Assembly: GCA_903896045.1 (NCBI GenBank)
Contig: CAITWD010000013.1
Coordinates: forward strand, 1 to 46,313
Direction of reading: 5' to 3'
Length of the DNA stretch: 46,313 nt
Source: an uncultured Actinomycetes bacterium
GTDB taxonomy: Bacteria > Actinomycetota > Thermoleophilia > Miltoncostaeales > Miltoncostaeaceae
Positions 1 through 46,313 of the stretch are shown piece by piece. Position 1 is the first letter of the stretch. Every line of letters begins with the position of its first letter. Under the pieces are notes generated by a model, which was not told the origin of the DNA, did not search any database, and was given only the letters and a program-made list of their open reading frames with translations. Made by a program: the position numbers and the translations under genes.

Positions 1-12
1 AAAAACTTCTTC

Positions 13-138
13 TTATAAGGGTTTTTCGTGTTTTGGGGCGTGTTGAGAGTTGGTCATTGTCTCCGCAGGAATCCGCTCAAAAACCTCAGTCGCCTTCGTC
101 TGCCAACGGTGTGGACTCCCCACTCGCGCCTCATCCAT
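13..138 (-). CDS. possible small protein, 41 aa, coupled to upstream methyltransferase
   Basis: A short frame starts with an ATG that shares one base with the methyltransferase stop (TGATG), a common translational-coupling arrangement, and ends at TAA near the left edge. The predicted product is hydrophilic, with a Trp-Gln-Thr-Lys segment followed by Glu-Arg-Ile-Pro-Ala, and has no membrane segment. I do not recognise it. The only support is the overlapping start and the lack of another use for these bases; it could be chance. Confidence 0.25.
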   Translation of the reverse strand: MDEARVGSPHRWQTKATEVFERIPAETMTNSQHAPKHEKPL

Positions 139-980
139 CACTGTGTTCCCACGATGCAACGCGCCACTCCCGGGACCCGAACTTTGCCGTTTTTCTCGAA
201 TGCGCGTACCTTCGCTATCGCGGTCGCCCGAATCCGCATGCGAGATTGTTCGTCCACCTGCTGAAGTGTTGCAGCAGCGAGAGAGACGTGCTCGCTGATC
301 ATCTGCCAGTACATCTCAGGCGAATCGGCCACAAGTTCGACGCCGACGTCCCACTCGGAAATGTCGTGCAGCCCCGTGGCCTCGTAGAGGGCACTGACGG
401 TGTTCGGGGTCGCGCACCGGAACATGTGTGGCCGATGTGGATCGGGCGGCGCCAGATCAACCTCGGTCGAGATCGCCTCCATCGCGATCTGCGTCCATGG
501 GTTTGCCTCGGGCCTGGTCCACACCGAAGCGCACAGACGCCCACCCGGTTTGAGAACGCGAGCGAACTCGGCCGTGGCCGTCTGCATGTCAGGGAAGAAC
601 ATGTACCCAAAGCGCACTGAGACGCTGTCGAAGGTTGCATCGCCGAATGGCAGATCATCGGCACTGCAGACCTTCGTCTCAATATTTGTGATCCCTTGTG
701 CGTCGGCGCGTCGCGCGGCGACCGCGAGCATCTGCGCTGAGAGGTCGGTCAGCACGACACGTCCCTTGGGTGAGAGTTTCGCGATACTCAATCCCGGCTC
801 GCCTGTCCCCGAGGCGATGTCGAGATGCTCTTGGTCTTCGTGAATGTTGAGACATTCGATCATGGCCACGCTGACTGGGCCTAACTGGCGCATGATGACC
901 GAGTCCCACTTCTCCCAGCTTGCGGAAAGCCCGGCCCAGGTGAGTCGTTGTCCTTCACGGATCTCGTCGGCGCGTGGCAT
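138..980 (-). CDS. class I SAM-dependent methyltransferase (UbiE/Methyltransf_11 type)
   Basis: A 280-residue Rossmann-fold methyltransferase. Motif I is visible near residue 53 as LDIASGTGEPGLSIA, followed by the acidic end of strand 2 (VLTDLS), a motif II-like stretch (CSADDLPFGDATFDSVSVRFG) and the post-II segment ARVLKPGGRL. The pattern fits the UbiE/COQ5-like group that methylates quinones or small metabolites, but no motif fixes the substrate. A GTG lies one codon upstream; I prefer the ATG at 980 because a TAAAAT -10-like box (989-994) sits 8 bases before it, as at other starts in this window. It diverges from the OsmC gene. No quinone-biosynthesis neighbours are present, so ubiE should not be assigned. 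Confidence 0.85.
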   Translation of the reverse strand: MPRADEIREGQRLTWAGLSASWEKWDSVIMRQLGPVSVAMIECLNIHEDQEHLDIASGTGEPGLSIAKLSPKGRVVLTDLSAQMLAVAARRADAQGITNIETKVCSADDLPFGDATFDSVSVRFGYMFFPDMQTATAEFARVLKPGGRLCASVWTRPEANPWTQIAMEAISTEVDLAPPDPHRPHMFRCATPNTVSALYEATGLHDISEWDVGVELVADSPEMYWQMISEHVSLAAATLQQVDEQSRMRIRATAIAKVRAFEKNGKVRVPGVARCIVGTQ

Positions 981-988
981 CACTCACT

Positions 989-994
989 ATTTTA
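989..994 (-). promoter_or_regulatory. putative -10 box (TAAAAT) of the methyltransferase
   Basis: On the minus strand TAAAAT ends 8 bases before the ATG, so transcription would begin at or within 1-2 bases of the start codon. It follows the spacing rule seen at several other genes here. No clear -35 hexamer was found. Confidence 0.35.
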
Positions 995-1198
995 TTGCGA
1001 CCTCTGCAGAGTCCTGCGGCGCGTCGTCGCGCCAGCGTGTCTGCGCAATGCTGGTGCGTGATACCACCCGTAGACGCGCCTGAAGGCATCTCCTGTCGCG
1101 GGGGTCGTGGGTGCAGCGGTGGGATGCCGTGGCGCATTCGCCCCGCATTAAACTTTGGTGAGGGATATCGTGTGACAACCCAGGCGAACGGAGGCTCG

Positions 1199-1696
1199 AT
1201 GAACAGCGATGAGCTCAAAACATTGCAGGCGCCCATCAAAGATCGCTTTCGGGAGCACCCTGAGACTGCCGTCATCACGCTGAGTGCAGATGGTCAACTT
1301 GGCGAGGGCCTCTCGTGTTCTTTACAAACTGGCCGAGCGCTCGTTCAAGCCGGCCTCCATCCGGCAGCTGGAGGTGACGGATCACTCGCCTGCTCAGGGG
1401 ACATGTTGCTTCAGGCGCTCGCCGCGTGCGCCGGAGTCACCATGCGCGCGGTGGCAACTTCCATTGGAATTGGGGTCACAGGGTCGGTGCGAGCGGAAGG
1501 CGATCTGGACTTTCGAGGGACGCTTGGTGTCGACAGGGACGCCCAGGTCGGATTCTCGGCGATCCGCGTTTCGTTCGATCTTCAGAGCGAGGCGTCAGAA
1601 CAAGATCTCGCCACCCTGATACGCCTGACTGAGCGGTATTGCGTGGTCTACCAAACCCTCGCCAACAGCCCGACCTTGACCGTTTCATTGGGGTAG
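1199..1696 (+). CDS. OsmC family protein (peroxiredoxin-like)
   Basis: A 165-residue protein with the OsmC/Ohr layout. The central segment GDMLLQALAACAGVTMRAVA matches the conserved helix carrying the first redox cysteine, and a second cysteine occurs in LTERYCVVYQTLANSPTL, the usual position of the resolving cysteine. Family members reduce organic hydroperoxides using thiols or lipoyl partners in the cytoplasm; many of this YhfA/OsmC subgroup lack a known substrate. GGAGG lies 4 bases before the ATG at 1199. A GTG at 1172, behind GGTGAGG and a TAAACT box (1149-1154), would add nine residues and cannot be excluded. The gene stands alone, divergent from the methyltransferase. Confidence 0.85.
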   Translation: MNSDELKTLQAPIKDRFREHPETAVITLSADGQLGEGLSCSLQTGRALVQAGLHPAAGGDGSLACSGDMLLQALAACAGVTMRAVATSIGIGVTGSVRAEGDLDFRGTLGVDRDAQVGFSAIRVSFDLQSEASEQDLATLIRLTERYCVVYQTLANSPTLTVSLG

Positions 1697-1757
1697 CTCG
1701 GCGTTGGAATGGTGAGCCACAGGGCGACGCGGGGTCGCGTCGTGGTGTCCCTCAACG

Positions 1758-1788
1758 ACCCACGCCCCCGGGAGGCGGGGGCGTGGGT
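1758..1788. terminator. bidirectional hairpin terminator
   Basis: A 13-bp perfect stem (ACCCACGCCCCCG and its complement) with a GGAGG loop lies between the convergent OsmC gene and the secreted-protein gene. A weaker stem (CGACGCG/CGCGTCG, loop GGGT) precedes it near 1727-1744. There is no T-tract on either side, as is common for GC-rich terminators. Confidence 0.75.
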
Positions 1789-1833
1789 AGGAATCATTCT
1801 CCGAGGCGATGGAACCGCAATACAGCTACCGCG

Positions 1834-2853
1834 TTAGTACGAATTCACGCAACCGCTCGTCGCGTTCGACCACAATGGCTGCATCGCGAATGTATTCGTT
1901 GCAAATTGTTGGTTCTTCGATGAGGAGCTCCACGCGCATTTGTCGCCGATTTCTGAGCCGCTGCTGTCATACCAGTTCGACAAGAATGGATCGGTGACGG
2001 CCTCTGCATACTCGTGCCCACCCACGATGGAGAATCCATCGAAGTACCCATTGCCGAAACTGTTCGCGCTCGAGCTTGAGTTGATGAAGTTCATGCCACA
2101 TGAACCACCCGCATCTGGCATGTATGGCATATAGGCATAGGGCAAGGTGGTCGAGCTTCCCGTGGCTGGGGCGTACGACGTCGTGCTATGCCATGCGCAC
2201 CACGTGCCTTTGGTTCCCGCCGCCGCAAATCCTGACATCGACTGCTTGCTGCCGGTGTAGACGAAGATTGTCGTGGTCGCCGCCTGCGCTCCGGTGAGCC
2301 CGAAATGCTTTGCTGCGACAACTGCCTCCGCGGCAATCTGGCTCTGGGTCGGACTCGATCCAGGGCTCGTGCTTGTGTCGATCCATGTACTCGTGCTTGC
2401 GAGTTGGCCAGCTGGGTTGGTGATGTGCGTGCCGCTCGTGCCGCAGTTAATGGTTCCGCTTGCCACGCCTTGGCAATACTGGCTGTTGATGTTGCTCCAG
2501 CTTGTGCCACCGACCTGAGTGAACAGCGCACTGTTATAGGTCATTGTCGTGGTGGGGCCATAGCTATTGGAGTTCTGCGTGCCCGTTGTGGTGCCGCCGT
2601 TCCACCAACTCCCCCAGTAGTCGATGTAGACCGTGGGGGTGATCTCGACCGAGCCGCCATGGAAGGTGAGATTGTTCGTCGTGCTCCCACCTGAACGGGT
2701 GTAGTGCGTCTTGACGCCAGAGAATTTGCCGAGCGTGGACATGGGAGGCGTCGCGCTCGAATGGGAATTCACCGATGCGAATCCTGCAGTTGCCGCAAGT
2801 CCAATCGCACCTGCTGCAAGGCTCAGCCCGATACGTCGTGTTGCCGTCTGCAT
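1834..2853 (-). CDS. secreted EXORDIUM/PHI-1-like protein with HExxE motif
   Basis: A 339-residue exported protein. The N-terminus (MQTATRRIG followed by an Ala/Gly-rich hydrophobic stretch) is a typical Sec signal peptide. The mature part is rich in Ser, Thr, Gly and Asn. Near the C-terminus (about residues 278-308) stands GGHEYAEAVTDP, then NWYDSSGSEIGDKCAW. This resembles the AHELAE...NPL...WY...EIADLC signature of plant EXORDIUM/phosphate-induced-1 proteins and their bacterial secreted relatives. The His-Glu...Glu arrangement suggests a metal site, but no enzyme activity is established for this group. The ATG at 2853 was chosen over one 14 codons upstream because GGGAG precedes it and the signal peptide starts cleanly. 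No operon partner. Confidence 0.65.
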   Translation of the reverse strand: MQTATRRIGLSLAAGAIGLAATAGFASVNSHSSATPPMSTLGKFSGVKTHYTRSGGSTTNNLTFHGGSVEITPTVYIDYWGSWWNGGTTTGTQNSNSYGPTTTMTYNSALFTQVGGTSWSNINSQYCQGVASGTINCGTSGTHITNPAGQLASTSTWIDTSTSPGSSPTQSQIAAEAVVAAKHFGLTGAQAATTTIFVYTGSKQSMSGFAAAGTKGTWCAWHSTTSYAPATGSSTTLPYAYMPYMPDAGGSCGMNFINSSSSANSFGNGYFDGFSIVGGHEYAEAVTDPFLSNWYDSSGSEIGDKCAWSSSSKNQQFATNTFAMQPLWSNATSGCVNSY

Positions 2854-2918
2854 TGCTCCCGCTCCCTCGTGGCGCTCATTCGGATAACTCGACATGAGTA
2901 TGGATTCTGTGCGTCCAC

Positions 2919-2997
2919 ACGTCTAGGGGGAACCCCCCATTGTTATTCGGGAGTTTCAACCAAATGGGGGGCGAGTGGCAACCCCCATACGTCTAGG
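2919..2997. repeat. direct repeat ACGTCTAGG, two copies 70 bp apart
   Basis: The nonamer occurs at 2919-2927 and 2989-2997, each flanked by C- or G-tracts, in the region upstream of the secreted-protein gene and downstream of the cupredoxin gene. The spacing is close to seven helical turns. It could be a paired operator; no known binding site matches. Confidence 0.4.
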
Positions 2998-3028
2998 TTT
3001 GGGGGTTGCGCTCATACGGTGTCGGGCC

Positions 3029-3538
3029 CTAGTGCACCGTCAGCGTGCCGACCATACCCGCTTGTCGATGGCCTGGGACAGGGCAATAAAAGGTATAGGT
3101 ACCCGGGGTGAGGGTTGCGGTCACTACGGAGACACCGCCTTGGCCAACCACGGCCCCCGAGGCAACGCCTGGGATGTCGAGGGCGATCCCATGCGGAATC
3201 GGTGAAGGGTTCGCCATGCGGATGACGACCTTCCCGGCCGGGGCACTCAAGGTCGCGGGGCTAAAGATGAGCTGGGTCATCGATGCTTGGGTATTGATGA
3301 TGGCGGTTGTCGATGTGGACGGTGGTGGCGCCGCGCTGGTCGTTGTCGGCGTGGTATTGATCGGCAAGGTGGTGATTGGCGTCGCGGCCGTCGCGGTCAT
3401 CGAGACACTCGCCGTTGAATCCGATGCGGCGCGTGATGAGGTGCTCGACCCGCCGCATGCCGCCAACACCGACGCGAGTGCGATCACGGTGATCGCAGCA
3501 CAGCCGGTTTGTACATAGGTGCGTGACACTCTGCGCAT
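3029..3538 (-). CDS. cupredoxin (plastocyanin-like) lipoprotein 1
   Basis: A 169-residue blue-copper-type lipoprotein. The signal sequence ends in a lipobox (VLAACGG), so it should be anchored at the outer face of the membrane. A Ser/Thr/Pro-rich linker of about 60 residues follows, then a cupredoxin domain of about 90. The copper ligands are visible: His in PIPHGIALDIPG, then Cys, His and Met in FYCPVPGHRQAGMVGTL. Such proteins carry electrons or copper. A closely similar copper domain is encoded at 11074-11568. The start at 3538 has AAGGAG 7 bases upstream; an ATG ten codons earlier lacks this. The gene is divergent from nudC. Confidence 0.9.
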   Translation of the reverse strand: MRRVSRTYVQTGCAAITVIALASVLAACGGSSTSSRAASDSTASVSMTATAATPITTLPINTTPTTTSAAPPPSTSTTAIINTQASMTQLIFSPATLSAPAGKVVIRMANPSPIPHGIALDIPGVASGAVVGQGGVSVVTATLTPGTYTFYCPVPGHRQAGMVGTLTVH

Positions 3539-3684
3539 CGGTTCTCCTTGGATCGCCCCGCGATGCACGAACGGATCCGGGGGATCGAGATTGCGTCTGT
3601 GCAGTGACGATAGCCCGGATCCATGCCGAAATGGTGGGCAGCGGCGGTCGGTTGCGCTCCGCGTCGCGCGATATTCGGACTAGC

Positions 3685-4512
3685 ATGCAGCGAGAAATGC
3701 CTGAACATCTGCACCCCAATGCGACGTCATCACCCGTGGCGGGAGACCTGTGGGTGGTGCTGCGTGCACCCAATGACGTGTTGGTGTTCGAGGTCGCCGA
3801 CGGGCTTGGGGTCGTCTCCGAGCACGGCGTCGTGCCAGACGGGGCACACATCAGGGTTGGCGAGTATGCAGGGCGCACCCTGTGGGCGACTCGGGTTGAC
3901 GCGGATGAGGATCTCGCTGTGCGCGGGGCGCAGTTTGTGCATGCCCGTCAGATTATCGGCGCACTTGATCCCGATCAGTTTTCGGCGTTTGCGCGTGCGC
4001 GGATGCTGGTTGAGTGGCACCACACCCATCGTTTTTGTGGGGCATGTGGGGCGCCGACGGTGATCGCTGATGGCGAATATGCATCGGTGTGCGCAGCGTG
4101 CGATCTGCGCAGTTACCCTCGGATCTCCCCGGTGGTGATTGTTGCGGTCACGCGCAACAATCAGATTCTGCTTGCCCAACCCATCCGTGCTGGCCGTCCG
4201 ATGTATACGGTGCTTGCGGGTTTTGTGGAGGTCGGAGAATCGCTTGAGCAGACGGTCGCCCGAGAGATCGCCGAGGAGGTCGGTCTGACGGTGACTGATC
4301 TCGCCTATGCGGGAAGTCAACCCTGGCCATTTCCGCATGCGCTGATGGTGGGATTCACCGCGCAGTATGCGTCAGGCGAGATCGTGTGCGATACGACCGA
4401 ATTGGTCGAGGCGGGATGGTATTCGGCAGACGCGCTACCGGAGTTGCCACCGCACGGATCAATCTCACGGACGCTGATCGACGCCTTCGTAGCAACTCAC
4501 GCCGCGCGATAA
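3685..4512 (+). CDS. nudC: NAD(+)/NADH diphosphatase, NudC type (Nudix)
   Basis: A 275-residue Nudix hydrolase of the NudC class, which splits NAD(H) into NMN(H) and AMP and in some bacteria removes NAD caps from RNA. It has an N-terminal domain, a zinc ribbon (CGAC...CAAC, about residues 118-140), the Nudix box GFVEVGESLEQTVAREIAEEVGL, and just after it SQPWPFP, the hallmark that separates NudC from other Nudix proteins. The start is uncertain: ATG at 3685, or ATG at 3697, which sits 10 bases after a TAGCAT box. The last codons lie inside a terminator hairpin, so the C-terminus ATHAAR is partly dictated by that structure. Confidence 0.9.
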   Translation: MQREMPEHLHPNATSSPVAGDLWVVLRAPNDVLVFEVADGLGVVSEHGVVPDGAHIRVGEYAGRTLWATRVDADEDLAVRGAQFVHARQIIGALDPDQFSAFARARMLVEWHHTHRFCGACGAPTVIADGEYASVCAACDLRSYPRISPVVIVAVTRNNQILLAQPIRAGRPMYTVLAGFVEVGESLEQTVAREIAEEVGLTVTDLAYAGSQPWPFPHALMVGFTAQYASGEIVCDTTELVEAGWYSADALPELPPHGSISRTLIDAFVATHAAR

Positions 4513-4528
4513 GCGCGGCGTGAGTTGC
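4492..4528. terminator. 16-bp perfect-stem bidirectional terminator overlapping the nudC stop
   Basis: The stem GCAACTCACGCCGCGC and its exact complement enclose the loop GATAA, which contains the nudC stop codon. It lies between nudC and the convergent exporter gene, whose stop is at 4535. No T-tract follows. Confidence 0.85.
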
Positions 4529-4534
4529 GCGTAC

Positions 4535-5989
4535 TTACTCTGAAGGGGTCACCACGGTGGTGATGGCTTTGGGCTTTACGTGGGCGGGCACAATAAATGC
4601 GCCAACTGCCGCAACGATCGACACGCAGCCACCAATGACCATGGCAAGGGTGTAGCCACTGGTTTGGGCCTGCCATGTGTCGAGTGTGTTCAGGAGCGAC
4701 TTGGTGTGCTGCTCGGCAATGGTGGCAAGTACGGCAAGGCCAATTGCCCCGCCGAGCTGACGGGTGGCATTGACCAGACCCGACGCGAGTCCTGCATTTT
4801 GGGGAGCAACACCTGCTGTTGCGGCAAAGGTGCCTGCGGGGAAACTGAATCCAAGCCCAAGTGCCGCGATGGTGATCGGACCAAAGATCCCATTGAAGTA
4901 GGTGCTTGTCGCAGAGATCGTCGCCATCCAAAAGAGCGCCAATCCGACGACAAATGTCGATGCCGACAAGATCAGGCGTGGCCCCACTTTGCCGACGATG
5001 CGGCCCGAGATCTGCGCGCCGACAACGACGGCGAGGGCAGCTGGAACAAAGCCTAATCCGGCTTCGAGTGGGCTGTACTGCAAGACCTCTTGGAGGTACA
5101 GCGAGACGAAATACCACATTGCAAACATACTGGCGCCAATCATGAACATCACAAAATTGGCACCCGAAAGCGGTCGCGATCTGAAGGTTGAAAAGGGCAC
5201 CAAGGGCGCCGTGACTTTGAGCTCGATGACGACAAAGGCGACGAGCAGGATCGCGGCAATGACGAGCGCCCCAATCGTGTGGATCGATGTCCATGCGTAG
5301 GTGTCGGTTTGCACCACTCCGTAGACCAATGCGGTCAATCCCGCAGTGACCGTAATTGCGCCCCCGACATCAAGGCTGCGCGATGCGTTGTCGGCACGGC
5401 TCTCAATCAGGATCGTGCGGGCCATGATGAAACCGACAATGCCGATCGGCACATTGATCAAGAAGATCCAGCGCCAGTTCAAGTAGTCGGTCAAAATGCC
5501 GCCGGCAAGCGCGCCGGTCGCACCACCACTGGCAAGCGCCGCACTCCAGATGCCCAGGGCATGCGCCCGCTCGCGTGGATTGGTGAACGTCACAATCAGA
5601 ATCGTCAATGTTGCGGGCGACAGGATTGCACCACCCAGGCCCTGTATCGCCCGTGCGCTGATCATTGCTGCCGGCGACCACGCCAGACCGCACACCAAAC
5701 TCGCAAGAGTAAACACCGCCAGCCCGATCAAGAAAATCCGCCGTCTGCCAAAGAGATCTGCAGTGCGGCCGCCGAGTAACAAAAAGCCTGCGTAGGTGAG
5801 GGTGTACGCATTTACCACCCACTGCAGGCCGATGGGCGAAAAGCCCAAGTTGCTTTTCATCGATGGCAGCGCGACGGTCACGATGGCGATATCCAGCACC
5901 ACCATAAATTGACCTAAACAGGCCAAAATGAGGATGAGCTTCTTGCGCCGGTCGAGGGCTGCCTGCGCGGTGTCCGTGTCGGTCGTCAT
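4535..5989 (-). CDS. MFS exporter, DHA2 (EmrB/QacA) family, no. 1
   Basis: A 484-residue multidrug-type exporter predicted to use the proton gradient. The DHA2 features are present: an early D in FMVVLDIAIVTVALP, the loop 2-3 motif GGRTADLFGRRR, and motif C-like GGATGALAGGILTDYLNWRWIF. Hydrophobic segments are enough for 14 helices. A much longer N-terminal extension is possible on paper but overlaps crcB in another frame and lacks membrane character, so the ATG at 5989 is used; a TAGTCT box lies 8 bases before it. A 12-bp palindrome lies just upstream of that box. No regulator gene is adjacent. Confidence 0.9.
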   Translation of the reverse strand: MTTDTDTAQAALDRRKKLILILACLGQFMVVLDIAIVTVALPSMKSNLGFSPIGLQWVVNAYTLTYAGFLLLGGRTADLFGRRRIFLIGLAVFTLASLVCGLAWSPAAMISARAIQGLGGAILSPATLTILIVTFTNPRERAHALGIWSAALASGGATGALAGGILTDYLNWRWIFLINVPIGIVGFIMARTILIESRADNASRSLDVGGAITVTAGLTALVYGVVQTDTYAWTSIHTIGALVIAAILLVAFVVIELKVTAPLVPFSTFRSRPLSGANFVMFMIGASMFAMWYFVSLYLQEVLQYSPLEAGLGFVPAALAVVVGAQISGRIVGKVGPRLILSASTFVVGLALFWMATISATSTYFNGIFGPITIAALGLGFSFPAGTFAATAGVAPQNAGLASGLVNATRQLGGAIGLAVLATIAEQHTKSLLNTLDTWQAQTSGYTLAMVIGGCVSIVAAVGAFIVPAHVKPKAITTVVTPSE

Positions 5990-5997
5990 CTGCACGA

Positions 5998-6020
5998 AGA
6001 CTAAACCGTTCGCATGCGAA
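5998..6020 (-). promoter_or_regulatory. putative promoter and palindromic operator of exporter 1
   Basis: On the minus strand TAGTCT (plus-strand 5998-6003) precedes the ATG by 8 bases, giving a near-leaderless transcript. The perfect palindrome TTCGCATGCGAA (6009-6020) lies 5 bases upstream of this -10 box, within the promoter spacer, where a bound repressor would block polymerase. Confidence 0.45.
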
Positions 6021-6092
6021 TGGCCCGGGGAGCCGACCGACGGCTCTCGCGTATCCCGCAATGGGCGGCGGGCATCGCGATCCGACCTCCTG

Positions 6093-6458
6093 TCAAAGAT
6101 GAATGCCGATCGCGTACCCGAGTGCGGCACACCCGAGGCCAATGACGAGTTGACCGATCGCAAGGGTGGCGGCATTGCGGATGCGCCCCGCGTCTGCGGA
6201 GAGGACCGCCTCGAGAATCCAGGTGGAGAACGTCGTATAGGCGCCCAGGAATCCGGTTCCGGCAATAAGCACAATCGCATGTGCGGGGGCAAGGCCGGCG
6301 ATGAGCCCCAGCGCGAATGCGCCGGAGAGGTTAATCAACGTGGTGCCCCAGCCCAATTGCCCGGTGCGCGCATGCACATGCCCATCGATGGTGAACCGCG
6401 TGATCGCACCGAGTGCGCCCGCGGCGCCAATGGCCGCCCAGAGCACAAGCCCGGTCAC
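6093..6458 (-). CDS. crcB: fluoride channel subunit CrcB/Fluc (second of tandem pair)
   Basis: A 121-residue four-helix membrane protein of the Fluc family, which exports fluoride as an antiparallel dimer. Family signatures are visible: GALGAITRF in helix 1, GTTLINLSGAFALG with the conserved Asn, and GFLGAYTTFSTW, the break and Na+-site region. Its start overlaps the stop of the upstream crcB by 4 bases (ATGA), so both are translated together. Tandem paralogues usually form an obligate heterodimer. Confidence 0.92.
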   Translation of the reverse strand: MTGLVLWAAIGAAGALGAITRFTIDGHVHARTGQLGWGTTLINLSGAFALGLIAGLAPAHAIVLIAGTGFLGAYTTFSTWILEAVLSADAGRIRNAATLAIGQLVIGLGCAALGYAIGIHL

Positions 6459-6895
6459 GCGTGCGTCTCATCTCGTCTGCTCCAGCGCAGCACCAGGACG
6501 CAGACACCAAGCCCTGCAAGAAGGCTGGTGACGAGATAGGCAACTGCAACGCCGACATGTCCGCGCAGAATGAGGCGCAGCGCCTCCACCTGCAGTGTCG
6601 AAAATGTTGTGAGCGCCCCACAGAATCCGGTTCCCAGGAGCGGCCGCATGAGACTCGTCGGGGGTGTGCGATGAAGTGTGGACACGAAGATCCACGCAAG
6701 GACGCCGGCGCCGACCAGGTTAATGATCAATGTTGTCCACGGGAAACCGGTCCCCGGTGGCATCCACTGGCTCACGAGCGCGCGGCACAGCGTTCCCATG
6801 ATGCCCCCGATCCCGACCGCCGCCACGACCCGCGGATCGCGATGGGGGACATAATGGGCGGAGCGCGAGGCCCGGGCGAGATGTGTGTCACTCAT
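6455..6895 (-). CDS. crcB: fluoride channel subunit CrcB/Fluc (first of tandem pair)
   Basis: A 146-residue Fluc homologue with a hydrophilic N-terminal extension of about 20 residues. It carries GIGGIMGTLCRALV, TLIINLVGAGVLAW and GFCGALTTFSTLQVEA, matching the helix 1 Arg, the pore Asn and the TTFST motif. The downstream crcB overlaps it by 4 bases. In the dimer of unlike subunits one partner can lose key phenylalanines; here the second Phe region reads STLQVEA, while the other subunit reads STWILEA. The upstream region is shared with the divergent CNNM gene; no convincing fluoride riboswitch was found in it. Confidence 0.92.
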   Translation of the reverse strand: MSDTHLARASRSAHYVPHRDPRVVAAVGIGGIMGTLCRALVSQWMPPGTGFPWTTLIINLVGAGVLAWIFVSTLHRTPPTSLMRPLLGTGFCGALTTFSTLQVEALRLILRGHVGVAVAYLVTSLLAGLGVCVLVLRWSRRDETHA

Positions 6896-7005
6896 AGGGC
6901 ACTCAAGTGTGTGGGAGGCGTTTCAGAGCGAGACATTTCGCCGCTCATCATAGAAGTCGTGGGTCCAGGGGTACGGCGACGCGCGCTCGCGTCCTGTTTG
7001 CCGAT

Positions 7006-7011
7006 TAGACT
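7006..7011 (+). promoter_or_regulatory. putative -10 box (TAGACT) for the CNNM gene
   Basis: TAGACT lies about 30 bases before the ATG at 7042 and is identical to the box upstream of the ETF-QO gene. Transcription would start near 7018, leaving a leader of about 24 bases. Confidence 0.4.
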
Positions 7012-7041
7012 GCACGGCGTGAACAAAATTGGGGCCGTCCC

Positions 7042-8337
7042 ATGATCGCGGTCCGCATTATCGCGGCGCTGTGCTTGGTGTTACTGAATGGGTTTTTTGT
7101 TGCCGCGGAGTTTTCACTTGCCCGTGCGCGACTGACGCGCCTTGATCAGATGGTCCATGACGAGGTTGCATCGGCGAGTTTGGCGACCGAGCAGGTGCGT
7201 CATATCGATCGCTACCTGGCTGCATGTCAACTCGGTGTCACCCTGGCAAGCCTTGGTTTGGGGTGGCTTGGTGCACCCGCGTTCACCGCGCTCTTGGGGC
7301 CGCTGTTCTCAGGCGTCGGCTTGGGGGCCGAGTCCTCGGCAGTGATTGCGGGGATCATCGCCTTTTTCATCATCACCGTCTTGCACGTCGTGGTGGGCGA
7401 GCTCGCGCCGAAAAACCTTGCCATTCAGCGCGCAGAGATCACCGCGCTGCGGGCAGCGCGGCCGCTTGAGGCATTTCAATTTGTGCTCGGCCCCCTGATC
7501 TCGGTCCTCAACAACGCGGCCAATCGTTTGATTGGTTGGTTTGGCATCGAACCTGCGACCGCGCACGAGCTTGCATCGACCCCAGAGGATTTACAGCGCC
7601 TGATTGCGCAAAGCGAGGAGGGAGGCACCATCGAGCCGGAGGAGGCCGATATGCTCGAGGGGGTGTTCTCGCTTGGCGAGCGTGTTGCCAGCGATGTGAT
7701 GACCCCACGACCTGAGGTCCGAGATCTGGCCGCCGACCAACCCATCTCAGATGCCCTTACCGATGCGCTTGCGAGCCGACATTCGCGTTTTCCCGTCCGC
7801 GGGGCGGACGGGATCATTGGGGTCGTGCATCTTTCGGACCTCGCGCGTGCACTCATCGAGGACGACGTGCCCAGTGATGTGCGTGCGGTGAGCCGTCCCG
7901 CGATCTTTGTCCCGGAGACGCAACTCCTCGATGATCTGTTGCGGCAATTGCAGCGGGAGCGCTCATCACTCGCGGTGGTACTTGATGAATACGGCGAGCT
8001 CGCGGGGATTGTGACCGTCGAGGACATCATTGAAGAGATCGTGGGCGAGATCGACGATGAACGCGACCGAACCCCGGCAATTGCTACGCAACTCGATGGT
8101 CGTCTTGTCGTGCGCGGGCATGTCTCACTTGAGGACCTCATCGACTATGGCGTTGAGGTCGCCGATGAGGATGTGACATCGGTGGGTGGTTTGGTCTTCG
8201 CGCGTCTTGGGCGCTTGCCGCGTACCGGTGACTCGGTCACCGTCGACGGATGGCAATTCACCGTGGAGGCAACTCGGGGGACGCGTGTGGTGCTGGTGGC
8301 CATCGACATGGCGCCGGAGCACGAGCCGACTGCATAA
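7042..8337 (+). CDS. CNNM/CorC (HlyC-like) membrane protein with CBS pair
   Basis: A 431-residue protein of the UPF0053/CNNM family. It has an N-terminal DUF21 membrane domain of about 180 residues with the signature VVGELAPKNLAIQRAE, then a CBS pair (about residues 215-335; VMTPRPEVRDL and VLDEYGELAGIVTVEDIIEEIVGEIDDE are typical), and a C-terminal CorC/HlyC domain (about 345-425). Family members are linked to Mg2+ or Co2+ efflux and magnesium homeostasis; older 'haemolysin' labels are misleading. The acidic loop after the CBS pair is characteristic. The next gene downstream is convergent. Confidence 0.92.
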   Translation: MIAVRIIAALCLVLLNGFFVAAEFSLARARLTRLDQMVHDEVASASLATEQVRHIDRYLAACQLGVTLASLGLGWLGAPAFTALLGPLFSGVGLGAESSAVIAGIIAFFIITVLHVVVGELAPKNLAIQRAEITALRAARPLEAFQFVLGPLISVLNNAANRLIGWFGIEPATAHELASTPEDLQRLIAQSEEGGTIEPEEADMLEGVFSLGERVASDVMTPRPEVRDLAADQPISDALTDALASRHSRFPVRGADGIIGVVHLSDLARALIEDDVPSDVRAVSRPAIFVPETQLLDDLLRQLQRERSSLAVVLDEYGELAGIVTVEDIIEEIVGEIDDERDRTPAIATQLDGRLVVRGHVSLEDLIDYGVEVADEDVTSVGGLVFARLGRLPRTGDSVTVDGWQFTVEATRGTRVVLVAIDMAPEHEPTA

Positions 8338-8491
8338 GTATCTGTGCGTGTCGGTGGCCGCAGGCGGTCAGGGCGTCGCATAGGTGATTTTTGGTGATCG
8401 ACTTCCGATCCGATGTCGCGTGTGGCGGTCTCTATCGATCCGAGCGTCGAGCGTCGCAGCGTGCCGGGGTGGCGGTGTGGCGCGGAGACAG

Positions 8492-9322
8492 CTAGGGCCT
8501 GTAGAGCCCGCGCAATCCCCCCCGCTGGGTGATGGTCTGCGCCCCGCAGCGTGCGCCGAGTGCGACCCCATCGATGAGCTCGTCCCCGCGGGCGAGCGCG
8601 ACCGTGAGCCCTGCGGCAAAGGCATCTCCGCATCCATAGCTATCGAGTTCCGGCCCCGGGCGTGGCGCCGCCCCCCATGCACCGGTTCTCATGCCCCCTT
8701 CAAAAATATCTCCGCCTGCGGCTCCGCGCGTGCGTATGAGTGCGCGGATCTGGTGGCCGAGCGTATCGTCGGGGATCTGTTCATCGGGATCACTCGCACT
8801 TGCAACCAGGACATCAATCTCGACGCCGGATGGCGCGATGAGTGGCCATCGGCGGGCAGTTGCGACAAGCACCCGAGCGGACCGGCATGCGGCAAGGCTC
8901 GCAGGGTCACGTCCGGTGAAATAGACGGCGTCCATGGTCGCCACATCCTCCCAGCCAAGCGCGTCACCGATCTCTGGCCCCATCGGCTCTCCTGTCAGCG
9001 CAATTGCTCGATCGCCGGTTGCATCAGTGACCGAGAGTGCACGAGTCAGGGGGGTGGCGCGCCGCGCCGCGCGGACCTCGATCCCGTGATCACGAAGGAT
9101 CTCGAGTGCCCGAGTGGAGACATCATCATTTCCGACCGCGGTGAAAAAGAGGGTCTCGGCGCCAAGTGCTGCGGCCTGAGCCGCGGCAACCGCACCACCC
9201 CCGGCCGGCTCATCGAATGGGTCGCGAAGGCTGGTGATCTGACCGGGCGCCGGGAAGATGCCGTGGGCATGGGTTGCCCACTCGACGTGCCCCACGATTG
9301 CGACCCTGGGGCGGCGGGTCAT
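8492..9322 (-). CDS. PfkB-family sugar/nucleoside kinase
   Basis: A 276-residue ribokinase-like kinase. The N-terminal signature region reads GGGAVAAAQAAALGAE, and the C-terminal signature DSYGCGDAFAAGL supplies the catalytic Asp and the anion hole (normally DTxGxGD). The middle substrate-recognition part is divergent, and the protein is slightly short for the family (about 300), so the sugar cannot be named. Its ATG overlaps the serS stop by 4 bases (9319-9322), so it is the second gene of a serS operon. That linkage gives no functional clue. Confidence 0.85.
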   Translation of the reverse strand: MTRRPRVAIVGHVEWATHAHGIFPAPGQITSLRDPFDEPAGGGAVAAAQAAALGAETLFFTAVGNDDVSTRALEILRDHGIEVRAARRATPLTRALSVTDATGDRAIALTGEPMGPEIGDALGWEDVATMDAVYFTGRDPASLAACRSARVLVATARRWPLIAPSGVEIDVLVASASDPDEQIPDDTLGHQIRALIRTRGAAGGDIFEGGMRTGAWGAAPRPGPELDSYGCGDAFAAGLTVALARGDELIDGVALGARCGAQTITQRGGLRGLYRP

Positions 9323-10581
9323 GCGAGGCTGATCAGTTCCGGTGCGCCGTAGCGGGTCAGCACCTCAGGAACCCGCACGGTGCCATCTTCTTGCTGGTGG
9401 GTTTCGAGAATTGCGATCAGTGTGCGTCCGATCGCGACGGCGGTGCCATTCAAGGTGTGGACGAATTGGGTGCCCTGATCGGTCCGGGTACGGCAGTTGA
9501 GCCGTCGTGCTTGATAGTCCGTGCAGTTTGAGCAGGAGGTCACCTCCCGAAAGCGCCCTTGACCAGGCATCCATGCCTCGCAGTCGTATTTGCGTGCCGC
9601 TGACGCGCCCAAGTCGCCGATTGCGATGTCCTGGACCCGGTAATGCAGGCCGAGCCCTTGGAGGATTTCCTCCTGGACGCCCAGAATCCGCAGGTGCTCT
9701 GCGGCAGAGTTTTCCGCATCGGTGAAGGTGAACATTTCGATCTTGTCAAACTGATGGACTCTGAAAATCCCTCGTGTGTCACGCCCTGCGGCCCCGGCTT
9801 CGCGGCGAAAACATGTCGAGATACCCGCGTAGCGCATCGGCAGGCTCTCCGACTCGAGAATGCGGTCATATCCGAGCCCGGCCAGCGGAACTTCGGAGGT
9901 GCCCACCAGATACAGATCATCGTCGGCAAGGGCATAGATCGATGCGCGATCGGTCGGGAAAAAGCCGGTGCCAAACATCGCCTCTTCGCGCACGAGCACC
10001 GGTGGCACGACCGGCGTGAAGCCTTGGGCCTCAAGCAGATCCACCGCGTATCCGACCAGCGCGATCTGCAGCCGCACAAGTGGGCCCATCAAATAGGCAA
10101 AGCGGGCGCCGGAGATCTTTGCCGCCTGCTCGGTGTCGATCCCTCCGATGAGCTCACCAATCTCAAGGTGATCGCGCGGTGGGAATGAAAAGCTCGGCAT
10201 CTGGCCAACGACACGCACCGTGACTGCATCATCCTCCCCTCCCTCGGGGGCCGCGGGTTCGGCGAGGTTGGGAAGTCCTAACAGGACGGTGTCCCGCTCC
10301 TGCTCTGCGACGCGAAGCGCATCCTCATCGGCGGCGAGGGCATCCCCGAGTGCGCGCGCAGCGGCCTGCTCGGCGTCTGCATCGCGCCCTTCGCGTTTTG
10401 CCACACCGATCTCCTTGGAGATGCGACCGCGTTCGGCACGCACCTCCTCAACCCGTGTGCGCAACTCTCGTGCCCGACGGTCGAGATCAAGGACACGATC
10501 GAGATCATCGACGCCACCACGGCGGGCCAGCTCATGGCGAACGCGATCGGTTTCGGCGCGAAGCAGACGAAGGTCAAGCAC
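9319..10581 (-). CDS. serS: seryl-tRNA synthetase
   Basis: A 420-residue class II aminoacyl-tRNA synthetase that charges tRNA-Ser and tRNA-Sec. The first 110 residues form the coiled-coil tRNA-binding arm (Arg/Glu/Ala-rich). The catalytic domain shows VGTSEVPLAGL, motif 2 (ISTCFRREAGAAGRDTRGIFRVHQFDKIEMF), the EVTSCSNCTDYQARRLN segment and motif 3 (LNGTAVAIGRTLIAILE). Length is normal. The start is GTG at 10581, only 6 bases after a TAGAAC box, so the mRNA is probably leaderless. Confidence 0.97.
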   Translation of the reverse strand: MLDLRLLRAETDRVRHELARRGGVDDLDRVLDLDRRARELRTRVEEVRAERGRISKEIGVAKREGRDADAEQAAARALGDALAADEDALRVAEQERDTVLLGLPNLAEPAAPEGGEDDAVTVRVVGQMPSFSFPPRDHLEIGELIGGIDTEQAAKISGARFAYLMGPLVRLQIALVGYAVDLLEAQGFTPVVPPVLVREEAMFGTGFFPTDRASIYALADDDLYLVGTSEVPLAGLGYDRILESESLPMRYAGISTCFRREAGAAGRDTRGIFRVHQFDKIEMFTFTDAENSAAEHLRILGVQEEILQGLGLHYRVQDIAIGDLGASAARKYDCEAWMPGQGRFREVTSCSNCTDYQARRLNCRTRTDQGTQFVHTLNGTAVAIGRTLIAILETHQQEDGTVRVPEVLTRYGAPELISLA

Positions 10582-10587
10582 GGTGAT

Positions 10588-10593
10588 GTTCTA
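10588..10593 (-). promoter_or_regulatory. putative -10 box (TAGAAC) of serS, leaderless spacing
   Basis: On the minus strand TAGAAC is followed by 6 bases and the serS GTG. This spacing puts the expected first transcribed base at the start codon. Confidence 0.5.
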
Positions 10594-10594
10594 C

Positions 10595-10939
10595 CTATGG
10601 TTGCGGGCGGAGCCCAGACTGTAATGCACGGCGAACCTCTGTGAGGTTCCGTCCGATGGCAAATGTCCGATGCAACCCTGCAATCTCCATCATGCGGCGC
10701 AAGGTGGTACTCGGGCAGATCACCCCAACCACCTCTTCGTGCGCGTGTGTCTGATGCGCCAAACACACCAGCGCATCGAGCCCGGAGGAGTCCAAGAATG
10801 TGACTCCAGAGAGATCGACGATGACCGGGCCCGTGGCGTGCCCCATCTTCTGGAGCTCCCGACGAAATCCCCGCACGGTATAGACATCGAACTCACCCTC
10901 GAGTGCGAGCGTCTGTGCTTCCGAATCTTCGGTCATCAT
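10595..10939 (-). CDS. STAS-domain protein (anti-sigma factor antagonist type)
   Basis: A 114-residue single STAS domain. The phosphorylation loop DLSGVTFLDSSGLDALV is intact, with the Ser-Ser pair that is the usual target of an anti-sigma kinase (SpoIIAA/RsbV model), and the fold ends with the helix LTEVRRALQ. In that model the unphosphorylated form releases a sigma factor from its anti-sigma factor. No kinase or sigma gene is adjacent. Two consecutive ATG codons allow a start at 10939 or 10936. The region upstream contains two short inverted repeats (10960-10972 and 11007-11022). Confidence 0.88.
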   Translation of the reverse strand: MMTEDSEAQTLALEGEFDVYTVRGFRRELQKMGHATGPVIVDLSGVTFLDSSGLDALVCLAHQTHAHEEVVGVICPSTTLRRMMEIAGLHRTFAIGRNLTEVRRALQSGLRPQP

Positions 10940-10959
10940 CACATTGAGGGACACACATA

Positions 10960-11022
10960 TGAACATAGTTCACATCGCGTGAAAACCCTCGCTCTGCACG
11001 CAACCGGTGACACGAATGTCAC
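10960..11022. promoter_or_regulatory. two inverted repeats upstream of the STAS gene
   Basis: TGAAC-ATA-GTTCA at 10960-10972 lies 21-33 bases before the STAS start, and GTGACA-CGAA-TGTCAC at 11007-11022 lies further upstream. Each is perfect but short; either could be an operator. Confidence 0.3.
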
Positions 11023-11037
11023 ATCTCGAGGTATCCA

Positions 11038-11065
11038 CGCCCTGCGGTCATCGGACCGCAGGGCG
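11038..11065 (-). terminator. hairpin terminator after cupredoxin 2
   Basis: A 12-bp perfect stem (CGCCCTGCGGTC and its complement) with the loop ATCG begins 9 bases after the cupredoxin stop codon on the minus strand. No T-tract. Confidence 0.75.
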
Positions 11066-11073
11066 GACACGAA

Positions 11074-11568
11074 CTAGCTGACGGTGAGTGTGCCCTGCAT
11101 GCCGGCTGCACGGTGACCCGGCACTGCGCAGTAGTACTGATAGGTACCGGCCTTCAATGTGGCGGTTGCGGTCGAGACGCCGCCCTTACTGACGATCTTT
11201 CCCTGCACTGCACCCGGCACGTCGATGGCGATGTTGTGCTGGATTGGTGACATGTTGGTCATCACGATGGTGACCTTGCCCGCAGGTGCCGACAACGAGG
11301 TCACCGCGAATGCCAAGTTGATCGGGTCGGTTTCGAGCTTCAGGGTGGTGCTGCAGACCGGCTTGCCGCATCCTGCCGCAGCTGCGCCGCCGGTGGATGC
11401 CGATGCACTCGGTGTGGAGATGGTCTGACCTTGCGCGTTGGTCTGCACCGCTGAGTTCTGGACTGTCGGTGCATTTGCCGAGGTGTTTGCGCTTCCGCAT
11501 CCGGACGCGGTGATCGCGATTGCACCAATTGCGATGGCGCATGCTGCTGCTTTTGTCAGAGTCCGCAC
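11074..11568 (-). CDS. cupredoxin (plastocyanin-like) lipoprotein 2
   Basis: A 164-residue exported blue-copper protein. The signal peptide ends in ITASGCGS, a lipobox. A Ser/Ala/Thr linker follows, containing a Cys pair (GCGKPVCSTTL) not found in the other cupredoxin here, then the copper domain. Ligands are His in PIQHNIAIDVPG and Cys, His, Met in YYCAVPGHRAAGMQGTL. The domain is strongly similar to the one at 3029-3538, so the two are paralogues. The GTG start at 11568 was chosen because AGGAG lies 9 bases upstream and the signal peptide begins there; a TAGGAT box lies near 11604-11609. Confidence 0.9.
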   Translation of the reverse strand: MRTLTKAAACAIAIGAIAITASGCGSANTSANAPTVQNSAVQTNAQGQTISTPSASASTGGAAAAGCGKPVCSTTLKLETDPINLAFAVTSLSAPAGKVTIVMTNMSPIQHNIAIDVPGAVQGKIVSKGGVSTATATLKAGTYQYYCAVPGHRAAGMQGTLTVS

Positions 11569-11696
11569 GTGATCTGTCTCCTCGACGTTGGCCAACAGCA
11601 CTAATCCTACGTCCGTACGCCGTAATGACAAGCCACACCTGTGGCGTGCGGGCCTGTCGGGTGATGTGTGTGTGGCAAATGACACCGACGATGCGA

Positions 11697-11702
11697 TACG
11701 TT
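11697..11702 (+). promoter_or_regulatory. putative -10 box (TACGTT), leaderless spacing
   Basis: TACGTT is followed by exactly 6 bases and the ATG of the carbonic-anhydrase-like gene, as at serS and exporter 2. No Shine-Dalgarno sequence is present. Confidence 0.45.
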
Positions 11703-11708
11703 CGTCGC

Positions 11709-12227
11709 ATGCCGATACGCCAATTTGATGGAATCGCTCCGCAAATCGATCCGGAGAGCTACCTCGATGCGACCGCGGTCGTGATCGGAAATGCAGTGAT
11801 TTTGGCCGGTGCATCTGTATGGCCATATGTCGTGATTCGCGCCGATACCGATCGGATTACCGTTGGCGCGTCGACAAATGTGCAGGATGGGGCAATTCTG
11901 CATTGTGATCGAGGCGTGCCCTGTCACATTGGCGCGCGGGTCACTATCGGCCATCGTGCAATCGTGCACGGGTGCACGATTGAGGATGAGGTGCTGATCG
12001 GGATGGGGGCGATCATTATGAATCACGCCCAGATCGGTCGTGGGAGCATCATTGGAGCGGGTGCGGTCATCACCGAGAACACCATCATCCCCGCAGGGTC
12101 GCTTGTGCGCGGCACGCCTGGCCGAATTGCCCGTGTGACCACCGATGACGAGCGCGCCGGAATCATTGCATCAGCACACCACTACCTCGAGATGGCACGA
12201 CGCCACGGTGTCGGGGCCGCGACCTAA
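11709..12227 (+). CDS. gamma-class carbonic anhydrase-like hexapeptide protein
   Basis: A 172-residue left-handed beta-helix protein of the gamma-CA/YrdA/PaaY family. Hexapeptide repeats run through the centre (for example VWPYVVIRADTDRITVG and TNVQDGAILHCDRG). Metal-binding histidines are visible in IGHRAIVHGCTI, and a typical segment IGMGAIIMNHAQIGRGSIIGAGAVI follows. Some family members hydrate CO2 with Zn or Fe; others have no detected activity, so the enzyme function is only likely. Its TAA interlocks with the stop of the convergent gene (CTAA, 12224-12227). Confidence 0.88.
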   Translation: MPIRQFDGIAPQIDPESYLDATAVVIGNAVILAGASVWPYVVIRADTDRITVGASTNVQDGAILHCDRGVPCHIGARVTIGHRAIVHGCTIEDEVLIGMGAIIMNHAQIGRGSIIGAGAVITENTIIPAGSLVRGTPGRIARVTTDDERAGIIASAHHYLEMARRHGVGAAT

Positions 12228-12832
12228 AGGTTCTCGGCGATCCCCTCGACCAAGAACTTGATGTGGCCTTGGAGCATGGCCGCCTGACCGATCTGGTTGA
12301 CCACGTCCGGGTTGGCGATTGCATCCGCACCGCCGCGGTCGAGCTCGCGTTGCTTGGCGGCGCGATCCATCGTGAAAATCGTGTGGGCCAAGCGACGTGC
12401 ATGCTCCTTCCACCACACAAGAGTGGCGGCACGGATGGGCGCCTGGGTGGGGCGTGCCTGATCAAAGGCCTCGAGAAATGCCTGAATGGCCTGGTCGACC
12501 CGTAAGCGACGCTCGATCACCCCGACAAAGGCCGTGTCCTCAGACAGGTCGCCAAACTGGGATTCGACCTCGAATGCAGTGGCATCCTCGAGTTGTTCGA
12601 AGACCTCCTCCAATGACGCCGCGGCACGATCCATGCGTGCGGGAAGCTCACGCGCAAACGCGTTGAGCTCCTCGGCCTGACCCGGTGCCGCATTGGCGGC
12701 GAGTGCTTCGGCCACGAAACGCAGGTGGGCGCGAATCGCCGGTTCGCCTGCGGGATCGAGGTCGCCTGTGTCGCGCGCCTGTGCCCCCAGCAGCTCACCG
12801 AGCCGGGTGTGGTGCTGTTGCATCCACACCAA
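12224..12832 (-). CDS. hypothetical helical protein, about 200 aa
   Basis: I do not recognise this family. The protein is acidic, Ala/Glu-rich and almost certainly all-helical, with no signal peptide or membrane segment. Conserved-looking parts are WMQQHHTRLGELLGAQ at the N-terminus and LVWWKEHARRLAHTIFTMDRAAKQRE in the second half. It lies about 45 bases downstream of the ETF-QO gene on the same strand, so co-transcription is likely and a role in that electron-transfer step is possible. The start is uncertain: TTG 12832, GTG 12829 and ATG 12823 are all in frame and none has a good ribosome site. Confidence 0.7.
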   Translation of the reverse strand: MVWMQQHHTRLGELLGAQARDTGDLDPAGEPAIRAHLRFVAEALAANAAPGQAEELNAFARELPARMDRAAASLEEVFEQLEDATAFEVESQFGDLSEDTAFVGVIERRLRVDQAIQAFLEAFDQARPTQAPIRAATLVWWKEHARRLAHTIFTMDRAAKQRELDRGGADAIANPDVVNQIGQAAMLQGHIKFLVEGIAENL

Positions 12833-12875
12833 CAGCCCGCGAGCCGTGGGATGAGGGGCGGTGGACAGGTGCGGC

Positions 12876-14567
12876 CTAGGTCAGCGTGTACTCAGGACCC
12901 GAACCGCCCTCAGGTGGCGTCAAACGTCCACCCTTTGCGGTGATGGCGCCACACTGCACGCAGTTGCTCGGGTTCATGTGCACGGTCACAGTGCCATTTG
13001 CTGCCGGGTCGTCCGGGATCTCATAGACCTTGGCTGGGCACATGTTCTCCCATGCAACCGCGAGTGCTCGTGGCACCTGGGTTTGAATGCGGATGTGGTT
13101 CGGCTGGTCATCGCGGGTCTTGTTTCCCGAGGCAAACACCGATGACAACTTGTCGAATGTCAACGTGCCGTCTGCGGTGATGGGCGTTCTGGATCCAATG
13201 AACACCGGCTCCTTCGCATCGGCGATCGGCTTGATCGTCTTGGGGAAGCGGCCCTGCGACGCCGTTGCCATTCCGTGCACCATTCCGCCGAATACAAAGC
13301 CGCGCTGGAAGGCAGGGCGAATGTTGCGGACCTTCCACAGGTTCTTCCAGACCTCGGAGTCCTTGATGCGCGCGTCATATCCCCACAGACCTGCAGGGGA
13401 TTGCGCATTTCCGGCCTTCAGGGCCTCGTAAATCGATTCTGCGGCGATCATTCCAGAGCGAATGGCGTACTGGACACCCTTGAGGGCTGCCAGATCGACG
13501 AATCCGGCGGAGTCACCGACAAAGACGGCGCCAGGGACATGCAGGCGGCTCGGCAGACCGTAGATCCCGGAGCCCGGAATGGTCTTTGCACCCCACGCCA
13601 GACGCTTGCCGTCACGCAGGATGTTCTTGATAAAGGGGTGGGTCTTGAACTCTTGCAGGATGTCGTGGACCGACAGTGTGGCGTCGGCGTAGTCAAGACC
13701 GACCACGAATCCGAGTGAGATCTTGTCGTCGCCCATTGGGTAGAGCCACGAGCCACCGTACTCACGATACTTCTTGCCCAACCGCAGCGGCCAGCCGGTG
13801 GTGTGGATCAGGGACGTCAAGGCGTTGGGAACTTCCCAGACCTCTTTGACGCCAAGTTCCCATGTTTGGATGGCGTTGTTGTTGAGCTCAAAGTGGCGCC
13901 GCACGACCCCGGTGAGATGCCCAGGAGTTCCTTCAGCAAACACGGTCGTTTGGGCGTGGACTTCCATCCCGGGCTCAAAGGTCCCGAGCTCCTCGCGCTC
14001 CTTGCCACGGCCCTTGTCCCCGGTGATCACACCTGCGACGCGGCCCTGATCGACAAGCACCTGTTGTGCATCGGTCTCGGGAAGCAAGTACACCCCGAGC
14101 TCTTCTGCCTTCTCGCTCATGAAGCGGGCGAGTTGCGAGATCGAGATCACCCAATTGTGGTGGTTCTTCAATTGCGGTGGTGGTGGAATCCGCAGCTTGC
14201 CGCTCTTGGTCAAGAAATAGACCGCCTCCTTGTCGACTTCCCAGTAGTGCGGGATATCGGCAGGGGCAACGTCTGAAAAGAGTTCTTTGAGGGAGGTTGG
14301 GTTGATGACCGCACCCGACAACAAATGTGACCCAGGCGCTTTGCCCTTGTCTGCCAGTGCGACCGGCACCTCGCCGAGGCGCTCTGCAGTGGCCGGATCC
14401 TCTGCCAACAGCTGTCCAAGTCGGTTCGCGGTGGCGAGGCCTGCGGGGCCGCCTCCAATGATGAGTACCCCAACTTCAATGCGCTCATCCTCGCTCGCTT
14501 GCGGGCGGGTGACGTAGTCGGAATTCTCGAATGGTGGTGGAAAGTCAGATGGGTGAATGCTGGCCAT
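12876..14567 (-). CDS. electron-transfer flavoprotein:quinone oxidoreductase (ETF-QO/FixC-like)
   Basis: A 563-residue flavo-iron-sulfur protein that passes electrons from ETF to the quinone pool at the membrane. The FAD site is at about residues 30-45 (GVLIIGGGPAGLATANRLG), with HLLSGAVINPTSLKELF, GLPSRLHVPGAVFVGDSAGFVDLAALKGVQYAIRSG and the other ETF-QO blocks in order. The C-terminal ferredoxin-like part has Cys510, Cys536 and Cys539, but the fourth expected cluster ligand (C-x2-C-x2-C pattern) is Ile542. The start at 14567 follows AAAGAG. A TAGACT box lies at 14641-14646, leaving a leader of about 65 bases. No etfAB genes are nearby. Confidence 0.93.
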   Translation of the reverse strand: MASIHPSDFPPPFENSDYVTRPQASEDERIEVGVLIIGGGPAGLATANRLGQLLAEDPATAERLGEVPVALADKGKAPGSHLLSGAVINPTSLKELFSDVAPADIPHYWEVDKEAVYFLTKSGKLRIPPPPQLKNHHNWVISISQLARFMSEKAEELGVYLLPETDAQQVLVDQGRVAGVITGDKGRGKEREELGTFEPGMEVHAQTTVFAEGTPGHLTGVVRRHFELNNNAIQTWELGVKEVWEVPNALTSLIHTTGWPLRLGKKYREYGGSWLYPMGDDKISLGFVVGLDYADATLSVHDILQEFKTHPFIKNILRDGKRLAWGAKTIPGSGIYGLPSRLHVPGAVFVGDSAGFVDLAALKGVQYAIRSGMIAAESIYEALKAGNAQSPAGLWGYDARIKDSEVWKNLWKVRNIRPAFQRGFVFGGMVHGMATASQGRFPKTIKPIADAKEPVFIGSRTPITADGTLTFDKLSSVFASGNKTRDDQPNHIRIQTQVPRALAVAWENMCPAKVYEIPDDPAANGTVTVHMNPSNCVQCGAITAKGGRLTPPEGGSGPEYTLT

Positions 14568-14640
14568 GAGCTCTTTTGTGGTCGGATGGCATGTCGGAGG
14601 CGTTGCTGCGGTGCACGGCACGGCATAGACGCGCGCGATG

Positions 14641-14646
14641 AGTCTA
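14641..14646 (-). promoter_or_regulatory. putative -10 box (TAGACT) of the ETF-QO gene
   Basis: On the minus strand TAGACT lies 73 bases before the start codon and is identical to the box before the CNNM gene. A good -35 was not seen. Confidence 0.35.
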
Positions 14647-14743
14647 CCGCGACGAGCGTCCGTCGTCGGGTGAGACCCCACCAATGGGCTGCTTGTCATG
14701 ATGGGTGCGACACGTACCGCATGGGCCTGATGAGGGGTGGAGG

Positions 14744-15205
14744 ATGTCGATCTGGCAGATGCGCGCGCTCAACGGTGAGGATTTTGACGACGCGCGCGCG
14801 GTGGCGGATGAGTGGTTTGGCCATCCGGTGGGCTTGACGATGCATCGTCTCTTTTTTGACCAGCTCGGCACAACGGGTCTGCGCCTGGCGCATGCGGATG
14901 CCCCTGAAGTGCTGGTCGGGGTGCTCTTGGGATTTGCCAGCCTGGCCGATCCGGCACTTGCCTACATTCATTTCGTCATGGTGGACCCCGCCGTGCGTGG
15001 CACCGGCGCCGCGAGCGCGTTGTACCGAGAGTTCGGTTCTCGGATGACCCATCGTGGTTGCACACGGGTGCGCAGCCTGGCGGGCCCCGCCCGCACCGGA
15101 TCAATCGCGTTTCATGAATCACTGGGTTTTGCGGGGACCTTTGCTGCCGAGTATCTCGGCCCCGACCAGGACCGGATCATCTTTGAGCGCCGCCTTCCGT
15201 TCTAA
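14744..15205 (+). CDS. GNAT-family N-acetyltransferase
   Basis: A 153-residue acetyl-CoA-dependent acyltransferase. The core strand beta-4 and the pyrophosphate loop appear as IHFVMVDPAVRGTGAASALYREF (motif A, R/Q-x-x-G-x-G/A), and the C-terminal segment SIAFHESLGFAG is the usual motif B. The substrate cannot be predicted. GAGGGG lies 6 bases before the ATG at 14744; longer in-frame extensions lack this. It is divergent from the ETF-QO gene. Confidence 0.85.
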   Translation: MSIWQMRALNGEDFDDARAVADEWFGHPVGLTMHRLFFDQLGTTGLRLAHADAPEVLVGVLLGFASLADPALAYIHFVMVDPAVRGTGAASALYREFGSRMTHRGCTRVRSLAGPARTGSIAFHESLGFAGTFAAEYLGPDQDRIIFERRLPF

Positions 15206-15326
15206 CGAGAAATTGGGGAATGCGGCGGGCGGCGGCACGTTGTCGCGCGGTGACATCATCCGCCGATCGATGCCGGCGTCGCGCTAGAACAGGGGTAGCG
15301 CAGATCCCCGACCAAGGCACGCGGAC

Positions 15327-16526
15327 ATGGTCCCTACAGGCACGAAACCCCTGACCAAAATCGTGATTGCTGGCGCAGGATTTGCCGCACTCGAAACGGT
15401 GCTGGCCGTACGGGCATTTGCCGGCGACGCAGTGACGCTCGATCTGATTAGCGACCAGGATGAATTTGTGTTCTCGCCGGCCGCAACGGCTGAGTTGTTT
15501 GTTCCCGTGCCGCGGAGCCGTTGGCCCCTGACCGATCTCGTGCAGCGCGCGGGTGCCAACCTCATTCTTGGAGCGATCGATCGCATCGATCCCGATCAGC
15601 GCCGCGTCCATCTCACGTCAGGTGAGGTGTTGGCATATGACTTTTTTGTCATCGCGATCGGCGGCATACATGAGCCCTGGTTGGATGCGCCAGGAGTGAC
15701 CTTTACGGGTCCGCAGGAGGTGCCTGTGCTCGGCCAGCACCTTGCACAGGTGATCGCTCGCGCCGAGGCCGGGGATGAGGTGCGGTTGGCATTTGTGGTT
15801 CCGCCGGGGGGCAGCTGGGTCATCCCGGTGTATGAGTTGGCATTGCTGTCCAAACAGTTCATCGATGCCCATGATGTCGATGGCCGTGTTGAGGTGCGGG
15901 TGGTGACCCCAGAGGATGCCCCCTTGGCGGTGTTCGGTCAGCAGGCGGGGCAAATGATGACCGGGGTGCTTGCGGATGCTGGGGTCGAGCTCAGTAGCGC
16001 GACGATCGTGCGCGAGTGGCGCAATGGCGCCTTGTGCACCGTTCCGGAGGGTGAAATCGCGGCAGATGTCGTGGTATCGATGCCCGTGATCTGCGGGCCA
16101 TTTCTGCCGGGCGTTCCACATACCGCCCAAGGATTTGTGGATGCCGATCGGGACGGCAGAGTGCGCTCCCACAACCGGGTCTTTGTTGCCGGCGATGCGG
16201 GGCCATTTCCCATCAAGCAGGCAGGGCTTGCATGCCAGCAAGCCGATCGTGTCGCTGCCATCATCTGTGCACATCTCGGCATTTCGACGATCGAAATTCC
16301 CCGCGCACCGGTGTTGCGAGGCGTGGTGTGGTCGGGGGCGGGCGAGCACTTCTTGCGGCGTGACCTTGCGGGTGGTCGCGATGAGAGCCACGGCACGGTG
16401 AGTACCTCGGCGGCCCTGTGGTGGCCTCCCGGCAAGGTTGCCGGGAGGTTTCTTGCGCCATTTCTCCACGAGGTTGAGGGGCATGAGCTTGTCGACATGC
16501 CCACTCACAACGCGACATCTCATTAG
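15327..16526 (+). CDS. NDH-2/sulfide:quinone reductase-like FAD-dependent oxidoreductase
   Basis: A 399-residue two-dinucleotide-domain flavoprotein. It opens with IVIAGAGFAALETVLAV (FAD site), contains YDFFVIAIGG, and ends the core with VFVAGDAGPFPIKQAGLACQQAD, a form typical of the NDH-2/SQR group. The NAD-binding glycine motif in the middle is weak (VVPPGGSWVIPVYELAL), which argues against a simple NADH dehydrogenase. It has few cysteines, and the pair needed for sulfide oxidation is not obvious. It probably feeds electrons to quinone at the membrane surface, but the donor is open. A TAGAAC box stands at 15285-15290; the ATG has only a weak ribosome site. Confidence 0.8.
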   Translation: MVPTGTKPLTKIVIAGAGFAALETVLAVRAFAGDAVTLDLISDQDEFVFSPAATAELFVPVPRSRWPLTDLVQRAGANLILGAIDRIDPDQRRVHLTSGEVLAYDFFVIAIGGIHEPWLDAPGVTFTGPQEVPVLGQHLAQVIARAEAGDEVRLAFVVPPGGSWVIPVYELALLSKQFIDAHDVDGRVEVRVVTPEDAPLAVFGQQAGQMMTGVLADAGVELSSATIVREWRNGALCTVPEGEIAADVVVSMPVICGPFLPGVPHTAQGFVDADRDGRVRSHNRVFVAGDAGPFPIKQAGLACQQADRVAAIICAHLGISTIEIPRAPVLRGVVWSGAGEHFLRRDLAGGRDESHGTVSTSAALWWPPGKVAGRFLAPFLHEVEGHELVDMPTHNATSH

Positions 16527-16532
16527 TTGACG

Positions 16533-17351
16533 CTAGGCACGAGCCGTGTCGGGTTTGCGCGCGATCGCGTTGAGTTTGGTGAAGGTGTACTCAAATCCCC
16601 GCGGCCCGGCGGCCTTCTGGGTTGCGGCGGAGACCTTGGCGTTGAGCTCCTCAAGCTCTTCGGGGGAATAGCCAGCATTTAAGTGGCTCGCCACGACCCG
16701 CATGCGCTCGAGGTACTCCTCAACCGGTACCCGCCGGATGCGACGCTCCATCCAGATATCGATGATCTCGAGGCCCGCTGCATCCTCGAGGTAGCCCTCC
16801 ATTTCATCGATATCGCGTTGCACGATGTCGAAGGTGCCGACCCACTGTGGCACGGGGGGCTGTATTTCGGTCAGTACACGTCGAAACTCCTCCTCCGCAC
16901 CGCGTCCGGAGCAGAGAATCGCCATGTGTCCACCGGGTTTGAGTGCGCGCGCCATCGCCACCGCAGCATCCGCTTTAAAGGGAAACCAATGGAAGGCCAT
17001 CGAGCAGATCACCGCGTCGTAATGATTCTCTTTGACCGGCATCGACAACACATCTGCGACATGCAGATCAACCTGTAATTCGGGGTGATCGACCAGCTTT
17101 TGGCGAAAGCCATCGAGCATCCCTTGCGCAGGGTCAATCCCGGTGATGTCGGTGGTGCCGAAACGATTAACAAAGGCCATGGTGGCAAAGCCCGTGCCAC
17201 AGCCGACATCGAGCACATTGTCGTAACTGGGACCGGGAAGGGCGTCAATCAGGCGTTTTGCCCCCTGGATGTTGTAGCGCACCGCCTTGTCGTAGTCGCC
17301 TGCGTTCAGCGAAAAACCGGCAGAGATTGCCGTGGTGGATTGGTTCGACAT
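16533..17351 (-). CDS. class I SAM-dependent methyltransferase
   Basis: A 272-residue methyltransferase. Motif I is NVLDVGCGTGFATMAFV (about residues 45-60), strand 2 ends in ITGIDPAQ, motif II is HYDAVICSMAFHWF (the AFHWF form is common in Methyltransf_11/25 proteins acting on small molecules), and ARALKPGGHMAILCSG follows. A helical C-terminal cap of about 100 residues is unlike the methyltransferase at 138-980, so the two are not recent duplicates. AAAGGA lies 8 bases before the ATG. It converges with the NDH-2-like gene with only 6 bases between. Confidence 0.88.
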   Translation of the reverse strand: MSNQSTTAISAGFSLNAGDYDKAVRYNIQGAKRLIDALPGPSYDNVLDVGCGTGFATMAFVNRFGTTDITGIDPAQGMLDGFRQKLVDHPELQVDLHVADVLSMPVKENHYDAVICSMAFHWFPFKADAAVAMARALKPGGHMAILCSGRGAEEEFRRVLTEIQPPVPQWVGTFDIVQRDIDEMEGYLEDAAGLEIIDIWMERRIRRVPVEEYLERMRVVASHLNAGYSPEELEELNAKVSAATQKAAGPRGFEYTFTKLNAIARKPDTARA

Positions 17352-17587
17352 ATGGGGAATCCTTTTATGAGACCAGGGGTGCCGTCATGCGGTGGACGGC
17401 AGGCACCTTGAGCATAAACAACCAGTGCGGTGTGACGGGCGCGGTCGGGTTGCATGCGAATCCGTGAAGGAAGTGCACGGAAGGTGTGTGAGAAGTGTAA
17501 GACCGCGTCCCGAGTCCTTGATTTGGTGTCGATGAGGGTCGATAAACCAATTGTTCGGATTTGACACCTGATGGAGGCCGTACCCAG

Positions 17588-18607
17588 ATGAAACGTATTC
17601 GCATGACCGCATTGGCAGTTGCAACTGCCGCAAGCGTTGCAGCCATTCCGGTTGCGATTGCAGCCGCCAGTGAGGGCGGCCACCACTCTGAGCACGCGAA
17701 GTCGGGTGTGGTCTACCGCGCCACCGGCGTCGTGACGACTGCCCCTGACGGGGGTTGCACCACGGTGACGCTGAGCGGTACCCATTACTCCCGCAATGCA
17801 GCGGGTGTCACGCAAGGTGGCGTTCAGGTCGTGAACCTCAACAGCGCCACGACGAAGTTCGTCAAGAGCCATGCATCAGCGTTGTGCAGTGCAATCCTGC
17901 TGCACGACCGCGTGCAGATCACCTGGAAAGAATCAGACGCAACAACATCATTTGCGACTGCGGCAAACAACGCGGCCTATCGCGTCAAGGATCTTGGCCC
18001 CGCGACAGTGACCTTCACCGCCCGCGGCCTGGCGACGTCTGCGGTCTGCAGCCCGACCCCGACCACAGTCACGTTGAACACGGTCAAATATTCAGACAAC
18101 ACTCTTCAGGTCCCTCTCACTGCGGATTCATTGATCGTCAACGTCGATGGGACCACGAAGTTCCGTGGCCGCGGCGAGCATCACCATGGAGCTCCCGCTG
18201 CTGGATGCTCAGGGATTCAGACCAATGACCGCATCGTGGTGACATGGAAAGAGCCCTACGGAACTCCGTTTAACCCGGCCGCGATTGCGACCTCGGTGCG
18301 CGACCGTGGACCAGCTCATCCGGTGGTCTACCAACTCCGCGGTATCGCAACGACGACGGGATCTTGCGTCATCGGCAACCTCCGCGGTTCAGAGAACATT
18401 CAAACGCTGCCTGGTTCACCATTTGACTTCTCCGCCCTTCTCTCCGGGACGGTGTGGAGCGGTCAGGCAACACAATGTTCTGGAATTACAGCTGGCGATC
18501 ACATCAAGCTGACGTGGAAAGAGCCGGCCGGTACCGCTGTGAACACATCGGTCGCACTCTTCTCGGTGGTCGACTCGGGTCAGTCCCGCGGAGAGCACCG
18601 CCGCTAA
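17588..18607 (+). CDS. secreted protein with three about 95-residue repeats
   Basis: A 339-residue exported protein of unknown function. The signal peptide covers roughly the first 27 residues (MKRIRMTALAV... ending near AIAAAS). Three tandem domains follow. Each starts with a beta-like YRATGVVTT / FTARGLATS / YQLRGIATT segment, has two cysteines (the second in LCSAIL, GCSGIQ or QCSGIT), and ends with DRVQITWKE, DRIVVTWKEPYGT or DHIKLTWKEPAGT. One Cys pair per repeat suggests a disulfide in each. A His-rich patch (GEHHHG) lies in repeat 2. GGAGG precedes the ATG at 17588 by about 11 bases. A strong hairpin ends the transcript. Confidence 0.75.
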   Translation: MKRIRMTALAVATAASVAAIPVAIAAASEGGHHSEHAKSGVVYRATGVVTTAPDGGCTTVTLSGTHYSRNAAGVTQGGVQVVNLNSATTKFVKSHASALCSAILLHDRVQITWKESDATTSFATAANNAAYRVKDLGPATVTFTARGLATSAVCSPTPTTVTLNTVKYSDNTLQVPLTADSLIVNVDGTTKFRGRGEHHHGAPAAGCSGIQTNDRIVVTWKEPYGTPFNPAAIATSVRDRGPAHPVVYQLRGIATTTGSCVIGNLRGSENIQTLPGSPFDFSALLSGTVWSGQATQCSGITAGDHIKLTWKEPAGTAVNTSVALFSVVDSGQSRGEHRR

Positions 18608-18628
18608 GTTCGACATTCGTCTGCCGCG

Positions 18629-18665
18629 CACAGGATCCCGGTACATGACGTACCGAGGTCCTGTG
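18629..18665. terminator. 16-bp hairpin terminator, related to the hairpin at 30216
   Basis: The stem CACAGGATCCCGGTAC pairs with GTACCGAGGTCCTGTG (14 Watson-Crick pairs, one G-U, one mismatch) around the loop ATGAC. It lies 22 bases after the repeat-protein stop and 24 bases from the stop of the convergent radical SAM gene, so it can serve both. Its arms share ATCCCGGTAC and a CTGTGT tail with the isolated hairpin at 30216-30266. Confidence 0.75.
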
Positions 18666-18688
18666 TACGCAGTTCGTTCTGCGGGCGA

Positions 18689-19801
18689 TTAGACGAACGT
18701 CGGGAGCGCCCAGTCGGGATTGCCGCGCATGATGCGCTGTGGCATCCCCTCTGGTCGCATTGTTCCAAACACCCCGAGTTCAGGGCATCGGGCGCACCGA
18801 GTATCAAGCGCCCCGTCGCGTAGGCGTCGCGCGCTCAGCCACTCGCTGTAACGCTCCTGCCAGATCGCAGAAAACGACTCCTCGTGGATATTGCCGAGCA
18901 CAATGTCGGCGGAGTAGTGATCTGGGTGGACGCATCCGCATCCATGGAGCAGCGTGATGTGACCAGATTTCGGACGTGTTTGAGCACTCTGTGTGCGGAG
19001 TATCTCGCGGATCCGATGCGCGCGGCGTGGATTCGAATGGGCGATCCATATTGCGAGCTCGACCCCATCAAAACAGTTATTGGTGGTGGTGACCTCCACC
19101 TCGGGGAATGCCATCGCGAATGCAAACAACTGCCGGAGCACCTCCACACGGGTCTCGTATGCAACGGTGCTGTGATGGGTCGGATCGGCGAAGGGAACGC
19201 TGTGATGCAGTCGAAATGCCGGTGTCTCGTGTCTGAGCACGACGCCAAGGGCGGCAGACAGTTCCTGGGCGTTTGACCGTTGGAGCGTGAAATTGACGGC
19301 GCATGGGATGCCGGAGCGACGGATGCGATTCAAAGCAGAGGTTGCATCATGGAAGGCCGATGGGGTGGCGTGGAGACGGTCATGGGTCTCGGGGGTCCCA
19401 TCGATAGCGATTCCCATACGGCGAAGTCCTGCACCGGCAAGACCCACCGCTCGCGACGGGCTGATACGCGTGCCGTCGTTGGCAAGATGGATGCGCAGCC
19501 CTCGGTCGCTGCCGTGGCGCACAAGCTCGATGAGATCCTCCCGCGCCCAGATATCATCACCGCAAAAGATGACGGTCCCCACAGCAAATGCAGCCAGGTC
19601 ATCAAGAACGCGCTTTGCTTGGATAGTGGTGAGGATGCTCCCGCGGCAGCGATTGGGGCATCTCGCGACCGGATTCCACGCCACGATTGGTCGATCGGTG
19701 AGGGATGTGGGTCGTGTGGCGCTGGTGGGGTGGCCATCCGAGATTGGCGCGATGTGGCCAGGAGTATCTCGGGTCTCAAGCAGCGCGCTCACATTGATCA
19801 T
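18689..19801 (-). CDS. degenerate radical SAM/SPASM-like protein
   Basis: A 370-residue protein with the outline of a radical SAM/SPASM maturase: VAWNPVARCPNRC (residues 40-52) at the cluster site, FCGDDIWAREDLIELV where GGEPLLRxDL is expected, HLANDGTRI, then a C-terminal part resembling SPASM (HGCGCVHPD, GNIHEESFSAIW, TRCARCPELG). The core cluster motif CxxxCxxC reads Cys48, Cys52, Ser55, so one of three essential ligands is missing, and the GGE loop is altered as well. It may be an inactivated enzyme kept for binding, or a decaying gene. The frame is otherwise uninterrupted. TATGTA lies 6 bases before the ATG (leaderless spacing). No peptide substrate gene was found next to it. Confidence 0.6.
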   Translation of the reverse strand: MINVSALLETRDTPGHIAPISDGHPTSATRPTSLTDRPIVAWNPVARCPNRCRGSILTTIQAKRVLDDLAAFAVGTVIFCGDDIWAREDLIELVRHGSDRGLRIHLANDGTRISPSRAVGLAGAGLRRMGIAIDGTPETHDRLHATPSAFHDATSALNRIRRSGIPCAVNFTLQRSNAQELSAALGVVLRHETPAFRLHHSVPFADPTHHSTVAYETRVEVLRQLFAFAMAFPEVEVTTTNNCFDGVELAIWIAHSNPRRAHRIREILRTQSAQTRPKSGHITLLHGCGCVHPDHYSADIVLGNIHEESFSAIWQERYSEWLSARRLRDGALDTRCARCPELGVFGTMRPEGMPQRIMRGNPDWALPTFV

Positions 19802-19966
19802 GGGTTATACATACGCTTTTTTATGGATCAGCGCGCGCTCCCTGATCCCCAATAGTCCTCAGAAGATTCCCGGATCTCCATCCGCATGACGGCACATGGC
19901 CGCTCGAGGAGGGCATCTCGGTTCGTGCAGCGTCGGCGAATATGTTGCAAGTACGCCTTGCAGGCA

Positions 19967-19988
19967 CCTATTGTCGATCGACAATAGG
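19967..19988. promoter_or_regulatory. 22-bp perfect palindrome
   Basis: The half-site CCTATTGTCGA is followed directly by its exact reverse complement. It lies between the tRNA-Ala gene (40 bases away) and the start of the radical SAM-like gene (166 bases away). No T-tract follows on either strand. It looks like a dimeric-regulator operator rather than a terminator. Confidence 0.5.
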
Positions 19989-20027
19989 CCAGATGGGTCA
20001 GTGCATACGCGATCTGACCGGTAAAAA

Positions 20028-20100
20028 TGGAGCATGGCGGAATCGAACCGCCGACCTCGAGTGTGCGATACTCGCGCTCTCCCAACTGAGCTAATGCCCC
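20028..20100 (-). tRNA. tRNA-Ala (anticodon CGC)
   Basis: A complete 73-base cloverleaf on the minus strand. The acceptor stem GGGGCAT pairs with ATGCTCC (one G-U), the D-arm is GCTC...GAGC, the anticodon stem CGAGT/ACTCG encloses ATCGCAC with anticodon CGC, and the T-arm GGCGG-TTCGATT-CCGCC is canonical. The discriminator is A. CCA is not encoded; a TTTTT run follows immediately and may be part of the terminator. It reads the GCG codon. Confidence 0.95.
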
Positions 20101-20112
20101 GTGCGACACAGA

Positions 20113-20141
20113 AGATTAGCGCGCCGGATCGGGAGTGTCAT
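20113..20141 (-). promoter_or_regulatory. promoter of tRNA-Ala
   Basis: On the minus strand -35 ATGACA (plus 20136-20141) and -10 TAATCT (plus 20113-20118) are separated by exactly 17 bases. The -10 box lies 12 bases before the mature tRNA 5' end. This is the clearest bipartite promoter in the window. Confidence 0.7.
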
Positions 20142-20260
20142 TATCGGCGTACGCACACGGTGCAAATTCGTGCTGGCGGCCGCGCAAGCGAATGGTGGGG
20201 GACCGTGCTGGCAGACAAAGAATGCGGCGTCCGAGATTCGGCGCTAACCTCGGTGGAGCG

Positions 20261-21073
20261 ATGATCGACCTCCACAATCACCTGCTACCGGGCATCGACG
20301 ATGGCCCCGCCGATCTTGAGGCTGCGCTCGAGATGGCGCGTGCCGCAGTGGAAGCGGGGATCACCACCATGGTGTGTACACCGCATATGGGCCACCGGTA
20401 CCCTGAGACCACGGGTCGCACCATTCAGGCGGCCGTTGCCGCGCTTGCAAATGAACTGCGCCGGGCCGAGATCCCGTTGGAGGTCGCCGCGGGTGCGGAG
20501 CTCACCGTCGAGGTCGTGCGTGAACTCAATGATCGCGAACTTCTCGATGCGAGTCTTGGTCAACGTGGGTGGTTGATGATCGAGTCGCCCTTTGAGGGCT
20601 GGCCGATCCGTCTTGCGCAGATGATCGCCGAGCTCGAGATACGGGGATTTCGCGTGATCATCGCCCACCCTGAACGCGCAGAGGCGATTCAGCACAGTCC
20701 TGATCGACTCCGGGATCTGGTGGGGCGTGGGGCACTGGTACAAAGCAACGCGTCGAGCATTCTCGGAGGCCATGGCCGCCTGGTGACCCAAACCGTCGAA
20801 AACCTCATGCGCAATGAACTCATTCACGTGTTTGCCTCGGATGCGCATTCTGCTCAATGGCGCCCGCCAGGGCTTGAGGAGGCACGCGCCCGCGCCGCGC
20901 GGCTCATCGGCGTGTGGCCGCAGGAGCTTGAGTGGATGATCAACGATGGGCCGAAGCAGATTCTCTCGGGCGGCCAAGTGCGCCCACCGCGGTTTTTGCC
21001 GCGCGAGAAGGCGCCACCACTCACGCCCGCCGAATCTGCGCCTGCTCGAGCACCGCGCCGCCCGCGGGACTAG
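20261..21073 (+). CDS. PHP-domain protein, CpsB/YwqE-type tyrosine phosphatase
   Basis: A 270-residue PHP-fold metalloenzyme. It begins with the metal-binding MIDLHNHLLPGIDDGP, continues with TPHMGHRY and IIAHPERAEAI, and ends the core with FASDAHS; together these supply the histidine and acidic ligands of the trinuclear site. This pattern is that of CpsB/Wzb-like phosphatases controlling capsule or exopolysaccharide tyrosine kinases. No kinase is in the window, but a sugar-nucleotide epimerase is convergent with it. A Pro/Ala/Arg-rich tail (last about 25 residues) is unusual. TAACCT lies 10 bases before the ATG, with GGTGGAG between. Confidence 0.87.
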   Translation: MIDLHNHLLPGIDDGPADLEAALEMARAAVEAGITTMVCTPHMGHRYPETTGRTIQAAVAALANELRRAEIPLEVAAGAELTVEVVRELNDRELLDASLGQRGWLMIESPFEGWPIRLAQMIAELEIRGFRVIIAHPERAEAIQHSPDRLRDLVGRGALVQSNASSILGGHGRLVTQTVENLMRNELIHVFASDAHSAQWRPPGLEEARARAARLIGVWPQELEWMINDGPKQILSGGQVRPPRFLPREKAPPLTPAESAPARAPRRPRD

Positions 21074-22035
21074 TTCCCCAGAACGTCCAAGAATCCGGGC
21101 GGGCGTGCCGATGGATTGGCGTGTGTGACCGCAATTGATGCGTAGGTGCGTCGGAGCCCGTGGGCGAGTGGCATCTCAGGGCTCCAGCCGAGGATGTCGT
21201 TTGCGCGTGCATTGGCCAGTGCGCTGCGCTGCAATTCGCCGGCGCGGGCGGGCGCAAATACAGGCTGCACAGTCGCCCCAAGCCCATCGAGGAGATCGAG
21301 CACAGAGATCTCTTGCCCCCAGCCGATGTTGATCGTCTGGCCGACGCCTTTGGTCTGGGCGGCGCGGAATGCGGCAACGACATCGCCCACATAGACATAG
21401 TCACGGGTCTGCAGCCCATCGCCAAACACCGTCGGTGCGATCCCCTCGAGGAGGCGTGCACAGAAGATCGCCACCACGCCCGCCTCACCATGCGGATCCT
21501 GGCGCGGCCCATAGACATTGCCGAGTCGCAATACCACGACATCGAGCCCGTAGAGGCGGTGATAGAGCCCGCAGTACCCCTCGCCGGCCATCTTGCTCAT
21601 CCCATAGTGCGACATCGGCCGAGGTTCGCTCTCCTCGGGCGTGGGGATGGCGAGCCCAGGGTACTCGCCATAGGCGGCACCGCCGGTGGAGGAAAACACC
21701 ACTCGCGCACCGCAGGCATGCGCGGCCTCGAGGACATTCAGGGTGCCGATGACATTGACGTCGGCGTCAAATCCGGGGTTCTCAATCGCCTTACGCACAT
21801 CGGCTTGGGCGGCCAAATGGAAGATTGTCGCGGGTGCGATCGTGCCGGCGATCTCGTTGAGCCCTGCGGCATCGCGGATATCCACTTCATGGAAACTCGC
21901 GCCGGTCGGGATCTTTGTGACACTTCCCGTGGACAGATTGTCGACGATGTGGACGTCATACCCGTCGGCCAGAAGTGAATCTGCCAAATTCGAGCCGATA
22001 AACCCCGCGCCGCCCGTGATGAGTACTGACGTCAT
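21070..22035 (-). CDS. NAD-dependent epimerase/dehydratase (UDP-glucose 4-epimerase-like)
   Basis: A 321-residue extended short-chain dehydrogenase. The NAD motif is ITGGAGFIGSNLADSL at the N-terminus; FHLAAQADVRKAIENP, the catalytic region (FSSTGGAAYGEYPG and SHYGMSKMAGEGY with YxxxK), RLGNVYGPRQDPHGEAGVVAIF and VFGDGLQTRDYVYVGDV match GalE-like UDP-sugar epimerases. Substrate choice (Glc, GlcNAc or GlcA) cannot be read from sequence alone, so no symbol is given. AGGGG lies 5 bases before the ATG at 22035. Its stop shares CTAG with the stop of the convergent PHP gene. Confidence 0.88.
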   Translation of the reverse strand: MTSVLITGGAGFIGSNLADSLLADGYDVHIVDNLSTGSVTKIPTGASFHEVDIRDAAGLNEIAGTIAPATIFHLAAQADVRKAIENPGFDADVNVIGTLNVLEAAHACGARVVFSSTGGAAYGEYPGLAIPTPEESEPRPMSHYGMSKMAGEGYCGLYHRLYGLDVVVLRLGNVYGPRQDPHGEAGVVAIFCARLLEGIAPTVFGDGLQTRDYVYVGDVVAAFRAAQTKGVGQTINIGWGQEISVLDLLDGLGATVQPVFAPARAGELQRSALANARANDILGWSPEMPLAHGLRRTYASIAVTHANPSARPPGFLDVLGN

Positions 22036-22137
22036 TGGATCCCCTGTAGCCTCATAGTGCACCTTGAGTGCATCATTGTGCCAGTGCCGGTGGGCGTCAT
22101 GCGTCCGGCGCACATCACTCACAAAGGCTGTTCGTTC

Positions 22138-22314
22138 ATGGCGTTCTCGCACCATCATTCTGACCCTCGGGTCTATGCGCGCCTTGCGCGGGATGCTGAG
22201 CGCAAGATGGTGGTGCGTATTCCGGCGGTGTGGGTGCGCCCGGCAGGGCGCATCGTGGTCGGCTTGTTGGCGCTCGCGATTGTGGTTGTTGCGAAGCTGG
22301 CGCACCCATGGTGA
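22138..22314 (+). CDS. small single-pass membrane protein, 58 aa
   Basis: A 58-residue frame: a polar, Arg/His-rich N-terminal half (MAFSHHHSDPRVYARLARD) and a C-terminal hydrophobic helix (VVGLLALAIVVVAKL). Its stop overlaps the tmk start by 7 bases (ATGGTGA), so translation of tmk is probably coupled to it. AAAGG lies 10 bases before the ATG. I do not know the family. The overlap and clear membrane segment are the reasons to accept it. Confidence 0.55.
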   Translation: MAFSHHHSDPRVYARLARDAERKMVVRIPAVWVRPAGRIVVGLLALAIVVVAKLAHPW

Positions 22315-22937
22315 GTCCGGCGCCATCGACCCGAGGTCGATTCATCGTGCTTGAAGGGGTCGATGGATCGGGCAAAAGCACACAAGCCCGACTGCTTGCC
22401 GAGGCCTTGAGAACACGTGGGATTGAGGTATGTGAGACCCGCGAACCGGGCGGAACCCAGCTCGGGGAGGCGGTGCGCGCGCTGGTCCTTGCCACAACTC
22501 AGGACACCCTCAGCGACGCGGCAGAGGTCTATCTGTTTGCCGCAGCCCGTGCGCAACATGTCGCCGAACGCATTCGCCCTGCGCTTCGACAGGGAGAGTG
22601 GGTGGTGTGCGATCGGTTTGTCGATTCGTCACTTGCCTATCAAGGGGTGGCCCGCGGGATCGGGATTGACGTGGTGGCAAGCGCGAATGCGCTGGCAGTC
22701 GATGATTGTGTCCCGGATCTGGTGATCGTGATCGAGGTGCCCGATGCGATGTCTGCACGCCGTCGCCGTGGCGGTGATCGCATTGAAGCGGCCGGGAATG
22801 ACTTTCAGGTTGCCGTCGCCAAGGGCTACCGCGAGCTGGTGGCCCGCGCCCCGGGGCGATGTCGGATGATTAACGGCGAGGGAACCCCGGATGAGGTGCA
22901 TGCCCGGGTGATGGATGCGATTGCGGGGCTTGGGTGA
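22308..22937 (+). CDS. tmk: thymidylate kinase
   Basis: A 209-residue dTMP kinase, making dTDP for DNA synthesis. The P-loop is FIVLEGVDGSGKSTQ, the DR-x motif is VVCDRFVDSSLAYQG, TREPGGTQLGEAVR is the conserved segment after helix 2, and the lid is Arg-rich (SARRRRGGDRIE). Length is standard. It is followed by the delta' gene with a 4-base overlap, a common actinobacterial arrangement. Confidence 0.95.
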   Translation: MVSPAPSTRGRFIVLEGVDGSGKSTQARLLAEALRTRGIEVCETREPGGTQLGEAVRALVLATTQDTLSDAAEVYLFAAARAQHVAERIRPALRQGEWVVCDRFVDSSLAYQGVARGIGIDVVASANALAVDDCVPDLVIVIEVPDAMSARRRRGGDRIEAAGNDFQVAVAKGYRELVARAPGRCRMINGEGTPDEVHARVMDAIAGLG

Positions 22938-24034
22938 TCGAGATTCCGTCACAGCCGCTTGCCGAGAAAGTTCTTGCAGGAGCCTTTGCGGGTGGTCGGG
23001 TGCCACAGCAGTTGCTGTTTTTTGGGCCAGCGGGCAGCGGGAAGCGCCATGCCGCTCAGATGGTTGCCCGCGAGCTGATCGGCGTGGACCCTACGACCCC
23101 GATTTCGGCAATGCTCGATCTCTCGGTAATCCGCGCCTCTGGGGCGCAGATTCTGGTTGAGGATCTCGAGGATGGGCTCAAGGATTTGTCGACTCGTCCG
23201 GTGATTGGTCGTTGTCGGGTGGTCATCATTGATGGGGCCGAACGCCTGGGGGATGTGGCGGGTAATCGCGTCTTAAAGCCGCTTGAGGAACCCCCCGCGG
23301 GTGCCCATGTCATTCTGGTCACCGATCGCGCCGAGGATGTGCTCCCGACGATTCGTTCACGATGCATCCCCGTGCCATTTCGGACTCCCGGCTGGCGCCA
23401 TATCGCAGACGCCCTCGTTGCCGACGGCGTCCCTGAGGATCTGGCGGTCGTGCGCGCGAGGAGCCAAGGGGCGATGGCACTGATTGGTGATCCCTTTTGG
23501 CAGTCGATGCGCAGCATTGGCGTCGACCTTGGCCGTCGCATGTTGCATCCCGACGGGGTCACGGTTGCGGTCATCAATGAGACCCAAGCCCAGATGGAAC
23601 GAGCGGCAGCAGCGCACCCATCCGAGGAGCTCATCGCGTTACGGGCGGCCGCGGATGCCCTTGAGGGCAAACGCGGTGGGCGCACCGCGGCGAAAAAAGC
23701 CGAGGATCAGGAAAAGCGTGAGCGCCGCCGCCTCGTGACCGACGGATGGGCGACGGTGCTGACCGGTGCGGTCGGGGTGATCGCCGACGCGCTTGCCATC
23801 TCGCTTGGTGCAGACGGCGCAGTGCGCCATCCGGATCTTGTGGATGAGGTGCGGGCGGCAGCGGTGCCGCGTGAGGTGTGTCTGGCAATGTGTGAACAAA
23901 TCGAGGCGCAGCGCGCCGAGCTGGCACTGAACCCCACAGTTGATCTGGCCATGGAGGCGCTTGTGACCAAGATTGCGATGGTGCGCCGCGGGGACGAGCT
24001 CACCCTCAACGTTGCGGGACGACTGCCGTGGTAG
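22934..24034 (+). CDS. holB: DNA polymerase III delta' subunit
   Basis: A 366-residue clamp-loader subunit. The N-terminal AAA+ domain has QLLFFGPAGSGKRHAAQMVAREL (P-loop), RVVIIDGAERLGDVAGNRVLKPLEEPPAGAHVILVTDRAEDVLPTIRSRC (Walker B-like region, sensor 1 and the SRC motif), then a helical collar domain. The zinc-binding cysteines of E. coli delta' are absent, and a charged Lys/Arg/Glu-rich linker (about residues 235-262) is unusual. The start is GTG at 22934, overlapping the tmk stop (GTGA). Confidence 0.88.
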   Translation: MIEIPSQPLAEKVLAGAFAGGRVPQQLLFFGPAGSGKRHAAQMVARELIGVDPTTPISAMLDLSVIRASGAQILVEDLEDGLKDLSTRPVIGRCRVVIIDGAERLGDVAGNRVLKPLEEPPAGAHVILVTDRAEDVLPTIRSRCIPVPFRTPGWRHIADALVADGVPEDLAVVRARSQGAMALIGDPFWQSMRSIGVDLGRRMLHPDGVTVAVINETQAQMERAAAAHPSEELIALRAAADALEGKRGGRTAAKKAEDQEKRERRRLVTDGWATVLTGAVGVIADALAISLGADGAVRHPDLVDEVRAAAVPREVCLAMCEQIEAQRAELALNPTVDLAMEALVTKIAMVRRGDELTLNVAGRLPW

Positions 24035-24672
24035 ACGAGCCCACTGGCGCCCCGACTCCCAAGGGGGTGTGGGGATTTCGTGGTTTGGTGATCGGAGTGC
24101 TCGGGCTCGTGGCGATTGTGGTGGTTGCAGGAGGGCATGGGTTTCTCTCCGGCACAACAACCACAACTGCCGCCCAGCGCACCCTTGCACCCTTTCCCGG
24201 CTTTCCCGCCGCAACGCACACGCGACTGCAGTTGGGGACGAATGTGGGCCTCTACCCTGCATTTGCGGTACTTGCGCAAACCGCGAACACCGATTGGCAA
24301 CAACAGTTCGTTGCGGCAGAGGTGCCATGGCAGGACCCGCGGAACGCCGTCGATGTTGCACCCTTTCCTGCGGCCACGCAGCGCGCGCATCTCGTGCTGC
24401 TTGTCGGTACCTATCTTGGGCAGTGGGTCGGACAATTACTTGGCCTGACCGCGCAACTGAATATGCAATATATGCAGGGAAAAATTACCGCGTCAGAGCG
24501 CACACTGCGCACCAATCGGTTTGCTGCATGCCTTGCCGGTGCATGGGGGCGTTCGGTCATCGATCCGCTCAACCTCGCCCGTGTCGCACCCACCGATATG
24601 CGGGCCTGGATTCTTGTGGGAGCAGCCCGCGGGACCCCCCGCGAGTGCGCGGGAGCACTCAGCGCCGCATAA
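24028..24672 (+). CDS. membrane-anchored protein, possible inactive YpfJ-like metallopeptidase
   Basis: A 214-residue protein with one N-terminal helix (GLVIGVLGLVAIVVVAGG) and an exported domain. Several segments follow the neutral zinc metallopeptidase family (YpfJ, PF04228) in order: DWQQQFVAAEVPW (like the xxFWxxQFxxx block), HLVLLVGTYLGQWVGQLLGL where that family has AHExGHHVQxLLG, NRFAACLAGAWGRS (like LQADCLAGxWA), and a C-terminal GTPRECAGAL (like GxPxxC). The HExGHH zinc motif is replaced by GTYLGQ, so it should not be a peptidase. This relation is by eye only. The GTG start overlaps the delta' stop by 7 bases, placing it in the tmk-holB operon. Confidence 0.5.
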   Translation: MVDEPTGAPTPKGVWGFRGLVIGVLGLVAIVVVAGGHGFLSGTTTTTAAQRTLAPFPGFPAATHTRLQLGTNVGLYPAFAVLAQTANTDWQQQFVAAEVPWQDPRNAVDVAPFPAATQRAHLVLLVGTYLGQWVGQLLGLTAQLNMQYMQGKITASERTLRTNRFAACLAGAWGRSVIDPLNLARVAPTDMRAWILVGAARGTPRECAGALSAA

Positions 24673-24712
24673 CCTTTTATCGTCAGGTATTTGGGGTTTT
24701 GCATTTGACCGC

Positions 24713-24718
24713 TACCAT
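24713..24718 (+). promoter_or_regulatory. putative -10 box (TACCAT) before typA
   Basis: TACCAT follows the tmk-holB group by about 40 bases and precedes the typA start by about 70. A T/G-rich stretch at the right distance (24690-24695) is a poor -35. Confidence 0.3.
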
Positions 24719-24785
24719 CTGATCCGGCCGAGTATTTCGGGGCAGCCGGTCCCGAGGTTGTGTCGTGCCATACCCAGGGAGATTC

Positions 24786-26615
24786 GTGGCGCATAGAGAT
24801 GATCTGCGCAACGTTGCGATTGTTGCGCACGTTGACCATGGAAAGACCACGCTCGTCGATGCGATGTTGTGGCAAACAGGCGCATTTCGTGACAACCAAG
24901 AGGTTGCCACGCGGGTAATGGACTCCAATGACCTCGAGCGCGAGAAGGGGATTACGATCCTCGCCAAAAACACCGCCGTGCGGTACGGCGATGTGACGGT
25001 CAACATCCTCGATACCCCTGGGCACGCCGATTTTGGTGGCGAGGTTGAGCGCAGCTTGTTTATGGCCGATGGGGTTGCCCTGTTGGTGGATGCCTCAGAG
25101 GGCCCATTGCCCCAGACGCGGTTCGTGCTCTCAAAGGCCCTGTCGCATGGGTTGCCGGTGGTGCTGGTCGTCAACAAGGTCGACCGCCCCGACGCACGTG
25201 TCTCAGAGGTCGTCGATGAGGTCTACTCACTCTTTATCGAGCTCGACGCCGATGAATCGCAGATCGAATTTCCCATTGTGTATTGCAACGCAAAGGCCGG
25301 GCTTGCCTCGACCGATCCGAATGTGACGGGTGAGAACTTAAATCCCTTGTTCGACACCCTCTTGGCAGCAATTCCGGCGCCGGTGTATGAAGAGGATCAC
25401 CCCATGCAGGCATTGGTGACCAATCTGGACGCCTCGCCGTACCTGGGTCGTTTGGCGTTGTGTCGTGTGCGCCATGGTTGGATCAAGAAGGGGCAGCAGA
25501 TTGCTTGGTGTCGCGCCGATGGAACGATTGAGCGCGCTCGTGTGACCGAGCTCTTTTTGACTGAAGCCCTTGAGCGCGTCCCGGCAGAGCAGGCCGGACC
25601 AGGAGATCTGATCGCAGTCGCAGGCCTGGCTGATGTCACCATCGGTGACACCCTGGCCGACTTCGATGATCCTCGTCCATTGTCGGTGCTCAGCGTGGAC
25701 GAGCCGTCCATGTCGGTCACGATCGGCACCAACACCTCGCCGCTCGCGGGTCGCGATGGATCAAAACTCACCGCGCGAATGCTCTTTAGTCGCCTTGAGC
25801 AAGAGTTGGTCGGCAACGTGAGTCTTCGCGTGCTGCCCACTGAGCGCCCAGATACCTGGGAGGTCCAGGGGCGTGGCGAGTTGCAGCTGGCAATTCTCGT
25901 CGAGACCATGCGTCGTGAGGGATTTGAGCTCACCGTTGGCCGCCCACAGGTCGTGATTCGTGAGATCGACGGCAAGCGCCATGAGCCTGTCGAGCGATTG
26001 ATGATCGATGTGCCTGAGGACCACATGGGTGCCATCACCCAGTTGCTCGCGGCACGCAAGGGGCGCATGCAAGATGTTGGTAACCACGGCCATGGTTGGA
26101 CGCGCATGACCTATTTGGTCCCGACCCGTGGACTGATCGGGGTGCGGACGCAGCTCATGACCGAAACCCGCGGTACCGCAATTTTGCACCAGATCTTTGA
26201 GGGCTGGGAGCCGTGGCACGGGCAGATCAAGACCCGCAATAACGGCAGTCTTGTTTCGGATCGCTCCGGGGTGACCACCACCTTCGCATTGATGAGCTTG
26301 CAGGAGCGCGGTCAGTTGCTCGTCGGTCCGGGTGAGGATGTCTATGAGGGTGCAGTCATTGGCGAGCATCAGCGCGCCGATGATCTGGATGTCAACCCGA
26401 CCAAGGAAAAGAAGCTCACCAACATGCGCTCGTCAACGGCGGATGAATTGGTCCGACTGGACGCCTACCGGGTGCTCTCACTCGACGAGGCCCTTGAGCT
26501 CGTGAATGAGGATGAGTGTGTTGAAGTGACGCCGACACGCGTGCGTGTGCGCAAGGTCGAGCTCACCCAAACCGGGCGTGCCAAGAATGCGCGTCGTGCA
26601 AAAACCACCGTGTAA
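24786..26615 (+). CDS. typA: ribosome-binding GTPase TypA/BipA
   Basis: A 609-residue translational GTPase that assists 50S assembly and stress adaptation. G-motifs are intact: NVAIVAHVDHGKTTLVD, REKGITILAKNTAV, ILDTPGHADFGGEVER and VVNKVDRPDAR. The C-terminal part contains MRSSTADELVRL, diagnostic of TypA. The GTG at 24786 has GGGAG 4 bases upstream; a GTG seven codons earlier (24765) is possible. The YeiH-like gene follows after 33 bases on the same strand. Confidence 0.96.
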   Translation: MAHRDDLRNVAIVAHVDHGKTTLVDAMLWQTGAFRDNQEVATRVMDSNDLEREKGITILAKNTAVRYGDVTVNILDTPGHADFGGEVERSLFMADGVALLVDASEGPLPQTRFVLSKALSHGLPVVLVVNKVDRPDARVSEVVDEVYSLFIELDADESQIEFPIVYCNAKAGLASTDPNVTGENLNPLFDTLLAAIPAPVYEEDHPMQALVTNLDASPYLGRLALCRVRHGWIKKGQQIAWCRADGTIERARVTELFLTEALERVPAEQAGPGDLIAVAGLADVTIGDTLADFDDPRPLSVLSVDEPSMSVTIGTNTSPLAGRDGSKLTARMLFSRLEQELVGNVSLRVLPTERPDTWEVQGRGELQLAILVETMRREGFELTVGRPQVVIREIDGKRHEPVERLMIDVPEDHMGAITQLLAARKGRMQDVGNHGHGWTRMTYLVPTRGLIGVRTQLMTETRGTAILHQIFEGWEPWHGQIKTRNNGSLVSDRSGVTTTFALMSLQERGQLLVGPGEDVYEGAVIGEHQRADDLDVNPTKEKKLTNMRSSTADELVRLDAYRVLSLDEALELVNEDECVEVTPTRVRVRKVELTQTGRAKNARRAKTTV

Positions 26616-26648
26616 GGTGCCCGCCGCCCGCCGCATGCGCGAGTCTCG

Positions 26649-27680
26649 GTGATTACATGGTTGCGGCGCGGGTGCGCGCCGCGACCACTCGCCCGGGCCT
26701 GCGCGTCGGGTGCCCCAGGCGTGGGGATTGCGGTACTTATTGCCGTGATCGCCATTGGTGGTGCACATGTCATCCCCTTGGTGGGTGCGGCGGTGTTGGC
26801 GCTTGCCGTGGGGATCGTCGTGGCAACCATTCGCCGGCCACCCGCACGTTGTGCCCCGGGATTGAAATGGACCGGGCGCTATGTCTTACAAACGGCCATC
26901 GTCGTGTTGGGGGCGACCCTGCATATCGGCAATGTGCTGCGGGTGGGGATCGGCACATTGCCGGTGATGTTGGGCACCCTTGCCGTCGCCTTGTCGGTCG
27001 CATTTCTCGTCGGGCGCGCGCTGGGCATCGATGGACGTCTGCGCACGTTGATTGGTGTGGGAACCGGAATCTGTGGGGCGTCGGCCATTGGTGCGGTGTC
27101 CGGCGTGATCGCCGCCAGCGAGGCGGAGATTGCCTATGCCATCTCGACAATTTTTCTCTTCAATCTCGCCGCCGTGGTGATCTTTCCGCCGATCGGCCAC
27201 GCCCTTGGGATGAGCCAACATGGCTTCGGGCTCTGGGCCGGAACGGCAGTCAACGACACCAGTTCAGTGGTTGCCACCGCCTACTCCTACGGCCATCAGG
27301 CGGGGGTCTATGCGGTGATTGTCAAGCTCACGCGGACAACCCTGATCTTGCCGATCGTGGCGGTACTTGCCATTCGGGCACGCAGTGAGGCGCGTACGTC
27401 ACAGGGGCCGCACTGGGCGCGCACGATTCCCTGGTTTTTGTTGTGGTTCGCCGCCGCCGCGATCATCAACAGCCTTGGGTGGATCCCCGCATCGTGGTCG
27501 CAAGGGACTGCGAATGTGGCGATCGCCTTGATCACGGTTGCGCTCGCCGCAATTGGCCTTTCGACGCGCCTTGGCGATATGCGTCGGGTTGGGTACCGGC
27601 CGCTCCTGCTTGGCACGACCACCTGGGCCGCAGTGGCGGTGACCGGTTTAGTGTTGCAGTCAGTTCTGGGGTCGCTCTAG
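26649..27680 (+). CDS. YeiH-family putative membrane transporter
   Basis: A 343-residue polytopic protein of the UPF0324/Cons_hypoth698 (YeiH) family, with about ten hydrophobic helices. Family signatures are GVGTGICGASAIGAVSGVI and WAGTAVNDTSSVVATAYSYG. Members are labelled 'putative sulfate exporter' because some are induced with sulfonate metabolism; the substrate here is unknown. The start is a GTG with a weak ribosome site; the N-terminal ~20 residues (Arg/Ala-rich) are a likely cytoplasmic tail. It may be co-transcribed with typA. Confidence 0.88.
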   Translation: MITWLRRGCAPRPLARACASGAPGVGIAVLIAVIAIGGAHVIPLVGAAVLALAVGIVVATIRRPPARCAPGLKWTGRYVLQTAIVVLGATLHIGNVLRVGIGTLPVMLGTLAVALSVAFLVGRALGIDGRLRTLIGVGTGICGASAIGAVSGVIAASEAEIAYAISTIFLFNLAAVVIFPPIGHALGMSQHGFGLWAGTAVNDTSSVVATAYSYGHQAGVYAVIVKLTRTTLILPIVAVLAIRARSEARTSQGPHWARTIPWFLLWFAAAAIINSLGWIPASWSQGTANVAIALITVALAAIGLSTRLGDMRRVGYRPLLLGTTTWAAVAVTGLVLQSVLGSL

Positions 27681-27781
27681 CAAAGCGGTTGTGGGCGTCG
27701 CCAGAGGCCGTCTACTCGTATGATGCGCACCTGATGCGTCGCGCGCTGTGCGCGGTGTGGAGTGACATGACAGGAGTAGGT

Positions 27782-29986
27782 GTGCGCCCAGCTGATCAGT
27801 TGAGTCCGATCCCAACAGGGCCCTTTGCGCGCCTTGGGCGTTGGGTGGCGCGCCATCGCCGTGCGGTCATGCTCATCTGGCTTGTGCTCTTTTTGGTGCT
27901 TGCACCCTTTGCCTCACAGCTTGCGGGCAAATTGACCCAGGGCGGATTCCAGATCGCCGGCTCCACATCCGACAATGCGCGCGCGGTCATTGCGACACGC
28001 TTTGCCCACAACTATCCAGCAAGCATCACCGTGGTGCTCACCAGCCCAACCCTGGTTCCCAGCGATCCTGCATTTGCACACGTCATTGCCTCGACGGCAA
28101 CGACGCTCGCGCACCAGGGGGCCGTGGTCGGTGGTGTGATCACTCCCGCCCAGGACCCCACCCTTGCATTCCCCAAGGCCCATACCGCGCTGATCCAGGT
28201 GGGGCTCACTCAAGGAATCGATCAGGTGCTCAACCACATCGACACGATCATCTCGGCTGCCCAAGCCGAGTCGACCAGTCAGGTGCATGTGGGTGTCACC
28301 GGCGGACCCGCCATCTTCCGGGACTTTAATTCGGTCAACCAAAAGGACTTGGCGGTATCTGAGTCCGAGCAGGTCCCGTTGATCCTGTTGGTATTGGTGC
28401 TCTTTTTTGGCTCACTCTGGGCGGCGGGAATTCCGATTATCGCGACCGTTGCCGCCTTGATCTGCACCCTTGGGGCACTCTGGTTTTTGGCATCGGTGAT
28501 GAGCCTGTCGGTCTATGTGCAAAACGTCGTGCCGCTGATTGGGATTGGTGTCGGTGTCGACTACTCCCTGTTTATCGTCAGTCGTTTTCGTGATGAGTTG
28601 CATTCGGGCCACTCAGTTGTCGATGCGGTCACGATCACCGTCGGGCGCGCAGGCAAGGCGATTACCTTTAGTGGGATCTCTGTTGCTGTGGCGCTCGCCG
28701 GGATGTTTGCGGTGGGTGTGCCGATTTTCACCGGCTTTGCGGTGGGCACCATTGGGGTGGTGATCATGGCGGTTGCAGTCGGGATCACCTTGACTCCCGC
28801 GATCTTGGCGGCACTCGGCGATCGTGTCTTTCGGTGGGATGCCAGAGCTGCAACCAGGCGCCTATTCCGGCGCCCGGCGAAATCGCATGAGTCCACCAAC
28901 GAAGGGTTCTGGGAGCGCTGGGCGGATGCAGTCATGCGCCACCCATGGTTTGTGGTGATCTCGGTGACCGCCGTGCTCTTGGCGATCGCCTCCCCCGCGA
29001 TCACGATGCGCACCGGATCAAGTGGATACACCGCACTCCCGGCAGATACACCCGCGCGATCGGTCTCGGCGCAATTGGTTGCCGCCGCCGGTCCGGGCTC
29101 TGAGGACCCCTTCAGCGTGGTGGTGGATTCACCGACGGTGATTGCGCCTGGGGATCCCGCGATCGCACAGTTGATGGCACGTATTGCCAAAGATCCTGTC
29201 GTCGCATCGGTGAGCCCGCGGATCGGGTACTCGATCGATCACCGGGCTGCGGTCATTACCGTGACACCGACCCAAGGCGAAGATACCCAGGTCTCCCAAG
29301 ATCTCGCCGGCCGGATCGCCACGGTCTACGGCCCCGAGATCGGGGGTGGCACCAAGGTGTATGTCGGTGGTGCCGCGAGCGGGAATCGCGATTTCACCAA
29401 CACGGTCTCACAGAATTTGCCCATCGTGATCACCCTGGTCATGGGGCTGACCTTCCTGGTGCTTCTGGTGCTGTTTCGATCGGTACTTTTGCCACTCAAG
29501 GCAGTGGTGATGACGTTGTTGTCGGTACTTGCCGCCTATGGAGTGCTGGTCGCGGTCTTCCAGTGGGGATGGGCCGATTCGCTCTTTGGATTCCATCACC
29601 TCGGGCATGTCACCAACTGGGTACCCCCATTTTTGTTTTCCATCCTTTTTGGTCTGTCGATGGACTACGAGGTCTTTCTGCTGGCGCGTATTCGTGAGCG
29701 CCGTGACCAGGGAGCAACCGATCGCGAAGCGGTGGCATACGGCTTGGCTCACACCGCACGAATCATCAGCTACGCAGCGCTCTTGATGATCATCGTCTTT
29801 GGGCTGTTTTTGTCGAACCGCCTCGTGCCACTCAAGGAGCTCTCACTCGGTCTGGCGATCGCAATCTTCTTGGATGCCACACTGGTGCGCTTGCTGCTGG
29901 TCCCGGCATTTATGCGCCTTGCGGGCAAGTGGAACTGGTGGCTCCCAGGATTTTTGGACCGCATCATTCCGGTGATCGAGGAGTAG
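27782..29986 (+). CDS. MMPL/RND-family membrane transporter
   Basis: A 734-residue transporter of the MMPL family, which moves lipids or hydrophobic compounds out of the cell. It shows the internal duplication of the family: a first helix (MLIWLVLFLVLAP), an extracytoplasmic domain, a bundle with GIGVGVDYSLFIVSRFRDEL, then a second half with FLVLLVLFRSVLLPLKAV and FGLSMDYEVFLLARIRERRDQG. The two D-Y pairs are the proton-relay residues. AGGAG lies 5 bases before the GTG at 27782; an ATG 16 codons upstream lacks this. A TATGAT at 27719-27724 may be the -10 box. No regulator or lipid-synthesis gene is adjacent. Confidence 0.92.
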   Translation: MRPADQLSPIPTGPFARLGRWVARHRRAVMLIWLVLFLVLAPFASQLAGKLTQGGFQIAGSTSDNARAVIATRFAHNYPASITVVLTSPTLVPSDPAFAHVIASTATTLAHQGAVVGGVITPAQDPTLAFPKAHTALIQVGLTQGIDQVLNHIDTIISAAQAESTSQVHVGVTGGPAIFRDFNSVNQKDLAVSESEQVPLILLVLVLFFGSLWAAGIPIIATVAALICTLGALWFLASVMSLSVYVQNVVPLIGIGVGVDYSLFIVSRFRDELHSGHSVVDAVTITVGRAGKAITFSGISVAVALAGMFAVGVPIFTGFAVGTIGVVIMAVAVGITLTPAILAALGDRVFRWDARAATRRLFRRPAKSHESTNEGFWERWADAVMRHPWFVVISVTAVLLAIASPAITMRTGSSGYTALPADTPARSVSAQLVAAAGPGSEDPFSVVVDSPTVIAPGDPAIAQLMARIAKDPVVASVSPRIGYSIDHRAAVITVTPTQGEDTQVSQDLAGRIATVYGPEIGGGTKVYVGGAASGNRDFTNTVSQNLPIVITLVMGLTFLVLLVLFRSVLLPLKAVVMTLLSVLAAYGVLVAVFQWGWADSLFGFHHLGHVTNWVPPFLFSILFGLSMDYEVFLLARIRERRDQGATDREAVAYGLAHTARIISYAALLMIIVFGLFLSNRLVPLKELSLGLAIAIFLDATLVRLLLVPAFMRLAGKWNWWLPGFLDRIIPVIEE

Positions 29987-30660
29987 CCGACCAGGCATTG
30001 ATTGCGGTGGTGCGAGCGCGTCTGAGAAGGAGCGTTCCTCGCGCCACCGCGCGATGAGATGAACGAGGGGCGAACACTGCATCCGTATCTGCGGTGTGAG
30101 TGCGGCAATATTGCACTGCATACACCCAATCACTCGCACTCTTGATTTCGGTGCATCTCGCCTGAAACCGCTCCGTGAGCGTCACTGTGCCGGCGTGAAA
30201 TGGTCCCAGAACGCACAAATCCCGGTACCACAATTCTGATGCGTCAGAGTGAGATACCGGGATTTGCTGTGTTATTTGACTTCAATGCACCTCAGTCGGT
30301 GGAGGTCTCCTTCACGGGACGATGATTTCATCTCGCTGTCGTTCATGGTGCGTGTTCCGTTGGTCGTCTTTCGCTCCAGAGCGCAGGGACCGCACTTGGC
30401 GTGATACGAAGGGCTCCTAGCCCGGCCCACCGGCAACGCAATGCGTGACGGAGCGGCACAACTGCACACGTAAGTACCTTCGAGCGCTGGATGCCGAGGA
30501 CGACTCGGCGAGTGAAATATCAAGGTCCATTTGATGGTGCGTCTTTGACGTTAGACCCCTTTTTGTCGACCGCATATCCGGAAAATCCCCCAGTACGAGT
30601 GATATCTGCGCTACGTGCGGGAAAACGGCGCCTGGGTATGGCCGACCTCGCCACGATTGC
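29987..30660. other. 674-bp stretch without a convincing gene
   Basis: No frame here has a ribosome site, a recognisable product or coding-like composition. The last part of a minus-strand frame (30272-30523) is Arg/Ser/Pro-rich and probably non-coding. The stretch contains the compound hairpin at 30216-30266 and is the 3' flank of the relaxase gene. Confidence 0.6.
30216..30266. repeat. compound hairpin, 12-bp outer stem, resembles the 18629 terminator
   Basis: CAAATCCCGGTA (30216-30227) pairs perfectly with TACCGGGATTTG (30255-30266). The 27-base loop holds an inner 5-bp hairpin, TCTGA-TGCG-TCAGA. It is 230 bases from the MMPL stop and 400 from the relaxase stop, far for a terminator. Its arms and flanks match the hairpin at 18629-18665 (CGCACA before, CTGTGT after). 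Confidence 0.6.
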
Positions 30661-33207
30661 CTAGCGCACGCGTTCGGGCAGCTGCCGATCGTGGCGGGGT
30701 GGGGGGTCGGGCGCCGCCCGACCGGGAGGATTGAGACCGCGTGTCTGCGCGAGCTGCCGGGATGCAGGTATCCGTACTGCGCTGCGCGCGAGGGCGGTAG
30801 TGATGAGTGAGAGATGATCGGGAGTGTGAGACGCATCAAGGCACAGATGCACCTCATCGCGCGCGCGCGAGAGCACGACATAGCCCCACTCACGCAGTGC
30901 CCCATCACGGGGCGCCACCACGATGCAGGTATCCACGGTGATCCCTTGTGCAGCATGGCCGGTAATTGCCCAGGCGTGGGTGAGTCCGCCGTGGGCGAGA
31001 TAGTCCGAGGAGATGTGGAACTGCTCGCCATCATCGTCGCGGATCACGATGCCACCCGATGGCGGGTGTGCCCCGGCAATCACCCCGTGCATGCCATTGC
31101 GCAGGCCCTGGTGTGGGGCATTGACCACACAGCGCACGCGATCCCCCACGGCAAACCCTGTGGCTGCTCCTTCGAGGACTGCCCCGCGTGCGCCGGTGGC
31201 ATCAAGACGTCGTGTGACCTCGCGATTGAGCGCGGCGACCTCGACGCGATGGTAGGCGCACATCACGACGCGCGCTGCGGGGTCTGCGCTGCGCCGTTGC
31301 CACCACAGATCGACGCCGTGACCGATCGGATCGTCGCTATGGTGCACGCGGCCATGGGCGGCGTAGGTGCGCAGCGCATGGCTGATGTGCCCATCGCGCA
31401 CAGACGTCAGCGCCTCGCGCTCCCACAATTGGTGCTGTCGGTGGTTGGCGGTGAGGGTGAGGGCGCCATGTTGGCGCACGAGTTCTGCAAAGACACCCCC
31501 GGGGCCGACTGCGGGGAGCTGCTGGGGGTCACCGACAAGTACGAGCCGCGCACGGGTGCCCATCACCTGATCGACACAGCGGGCGAGGTTGCGTGTATCG
31601 GCCATCGACGCCTCATCGAGAATGATGCAGCCCTCGGGGACGCGTACCCCCCGCTCCCATCGTCCCACGAGCGCATGCAGGGTCATGCTCTCGGCCCCGG
31701 CGGCCTGTCCGAGCACGTGGGCTGCCTGCGCCGATGGGGCGGCGAGCGTGACCGGGATCCCTTGGGCGCGAAGGGCCGTGACCCCTGCGGCAAGCGCCGT
31801 GGTTTTTCCCGATCCGGCATATCCCACGATGCACAGAATGCGGCGGTCGCTCGAGGCAACTTCTTCTGCCGCATGTCGTTGTTCGTGATCAAGTCGAACG
31901 ACGTGAAATGCGAGGGCCGTCGCCACATGCTCCGCAGAGACCGGCTGCAACGGGAGGGGTGCACTGTTGGCGGCCTCGAAAATGCGCTGCTCGGCGGCGA
32001 CAATTTCTTGGGTGCTGTAGCGCGCGGGGACGCCCGTGCGCCCCGGTGCGAGCGTGACCAGCTCATGATGACGAGCGGTCGCATGGGCGCGGTCGACGAT
32101 CTGCTCTCCTGGCGCCCCGTCGCGCGCCTGATGGGCCCACGCGGCGATGAGATCGGCATGGGTGAAGGTGTGGGTGGTGGCAGTGAGCCCCACCGGGCCA
32201 ATGATCTGCGCATCATCGTTGAGGTGACGCACGCCATGAGGGGGCCGAGGTATCGCCTGTTGGAGGTGTGTTGCCAAGGACTCAAGTTCCCAGGCACCGC
32301 GTTGCGTTGCCCAGTGTGCGCGTTGGGTGTGCACGACAAACACCTCTTTGGCCGGGCGGCTCGCGCGTTGGGCAATGCGCCTGCCATGAGCTGAGTGCAC
32401 ATCAAAACGTTCGGCATGTGCGTGCACTGCACCCATGCGCGCGCTTGCGCGCGCGATGGCGCGCCGCGAGACGCCCTCGATCTCGATGTGCGTGGGTCCA
32501 TCGCGGCGCCATGTCAGGCCAAGGTGCTGGGTGAGTTCGTGGCGCAGGCGCGCCGAATAGATGGCATCTGCCGCCCGCTGCCAATGGATGAGCAATGGCG
32601 TTGCATCAAGTGCGCGCCACCGGGGATCGCCGTCGATCTGGGTCTGGTTGGCGATCACGATATGGGTATGCAGATGCGGATCGCCGTCGCGATTGGTGGC
32701 ATGGGTGAAGGCGGCGCCAAGAAACCCCCTACCGGGGGCACGGCCCTCGGGGGTGCGCACGACGCACGCCTCGCGTTCAAGAAGCGCGAGGGCATCACGC
32801 CAGGCGGTTGCGTGTGCGGCACCTACGATCGGGAGGTGCGACCCATCGAGTGCGAGTAGCAGGCTGATGGATTTGGGTGCGCTGACCGTCACATCAATGC
32901 CTGCGACCGGGCGGTGGGTCACGGGAAATCTCACCAGGTCACCGGTATCGGGGTCGATGCGGGTGCGTGTATGGGTTGTGACGGCAGCTGTCGGACGAAA
33001 TGGAATTTCGGTCACAGGATTGTGCCCGGCAAGTACCCTCGTCCATTCGCCTGGGGTGATGGGTCCATCGCGCGCGATGAGATGACGTGCGCTACCCACC
33101 CATTGCGCCGGAGGGGTGTCGATGAGTGCTGTCCACTCGGGTTCGGTGTGGCGTTCGTAATACCCGGAACGAGCAGTCGAGAGCCGTAGCCGCGTCATGC
33201 GGATCAT
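30661..33207 (-). CDS. MobF-family conjugative relaxase with helicase domain (TrwC/TraA-like)
   Basis: An 848-residue two-part protein. The relaxase domain (about 1-300) has the N-terminal tyrosines (Tyr16-Tyr17) that would attack the nic site, VAGIDVTVSAPKSISLL, and the three-histidine metal site HLHTHIVIANQ (His178, 180, 182). The RecD/TraI-like helicase domain has a P-loop GYAGSGKTT (462-470), Walker B ILDEASMAD, LVLVGDPQQLPAVGPGG and the late motif HAWAITGHAAQGITVD. Such proteins nick oriT and unwind the transferred strand during conjugation. No coupling protein, type IV secretion or partition gene is present in the window, so it is either a mobilisation gene relying on a helper or a remnant. 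No Shine-Dalgarno site precedes the ATG. Confidence 0.92.
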   Translation of the reverse strand: MIRMTRLRLSTARSGYYERHTEPEWTALIDTPPAQWVGSARHLIARDGPITPGEWTRVLAGHNPVTEIPFRPTAAVTTHTRTRIDPDTGDLVRFPVTHRPVAGIDVTVSAPKSISLLLALDGSHLPIVGAAHATAWRDALALLEREACVVRTPEGRAPGRGFLGAAFTHATNRDGDPHLHTHIVIANQTQIDGDPRWRALDATPLLIHWQRAADAIYSARLRHELTQHLGLTWRRDGPTHIEIEGVSRRAIARASARMGAVHAHAERFDVHSAHGRRIAQRASRPAKEVFVVHTQRAHWATQRGAWELESLATHLQQAIPRPPHGVRHLNDDAQIIGPVGLTATTHTFTHADLIAAWAHQARDGAPGEQIVDRAHATARHHELVTLAPGRTGVPARYSTQEIVAAEQRIFEAANSAPLPLQPVSAEHVATALAFHVVRLDHEQRHAAEEVASSDRRILCIVGYAGSGKTTALAAGVTALRAQGIPVTLAAPSAQAAHVLGQAAGAESMTLHALVGRWERGVRVPEGCIILDEASMADTRNLARCVDQVMGTRARLVLVGDPQQLPAVGPGGVFAELVRQHGALTLTANHRQHQLWEREALTSVRDGHISHALRTYAAHGRVHHSDDPIGHGVDLWWQRRSADPAARVVMCAYHRVEVAALNREVTRRLDATGARGAVLEGAATGFAVGDRVRCVVNAPHQGLRNGMHGVIAGAHPPSGGIVIRDDDGEQFHISSDYLAHGGLTHAWAITGHAAQGITVDTCIVVAPRDGALREWGYVVLSRARDEVHLCLDASHTPDHLSLITTALARSAVRIPASRQLAQTRGLNPPGRAAPDPPPRHDRQLPERVR

Positions 33208-33453
33208 CGTGTGGGCCCGGTGGTCGGCATCTCCAGAGAGATGGCCTCATCAGCCATGATGCGGGGGTGCGCAGCCAGTACTTTGCGCCGGATTCGCCGA
33301 AGCCGTTCATTCTCTTACGCCGTGTGAGATGCGCTGCGGCCGGGGGGCGTGTCCCCCGAGCGGTCATGTCGAAGTTTTGTTTAGAATTTGTCCAAGTTAT
33401 TTGGCAACGCAGTTGCAGAGCGCAGACCGCCCTCTGTTGCCTAAGGAGTCTCG

Positions 33454-33683
33454 ATGCCCGAGAGCACGTCGGTACCACCCAGCCGTCCACCTGCAGGACT
33501 CAAAAGCCGTGCGCAACGCGACAAACTCGCCGTTCTTTTATTCATGGTCGCCGCCTTCGCATCATTTGTCTTCTCGGTCAGCCTCTGGTTTGGGGGTATC
33601 GTGACGCGGGCCTCTTCGTGGGGATCTGGGTGCCGTCAATCCTCAGTCTTGGGACTCTCGTCATGTCGCAGAGGCCTCGATGA
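33454..33683 (+). pseudogene. small two-helix membrane protein with a one-base frameshift
   Basis: A perfect ribosome site (TAAGGAG, 5 bases before ATG) starts a frame reading MPESTSVPPSRPPAG... then a membrane helix LAVLLFMVAAFASFVFSVSLWFGG. The frame then turns into Arg-rich nonsense, while another frame continues sensibly from a five-G run (near 33594-33598): YRDAGLFVGIWVPSILSLGTLVM, a second helix, ending SQRPR and a TGA that overlaps the next start (ATGA). Adding one G restores a continuous protein of about 76 residues with two helices. The cause may be a real deletion, a homopolymer read error or, less likely, ribosomal slippage. A TAGAAT box lies about 70 bases upstream. Confidence 0.6.
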
Positions 33684-33814
33684 GCGCGACGGGAATATTT
33701 ATCGTCGGCCTCATCGTTACCTTGGTCGTCGGCGCCGCGGTTGCACTTCTCATCTACGGCGCAATTATGGATGGGCGCGAGCAAACGCGCGTCGACGTCG
33801 ACGACCTGTCCTGA
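33680..33814 (+). CDS. small membrane protein, 44 aa
   Basis: ATG at 33680 overlaps the TGA that ends the preceding (restored) frame. The product has one strong hydrophobic helix (IFIVGLIVTLVVGAAVALLIYGAIM) and an acidic tail ending VDVDDLS. Together with the preceding gene it makes a two-gene unit of tiny membrane proteins, reminiscent in size of accessory subunits of respiratory complexes; that function is not shown. The CtaG gene lies 375 bases downstream in the opposite orientation. Confidence 0.6.
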   Translation: MSATGIFIVGLIVTLVVGAAVALLIYGAIMDGREQTRVDVDDLS

Positions 33815-34189
33815 ATTTCGCACCCGCTGATCAGCCGACACGCCGCGGGACGAATGCGTTCGGTCGACGCGGTGAGAGGATCATCGTCACGTAAGCGATT
33901 GCGTATGGGCTCACCCATCCCGGGGAACCCGTACGCATCGCGACCGTTCATCGGTCGCCCCTCGCATCACGATTTCGGCTGGCACAACCACGCACATAGG
34001 TTCGCCAGGTTGCCGCGTCGCTCCGTTTGAGTGGATGGCGATCGACGGATCTAGAATCGCGGCGAGTCGAGTTGTGGGCACACATCGCCAGATCGTTGTG
34101 CACAGACGCACCGTGCATCGTCATCGACACGAAGTCGTGCGAGCAGGCGCGCGCGCCGCGACCACCACACCCTTTTCGACCCTCGTGAG
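33815..34189. other. 375-bp stretch without an intact gene
   Basis: Between the 44-residue protein and the convergent ctaG there is no intact frame. A minus-strand segment (33911-34111) may be the tail of a LacI-family regulator. Nothing else stands out. Confidence 0.5.
33911..34111 (-). pseudogene. possible C-terminal remnant of a LacI-family regulator
   Basis: The minus-strand frame reads LCTTIW, then about 30 residues later PGEPMCVVVPAEIVMRGAT before its stop. LacI-family proteins end with a similar pair of blocks: an LTTIR-like segment and RVVLPTELVVRGST. The spacing is roughly right, but the rest is not recognisable and no HTH or sugar-binding core lies upstream. The stretch is short, so chance similarity is possible. 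Confidence 0.3.
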
Positions 34190-35167
34190 CTAATCGATTC
34201 CCGGGCGACTTGCGGTCGAGACACCGTGCGCGTCGGCAAATTGAGAGATCTGCCCGCTGCGGACCGCCGCACGTACTTCGGTGCGGTCATAGCCCGCCTC
34301 GAGTAGGCGTTGTTCGATACTGCGCTCACGGGCATTGGCGAAAAAGAGCACGCCGATCGTGCCAAAGGCCAGGACGCAGTGGGTCACCATCATCACGGTA
34401 CCGGCATTTGCCTGGTCTTGGAGTGACCCAATTCCCCAGGTGGTATCGAGTGCGGCGTGACCGGGGTACAGCGGCGTCCCTGAGAACCAAAATAGGTTTG
34501 CAATCCCGAGCCCAAAGAACCACACCGCAGTCATATAGGCACATTTGGCCCCGGTGCCAAACCATGCGGGCGCCGTCGAGACGCGCTCAAGCACGGGGCA
34601 CCACACCAGAAATCCAAACACAAAAAAGGAGATCTGCTGCAGGATCCAGACGAGCTCGGAATCAAGGAGCTGGCCATGGATGCTGGGAAACAGCCATACC
34701 GCGCTACTTGCCATCCACAAGGGAAGCCCGACACCGGGGTGCGCCACCAGACGCAGCAGTCCGGGTGCGCTCTGACGGGCCCTGGGGAGTGCGGCGACAA
34801 TGAGCAGCGCTCCGAATCCGCCGATAAGTGTGTGCTGGGCCATGTGGACCTCGAGCAATCCATCCTTTGCCATCCCCGAGACGGGAGAGCACACCGCACC
34901 CAACAGCACCACAATCCCTGTGATTGCCGACCAGCGCGGCCACCCCCTTGGCGCACGGGGCAGCACCGCGATCGCAAGCAGTCCGATGAGTGAGACCTCG
35001 ACGGGTGGCACCGACCACAACTGCCACCAATGCGGGGTCGTGGGGAGGCTGCCAATACCGCTGGTACGGACCGATTGGGTGACCGTGAGCTGGGACACGG
35101 CAAGCGAGAGCGCAAGTGTCGCGGCGATCACAAGCGCCGCGAGAATGAATGTGCGAGATCGGGTCAC
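34190..35167 (-). CDS. ctaG: CtaG-type cytochrome c oxidase assembly factor (Caa3_CtaG)
   Basis: A 325-residue membrane protein with seven or more hydrophobic helices. The family blocks are VHMAQHTLIGGFGALLIVAALPRA (with conserved His), WILQQISFFVFGFLVWCPVL, and the C-terminal DQANAGTVMMVTH. Caa3_CtaG proteins are needed to insert copper into caa3-type oxidases in Bacillus and relatives. The two cupredoxins and a dihaem cytochrome in this window fit a copper-dependent terminal oxidase, though no oxidase subunit gene is present. The start is GTG at 35167; a longer form from 35251 would add a non-hydrophobic extension. Confidence 0.87.
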   Translation of the reverse strand: MTRSRTFILAALVIAATLALSLAVSQLTVTQSVRTSGIGSLPTTPHWWQLWSVPPVEVSLIGLLAIAVLPRAPRGWPRWSAITGIVVLLGAVCSPVSGMAKDGLLEVHMAQHTLIGGFGALLIVAALPRARQSAPGLLRLVAHPGVGLPLWMASSAVWLFPSIHGQLLDSELVWILQQISFFVFGFLVWCPVLERVSTAPAWFGTGAKCAYMTAVWFFGLGIANLFWFSGTPLYPGHAALDTTWGIGSLQDQANAGTVMMVTHCVLAFGTIGVLFFANARERSIEQRLLEAGYDRTEVRAAVRSGQISQFADAHGVSTASRPGID

Positions 35168-35235
35168 CGCTCGATCATTGCAGCAATCGCCCGCCTTCGG
35201 CGCGGACGTCGGTCGTTGCTGGAGCGCACGAGAGG

Positions 35236-35266
35236 CTGCGACCACGCACATCGTGCGTGGTCGCAG
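35236..35266 (-). terminator. hairpin terminator after the HtrA gene
   Basis: A 14-bp perfect stem (CTGCGACCACGCAC and its complement) with the loop ATC begins 7 bases after the HtrA stop codon on the minus strand. No T-tract. Confidence 0.8.
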
Positions 35267-35272
35267 GGTGCG

Positions 35273-36502
35273 CTAACAGCCGCTGGAGATACTCGGTGCG
35301 CTCGATGGTTGCTTGGTCAAGGTGATGGTCGCGGTGCCGCGGGTTCCATTGGCATGGACCACCGTGGCACGAACGGTACTTCCCACATTTGCCGAGCTCA
35401 AAAAAGTCTGCAGGTCAGTCATGGAGGTCACGGTGGTGCCACCGATGTGGGTGATGACATCACCGCCGGCACAGATCGCGTTGCCATAGACCGTGGTGGC
35501 ATGATTTCCGCCGTGGATCCCCGCTTTATCTGCAGGGCCACCCGGGACCACTGCAGTCACCAGGACCCCTGAGGAGACCTTGGCGACGCCGCTTTGGGCG
35601 AGCTGTGGTGTTACCGAGACCCCGGCAATACCGAGCCACGGATGAGAGGCCACGCCTTGGTGGAGGAGCTCATTGATGATGTTTTTTTCCGCGGAGTTCA
35701 TTGGTACCGCAAAGGCGACACCCACATTTGCGTCAACGCCGGAGTCGGCGATCTGCGCATTGATCCCGATGACCTCTCCCGCTTGATTGAGCAAGGGGCC
35801 ACCGGAGTTGCCATGGTTGACTGCGGCGTCGGTTTGGATCGCATTGGCGAGCGTAAAGCCATTGGGGGATTGAATCTCGCGTCCGAGCCCCGAGACGATC
35901 CCTGAGCTGGCCGACTGGGTGTAGCCAAAGGGGGTGCCGATTGCGAGGACTGGCTGACCGATTTGGACATTTTCGGCTTGGCCAAGCGGCAGCGGATGCA
36001 GCGCTTGTGCGGCGACCTTGACGTGGATGACGGCGAGGTCGGTCGATGGGTCCTCCCCGAGGACGGTGCCCGAGACGCTCGTGCCGTCTTTAAATTGCAC
36101 ATTGATCGAGGTCGCTTTGGCGACGACGTGTTGGTTGGTGACAATGTCGCCATTGGTATCGATCACAAATCCTGTACCAAGTGCTGCCGACTGGGTGGGG
36201 TTCCCAAATTGATCGGTGCCATTTTGGGTCGTCGAGATCTCGACGACGCCCGGCATGGCATTGGCCGCAACACTGACCCAGTTGGTTGCCCCGCCCGCGG
36301 CAACCGGAGTGGTGGCGATGGGGGTGGTGCTCGTTGAGCTCGCGGCAGGTGCACTCGATGAGGTGCCGCCCGATGTGTGATCGACGCCCACGACGATCCC
36401 GCCTCCGATGAGTCCTGCGATGAGCCCCACGATTGCGGTCTGGGCAATGCGTCGTCGTGGCGATGCACTCTTTGGCTGTGTCGGGTCGGCAGATGATTCC
36501 AT
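35273..36502 (-). CDS. HtrA/DegP-type membrane-anchored serine protease with PDZ
   Basis: A 409-residue protein. A cytoplasmic Arg-rich start is followed by one helix (IVGLIAGLIGGGIVVGV), a Ser/Thr/Ala linker, a trypsin-like domain with His125 (TNQHVV), Asp155 (DPSTDLAVI) and Ser233 (HGNSGGPLLN), and one C-terminal PDZ domain (GVLVTAVVPGGPADKAGI). This is the layout of HtrA proteins that degrade damaged proteins outside the membrane. AAGGA lies 10 bases before the ATG at 36502. A cysteine near the end (SISSGC) is the final residue, which is odd. An 11-bp inverted repeat lies 39-70 bases upstream. Confidence 0.93.
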   Translation of the reverse strand: MESSADPTQPKSASPRRRIAQTAIVGLIAGLIGGGIVVGVDHTSGGTSSSAPAASSTSTTPIATTPVAAGGATNWVSVAANAMPGVVEISTTQNGTDQFGNPTQSAALGTGFVIDTNGDIVTNQHVVAKATSINVQFKDGTSVSGTVLGEDPSTDLAVIHVKVAAQALHPLPLGQAENVQIGQPVLAIGTPFGYTQSASSGIVSGLGREIQSPNGFTLANAIQTDAAVNHGNSGGPLLNQAGEVIGINAQIADSGVDANVGVAFAVPMNSAEKNIINELLHQGVASHPWLGIAGVSVTPQLAQSGVAKVSSGVLVTAVVPGGPADKAGIHGGNHATTVYGNAICAGGDVITHIGGTTVTSMTDLQTFLSSANVGSTVRATVVHANGTRGTATITLTKQPSSAPSISSGC

Positions 36503-36540
36503 TGTGCACTCGTCCTTGGTCGTGCCGGTGATCATTCTTG

Positions 36541-36572
36541 CGCATGTGATGCATGGGCTCACATCACATGCG
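36541..36572. promoter_or_regulatory. 11-bp inverted repeat between the lipoprotein and HtrA genes
   Basis: CGCATGTGATG (36541-36551) and its exact complement (36562-36572) are separated by 10 bases. It could be an operator of the HtrA gene or a terminator for the lipoprotein gene, which ends 75 bases before it on the same strand. Confidence 0.45.
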
Positions 36573-36646
36573 TCTCACACATCACACCGTGTATCTCTGA
36601 GAATTTCCTGAAAGTACGGTTGCGAGTCGGTGAACCCGCGTGCACC

Positions 36647-37177
36647 TTAGTTGCAGGAGGTCAGTCCCGCCGCTTTAAATTGCGCATCGAGCGTCGAGCT
36701 GAGCTGGGCAATCTGCTTGTCGATGGCAATGTAGGCGATCGCTTCGCCCTTGTATTTCGTGGCAATCGTCGTGACCCGTGCGACGACTCCTGCGAATGCG
36801 GAATCGATTCCGGCCTTGGTCGACACAAGCGACGCCGGCACTGAAATTGCCGCGAGATCGTGCTGCAGTCTGGCCTGCGCGGCAAAGACTGACTTTTGGT
36901 CGGCCAATGTCGGCAGGTGCTTGGTTTTCTCAATGGCTGCCATCCGAGCGGCCACAGGGCGAATCGCCGCGACTGCCACGGTGCAAATTCCATTCGCGGT
37001 CTTTGCATATGCGGCCCGCGCGGCGGCATCTGCAGGTTTCTTCGTCGTGGAACTGCTGCCACAACCGGTGAGGGCCAGCGAGGCGCACGTGAGGACACCC
37101 GCCGCCACAAGAACCACATTTTTTTGGTTATTTGCAGGAATTTTACTGAATCCGTTCCGGGATGATCGGGCGGTCAT
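36647..37177 (-). CDS. small lipoprotein, unknown function
   Basis: A 176-residue exported lipoprotein. Positively charged start, hydrophobic segment VVLVAAGVLTCASLALTGC (lipobox LTGC), then a Ser/Thr/Lys linker and an Ala-rich helical domain of about 125 residues. Apart from the lipobox and signal cysteines, the mature part has one Cys near the start (NGICTV) and one near the end (LTSCN), which could pair. AAGGAG lies 9 bases before the ATG. I do not recognise a family. It is upstream of and co-directional with the HtrA gene, 144 bases apart. Confidence 0.75.
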   Translation of the reverse strand: MTARSSRNGFSKIPANNQKNVVLVAAGVLTCASLALTGCGSSSTTKKPADAAARAAYAKTANGICTVAVAAIRPVAARMAAIEKTKHLPTLADQKSVFAAQARLQHDLAAISVPASLVSTKAGIDSAFAGVVARVTTIATKYKGEAIAYIAIDKQIAQLSSTLDAQFKAAGLTSCN

Positions 37178-37422
37178 CAGACCGTTCTCCTTGGTGGGTG
37201 TGGATTGGTGTTGTGCAGATGTCTAGATGGGTGCCGCAAGCCTTATCCATTCGGCCCACGATTTTGTCACCTCTTGGAACGTAGCGTGCTTTGACCGCGA
37301 CTTTTAGTGATTGGCGTTTTGCGATGTGCAATCACGAGTCCCGGGGGTCAGTAAAAGGGGACACATGAGGTCGCGGTCACTTTTTTGCTGCCCGACACTC
37401 ATACAAAAGGGGGATTTCGGGA

Positions 37423-38832
37423 GTGCTTGCTTATCCAACATGGCTGAACGCAGGCGATAACGCCTGGCAGCTCACCGCCGCCACACTTGTGGGGTTGATG
37501 AGTATTCCAGGACTCGTGCTGTTGTACGGGGGAATTGTTCAGAAGAAGTGGGCCATCAACACCATGCTGATGGCATTCACCGGCTTCTGCATCGTCTTGT
37601 TTGTGTGGGTCTTTTATGGATTCAACATGGGTTTTGGCCATCCCTTGCACTTGGGTGCTGGCCAGTTTTTCTCAAATATGGTGGGGAAACCCTCCCCAGT
37701 CCTGAGCGCAGCGGATGAAATTGGACAAGCCAACATCCCGCTTCTGTCAGGTACCGGTGCGATGCCGGCCTTCCACTTTGGCCAGTCGTCGCTGGTGTAC
37801 TTCCAATTTGTGTTTGCCGGCATCACCCCACTGCTGTTTTTGGGAAGTGTGCTGACCCGTATGAGCCTCAAGGCGTGGATGATCTTTGTCTTCTTGTGGG
37901 GTTCGCTGGTCTACCCGATCAATGCATTCTTGATCTGGGGCGGCGGCTACTTCGCCATGAATGGCGCAGTGGACTACTCCGGTGGATACGTCATCCACTT
38001 GGCAGCGGGTGTGTCGGGCTTCGTTGCGGCATGGGTGGTCGGTCCGCGTATCAAGGGCGACCGTGATGCAACACCGAACAACATGATGATGGTGGCCGCT
38101 GGTGCGGGTCTTTTGTGGCTCGGCTGGAACGGCTTTAACGGTGGTGACCCGTACTTCGCCGGTGCAGATGCTGGCGCTGCGGTGCTCAACACCAACCTTG
38201 CTGCCGCGTCGGCAATGTTCGTGTGGATCATGCTCGACATCCTTTCGCCGCGAAAGAGCGCCTCGCTCATCGGTGGGGTGAACGGCATGATCGTTGGTCT
38301 TGTGGGAATCACACCAGCAGCCGGTTTTGTGAATGGCTTTGGTGCCCTCGTCATCGGTGTATTTGGTTCGATTGTGGTGTGGACCATGATGACCCACGTC
38401 GGTCCGAGGATTCCATTTGTCAACCGTGTGGATGATGCACTCGGTGTGATCTGGACACACGGTTTTGCGGGTCTATTGGGGGGTCTGATGGTCGGTCTGA
38501 TTGCCGATCCGAAGATGCTGATGTATCTGGGTGCCGATGGTACGGCCAACGGTGGCTTCTCCGTGACGGGTCTCTTTTACGGTGACACCGTGCCGTGGTA
38601 CCGAACGCAGCTCTTTCACCAGGCACAAGCCGCGCTGTGGATTATCGTATTCTCAGCGATCATGACCTTCATTATCTTGCGGGTGATGAAGCTTGTGATG
38701 CCGCTGCGCTTCACCGACCAAGAGTGCCTCGATGGTGATATCGCGATCCACGGTGAGCAGGTGACCTCTGACTTCATTGGTGAGCAGAGCCTGGTCTTCC
38801 CGCTTGCGCCACAACCGAAGCTCGGGGAGTAA
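37423..38832 (+). CDS. amtB: ammonium transporter
   Basis: A 469-residue Amt/Rh protein with eleven hydrophobic helices. Signature blocks include LMAFTGFCIVLFVWVFYGFNMGFG, FAGITPLLFLGSVLTRMSLKAW, VDYSGGYVIHLAAGVSGFVAAWVVG (first pore His), LLWLGWNGFNGG and VIWTHGFAGLLGGLMVG (second pore His). It imports ammonium through the membrane as a trimer. Unlike many bacterial Amt proteins it has no signal peptide visible. The start is GTG at 37423 behind a purine-rich AGGGGG. The PII gene follows after 10 bases. Confidence 0.96.
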   Translation: MLAYPTWLNAGDNAWQLTAATLVGLMSIPGLVLLYGGIVQKKWAINTMLMAFTGFCIVLFVWVFYGFNMGFGHPLHLGAGQFFSNMVGKPSPVLSAADEIGQANIPLLSGTGAMPAFHFGQSSLVYFQFVFAGITPLLFLGSVLTRMSLKAWMIFVFLWGSLVYPINAFLIWGGGYFAMNGAVDYSGGYVIHLAAGVSGFVAAWVVGPRIKGDRDATPNNMMMVAAGAGLLWLGWNGFNGGDPYFAGADAGAAVLNTNLAAASAMFVWIMLDILSPRKSASLIGGVNGMIVGLVGITPAAGFVNGFGALVIGVFGSIVVWTMMTHVGPRIPFVNRVDDALGVIWTHGFAGLLGGLMVGLIADPKMLMYLGADGTANGGFSVTGLFYGDTVPWYRTQLFHQAQAALWIIVFSAIMTFIILRVMKLVMPLRFTDQECLDGDIAIHGEQVTSDFIGEQSLVFPLAPQPKLGE

Positions 38833-38842
38833 GGAACACAAC

Positions 38843-39202
38843 ATGAAAAAGATTGAAGCATTCATTCGTCACGAGGCGTTTGAGCAGATCCGTGATCGAC
38901 TGGCCGGAATGGGCCTTCCCTCGATGAGCGTGAGCGAAATCAAGGGATCGGGCCGCCAGGCAGGCGCAGTCGATGGCTATCGCGGACGTCGAGCGGGGAT
39001 TTTCCTGCGTCCAAAAATCAAGCTGGAAATGGTCCTCGATGACAAAGATGTGGATCGCGCAGTCGACGTCATCCTCGAGTTGGCCCAGACGGGTCACCCC
39101 GGGGACGGCAAGATCTTCGTGATCGATGTCCATGAGGCGATTCGTGTCCGTACGGGTGAGCGCGGTGACGTCGTGCTCGAGTCACACCCAGACGAAGGCT
39201 AG
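38843..39202 (+). CDS. glnK: PII signal protein (GlnB/GlnK), lacking Tyr51
   Basis: A 119-residue PII protein that binds ATP/ADP and 2-oxoglutarate and would block AmtB when nitrogen is plentiful. The start (MKKIEAFIRH), the Lys/Arg-rich base of the T-loop (GSGRQAG), Tyr46 (GYRG), PKIKLE, AQTGHPGDGKIFVIDV and IRVRTGE are conserved. The T-loop reads GYRGRRAG, so position 51 is Ala, not the tyrosine that GlnD uridylylates or adenylylates. AAGGA lies 7 bases before the ATG. The amtB linkage suggests GlnK rather than GlnB. Confidence 0.93.
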   Translation: MKKIEAFIRHEAFEQIRDRLAGMGLPSMSVSEIKGSGRQAGAVDGYRGRRAGIFLRPKIKLEMVLDDKDVDRAVDVILELAQTGHPGDGKIFVIDVHEAIRVRTGERGDVVLESHPDEG

Positions 39203-39213
39203 CCTCACGTCGT

Positions 39214-39265
39214 AAAAAAGGGCTCCCCGTCTGCCTGGATGAGCGGCGACGGGGGCCCTTTTTTT
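39214..39265. terminator. bidirectional intrinsic terminator with A/T tails
   Basis: AAAAAAGGGCTCCCCGTC pairs with GACGGGGGCCCTTTTTTT across a 15-base loop, with one bulged T. The T-run on each strand makes it a classical intrinsic terminator for both the amtB-PII operon and the convergent cytochrome gene. Confidence 0.92.
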
Positions 39266-39307
39266 GCCTGTGCAGTGATGCGGACACGCGCCGTCGGGGG
39301 CGGAGGT

Positions 39308-40246
39308 TTACTTGGACGGGCCGGGGAGCGTCCGGATGTAGGCAACGAGCTGTTGCATCTGTGCCGGCGGAATGATGCTTCCCCAGTGGGGCATGCTGGT
39401 GATGGGGTTCTTGCCGATGATGCTGCCTGAGGTAATCACGTCAATCACCGATTTTGCGGTCGGAAACTGGGTGGTGAACTCTGTACCACCCAGAGGTGGG
39501 ATGGTCCCATCGGGTGATGGGTTCACCACGCCACCCAGGCCGTTTGCCCCATGGCAGTTCTGGCATCCATAGTTGTAAAAGAGCACCGATCCCGCCACCA
39601 CATCGCCTTGCCCGGTGGGGACAGGCGCGGGCGTTGCCCCGGGGATTGCGGGGAGTCCTGCCTGGATGTAGGCGACAAGATCCGAGACCTGCTGGGCGGA
39701 GATAATATTGCGCCAGGTCGGCATGTAGGGAGCATTGGTGCCACCCGCCGCATTTGGTGTCCCACCCATTCCATCATTGATGATCGAAGAGAGCTGCGCC
39801 GCCGAAAGCGACGTGCCGATTGAGGCAAGTACCGGCACACTCGGGTCGGGGCCACCCTTTCCTTGCATCCCGTGACATGCCGCACACGCAAAGCCCACAA
39901 AGTCGTGGCCCCCTTGGGCCGTCGTCGGATCGACCTTCGCCGAAAGATTTGGCCCGCCCGATCCGCTCGATGTCGAATTGCCGATTCCCCATCCGATCGC
40001 ACCGATGATCACGATTGCGATAATCGCGGCAATCGCTTTGCGCCCTTTGTGGGGCGGATCTGGTGCAGACCATGAGTAGGTAGGTGCACTGGGCCCATCT
40101 GCTGGCGAATTATCGGGTGCAACACCGAGCGCCGAGCGCCAATCCTTTGGGGTGGCGTTGTCCCATCCGGTGAGCTTGTGGCCTTGGTTCGCCACAGACT
40201 GCGGGTTTGCACCAAACCACCGATTGGGATACCTGGATTCGACCAT
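39308..40246 (-). CDS. membrane-anchored dihaem cytochrome c
   Basis: A 312-residue protein. A polar cytoplasmic part of about 85 residues leads into one helix (AIAAIIAIVIIGAIGWGIG), then two cytochrome c domains, each with a CxxCH: FACAACHGMQGKGG (first) and YGCQNCHGANGLGG (second). Methionine axial ligands are plausible in PTWRNIISAQQVSD and TSMPHWGSIIPPAQMQQ. It would carry electrons at the outer face of the membrane, for example to a caa3-type oxidase. The unusually long N-terminal cytoplasmic region is worth noting. Two TGG-rich pieces there (RWFGANPQSVANQGHKLTGW) have no known role. Confidence 0.9.
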   Translation of the reverse strand: MVESRYPNRWFGANPQSVANQGHKLTGWDNATPKDWRSALGVAPDNSPADGPSAPTYSWSAPDPPHKGRKAIAAIIAIVIIGAIGWGIGNSTSSGSGGPNLSAKVDPTTAQGGHDFVGFACAACHGMQGKGGPDPSVPVLASIGTSLSAAQLSSIINDGMGGTPNAAGGTNAPYMPTWRNIISAQQVSDLVAYIQAGLPAIPGATPAPVPTGQGDVVAGSVLFYNYGCQNCHGANGLGGVVNPSPDGTIPPLGGTEFTTQFPTAKSVIDVITSGSIIGKNPITSMPHWGSIIPPAQMQQLVAYIRTLPGPSK

Positions 40247-40358
40247 GGGTCAATTGTCCGCCTGGGGCGGGTGTGGCACGTGGCGTTGGGACCGGAATGA
40301 GGCTCAGTGATTTCCCTGAGATCGCCGGTGGAAAGGGTGTTGCATTCGGGCGCAGTCT

Positions 40359-40388
40359 CCCGACCACACCACGCGTGGTGTGGTCGGG
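40359..40388 (-). terminator. 30-bp perfect palindrome, terminator of the phosphodiesterase gene
   Basis: The half CCCGACCACACCACG is followed at once by its exact complement. It begins about 40 bases after the phosphodiesterase stop on the minus strand and lies upstream of the cytochrome gene. No T-tract. Confidence 0.7.
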
Positions 40389-40427
40389 GCTGTGTGCTGC
40401 GGCCGCATCTACTCCCGAAGGAGTGGT

Positions 40428-42275
40428 TTAGTGGCGGCGCTCCGCGCTGTCACCCTGTGCAGGCAGGAGCTGCGTGTCCTCGGCGACAACCGCGGTCAGC
40501 GACCGTGGGTCGAGACCAAGGTAGTTCAAGATCGTCGGTGCAATCTGGGTCGTAGAGACCGAGGTACGGACCTTCTTGAGGTGGTTGAAGCCCGTGCCAT
40601 TGACCACAAGCAGTGGGACATTGCGGTCATCGACTGCGCCACCGCCGTGGTCGGCGATCTTTGCTGTGCTCTTTGAGTACATCACACCGGTTTGCGGCTG
40701 CACCATGACATCCGGGTAGGCCGAGGTGACGTTGAAGGTGCCTGCACCTGTGGGGGCTGCACCAAAGAGATTGGCTGCTGAATACACCGTCTTGACCGAC
40801 ATCAGGTTGGCCTGGTTCGGGTCCGCGTTGAATGCGGCTGTGACCGGTGCGATGTTTGTATCTGCCGGGTTCTGCCACCACAAAAGCGCCACATCGTCGG
40901 CGGTCTCTTGGGCGAGGGTCGATGTGCCCCCGATTGAGGCCTGGGAGATAAATCCGGTGAGTGAGTTCTCGGGGCTCTTTGCGAGCTGCCCAGCGCTCTC
41001 ATAAATCCGGTGGTACAGGGTCCGGTTCTTCGGTGACTGGCCGTGCTTGGCCGAGAGGATGATCTCAGTCGAGTCGGTCAAGTCCTTGTTGTGCAACTCG
41101 GTCACGATACGACCAACGGCTTGATCAACAGAGTCGAATGCGGCCTTCAGGTAGGGGCTAAAGGTCGAGCCGTTATCGTAGTAGCCACCCGCGGTGACCT
41201 TCTGGGCGACGCTGACTGCCTGGAAGTTCATACCGAAGATCGATGGAACGGTGTTTGCGGGTGTGGTCGTGCCACCAACTGACGTTTTGCCATCGATCTG
41301 ATTGAGGATCGCGCTGACCTTGACACCGTCATACGCCATCGTGGCCTCAGGGGTATCGGTGTAGACGCCGCCTGGATCGACCGTTGACGCGTAGGCGCCT
41401 GGGTGGAAGGTCGCATCCCCGATCGTGCCACTGTCACCGTACGAGGTCAGATTTGGAATGGTCGGGTCGTAGGCAGCATTACCCGCGTGGGTTGTGGGAA
41501 TTGCACCCTTCACATCAGGCGTGAAGAGGTCGCTGACCGGCGCGCTGCCGGAGGTGTTGTACTGATCTGGACCGTTGACCCAGTCATAGCCAGGGTTCTT
41601 GTCGGACCATGCGGTGTAGAGACCCGCGTTGTGCGCCACTTCGAAGATGGTGTTTGCGAACATGTCATTGTGCGGAAGCACTGGCGTACACGAAGGCCCG
41701 CTTTTGAGCAGGGGCAACGTCGATGAATCAATTTGGCTGAGGGCACTCGGGACAGGGTTTCCGGTGCTCCCGATGCCTGCCCAGTTGCCGCCATCGGTCA
41801 GGTTGTTGTTGTTGTGTGCGATCGTCTCGTCGTAGGTCACGTTGGTGCCCGCCGGACCGGTGCAGCTCGAGCCTGGTGCATAGAGGGCGCGGCTGTAGGC
41901 GTTGTCATAGAACAGGCCCACGGTCTTTGCGGTACCACCGGTCACCATCGAGGCAAGGCCCGGGAAGGAGTCGGATGGGAAGGTGGTTTGCGCGTTGGTG
42001 TAGTCGGTTCCACGTTTGGCGAGCTTGGCAAGGTTGGAATCCGGGTTGAGCTTGATGTACTGGGCCAAGTCAGAGGCGTGCATGCCGTCAACGCTGATCA
42101 ACAGCACGTGACGACCCGCGATTGGGGTGCCCGTAATGTGGCGGCTGGCGAGTGTTGCCGACTGTGGAGTGGTGGTGTCATGGGAGTTGGTGACAACCGC
42201 ACCAACGGCGGCAATACCGCCGAGCGCAACAACGCTCGCCGCAATGACTGCGGTCTTGGGGAATCGACGTAACAT
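40428..42275 (-). CDS. secreted phosphodiesterase/nucleotide pyrophosphatase (alkaline phosphatase fold)
   Basis: A 615-residue exported hydrolase of the type I phosphodiesterase family. The signal peptide is LRRFPKTAVIAASVVALGGIAAVGAVV. The first metal site appears as LLISVDGMHASDL, the catalytic Ser/Thr region as TFPSDSFPGLASMVTGG, and further metal ligands as ILSAKHGQSP and IADHGGGAVDDRNVPLLV. Family members hydrolyse phosphodiesters outside the cell (phosphate scavenging). A Ser/Thr/Asn-rich region of about 200 residues lies between the blocks. A TTG one codon upstream is ignored; AAAGGA lies 5 bases before the ATG at 42275. Confidence 0.88.
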   Translation of the reverse strand: MLRRFPKTAVIAASVVALGGIAAVGAVVTNSHDTTTPQSATLASRHITGTPIAGRHVLLISVDGMHASDLAQYIKLNPDSNLAKLAKRGTDYTNAQTTFPSDSFPGLASMVTGGTAKTVGLFYDNAYSRALYAPGSSCTGPAGTNVTYDETIAHNNNNLTDGGNWAGIGSTGNPVPSALSQIDSSTLPLLKSGPSCTPVLPHNDMFANTIFEVAHNAGLYTAWSDKNPGYDWVNGPDQYNTSGSAPVSDLFTPDVKGAIPTTHAGNAAYDPTIPNLTSYGDSGTIGDATFHPGAYASTVDPGGVYTDTPEATMAYDGVKVSAILNQIDGKTSVGGTTTPANTVPSIFGMNFQAVSVAQKVTAGGYYDNGSTFSPYLKAAFDSVDQAVGRIVTELHNKDLTDSTEIILSAKHGQSPKNRTLYHRIYESAGQLAKSPENSLTGFISQASIGGTSTLAQETADDVALLWWQNPADTNIAPVTAAFNADPNQANLMSVKTVYSAANLFGAAPTGAGTFNVTSAYPDVMVQPQTGVMYSKSTAKIADHGGGAVDDRNVPLLVVNGTGFNHLKKVRTSVSTTQIAPTILNYLGLDPRSLTAVVAEDTQLLPAQGDSAERRH

Positions 42276-42462
42276 CAACGTCCTTTGTCAGTGGAATGGG
42301 AGCAGGTGCGCGAAAAAACGGCCAATCCGTGGCCAAGCGCAGTCAAGTGATCCATCACGATGCACGCATGATGTCCTCCATGAGCGCCGATCGTGTTGCA
42401 ATCCCGTGCTGAGTTGTTGCAGCATGTGACAAATCGGAGGGGGACGCGGCAATGGACCTTCG

Positions 42463-42484
42463 TCGCTCCCCATATGGGGAGCGA
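42463..42484 (+). promoter_or_regulatory. 22-bp perfect palindromic operator of exporter 2
   Basis: The half TCGCTCCCCAT is followed directly by its exact reverse complement. It lies 9 bases upstream of the TAGAGT -10 box and covers the -35 position, the usual place for a TetR/MarR-type repressor site. Confidence 0.65.
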
Positions 42485-42492
42485 GCCAGCGC

Positions 42493-42498
42493 TAGAGT
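42493..42498 (+). promoter_or_regulatory. -10 box (TAGAGT), leaderless spacing
   Basis: TAGAGT is followed by 6 bases and the exporter ATG, which puts the expected first transcribed base at the start codon. No ribosome site is present. Confidence 0.55.
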
Positions 42499-42504
42499 GG
42501 CGCC

Positions 42505-44091
42505 ATGCCATCCACACTGCGCCGCTGGGCGATCATGCCGGTGTTGGGATTCGGTGTCGCATTGATCATCGTCGACTCGACGATTGTCAATGTGGCATTG
42601 CCAAAAATTGTCCCCGCGCTCAACATGAATATTGCGGCTGCTGAGTGGGTGAACTCTGCCTACTCACTCGTCTTTGCCGCGCTGCTTGTCGCTGTTGGGG
42701 CAATGGCCGATCGCTCCGGGCGTCGGCGCACATTTGTGATTGGCGTGGTGGTCTTTGCGATTGCCTCACTTGTTGCAGGGGCGGCAACATCATCAGGGAT
42801 GATGATCGGCGCGCGCATGCTGCAAGGAGTGGGTGGGGCGATGATTCTGCCGACTTCCTTGTCGCTGGTGAACGCAAACTTTCGCGGCAAAGACCGTGCG
42901 ATCGCCTTTGGTATTTGGGGCTCGGTGATCGCCGGTGCCGCCGCCCTTGGACCGCTTCTGGGCGGGTGGCTCACCACCTATGTCTCATGGCGCGCAATCT
43001 TTTTGCTGAACCTTCCGGTCTCGCTTGCGATCGTGATTGCCGCCGTGGTGCTGATCACAGAATCCAAAGACCCCGATGCCCCAGGCCTGCGCGATGTGGC
43101 AGGGGTGTTAATGGTCTCGTTTGGATTTGCGGCCTTGGTGTTTGGACTCATCGAAGGGCAGCACTACGGCTGGTGGCATGCAAAGGCCACCTTTTCGGTC
43201 GCGGGTCACGATTGGCCAGGCAGCAGTTCTCCGGTGCCATGGGCATTCGGGGCGGCGGCGGTGCTGCTTGTGGGGTTTGTGGTGCACCTTGTGCGCGCGA
43301 CCCGTCGCGGGCGCCCGGCATTGATCGATCTGGAACTGTTTCGATTGCGCTCATTTCGCTGGGGTGGCCTGACAATTCTGATCGTCGCCTTGGGGGAATT
43401 TGGGCTGATCTTTGTGATCCCGCTCTTTTTGCAAAATGTGCTTGGACTTAGCCCTCTTGAGACGGGGGCGGCGCTGCTCCCGCTTGCACTCGGCGCCTTT
43501 GCGGCAGGAGGCCTCGCGGCCCCCTTGTCGACAAAGATCGGCGGGGTCGCCACCGTCAGGATCGGCATGGCGCTCGAGGCAATTGGGATCGCCGGCTTTG
43601 CGGTGGTGGTGACGACTCCAATGTCGGCGTGGAATTTTGTGTTGCCCTTGATGATCTATGGGCTCGGGGTGGGGCTTGCCACCGCGCAACTGACCAATGT
43701 GGCGCTCGCTGAGGTCCCACGGAACCGTTCGGGGCAGGCCTCAGGGGTGCAGTCGACACTGCGCCAAGTCGGATCAGCCCTTGGCACCGCGGTGCTTGGC
43801 ACGGTGCTCTCGATTGCCATTACCGCACATACCACCTCATCACTCGAGCACGCCGGTGTCGCCACCGCCGACGCCCAACATATCGCCGATGCGGTGCAGT
43901 CTTCTGCGGGCACGGTGCTCCCGAGTCTGCGGGCGGCTCCGGTGACACAACCCTTGTCGGGAGTGCTTGATTCCTCATTCGCCGATGCGATCACGACCGT
44001 CGGGATCGTGGCGGCAGCCTTTGTGCTGGCGGGCCTTGTGACCTCGTTCTTGATCCCCCGCGTACCGGTCGAGGCGACCGAAGAGCGCTAG
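42505..44091 (+). CDS. MFS exporter, DHA2 (EmrB/QacA) family, no. 2
   Basis: A 528-residue drug-export-type transporter with about 14 helices. Visible motifs: VALIIVDSTIVNVALP (helix 1 Asp), AMADRSGRRRTFVIG (motif A), GWLTTYVSWRAIFLLNLPVS (motif C and after), and a charged central loop (RATRRGRPALIDLELFRLRSF) separating the halves. It differs in detail from the exporter at 4535-5989. Its stop interlocks with that of ImmA (CTAG, 44088-44091). The promoter region carries a perfect palindrome, so expression is probably repressor-controlled and inducible; no regulator gene lies next to it. Confidence 0.92.
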   Translation: MPSTLRRWAIMPVLGFGVALIIVDSTIVNVALPKIVPALNMNIAAAEWVNSAYSLVFAALLVAVGAMADRSGRRRTFVIGVVVFAIASLVAGAATSSGMMIGARMLQGVGGAMILPTSLSLVNANFRGKDRAIAFGIWGSVIAGAAALGPLLGGWLTTYVSWRAIFLLNLPVSLAIVIAAVVLITESKDPDAPGLRDVAGVLMVSFGFAALVFGLIEGQHYGWWHAKATFSVAGHDWPGSSSPVPWAFGAAAVLLVGFVVHLVRATRRGRPALIDLELFRLRSFRWGGLTILIVALGEFGLIFVIPLFLQNVLGLSPLETGAALLPLALGAFAAGGLAAPLSTKIGGVATVRIGMALEAIGIAGFAVVVTTPMSAWNFVLPLMIYGLGVGLATAQLTNVALAEVPRNRSGQASGVQSTLRQVGSALGTAVLGTVLSIAITAHTTSSLEHAGVATADAQHIADAVQSSAGTVLPSLRAAPVTQPLSGVLDSSFADAITTVGIVAAAFVLAGLVTSFLIPRVPVEATEER

Positions 44092-44603
44092 GGGGTCTCG
44101 GGGCCTCGGCTGAGGCGCAAATTAAACAGACGCCAGGTCATGGCCTGGCGTGAGACCGCAAAGGTCTCTGCGAGGATGTCGACATTGGCTCCGGTGACGG
44201 CAACCGCCTCATAGACATGTGGGGTCGGCATCAGGAGCTCCGCACCAAAACTATCGGCCTCGCGCTCGCGTAGATCGGTATGGGACTCCTCTGACACCGC
44301 GCGGCACAGGGTGGCGTTGGTGGTTCCGGTGCGCGCACCGCAGTGCACGATCCAATGACCAATCTCATGGGCGATCGTAAAGCGCTGGCGCTCGAGTGGT
44401 TCGTCGGCGTTGATGAGAATGAGTCGGTCGTGTGGGGCAAGGAGCCCCGATGCACCCAGATCGGGGGCCGCATGGACGCGCAGCCCTAAGAGGTCTTCTG
44501 CGATGCTGACTACCGGGACCGGAAGCGGGGTGCGATCGGGGTAGATCGCCTCATAGTCGACCAGGACATCAAGCGCGCGGCGGTCACCTGGGCGAGGCGG
44601 CAT
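44088..44603 (-). CDS. ImmA/IrrE-type metallo-endopeptidase
   Basis: A 171-residue zinc protease of the PF06114 family. HEIGH at residues 79-83 (FTIAHEIGHWIVH) is intact, and the third ligand is in REREADSFGAELLMP (Glu115/Asp117). Family members cleave an HTH repressor: ImmA cuts ImmR of ICEBs1, and IrrE cuts DdrO in Deinococcus. Here the gene starts on the last base of the upstream HTH gene (TAATG). The C-terminal helix FAVSRQAMTWRLFNL is a typical substrate-interaction region. Its natural target is therefore probably the HTH protein made just before it. Confidence 0.92.
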   Translation of the reverse strand: MPPRPGDRRALDVLVDYEAIYPDRTPLPVPVVSIAEDLLGLRVHAAPDLGASGLLAPHDRLILINADEPLERQRFTIAHEIGHWIVHCGARTGTTNATLCRAVSEESHTDLREREADSFGAELLMPTPHVYEAVAVTGANVDILAETFAVSRQAMTWRLFNLRLSRGPETP

Positions 44604-45187
44604 TAGGCAATCCCAAAGAGGGCGTCGAGGGTGATGCGTTCGGGATCGTCGTCGTTTTGGACGAAGGCGACCTCGATCTCACTCCGTGTGTCTGCCTTGC
44701 GGAAAATTGGCGTGTGGGAGGTGACGTGGGGCATCGATTCATCTGCGGTCGGAGCGCCACCAAAGGGCACGAGCAGCGTCGTCGGGACGCCCAAGATCTC
44801 GGCGAGCGCCGTCAGTACGCGGCGATCGATCCGCGAGGCGTCAAGCAGGCCCCCTTCAAGGCGCTGGTAGAGATCTTTTAGGTGACCGACCAATCGTTCA
44901 GGGATTTCGAGCGCGTCCTGCACGTGTGCCACCACCGCGTCGATGGTGAGATGGCGTCCATGACGCAGCGTCACCATCGGTGCGTCGCCGCGGGCCCAAG
45001 CGGTGAGGGCGGCAACGAGCTGTGCGTCAGGCATCGGGGTGGGTGCCAGGATGAGAAAGGCATCGATCATGCCCTTGAGTGCATCGGCATCTGATCCCGC
45101 GCGCACCAGATATGCAATGGGATCGGGATGCTCGCCGCGGTGGTAGCGCCCGGCAAACTCTTCAAAGAGTGATTCAGGGCTCGACAT
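44603..45187 (-). CDS. HTH (XRE-like) regulator, candidate anti-sigma partner
   Basis: A 194-residue protein. The N-terminal half is helical, with DPIAYLVRAGSDADALKGMIDAFL. The middle, VVAHVQDALEIPERLVGHLKDLYQRLEGGLLDASRIDRRVLTALAEILGVPTTLL, resembles a stretched XRE helix-turn-helix: a turn, the LYxRLExG recognition end and the LAxxLGVPxxxLL end. The last 45 residues are acidic and disordered-looking. It overlaps the sigma-factor gene by 14 bases and is followed by the ImmA gene. By position it should bind the sigma factor or its promoter and be the ImmA substrate; neither is shown. AAAGGA precedes the ATG at 45187. Confidence 0.7.
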   Translation of the reverse strand: MSSPESLFEEFAGRYHRGEHPDPIAYLVRAGSDADALKGMIDAFLILAPTPMPDAQLVAALTAWARGDAPMVTLRHGRHLTIDAVVAHVQDALEIPERLVGHLKDLYQRLEGGLLDASRIDRRVLTALAEILGVPTTLLVPFGGAPTADESMPHVTSHTPIFRKADTRSEIEVAFVQNDDDPERITLDALFGIA

Positions 45188-45761
45188 GGGTGTCCTTTGC
45201 GTACCGCTGTCGTAAACGATGAATGCACTGATAGACATTGTTTTCGCTGATGTCGAGCATCGCGGCGATTTCACGTCGATCGCGTCCCTCAATCATCAGG
45301 AGTGACATGACCTCACGCTCGCGCGGTGGGAGCCCATCAAGTGCATCATCGATCAGCTCGTTCCCGGCGACGATCTCGGCCGGGTCATCGGTGACAAGTG
45401 ATGTCGCGGCGTATTCACGTATCGCGTCGGTGGTGCCAGGCGACGGCGCAACGCCACTGGGAAGGGCGCGTTCGGTGGTCCAGCGGGAACGCCAGCTGCG
45501 CAGTGTCCAATCGGTGCGTTTGGCGACGACGACCCTGAAGGGCACCGTGTAGCGCTTGCCCCGCTCGAGTTCTCCAAGCAGGTGCATCATCGTCTGGTGG
45601 GCGACCTCGTAGTACTCATCGGTACGCAGCGCGAGACGCGCAACGATCTGTGGGTAGTAGGCAGCGATAAGGGTGACGTAGTCGTGGGCCTCAATCAGCA
45701 ACAGGTCCCGCGCGTCGGCGTCGACGTGTAGGCGATGCATCTGTGTGTCGTCAATTGCCAT
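45174..45761 (-). CDS. ECF-type RNA polymerase sigma factor
   Basis: A 195-residue sigma-70-family protein. The region 4 is clear at the C-terminus: DDALDGLPPREREVMSLLMIEGRDRREIAAMLDISENNVYQCIHRLRQRY. Region 2 is less typical but fits YVTLIAAYYPQIVARLALRTDEYYEVAHQTMMHLL and FRVVVAKRTDWTLRSWRSRW. No classical zinc-finger anti-sigma gene follows; instead the overlapping HTH and ImmA genes do. GGGA lies 4 bases before the ATG at 45761. Confidence 0.85.
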   Translation of the reverse strand: MAIDDTQMHRLHVDADARDLLLIEAHDYVTLIAAYYPQIVARLALRTDEYYEVAHQTMMHLLGELERGKRYTVPFRVVVAKRTDWTLRSWRSRWTTERALPSGVAPSPGTTDAIREYAATSLVTDDPAEIVAGNELIDDALDGLPPREREVMSLLMIEGRDRREIAAMLDISENNVYQCIHRLRQRYAKDTHVEP

Positions 45762-45994
45762 TGAATCCCGACCCTGCCACAACAGTGGCGAAATGCAACC
45801 CATCCGCAGCGGTACTGGGGGCGTGTCGCACAGCGATGTCGAGTCGAAATCGGGAGAGCTATGTCGTTATTATTGCGATTACAAAAAATTACGAAATCAA
45901 ATAGTGCTCAACTCCCCATTCGTCGAGCTTTTCGTGACTCGTGCCGTGCCGTGGTAGGTCAGGTGGGCGCGCATCGCGTCCGCTGACGTAAGAA

Positions 45995-46313
45995 ATGCCG
46001 GGTGTGGGAATGATGAGTCGGTGCACAACTGCATACGGGGGATCGTTGCGGGATCTGATCACACGGATTGAGATTGAGGAAGTGCTGATTGGCGGCGGGC
46101 TGACTGTCGCCCGGATCGTGGCACACACACCCTCGGAACTTCGCTACATCGGTCTTGACGCTGGGGTGCGCCACGGGGTGGACTTATATGAAGTCGGGGG
46201 TGTCGCACGACTGTCAGAGATTGTCGTCGACAACCCCGCGGCGGCAGATCTTTTGATCACACCCGGAACAATCGCGACGGGCGGGTTTTGCGACCGCATC
46301 ATCAGTCACCCCG
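45995..46313 (+). CDS. partial hypothetical protein, runs off the right edge
   Basis: An open frame of 106 codons continues to the end of the window. It starts at ATG 45995 (just after an in-frame TAA) or at one of the ATGs at 46010 and 46013. The visible part reads IEIEEVLIGGGLTVARIVAHTP, then ELRYIGLDAGVRHGVDLYEVGGV and LLITPGTIATGGFCDRII, a beta-rich, soluble pattern. I do not recognise it. It is divergent from the sigma-factor operon, so it may be under that sigma factor. Confidence 0.5.
   Translation, partial: MPGVGMMSRCTTAYGGSLRDLITRIEIEEVLIGGGLTVARIVAHTPSELRYIGLDAGVRHGVDLYEVGGVARLSEIVVDNPAAADLLITPGTIATGGFCDRIISHP

Follow-up and report, generated by a model that had tools for sequence, protein, structure and literature searches.

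The established ways of setting an ECF sigma factor free are redox change, membrane proteolysis, partner switching and phosphorylation. In the prophage PBSX of B. subtilis, an XRE repressor, an M78 homologue and a sigma-like factor (Xre, XkdA and Xpf) belong to one circuit. Among the M78 peptidases, CapP cuts the XRE protein CapH, a reaction that single-stranded DNA (ssDNA) stimulates (summary in PMC10233336), and PprI (IrrE) of Deinococcus is also activated by ssDNA (PMC10904395).

The module described here was found in the window (the whole stretch of 46,313 nucleotides that was analysed), at the right end of its contig in a 1.67-Mb genome, and comprises genes for an ECF sigma factor, a helix-turn-helix (HTH) protein and an M78 peptidase. 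With CapH–CapP it shares a peptidase whose closest characterised relative is CapP, as judged from sequence; the best fold match of the middle domain, a weak one, is CapH. The differences are the ECF sigma gene ahead of the pair, the acidic N-domain and the LF motif at the C-terminus that the HTH protein has in addition, and the position of the module, which is not upstream of a CBASS operon; the neighbours inspected included no CBASS genes. DdrO–IrrE (PprI) of Deinococcus also combines an M78 peptidase with an XRE partner, with DNA damage as the likely signal; the peptidase of the window, however, has 171 amino acids and ends soon after its domain, with no room for the C-terminal GAF-like domain of IrrE, the HTH partner pairs with sigma, and the genome also encodes LexA. 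ImmR–ImmA of ICEBs1 and TnSmu1 likewise has its XRE and M78 genes side by side, but in the present case the flanks are not conserved, no ICE genes were noticed and a sigma factor is included. The ECF sigma/anti-sigma pairs of the RsrA/ZAS and RseA/RsiW types resemble the module in having a sigma gene followed by its probable partner, often overlapping, which is destroyed or altered on signal; the HTH protein differs from these partners in having no cysteine, zinc motif or family match, and a soluble M78 peptidase, not redox change or membrane proteolysis, is proposed to set sigma free. PBSX is a phage late-gene switch with another gene arrangement, in contrast to the small operon of the window, near which no phage genes were noticed. 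A full-text search of open-licence papers found no description of the sigma–HTH–M78 combination, and the original prediction knew of no characterised example; mention elsewhere is possible.

Gene layout and products of the module

The genes follow each other on the minus strand in the order sigma factor, HTH protein, M78 peptidase, and the overlaps of 14 nt and then 1 nt between 44088 and 45761 agree with those first reported. An in-frame ATG at 45803 is a possible alternative start of the sigma gene. The convergent MFS gene and the M78 gene share 4 nt at their ends, so the operon stops at M78. A mobile element or prophage was considered and rejected, as the sole tRNA of the window lies far off, at 20028, and in those flanks that were looked at no phage genes were noticed. 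The coordinates of all features are shown in Table 1.

Table 1. Features of the sigma–HTH–M78 module and its surroundings in the window.
Feature	Position	Strand	Details
ECF-type sigma-70 factor gene	45174..45761	minus	195 aa from ATG 45761
HTH (XRE-like) partner protein gene	44603..45187	minus	194 aa; family alignments, model
Acidic helical N-terminal domain of HTH protein	44993..45187	minus	residues 1–65 (4–65 in the alignment and model)
Diverged XRE domain of HTH protein	44777..44992	minus	residues 66–137; weak Foldseek matches
Predicted disordered linker of HTH protein, candidate cleavage region	44657..44764	minus	residues 142–177; pLDDT <50
C-terminal helix/motif ITLDALFG of HTH protein	44618..44644	minus	pLDDT ~84
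M78 (ImmA/IrrE/CapP-like) zinc metallopeptidase gene	44088..44603	minus	171 aa; PF06114, capP and profile matches
MFS transporter gene, convergent to module	42505–44091		product named by eye
Region upstream of sigma gene	45762..46010	none	no inverted repeat, no CGTANNNT element

The sigma protein scored 49.1 bits against TIGR02937, above the family threshold (42.9), and matched Sigma70_r4_2 with E = 1.4e-12. Its AlphaFold model was two-domain, with sigma2-like helices at about residues 5–99, sigma4 at about residues 127–191 and a linker of low confidence (residues 104–133), and was matched by Foldseek to solved ECF sigma structures (E = 7e-5), among them SigL and SigH of M. tuberculosis and sigmaE of E. 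coli. With sigma2 and sigma4, without sigma3, and with a score above threshold, it is a member of the ECF sigma-70 factors. The P0001 scan of genome contigs gave no match.

The peptidase matched PF06114 with 63.1 bits (cut-off 22) over residues 57–159, and carries HEIGH at residues 79–83 (44355–44369), followed by a later EREAD motif and Cys100. It thus shows the domain, the HExxH motif and the downstream zinc-ligand Glu motif of the M78 (ImmA/IrrE) family. Among its relatives, HExxH was present in 76 of 78 and an E..AN.FA-type motif in 73 of 78; the conserved Cys was discarded as a general feature, HExxH...Cys being found in only 54 of the 78. The best PADLOC model was capP (86.8 bits), and the family profile matched CapP (7t5t, E = 1.8e-13) and also IrrE in the PDB. 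The protein belongs with the CapP/IrrE group, in which XRE proteins are the known substrates, and this supports the earlier view of it as a protease of the type that cuts HTH repressors.

On its own, the HTH protein of the window had no usable Pfam or NCBIfam match and did not reach the Pfam cut-off for XRE-type HTH domains (XRE / HTH_3); weak HTH_31 matches were obtained for 11 of 24 relatives (best E = 3.9e-4). It was divided into four parts by the alignment and the AlphaFold model (pLDDT 78), namely an N-domain, an XRE-like domain, a linker and a C-terminal helix. The net charge of the N-domain is −5, with a family median of −8. The XRE domain carries LYQRLEGG, which corresponds to YYHxLExG in the family, and the best PDB match of model residues 70–132 in Foldseek was the DNA-binding N-domain of CapH (7t5u), with 434 Cro (TMt 0.70), SinR and DdrO as further weak matches; the E-values were all weak (best E = 0.48, prob 0.87). 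The C-terminal motif has the family form D/E-x-V-D-x-L-F-x-G-G: LF lies close to the C-terminus in 72 of 81 homologues, and a looser xDxLF-type motif was found in 77. The label "XRE-like" would thus hold at the level of the fold, with its weak matches, and through the weak HTH_31 matches in relatives, but the HTH protein is something other than a plain XRE repressor. The charge of the XRE domain was also considered as an indication of DNA-binding ability and set aside as uninformative, since a median of 0 was compared with three controls only.

Cysteine is absent from the HTH protein (P0002), and with it the HxxxCxxC zinc motif of ZAS factors; the protein therefore cannot be a zinc anti-sigma factor. 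Nothing similar to a zinc-type or membrane-type anti-sigma factor was found among the products of the operon, in agreement with the earlier remark that the sigma gene has no ordinary anti-sigma gene. At one locus, L005/L035, the partner of a second, diverged sigma gene consists of the N-domain only, a protein of about 78 aa with no HTH domain; this single case, which may be one of decay, gives a hint that it is the N-domain that partners sigma.

Conservation, neighbourhoods and promoter

The sampled class was Thermoleophilia, with named records including Gaiellaceae, Solirubrobacterales and Thermoleophilia MAGs. Relatives of the HTH protein were detected in 66 of 299 class genomes by search with the protein and in 77 by profile, the latter covering 36 of 114 genera. 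In the phylum beyond the class, a strong match was obtained in a single sampled genome (G373), and the family is nearly confined to Thermoleophilia among the sampled genomes. Three further genomes of this genus (drafts, 81–92% completeness) had no such module, which indicates that it is easily gained or lost.

The sigma gene was directly upstream on the same strand in 76 of 81 HTH homologues. In 51 of them M78 followed directly on the same strand, and in about 19 more it was a convergent neighbour; a few homologues were at contig ends or had M78 0.7–2.4 kb off. About 30 loci had the same order and strand, with overlaps mostly of 4 or 8 nt. The arrangement is far above chance. Since the order is conserved, a lack of conservation in relatives cannot be held against the original prediction, which had proposed this comparison. 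Its statement that the products are made in fixed proportion applies to the conserved sigma–HTH pair and not to M78, which about 19 homologues have on the opposite strand. The core pair is that of sigma and the HTH protein, because sigma is fixed in 76 of the 81 whereas the strand of M78 varies.

Pairwise distances of the three proteins were correlated (r = 0.67–0.79, 13 non-redundant loci, 0 of 1000 shuffles), and dN/dS values of 0.06–0.55 for the three genes in six related pairs show that all of them are under purifying selection. The three genes almost certainly constitute one functional unit. In the M78 tree, the same-strand peptidases and nine convergent ones form one clade and about 12 other convergent peptidases are placed among unrelated M78 sequences, both with modest support. 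This suggests that M78 was recruited beside sigma–HTH pairs more than once, independently, and with such repeated recruitment an incidental M78 is hard to reconcile.

An extended operon, sigma–ORF–HTH–M78–SbcD–SbcC, is present in a sub-branch of the relatives (G087, G191, G162 and G373; four families, one of another class) and accounts for four of the five loci that lack a directly adjacent sigma gene. The intervening ORF has 132–152 aa, and the one checked had no Pfam match; SbcD (Mre11-like) and SbcC (Rad50-like, by eye) overlap by 4 nt. M78–SbcD–SbcC was also found at L095, and at L089 M78 is followed by an SbcD-like exonuclease and then by a long AAA ATPase. The extended operon points to DNA breaks as the signal. 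In the window, no SbcCD, AAA ATPase or ARPP-1 genes lie beside the module, where the convergent MFS gene is found instead, so the DNA-damage reading is borrowed from the relatives and from the CapP/IrrE family. Elsewhere among the relatives, the downstream neighbours were an AAA_21 ATPase at L041 and ARPP-1 proteins at L040 and L052. The conserved neighbours were rejected as target genes, as the flanks vary across genera. LexA is encoded in this genome and in most genomes of the class; the module is therefore not needed as a general SOS regulator, and a role as LexA replacement was rejected.

Of 28 loci in relatives, 18 have CGTANNNT immediately ahead of the sigma start (1.3 expected), and in several relatives CGTAAGAT lies 6 nt ahead of the leaderless sigma start. 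CGTAAGAT also precedes alaS-, lysS-, rpe- and hppD-like genes, and plain TAAGAT precedes accD-, tpiA- and rpe-like genes (all named by eye). Because the same leaderless arrangement is found before housekeeping genes, the TAAGAT element was read as a housekeeping −10. The sigma gene of the relatives thus starts from a TAnnnT leaderless promoter shared with housekeeping genes; there is consequently no sign of sigma autoregulation, and its proposal from the conserved upstream motif was abandoned. The leaderless element is absent at the sigma start of the window (Table 1). In relatives, an extra CG before the TA of the module promoter is conserved.

Proposed role of the HTH protein

According to the preferred model, to which we would give an even chance as a whole, the HTH protein is a soluble anti-sigma factor that is cut by M78 to free sigma. 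Made together with the ECF sigma factor, it would keep sigma idle in the cytoplasm, probably holding it through the acidic N-domain, aided by the XRE domain or by the C-terminal D-x-LF helix. The M78 peptidase would be a sensor in the cytoplasm, similar in type to CapP and IrrE and probably activated by ssDNA from breaks or stalled forks. Its cut in the HTH protein would most likely fall within the exposed linker or close to the XRE domain, and the freed sigma factor would then switch on a regulon for repair or stress. That M78 cleaves the HTH protein is quite probable. That the HTH protein acts directly on sigma is somewhat more probable than the contrary, and DNA damage is, by a similarly small preference, the signal that we favour. 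The pairing of sigma with the HTH protein, tighter than that of the HTH protein with the protease, is what an action of the HTH protein on sigma would lead one to expect. The XRE domain, which argues for DNA binding, counts against the anti-sigma model, as do the missing SbcCD link in the window, the missing module in the three genomes of the same genus, the LexA gene of this genome and the lack of a sign of sigma autoregulation.

The HTH protein could instead be a conventional DNA-binding repressor, like CapH, DdrO and ImmR, blocking the sigma operon promoter or the promoters of target genes; it would be cut by M78, and sigma would be the first derepressed gene and an amplifier. A parallel is found in PBSX, in which the sigma-like Xpf is a derepressed amplifier. 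This explanation would account for the XRE fold, with CapH as best (weak) Foldseek match, and for the CGTANNNT element at the sigma start of relatives, and the characterised M78 partners named in PMC10904395 and PMC10233336 are DNA-binding XRE repressors. On the other hand, this would place the repressor gene behind the sigma gene that it targets in 76 of 81 cases, known XRE repressors have neither the acidic N-domain nor the C-terminal LF motif, and an inverted repeat was looked for upstream of the sigma gene of the window and not found. The median net charge of 0 of the XRE domain and its often acidic recognition-helix region also speak against it, weakly, with three controls only. We consider a conventional repressor less likely than an anti-sigma factor, at well under an even chance, but it is the main alternative and a serious one.

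A positive co-factor, which would bind sigma and DNA and help at poor promoters until M78 ends the response, is improbable. The invariant sigma–HTH pairing with an XRE domain suits a tether as well as an inhibitor, but in characterised M78–XRE pairs cleavage relieves repression, and it would make little sense to produce sigma, activator and destroyer together from a housekeeping-type promoter. It is very improbable that M78 and the HTH protein are a toxin–antitoxin pair of the Xre–COG2856 type with sigma incidental, as XRE–M78 pairs are sometimes described as toxin–antitoxin modules (e.g. PMC10538038) but sigma adjacency is more constant here than M78 adjacency, and when such a function was tested for ImmR–ImmA of S. 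mutans the data did not support it (PMC10233336).

The anti-sigma model retains the switch first proposed, in which the HTH protein restrains sigma until the protease destroys it, and this idea is qualified by the conserved extra parts of the HTH protein, by a protease gene that is not always co-transcribed and by the DNA-break connection in relatives. The novelty may lie in the coupling of an ECF sigma factor to an HTH switch that M78 controls. More tentatively, and at somewhat less than even chance, the HTH family could be a new class of anti-sigma factors, marked by the acidic N-domain, the XRE fold and the C-terminal LF helix and destroyed by an ssDNA-activated M78 peptidase, through which DNA breaks switch on sigma, in some lineages with SbcCD (Mre11–Rad50) in the same operon, as a DNA-damage response distinct from LexA/RecA and DdrO/IrrE.

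If the anti-sigma model is true, cutting by a soluble M78 peptidase would add a new way of releasing ECF sigma factors, and the role of M78 proteases would widen from repressors to sigma control. The SbcCD-linked operons supply a direct, testable signal, DNA breaks. Additionally, a large Thermoleophilia family without a named function would receive one, and the module may be an undescribed DNA-damage alarm.

Limits and probable promoter of the operon

In the window, the peptidase gene overlaps by 4 nt with a convergent transporter gene. In relatives, the element CGTANNNT was located directly 5' of the sigma start and was kept in most of the loci L004, L006, L009, L011-L019 and L021-L027. Its TANNNT part fits a housekeeping leaderless promoter; the CG ahead of it is left unexplained by that reading.

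Additional and degenerate copies

At locus L005, the acidic N-terminal domain of the HTH protein was encoded alone beside a second, diverged sigma gene. These two genes face a complete trio and may represent either a duplicate in decay or a sigma/anti-sigma pair in minimal form. In genome G009 (L042/L090 and L080) the trio was present as degenerate duplicate copies: fragments of sigma and HTH preceded the M78 gene, and another broken copy, sharing promoter CGTAAGAT, was found at a separate site.

Downstream neighbours and the SbcD-SbcC operons

Features associated with the module in the window and in relatives
Feature	Position	Genome	Remarks
MFS transporter gene	window 42505-44091		convergent with operon; by eye
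Diverged second sigma gene and N-terminal-domain-only gene	L005:2607-3333	G019	
ARPP-1 (PF20208) gene	L040:6540-7400		short distance downstream of module
ARPP-1 (PF20208) gene	L052:6645-7496		short distance downstream of module
ARPP-1 gene	L051, after 5427		short distance downstream of module; identified by eye
DUF1996 secreted-protein gene	L048:1903-2940		downstream of M78 gene
AAA_21 (AbiEii-like) ATPase and second short gene	L041:5778-6905		directly 3' of module
Extended operon	L172:3327-9275; also L219, L222, L245	G373, G087, G191, G162	

The ARPP-1 genes near the downstream side occurred in two families. The DUF1996 gene, separated from the M78 gene by about 100-140 nt (L048 and other g3 genomes), was conserved inside one genus, and the ATPase and short gene of L041 resemble a defence pair.

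The extended operons showed the order sigma, small ORF, HTH, M78, SbcD (Mre11-like) and SbcC (Rad50-like), the small ORF (132-152 aa) being perhaps sigma2-like, as judged by eye. This arrangement is a DNA-break version of the module.
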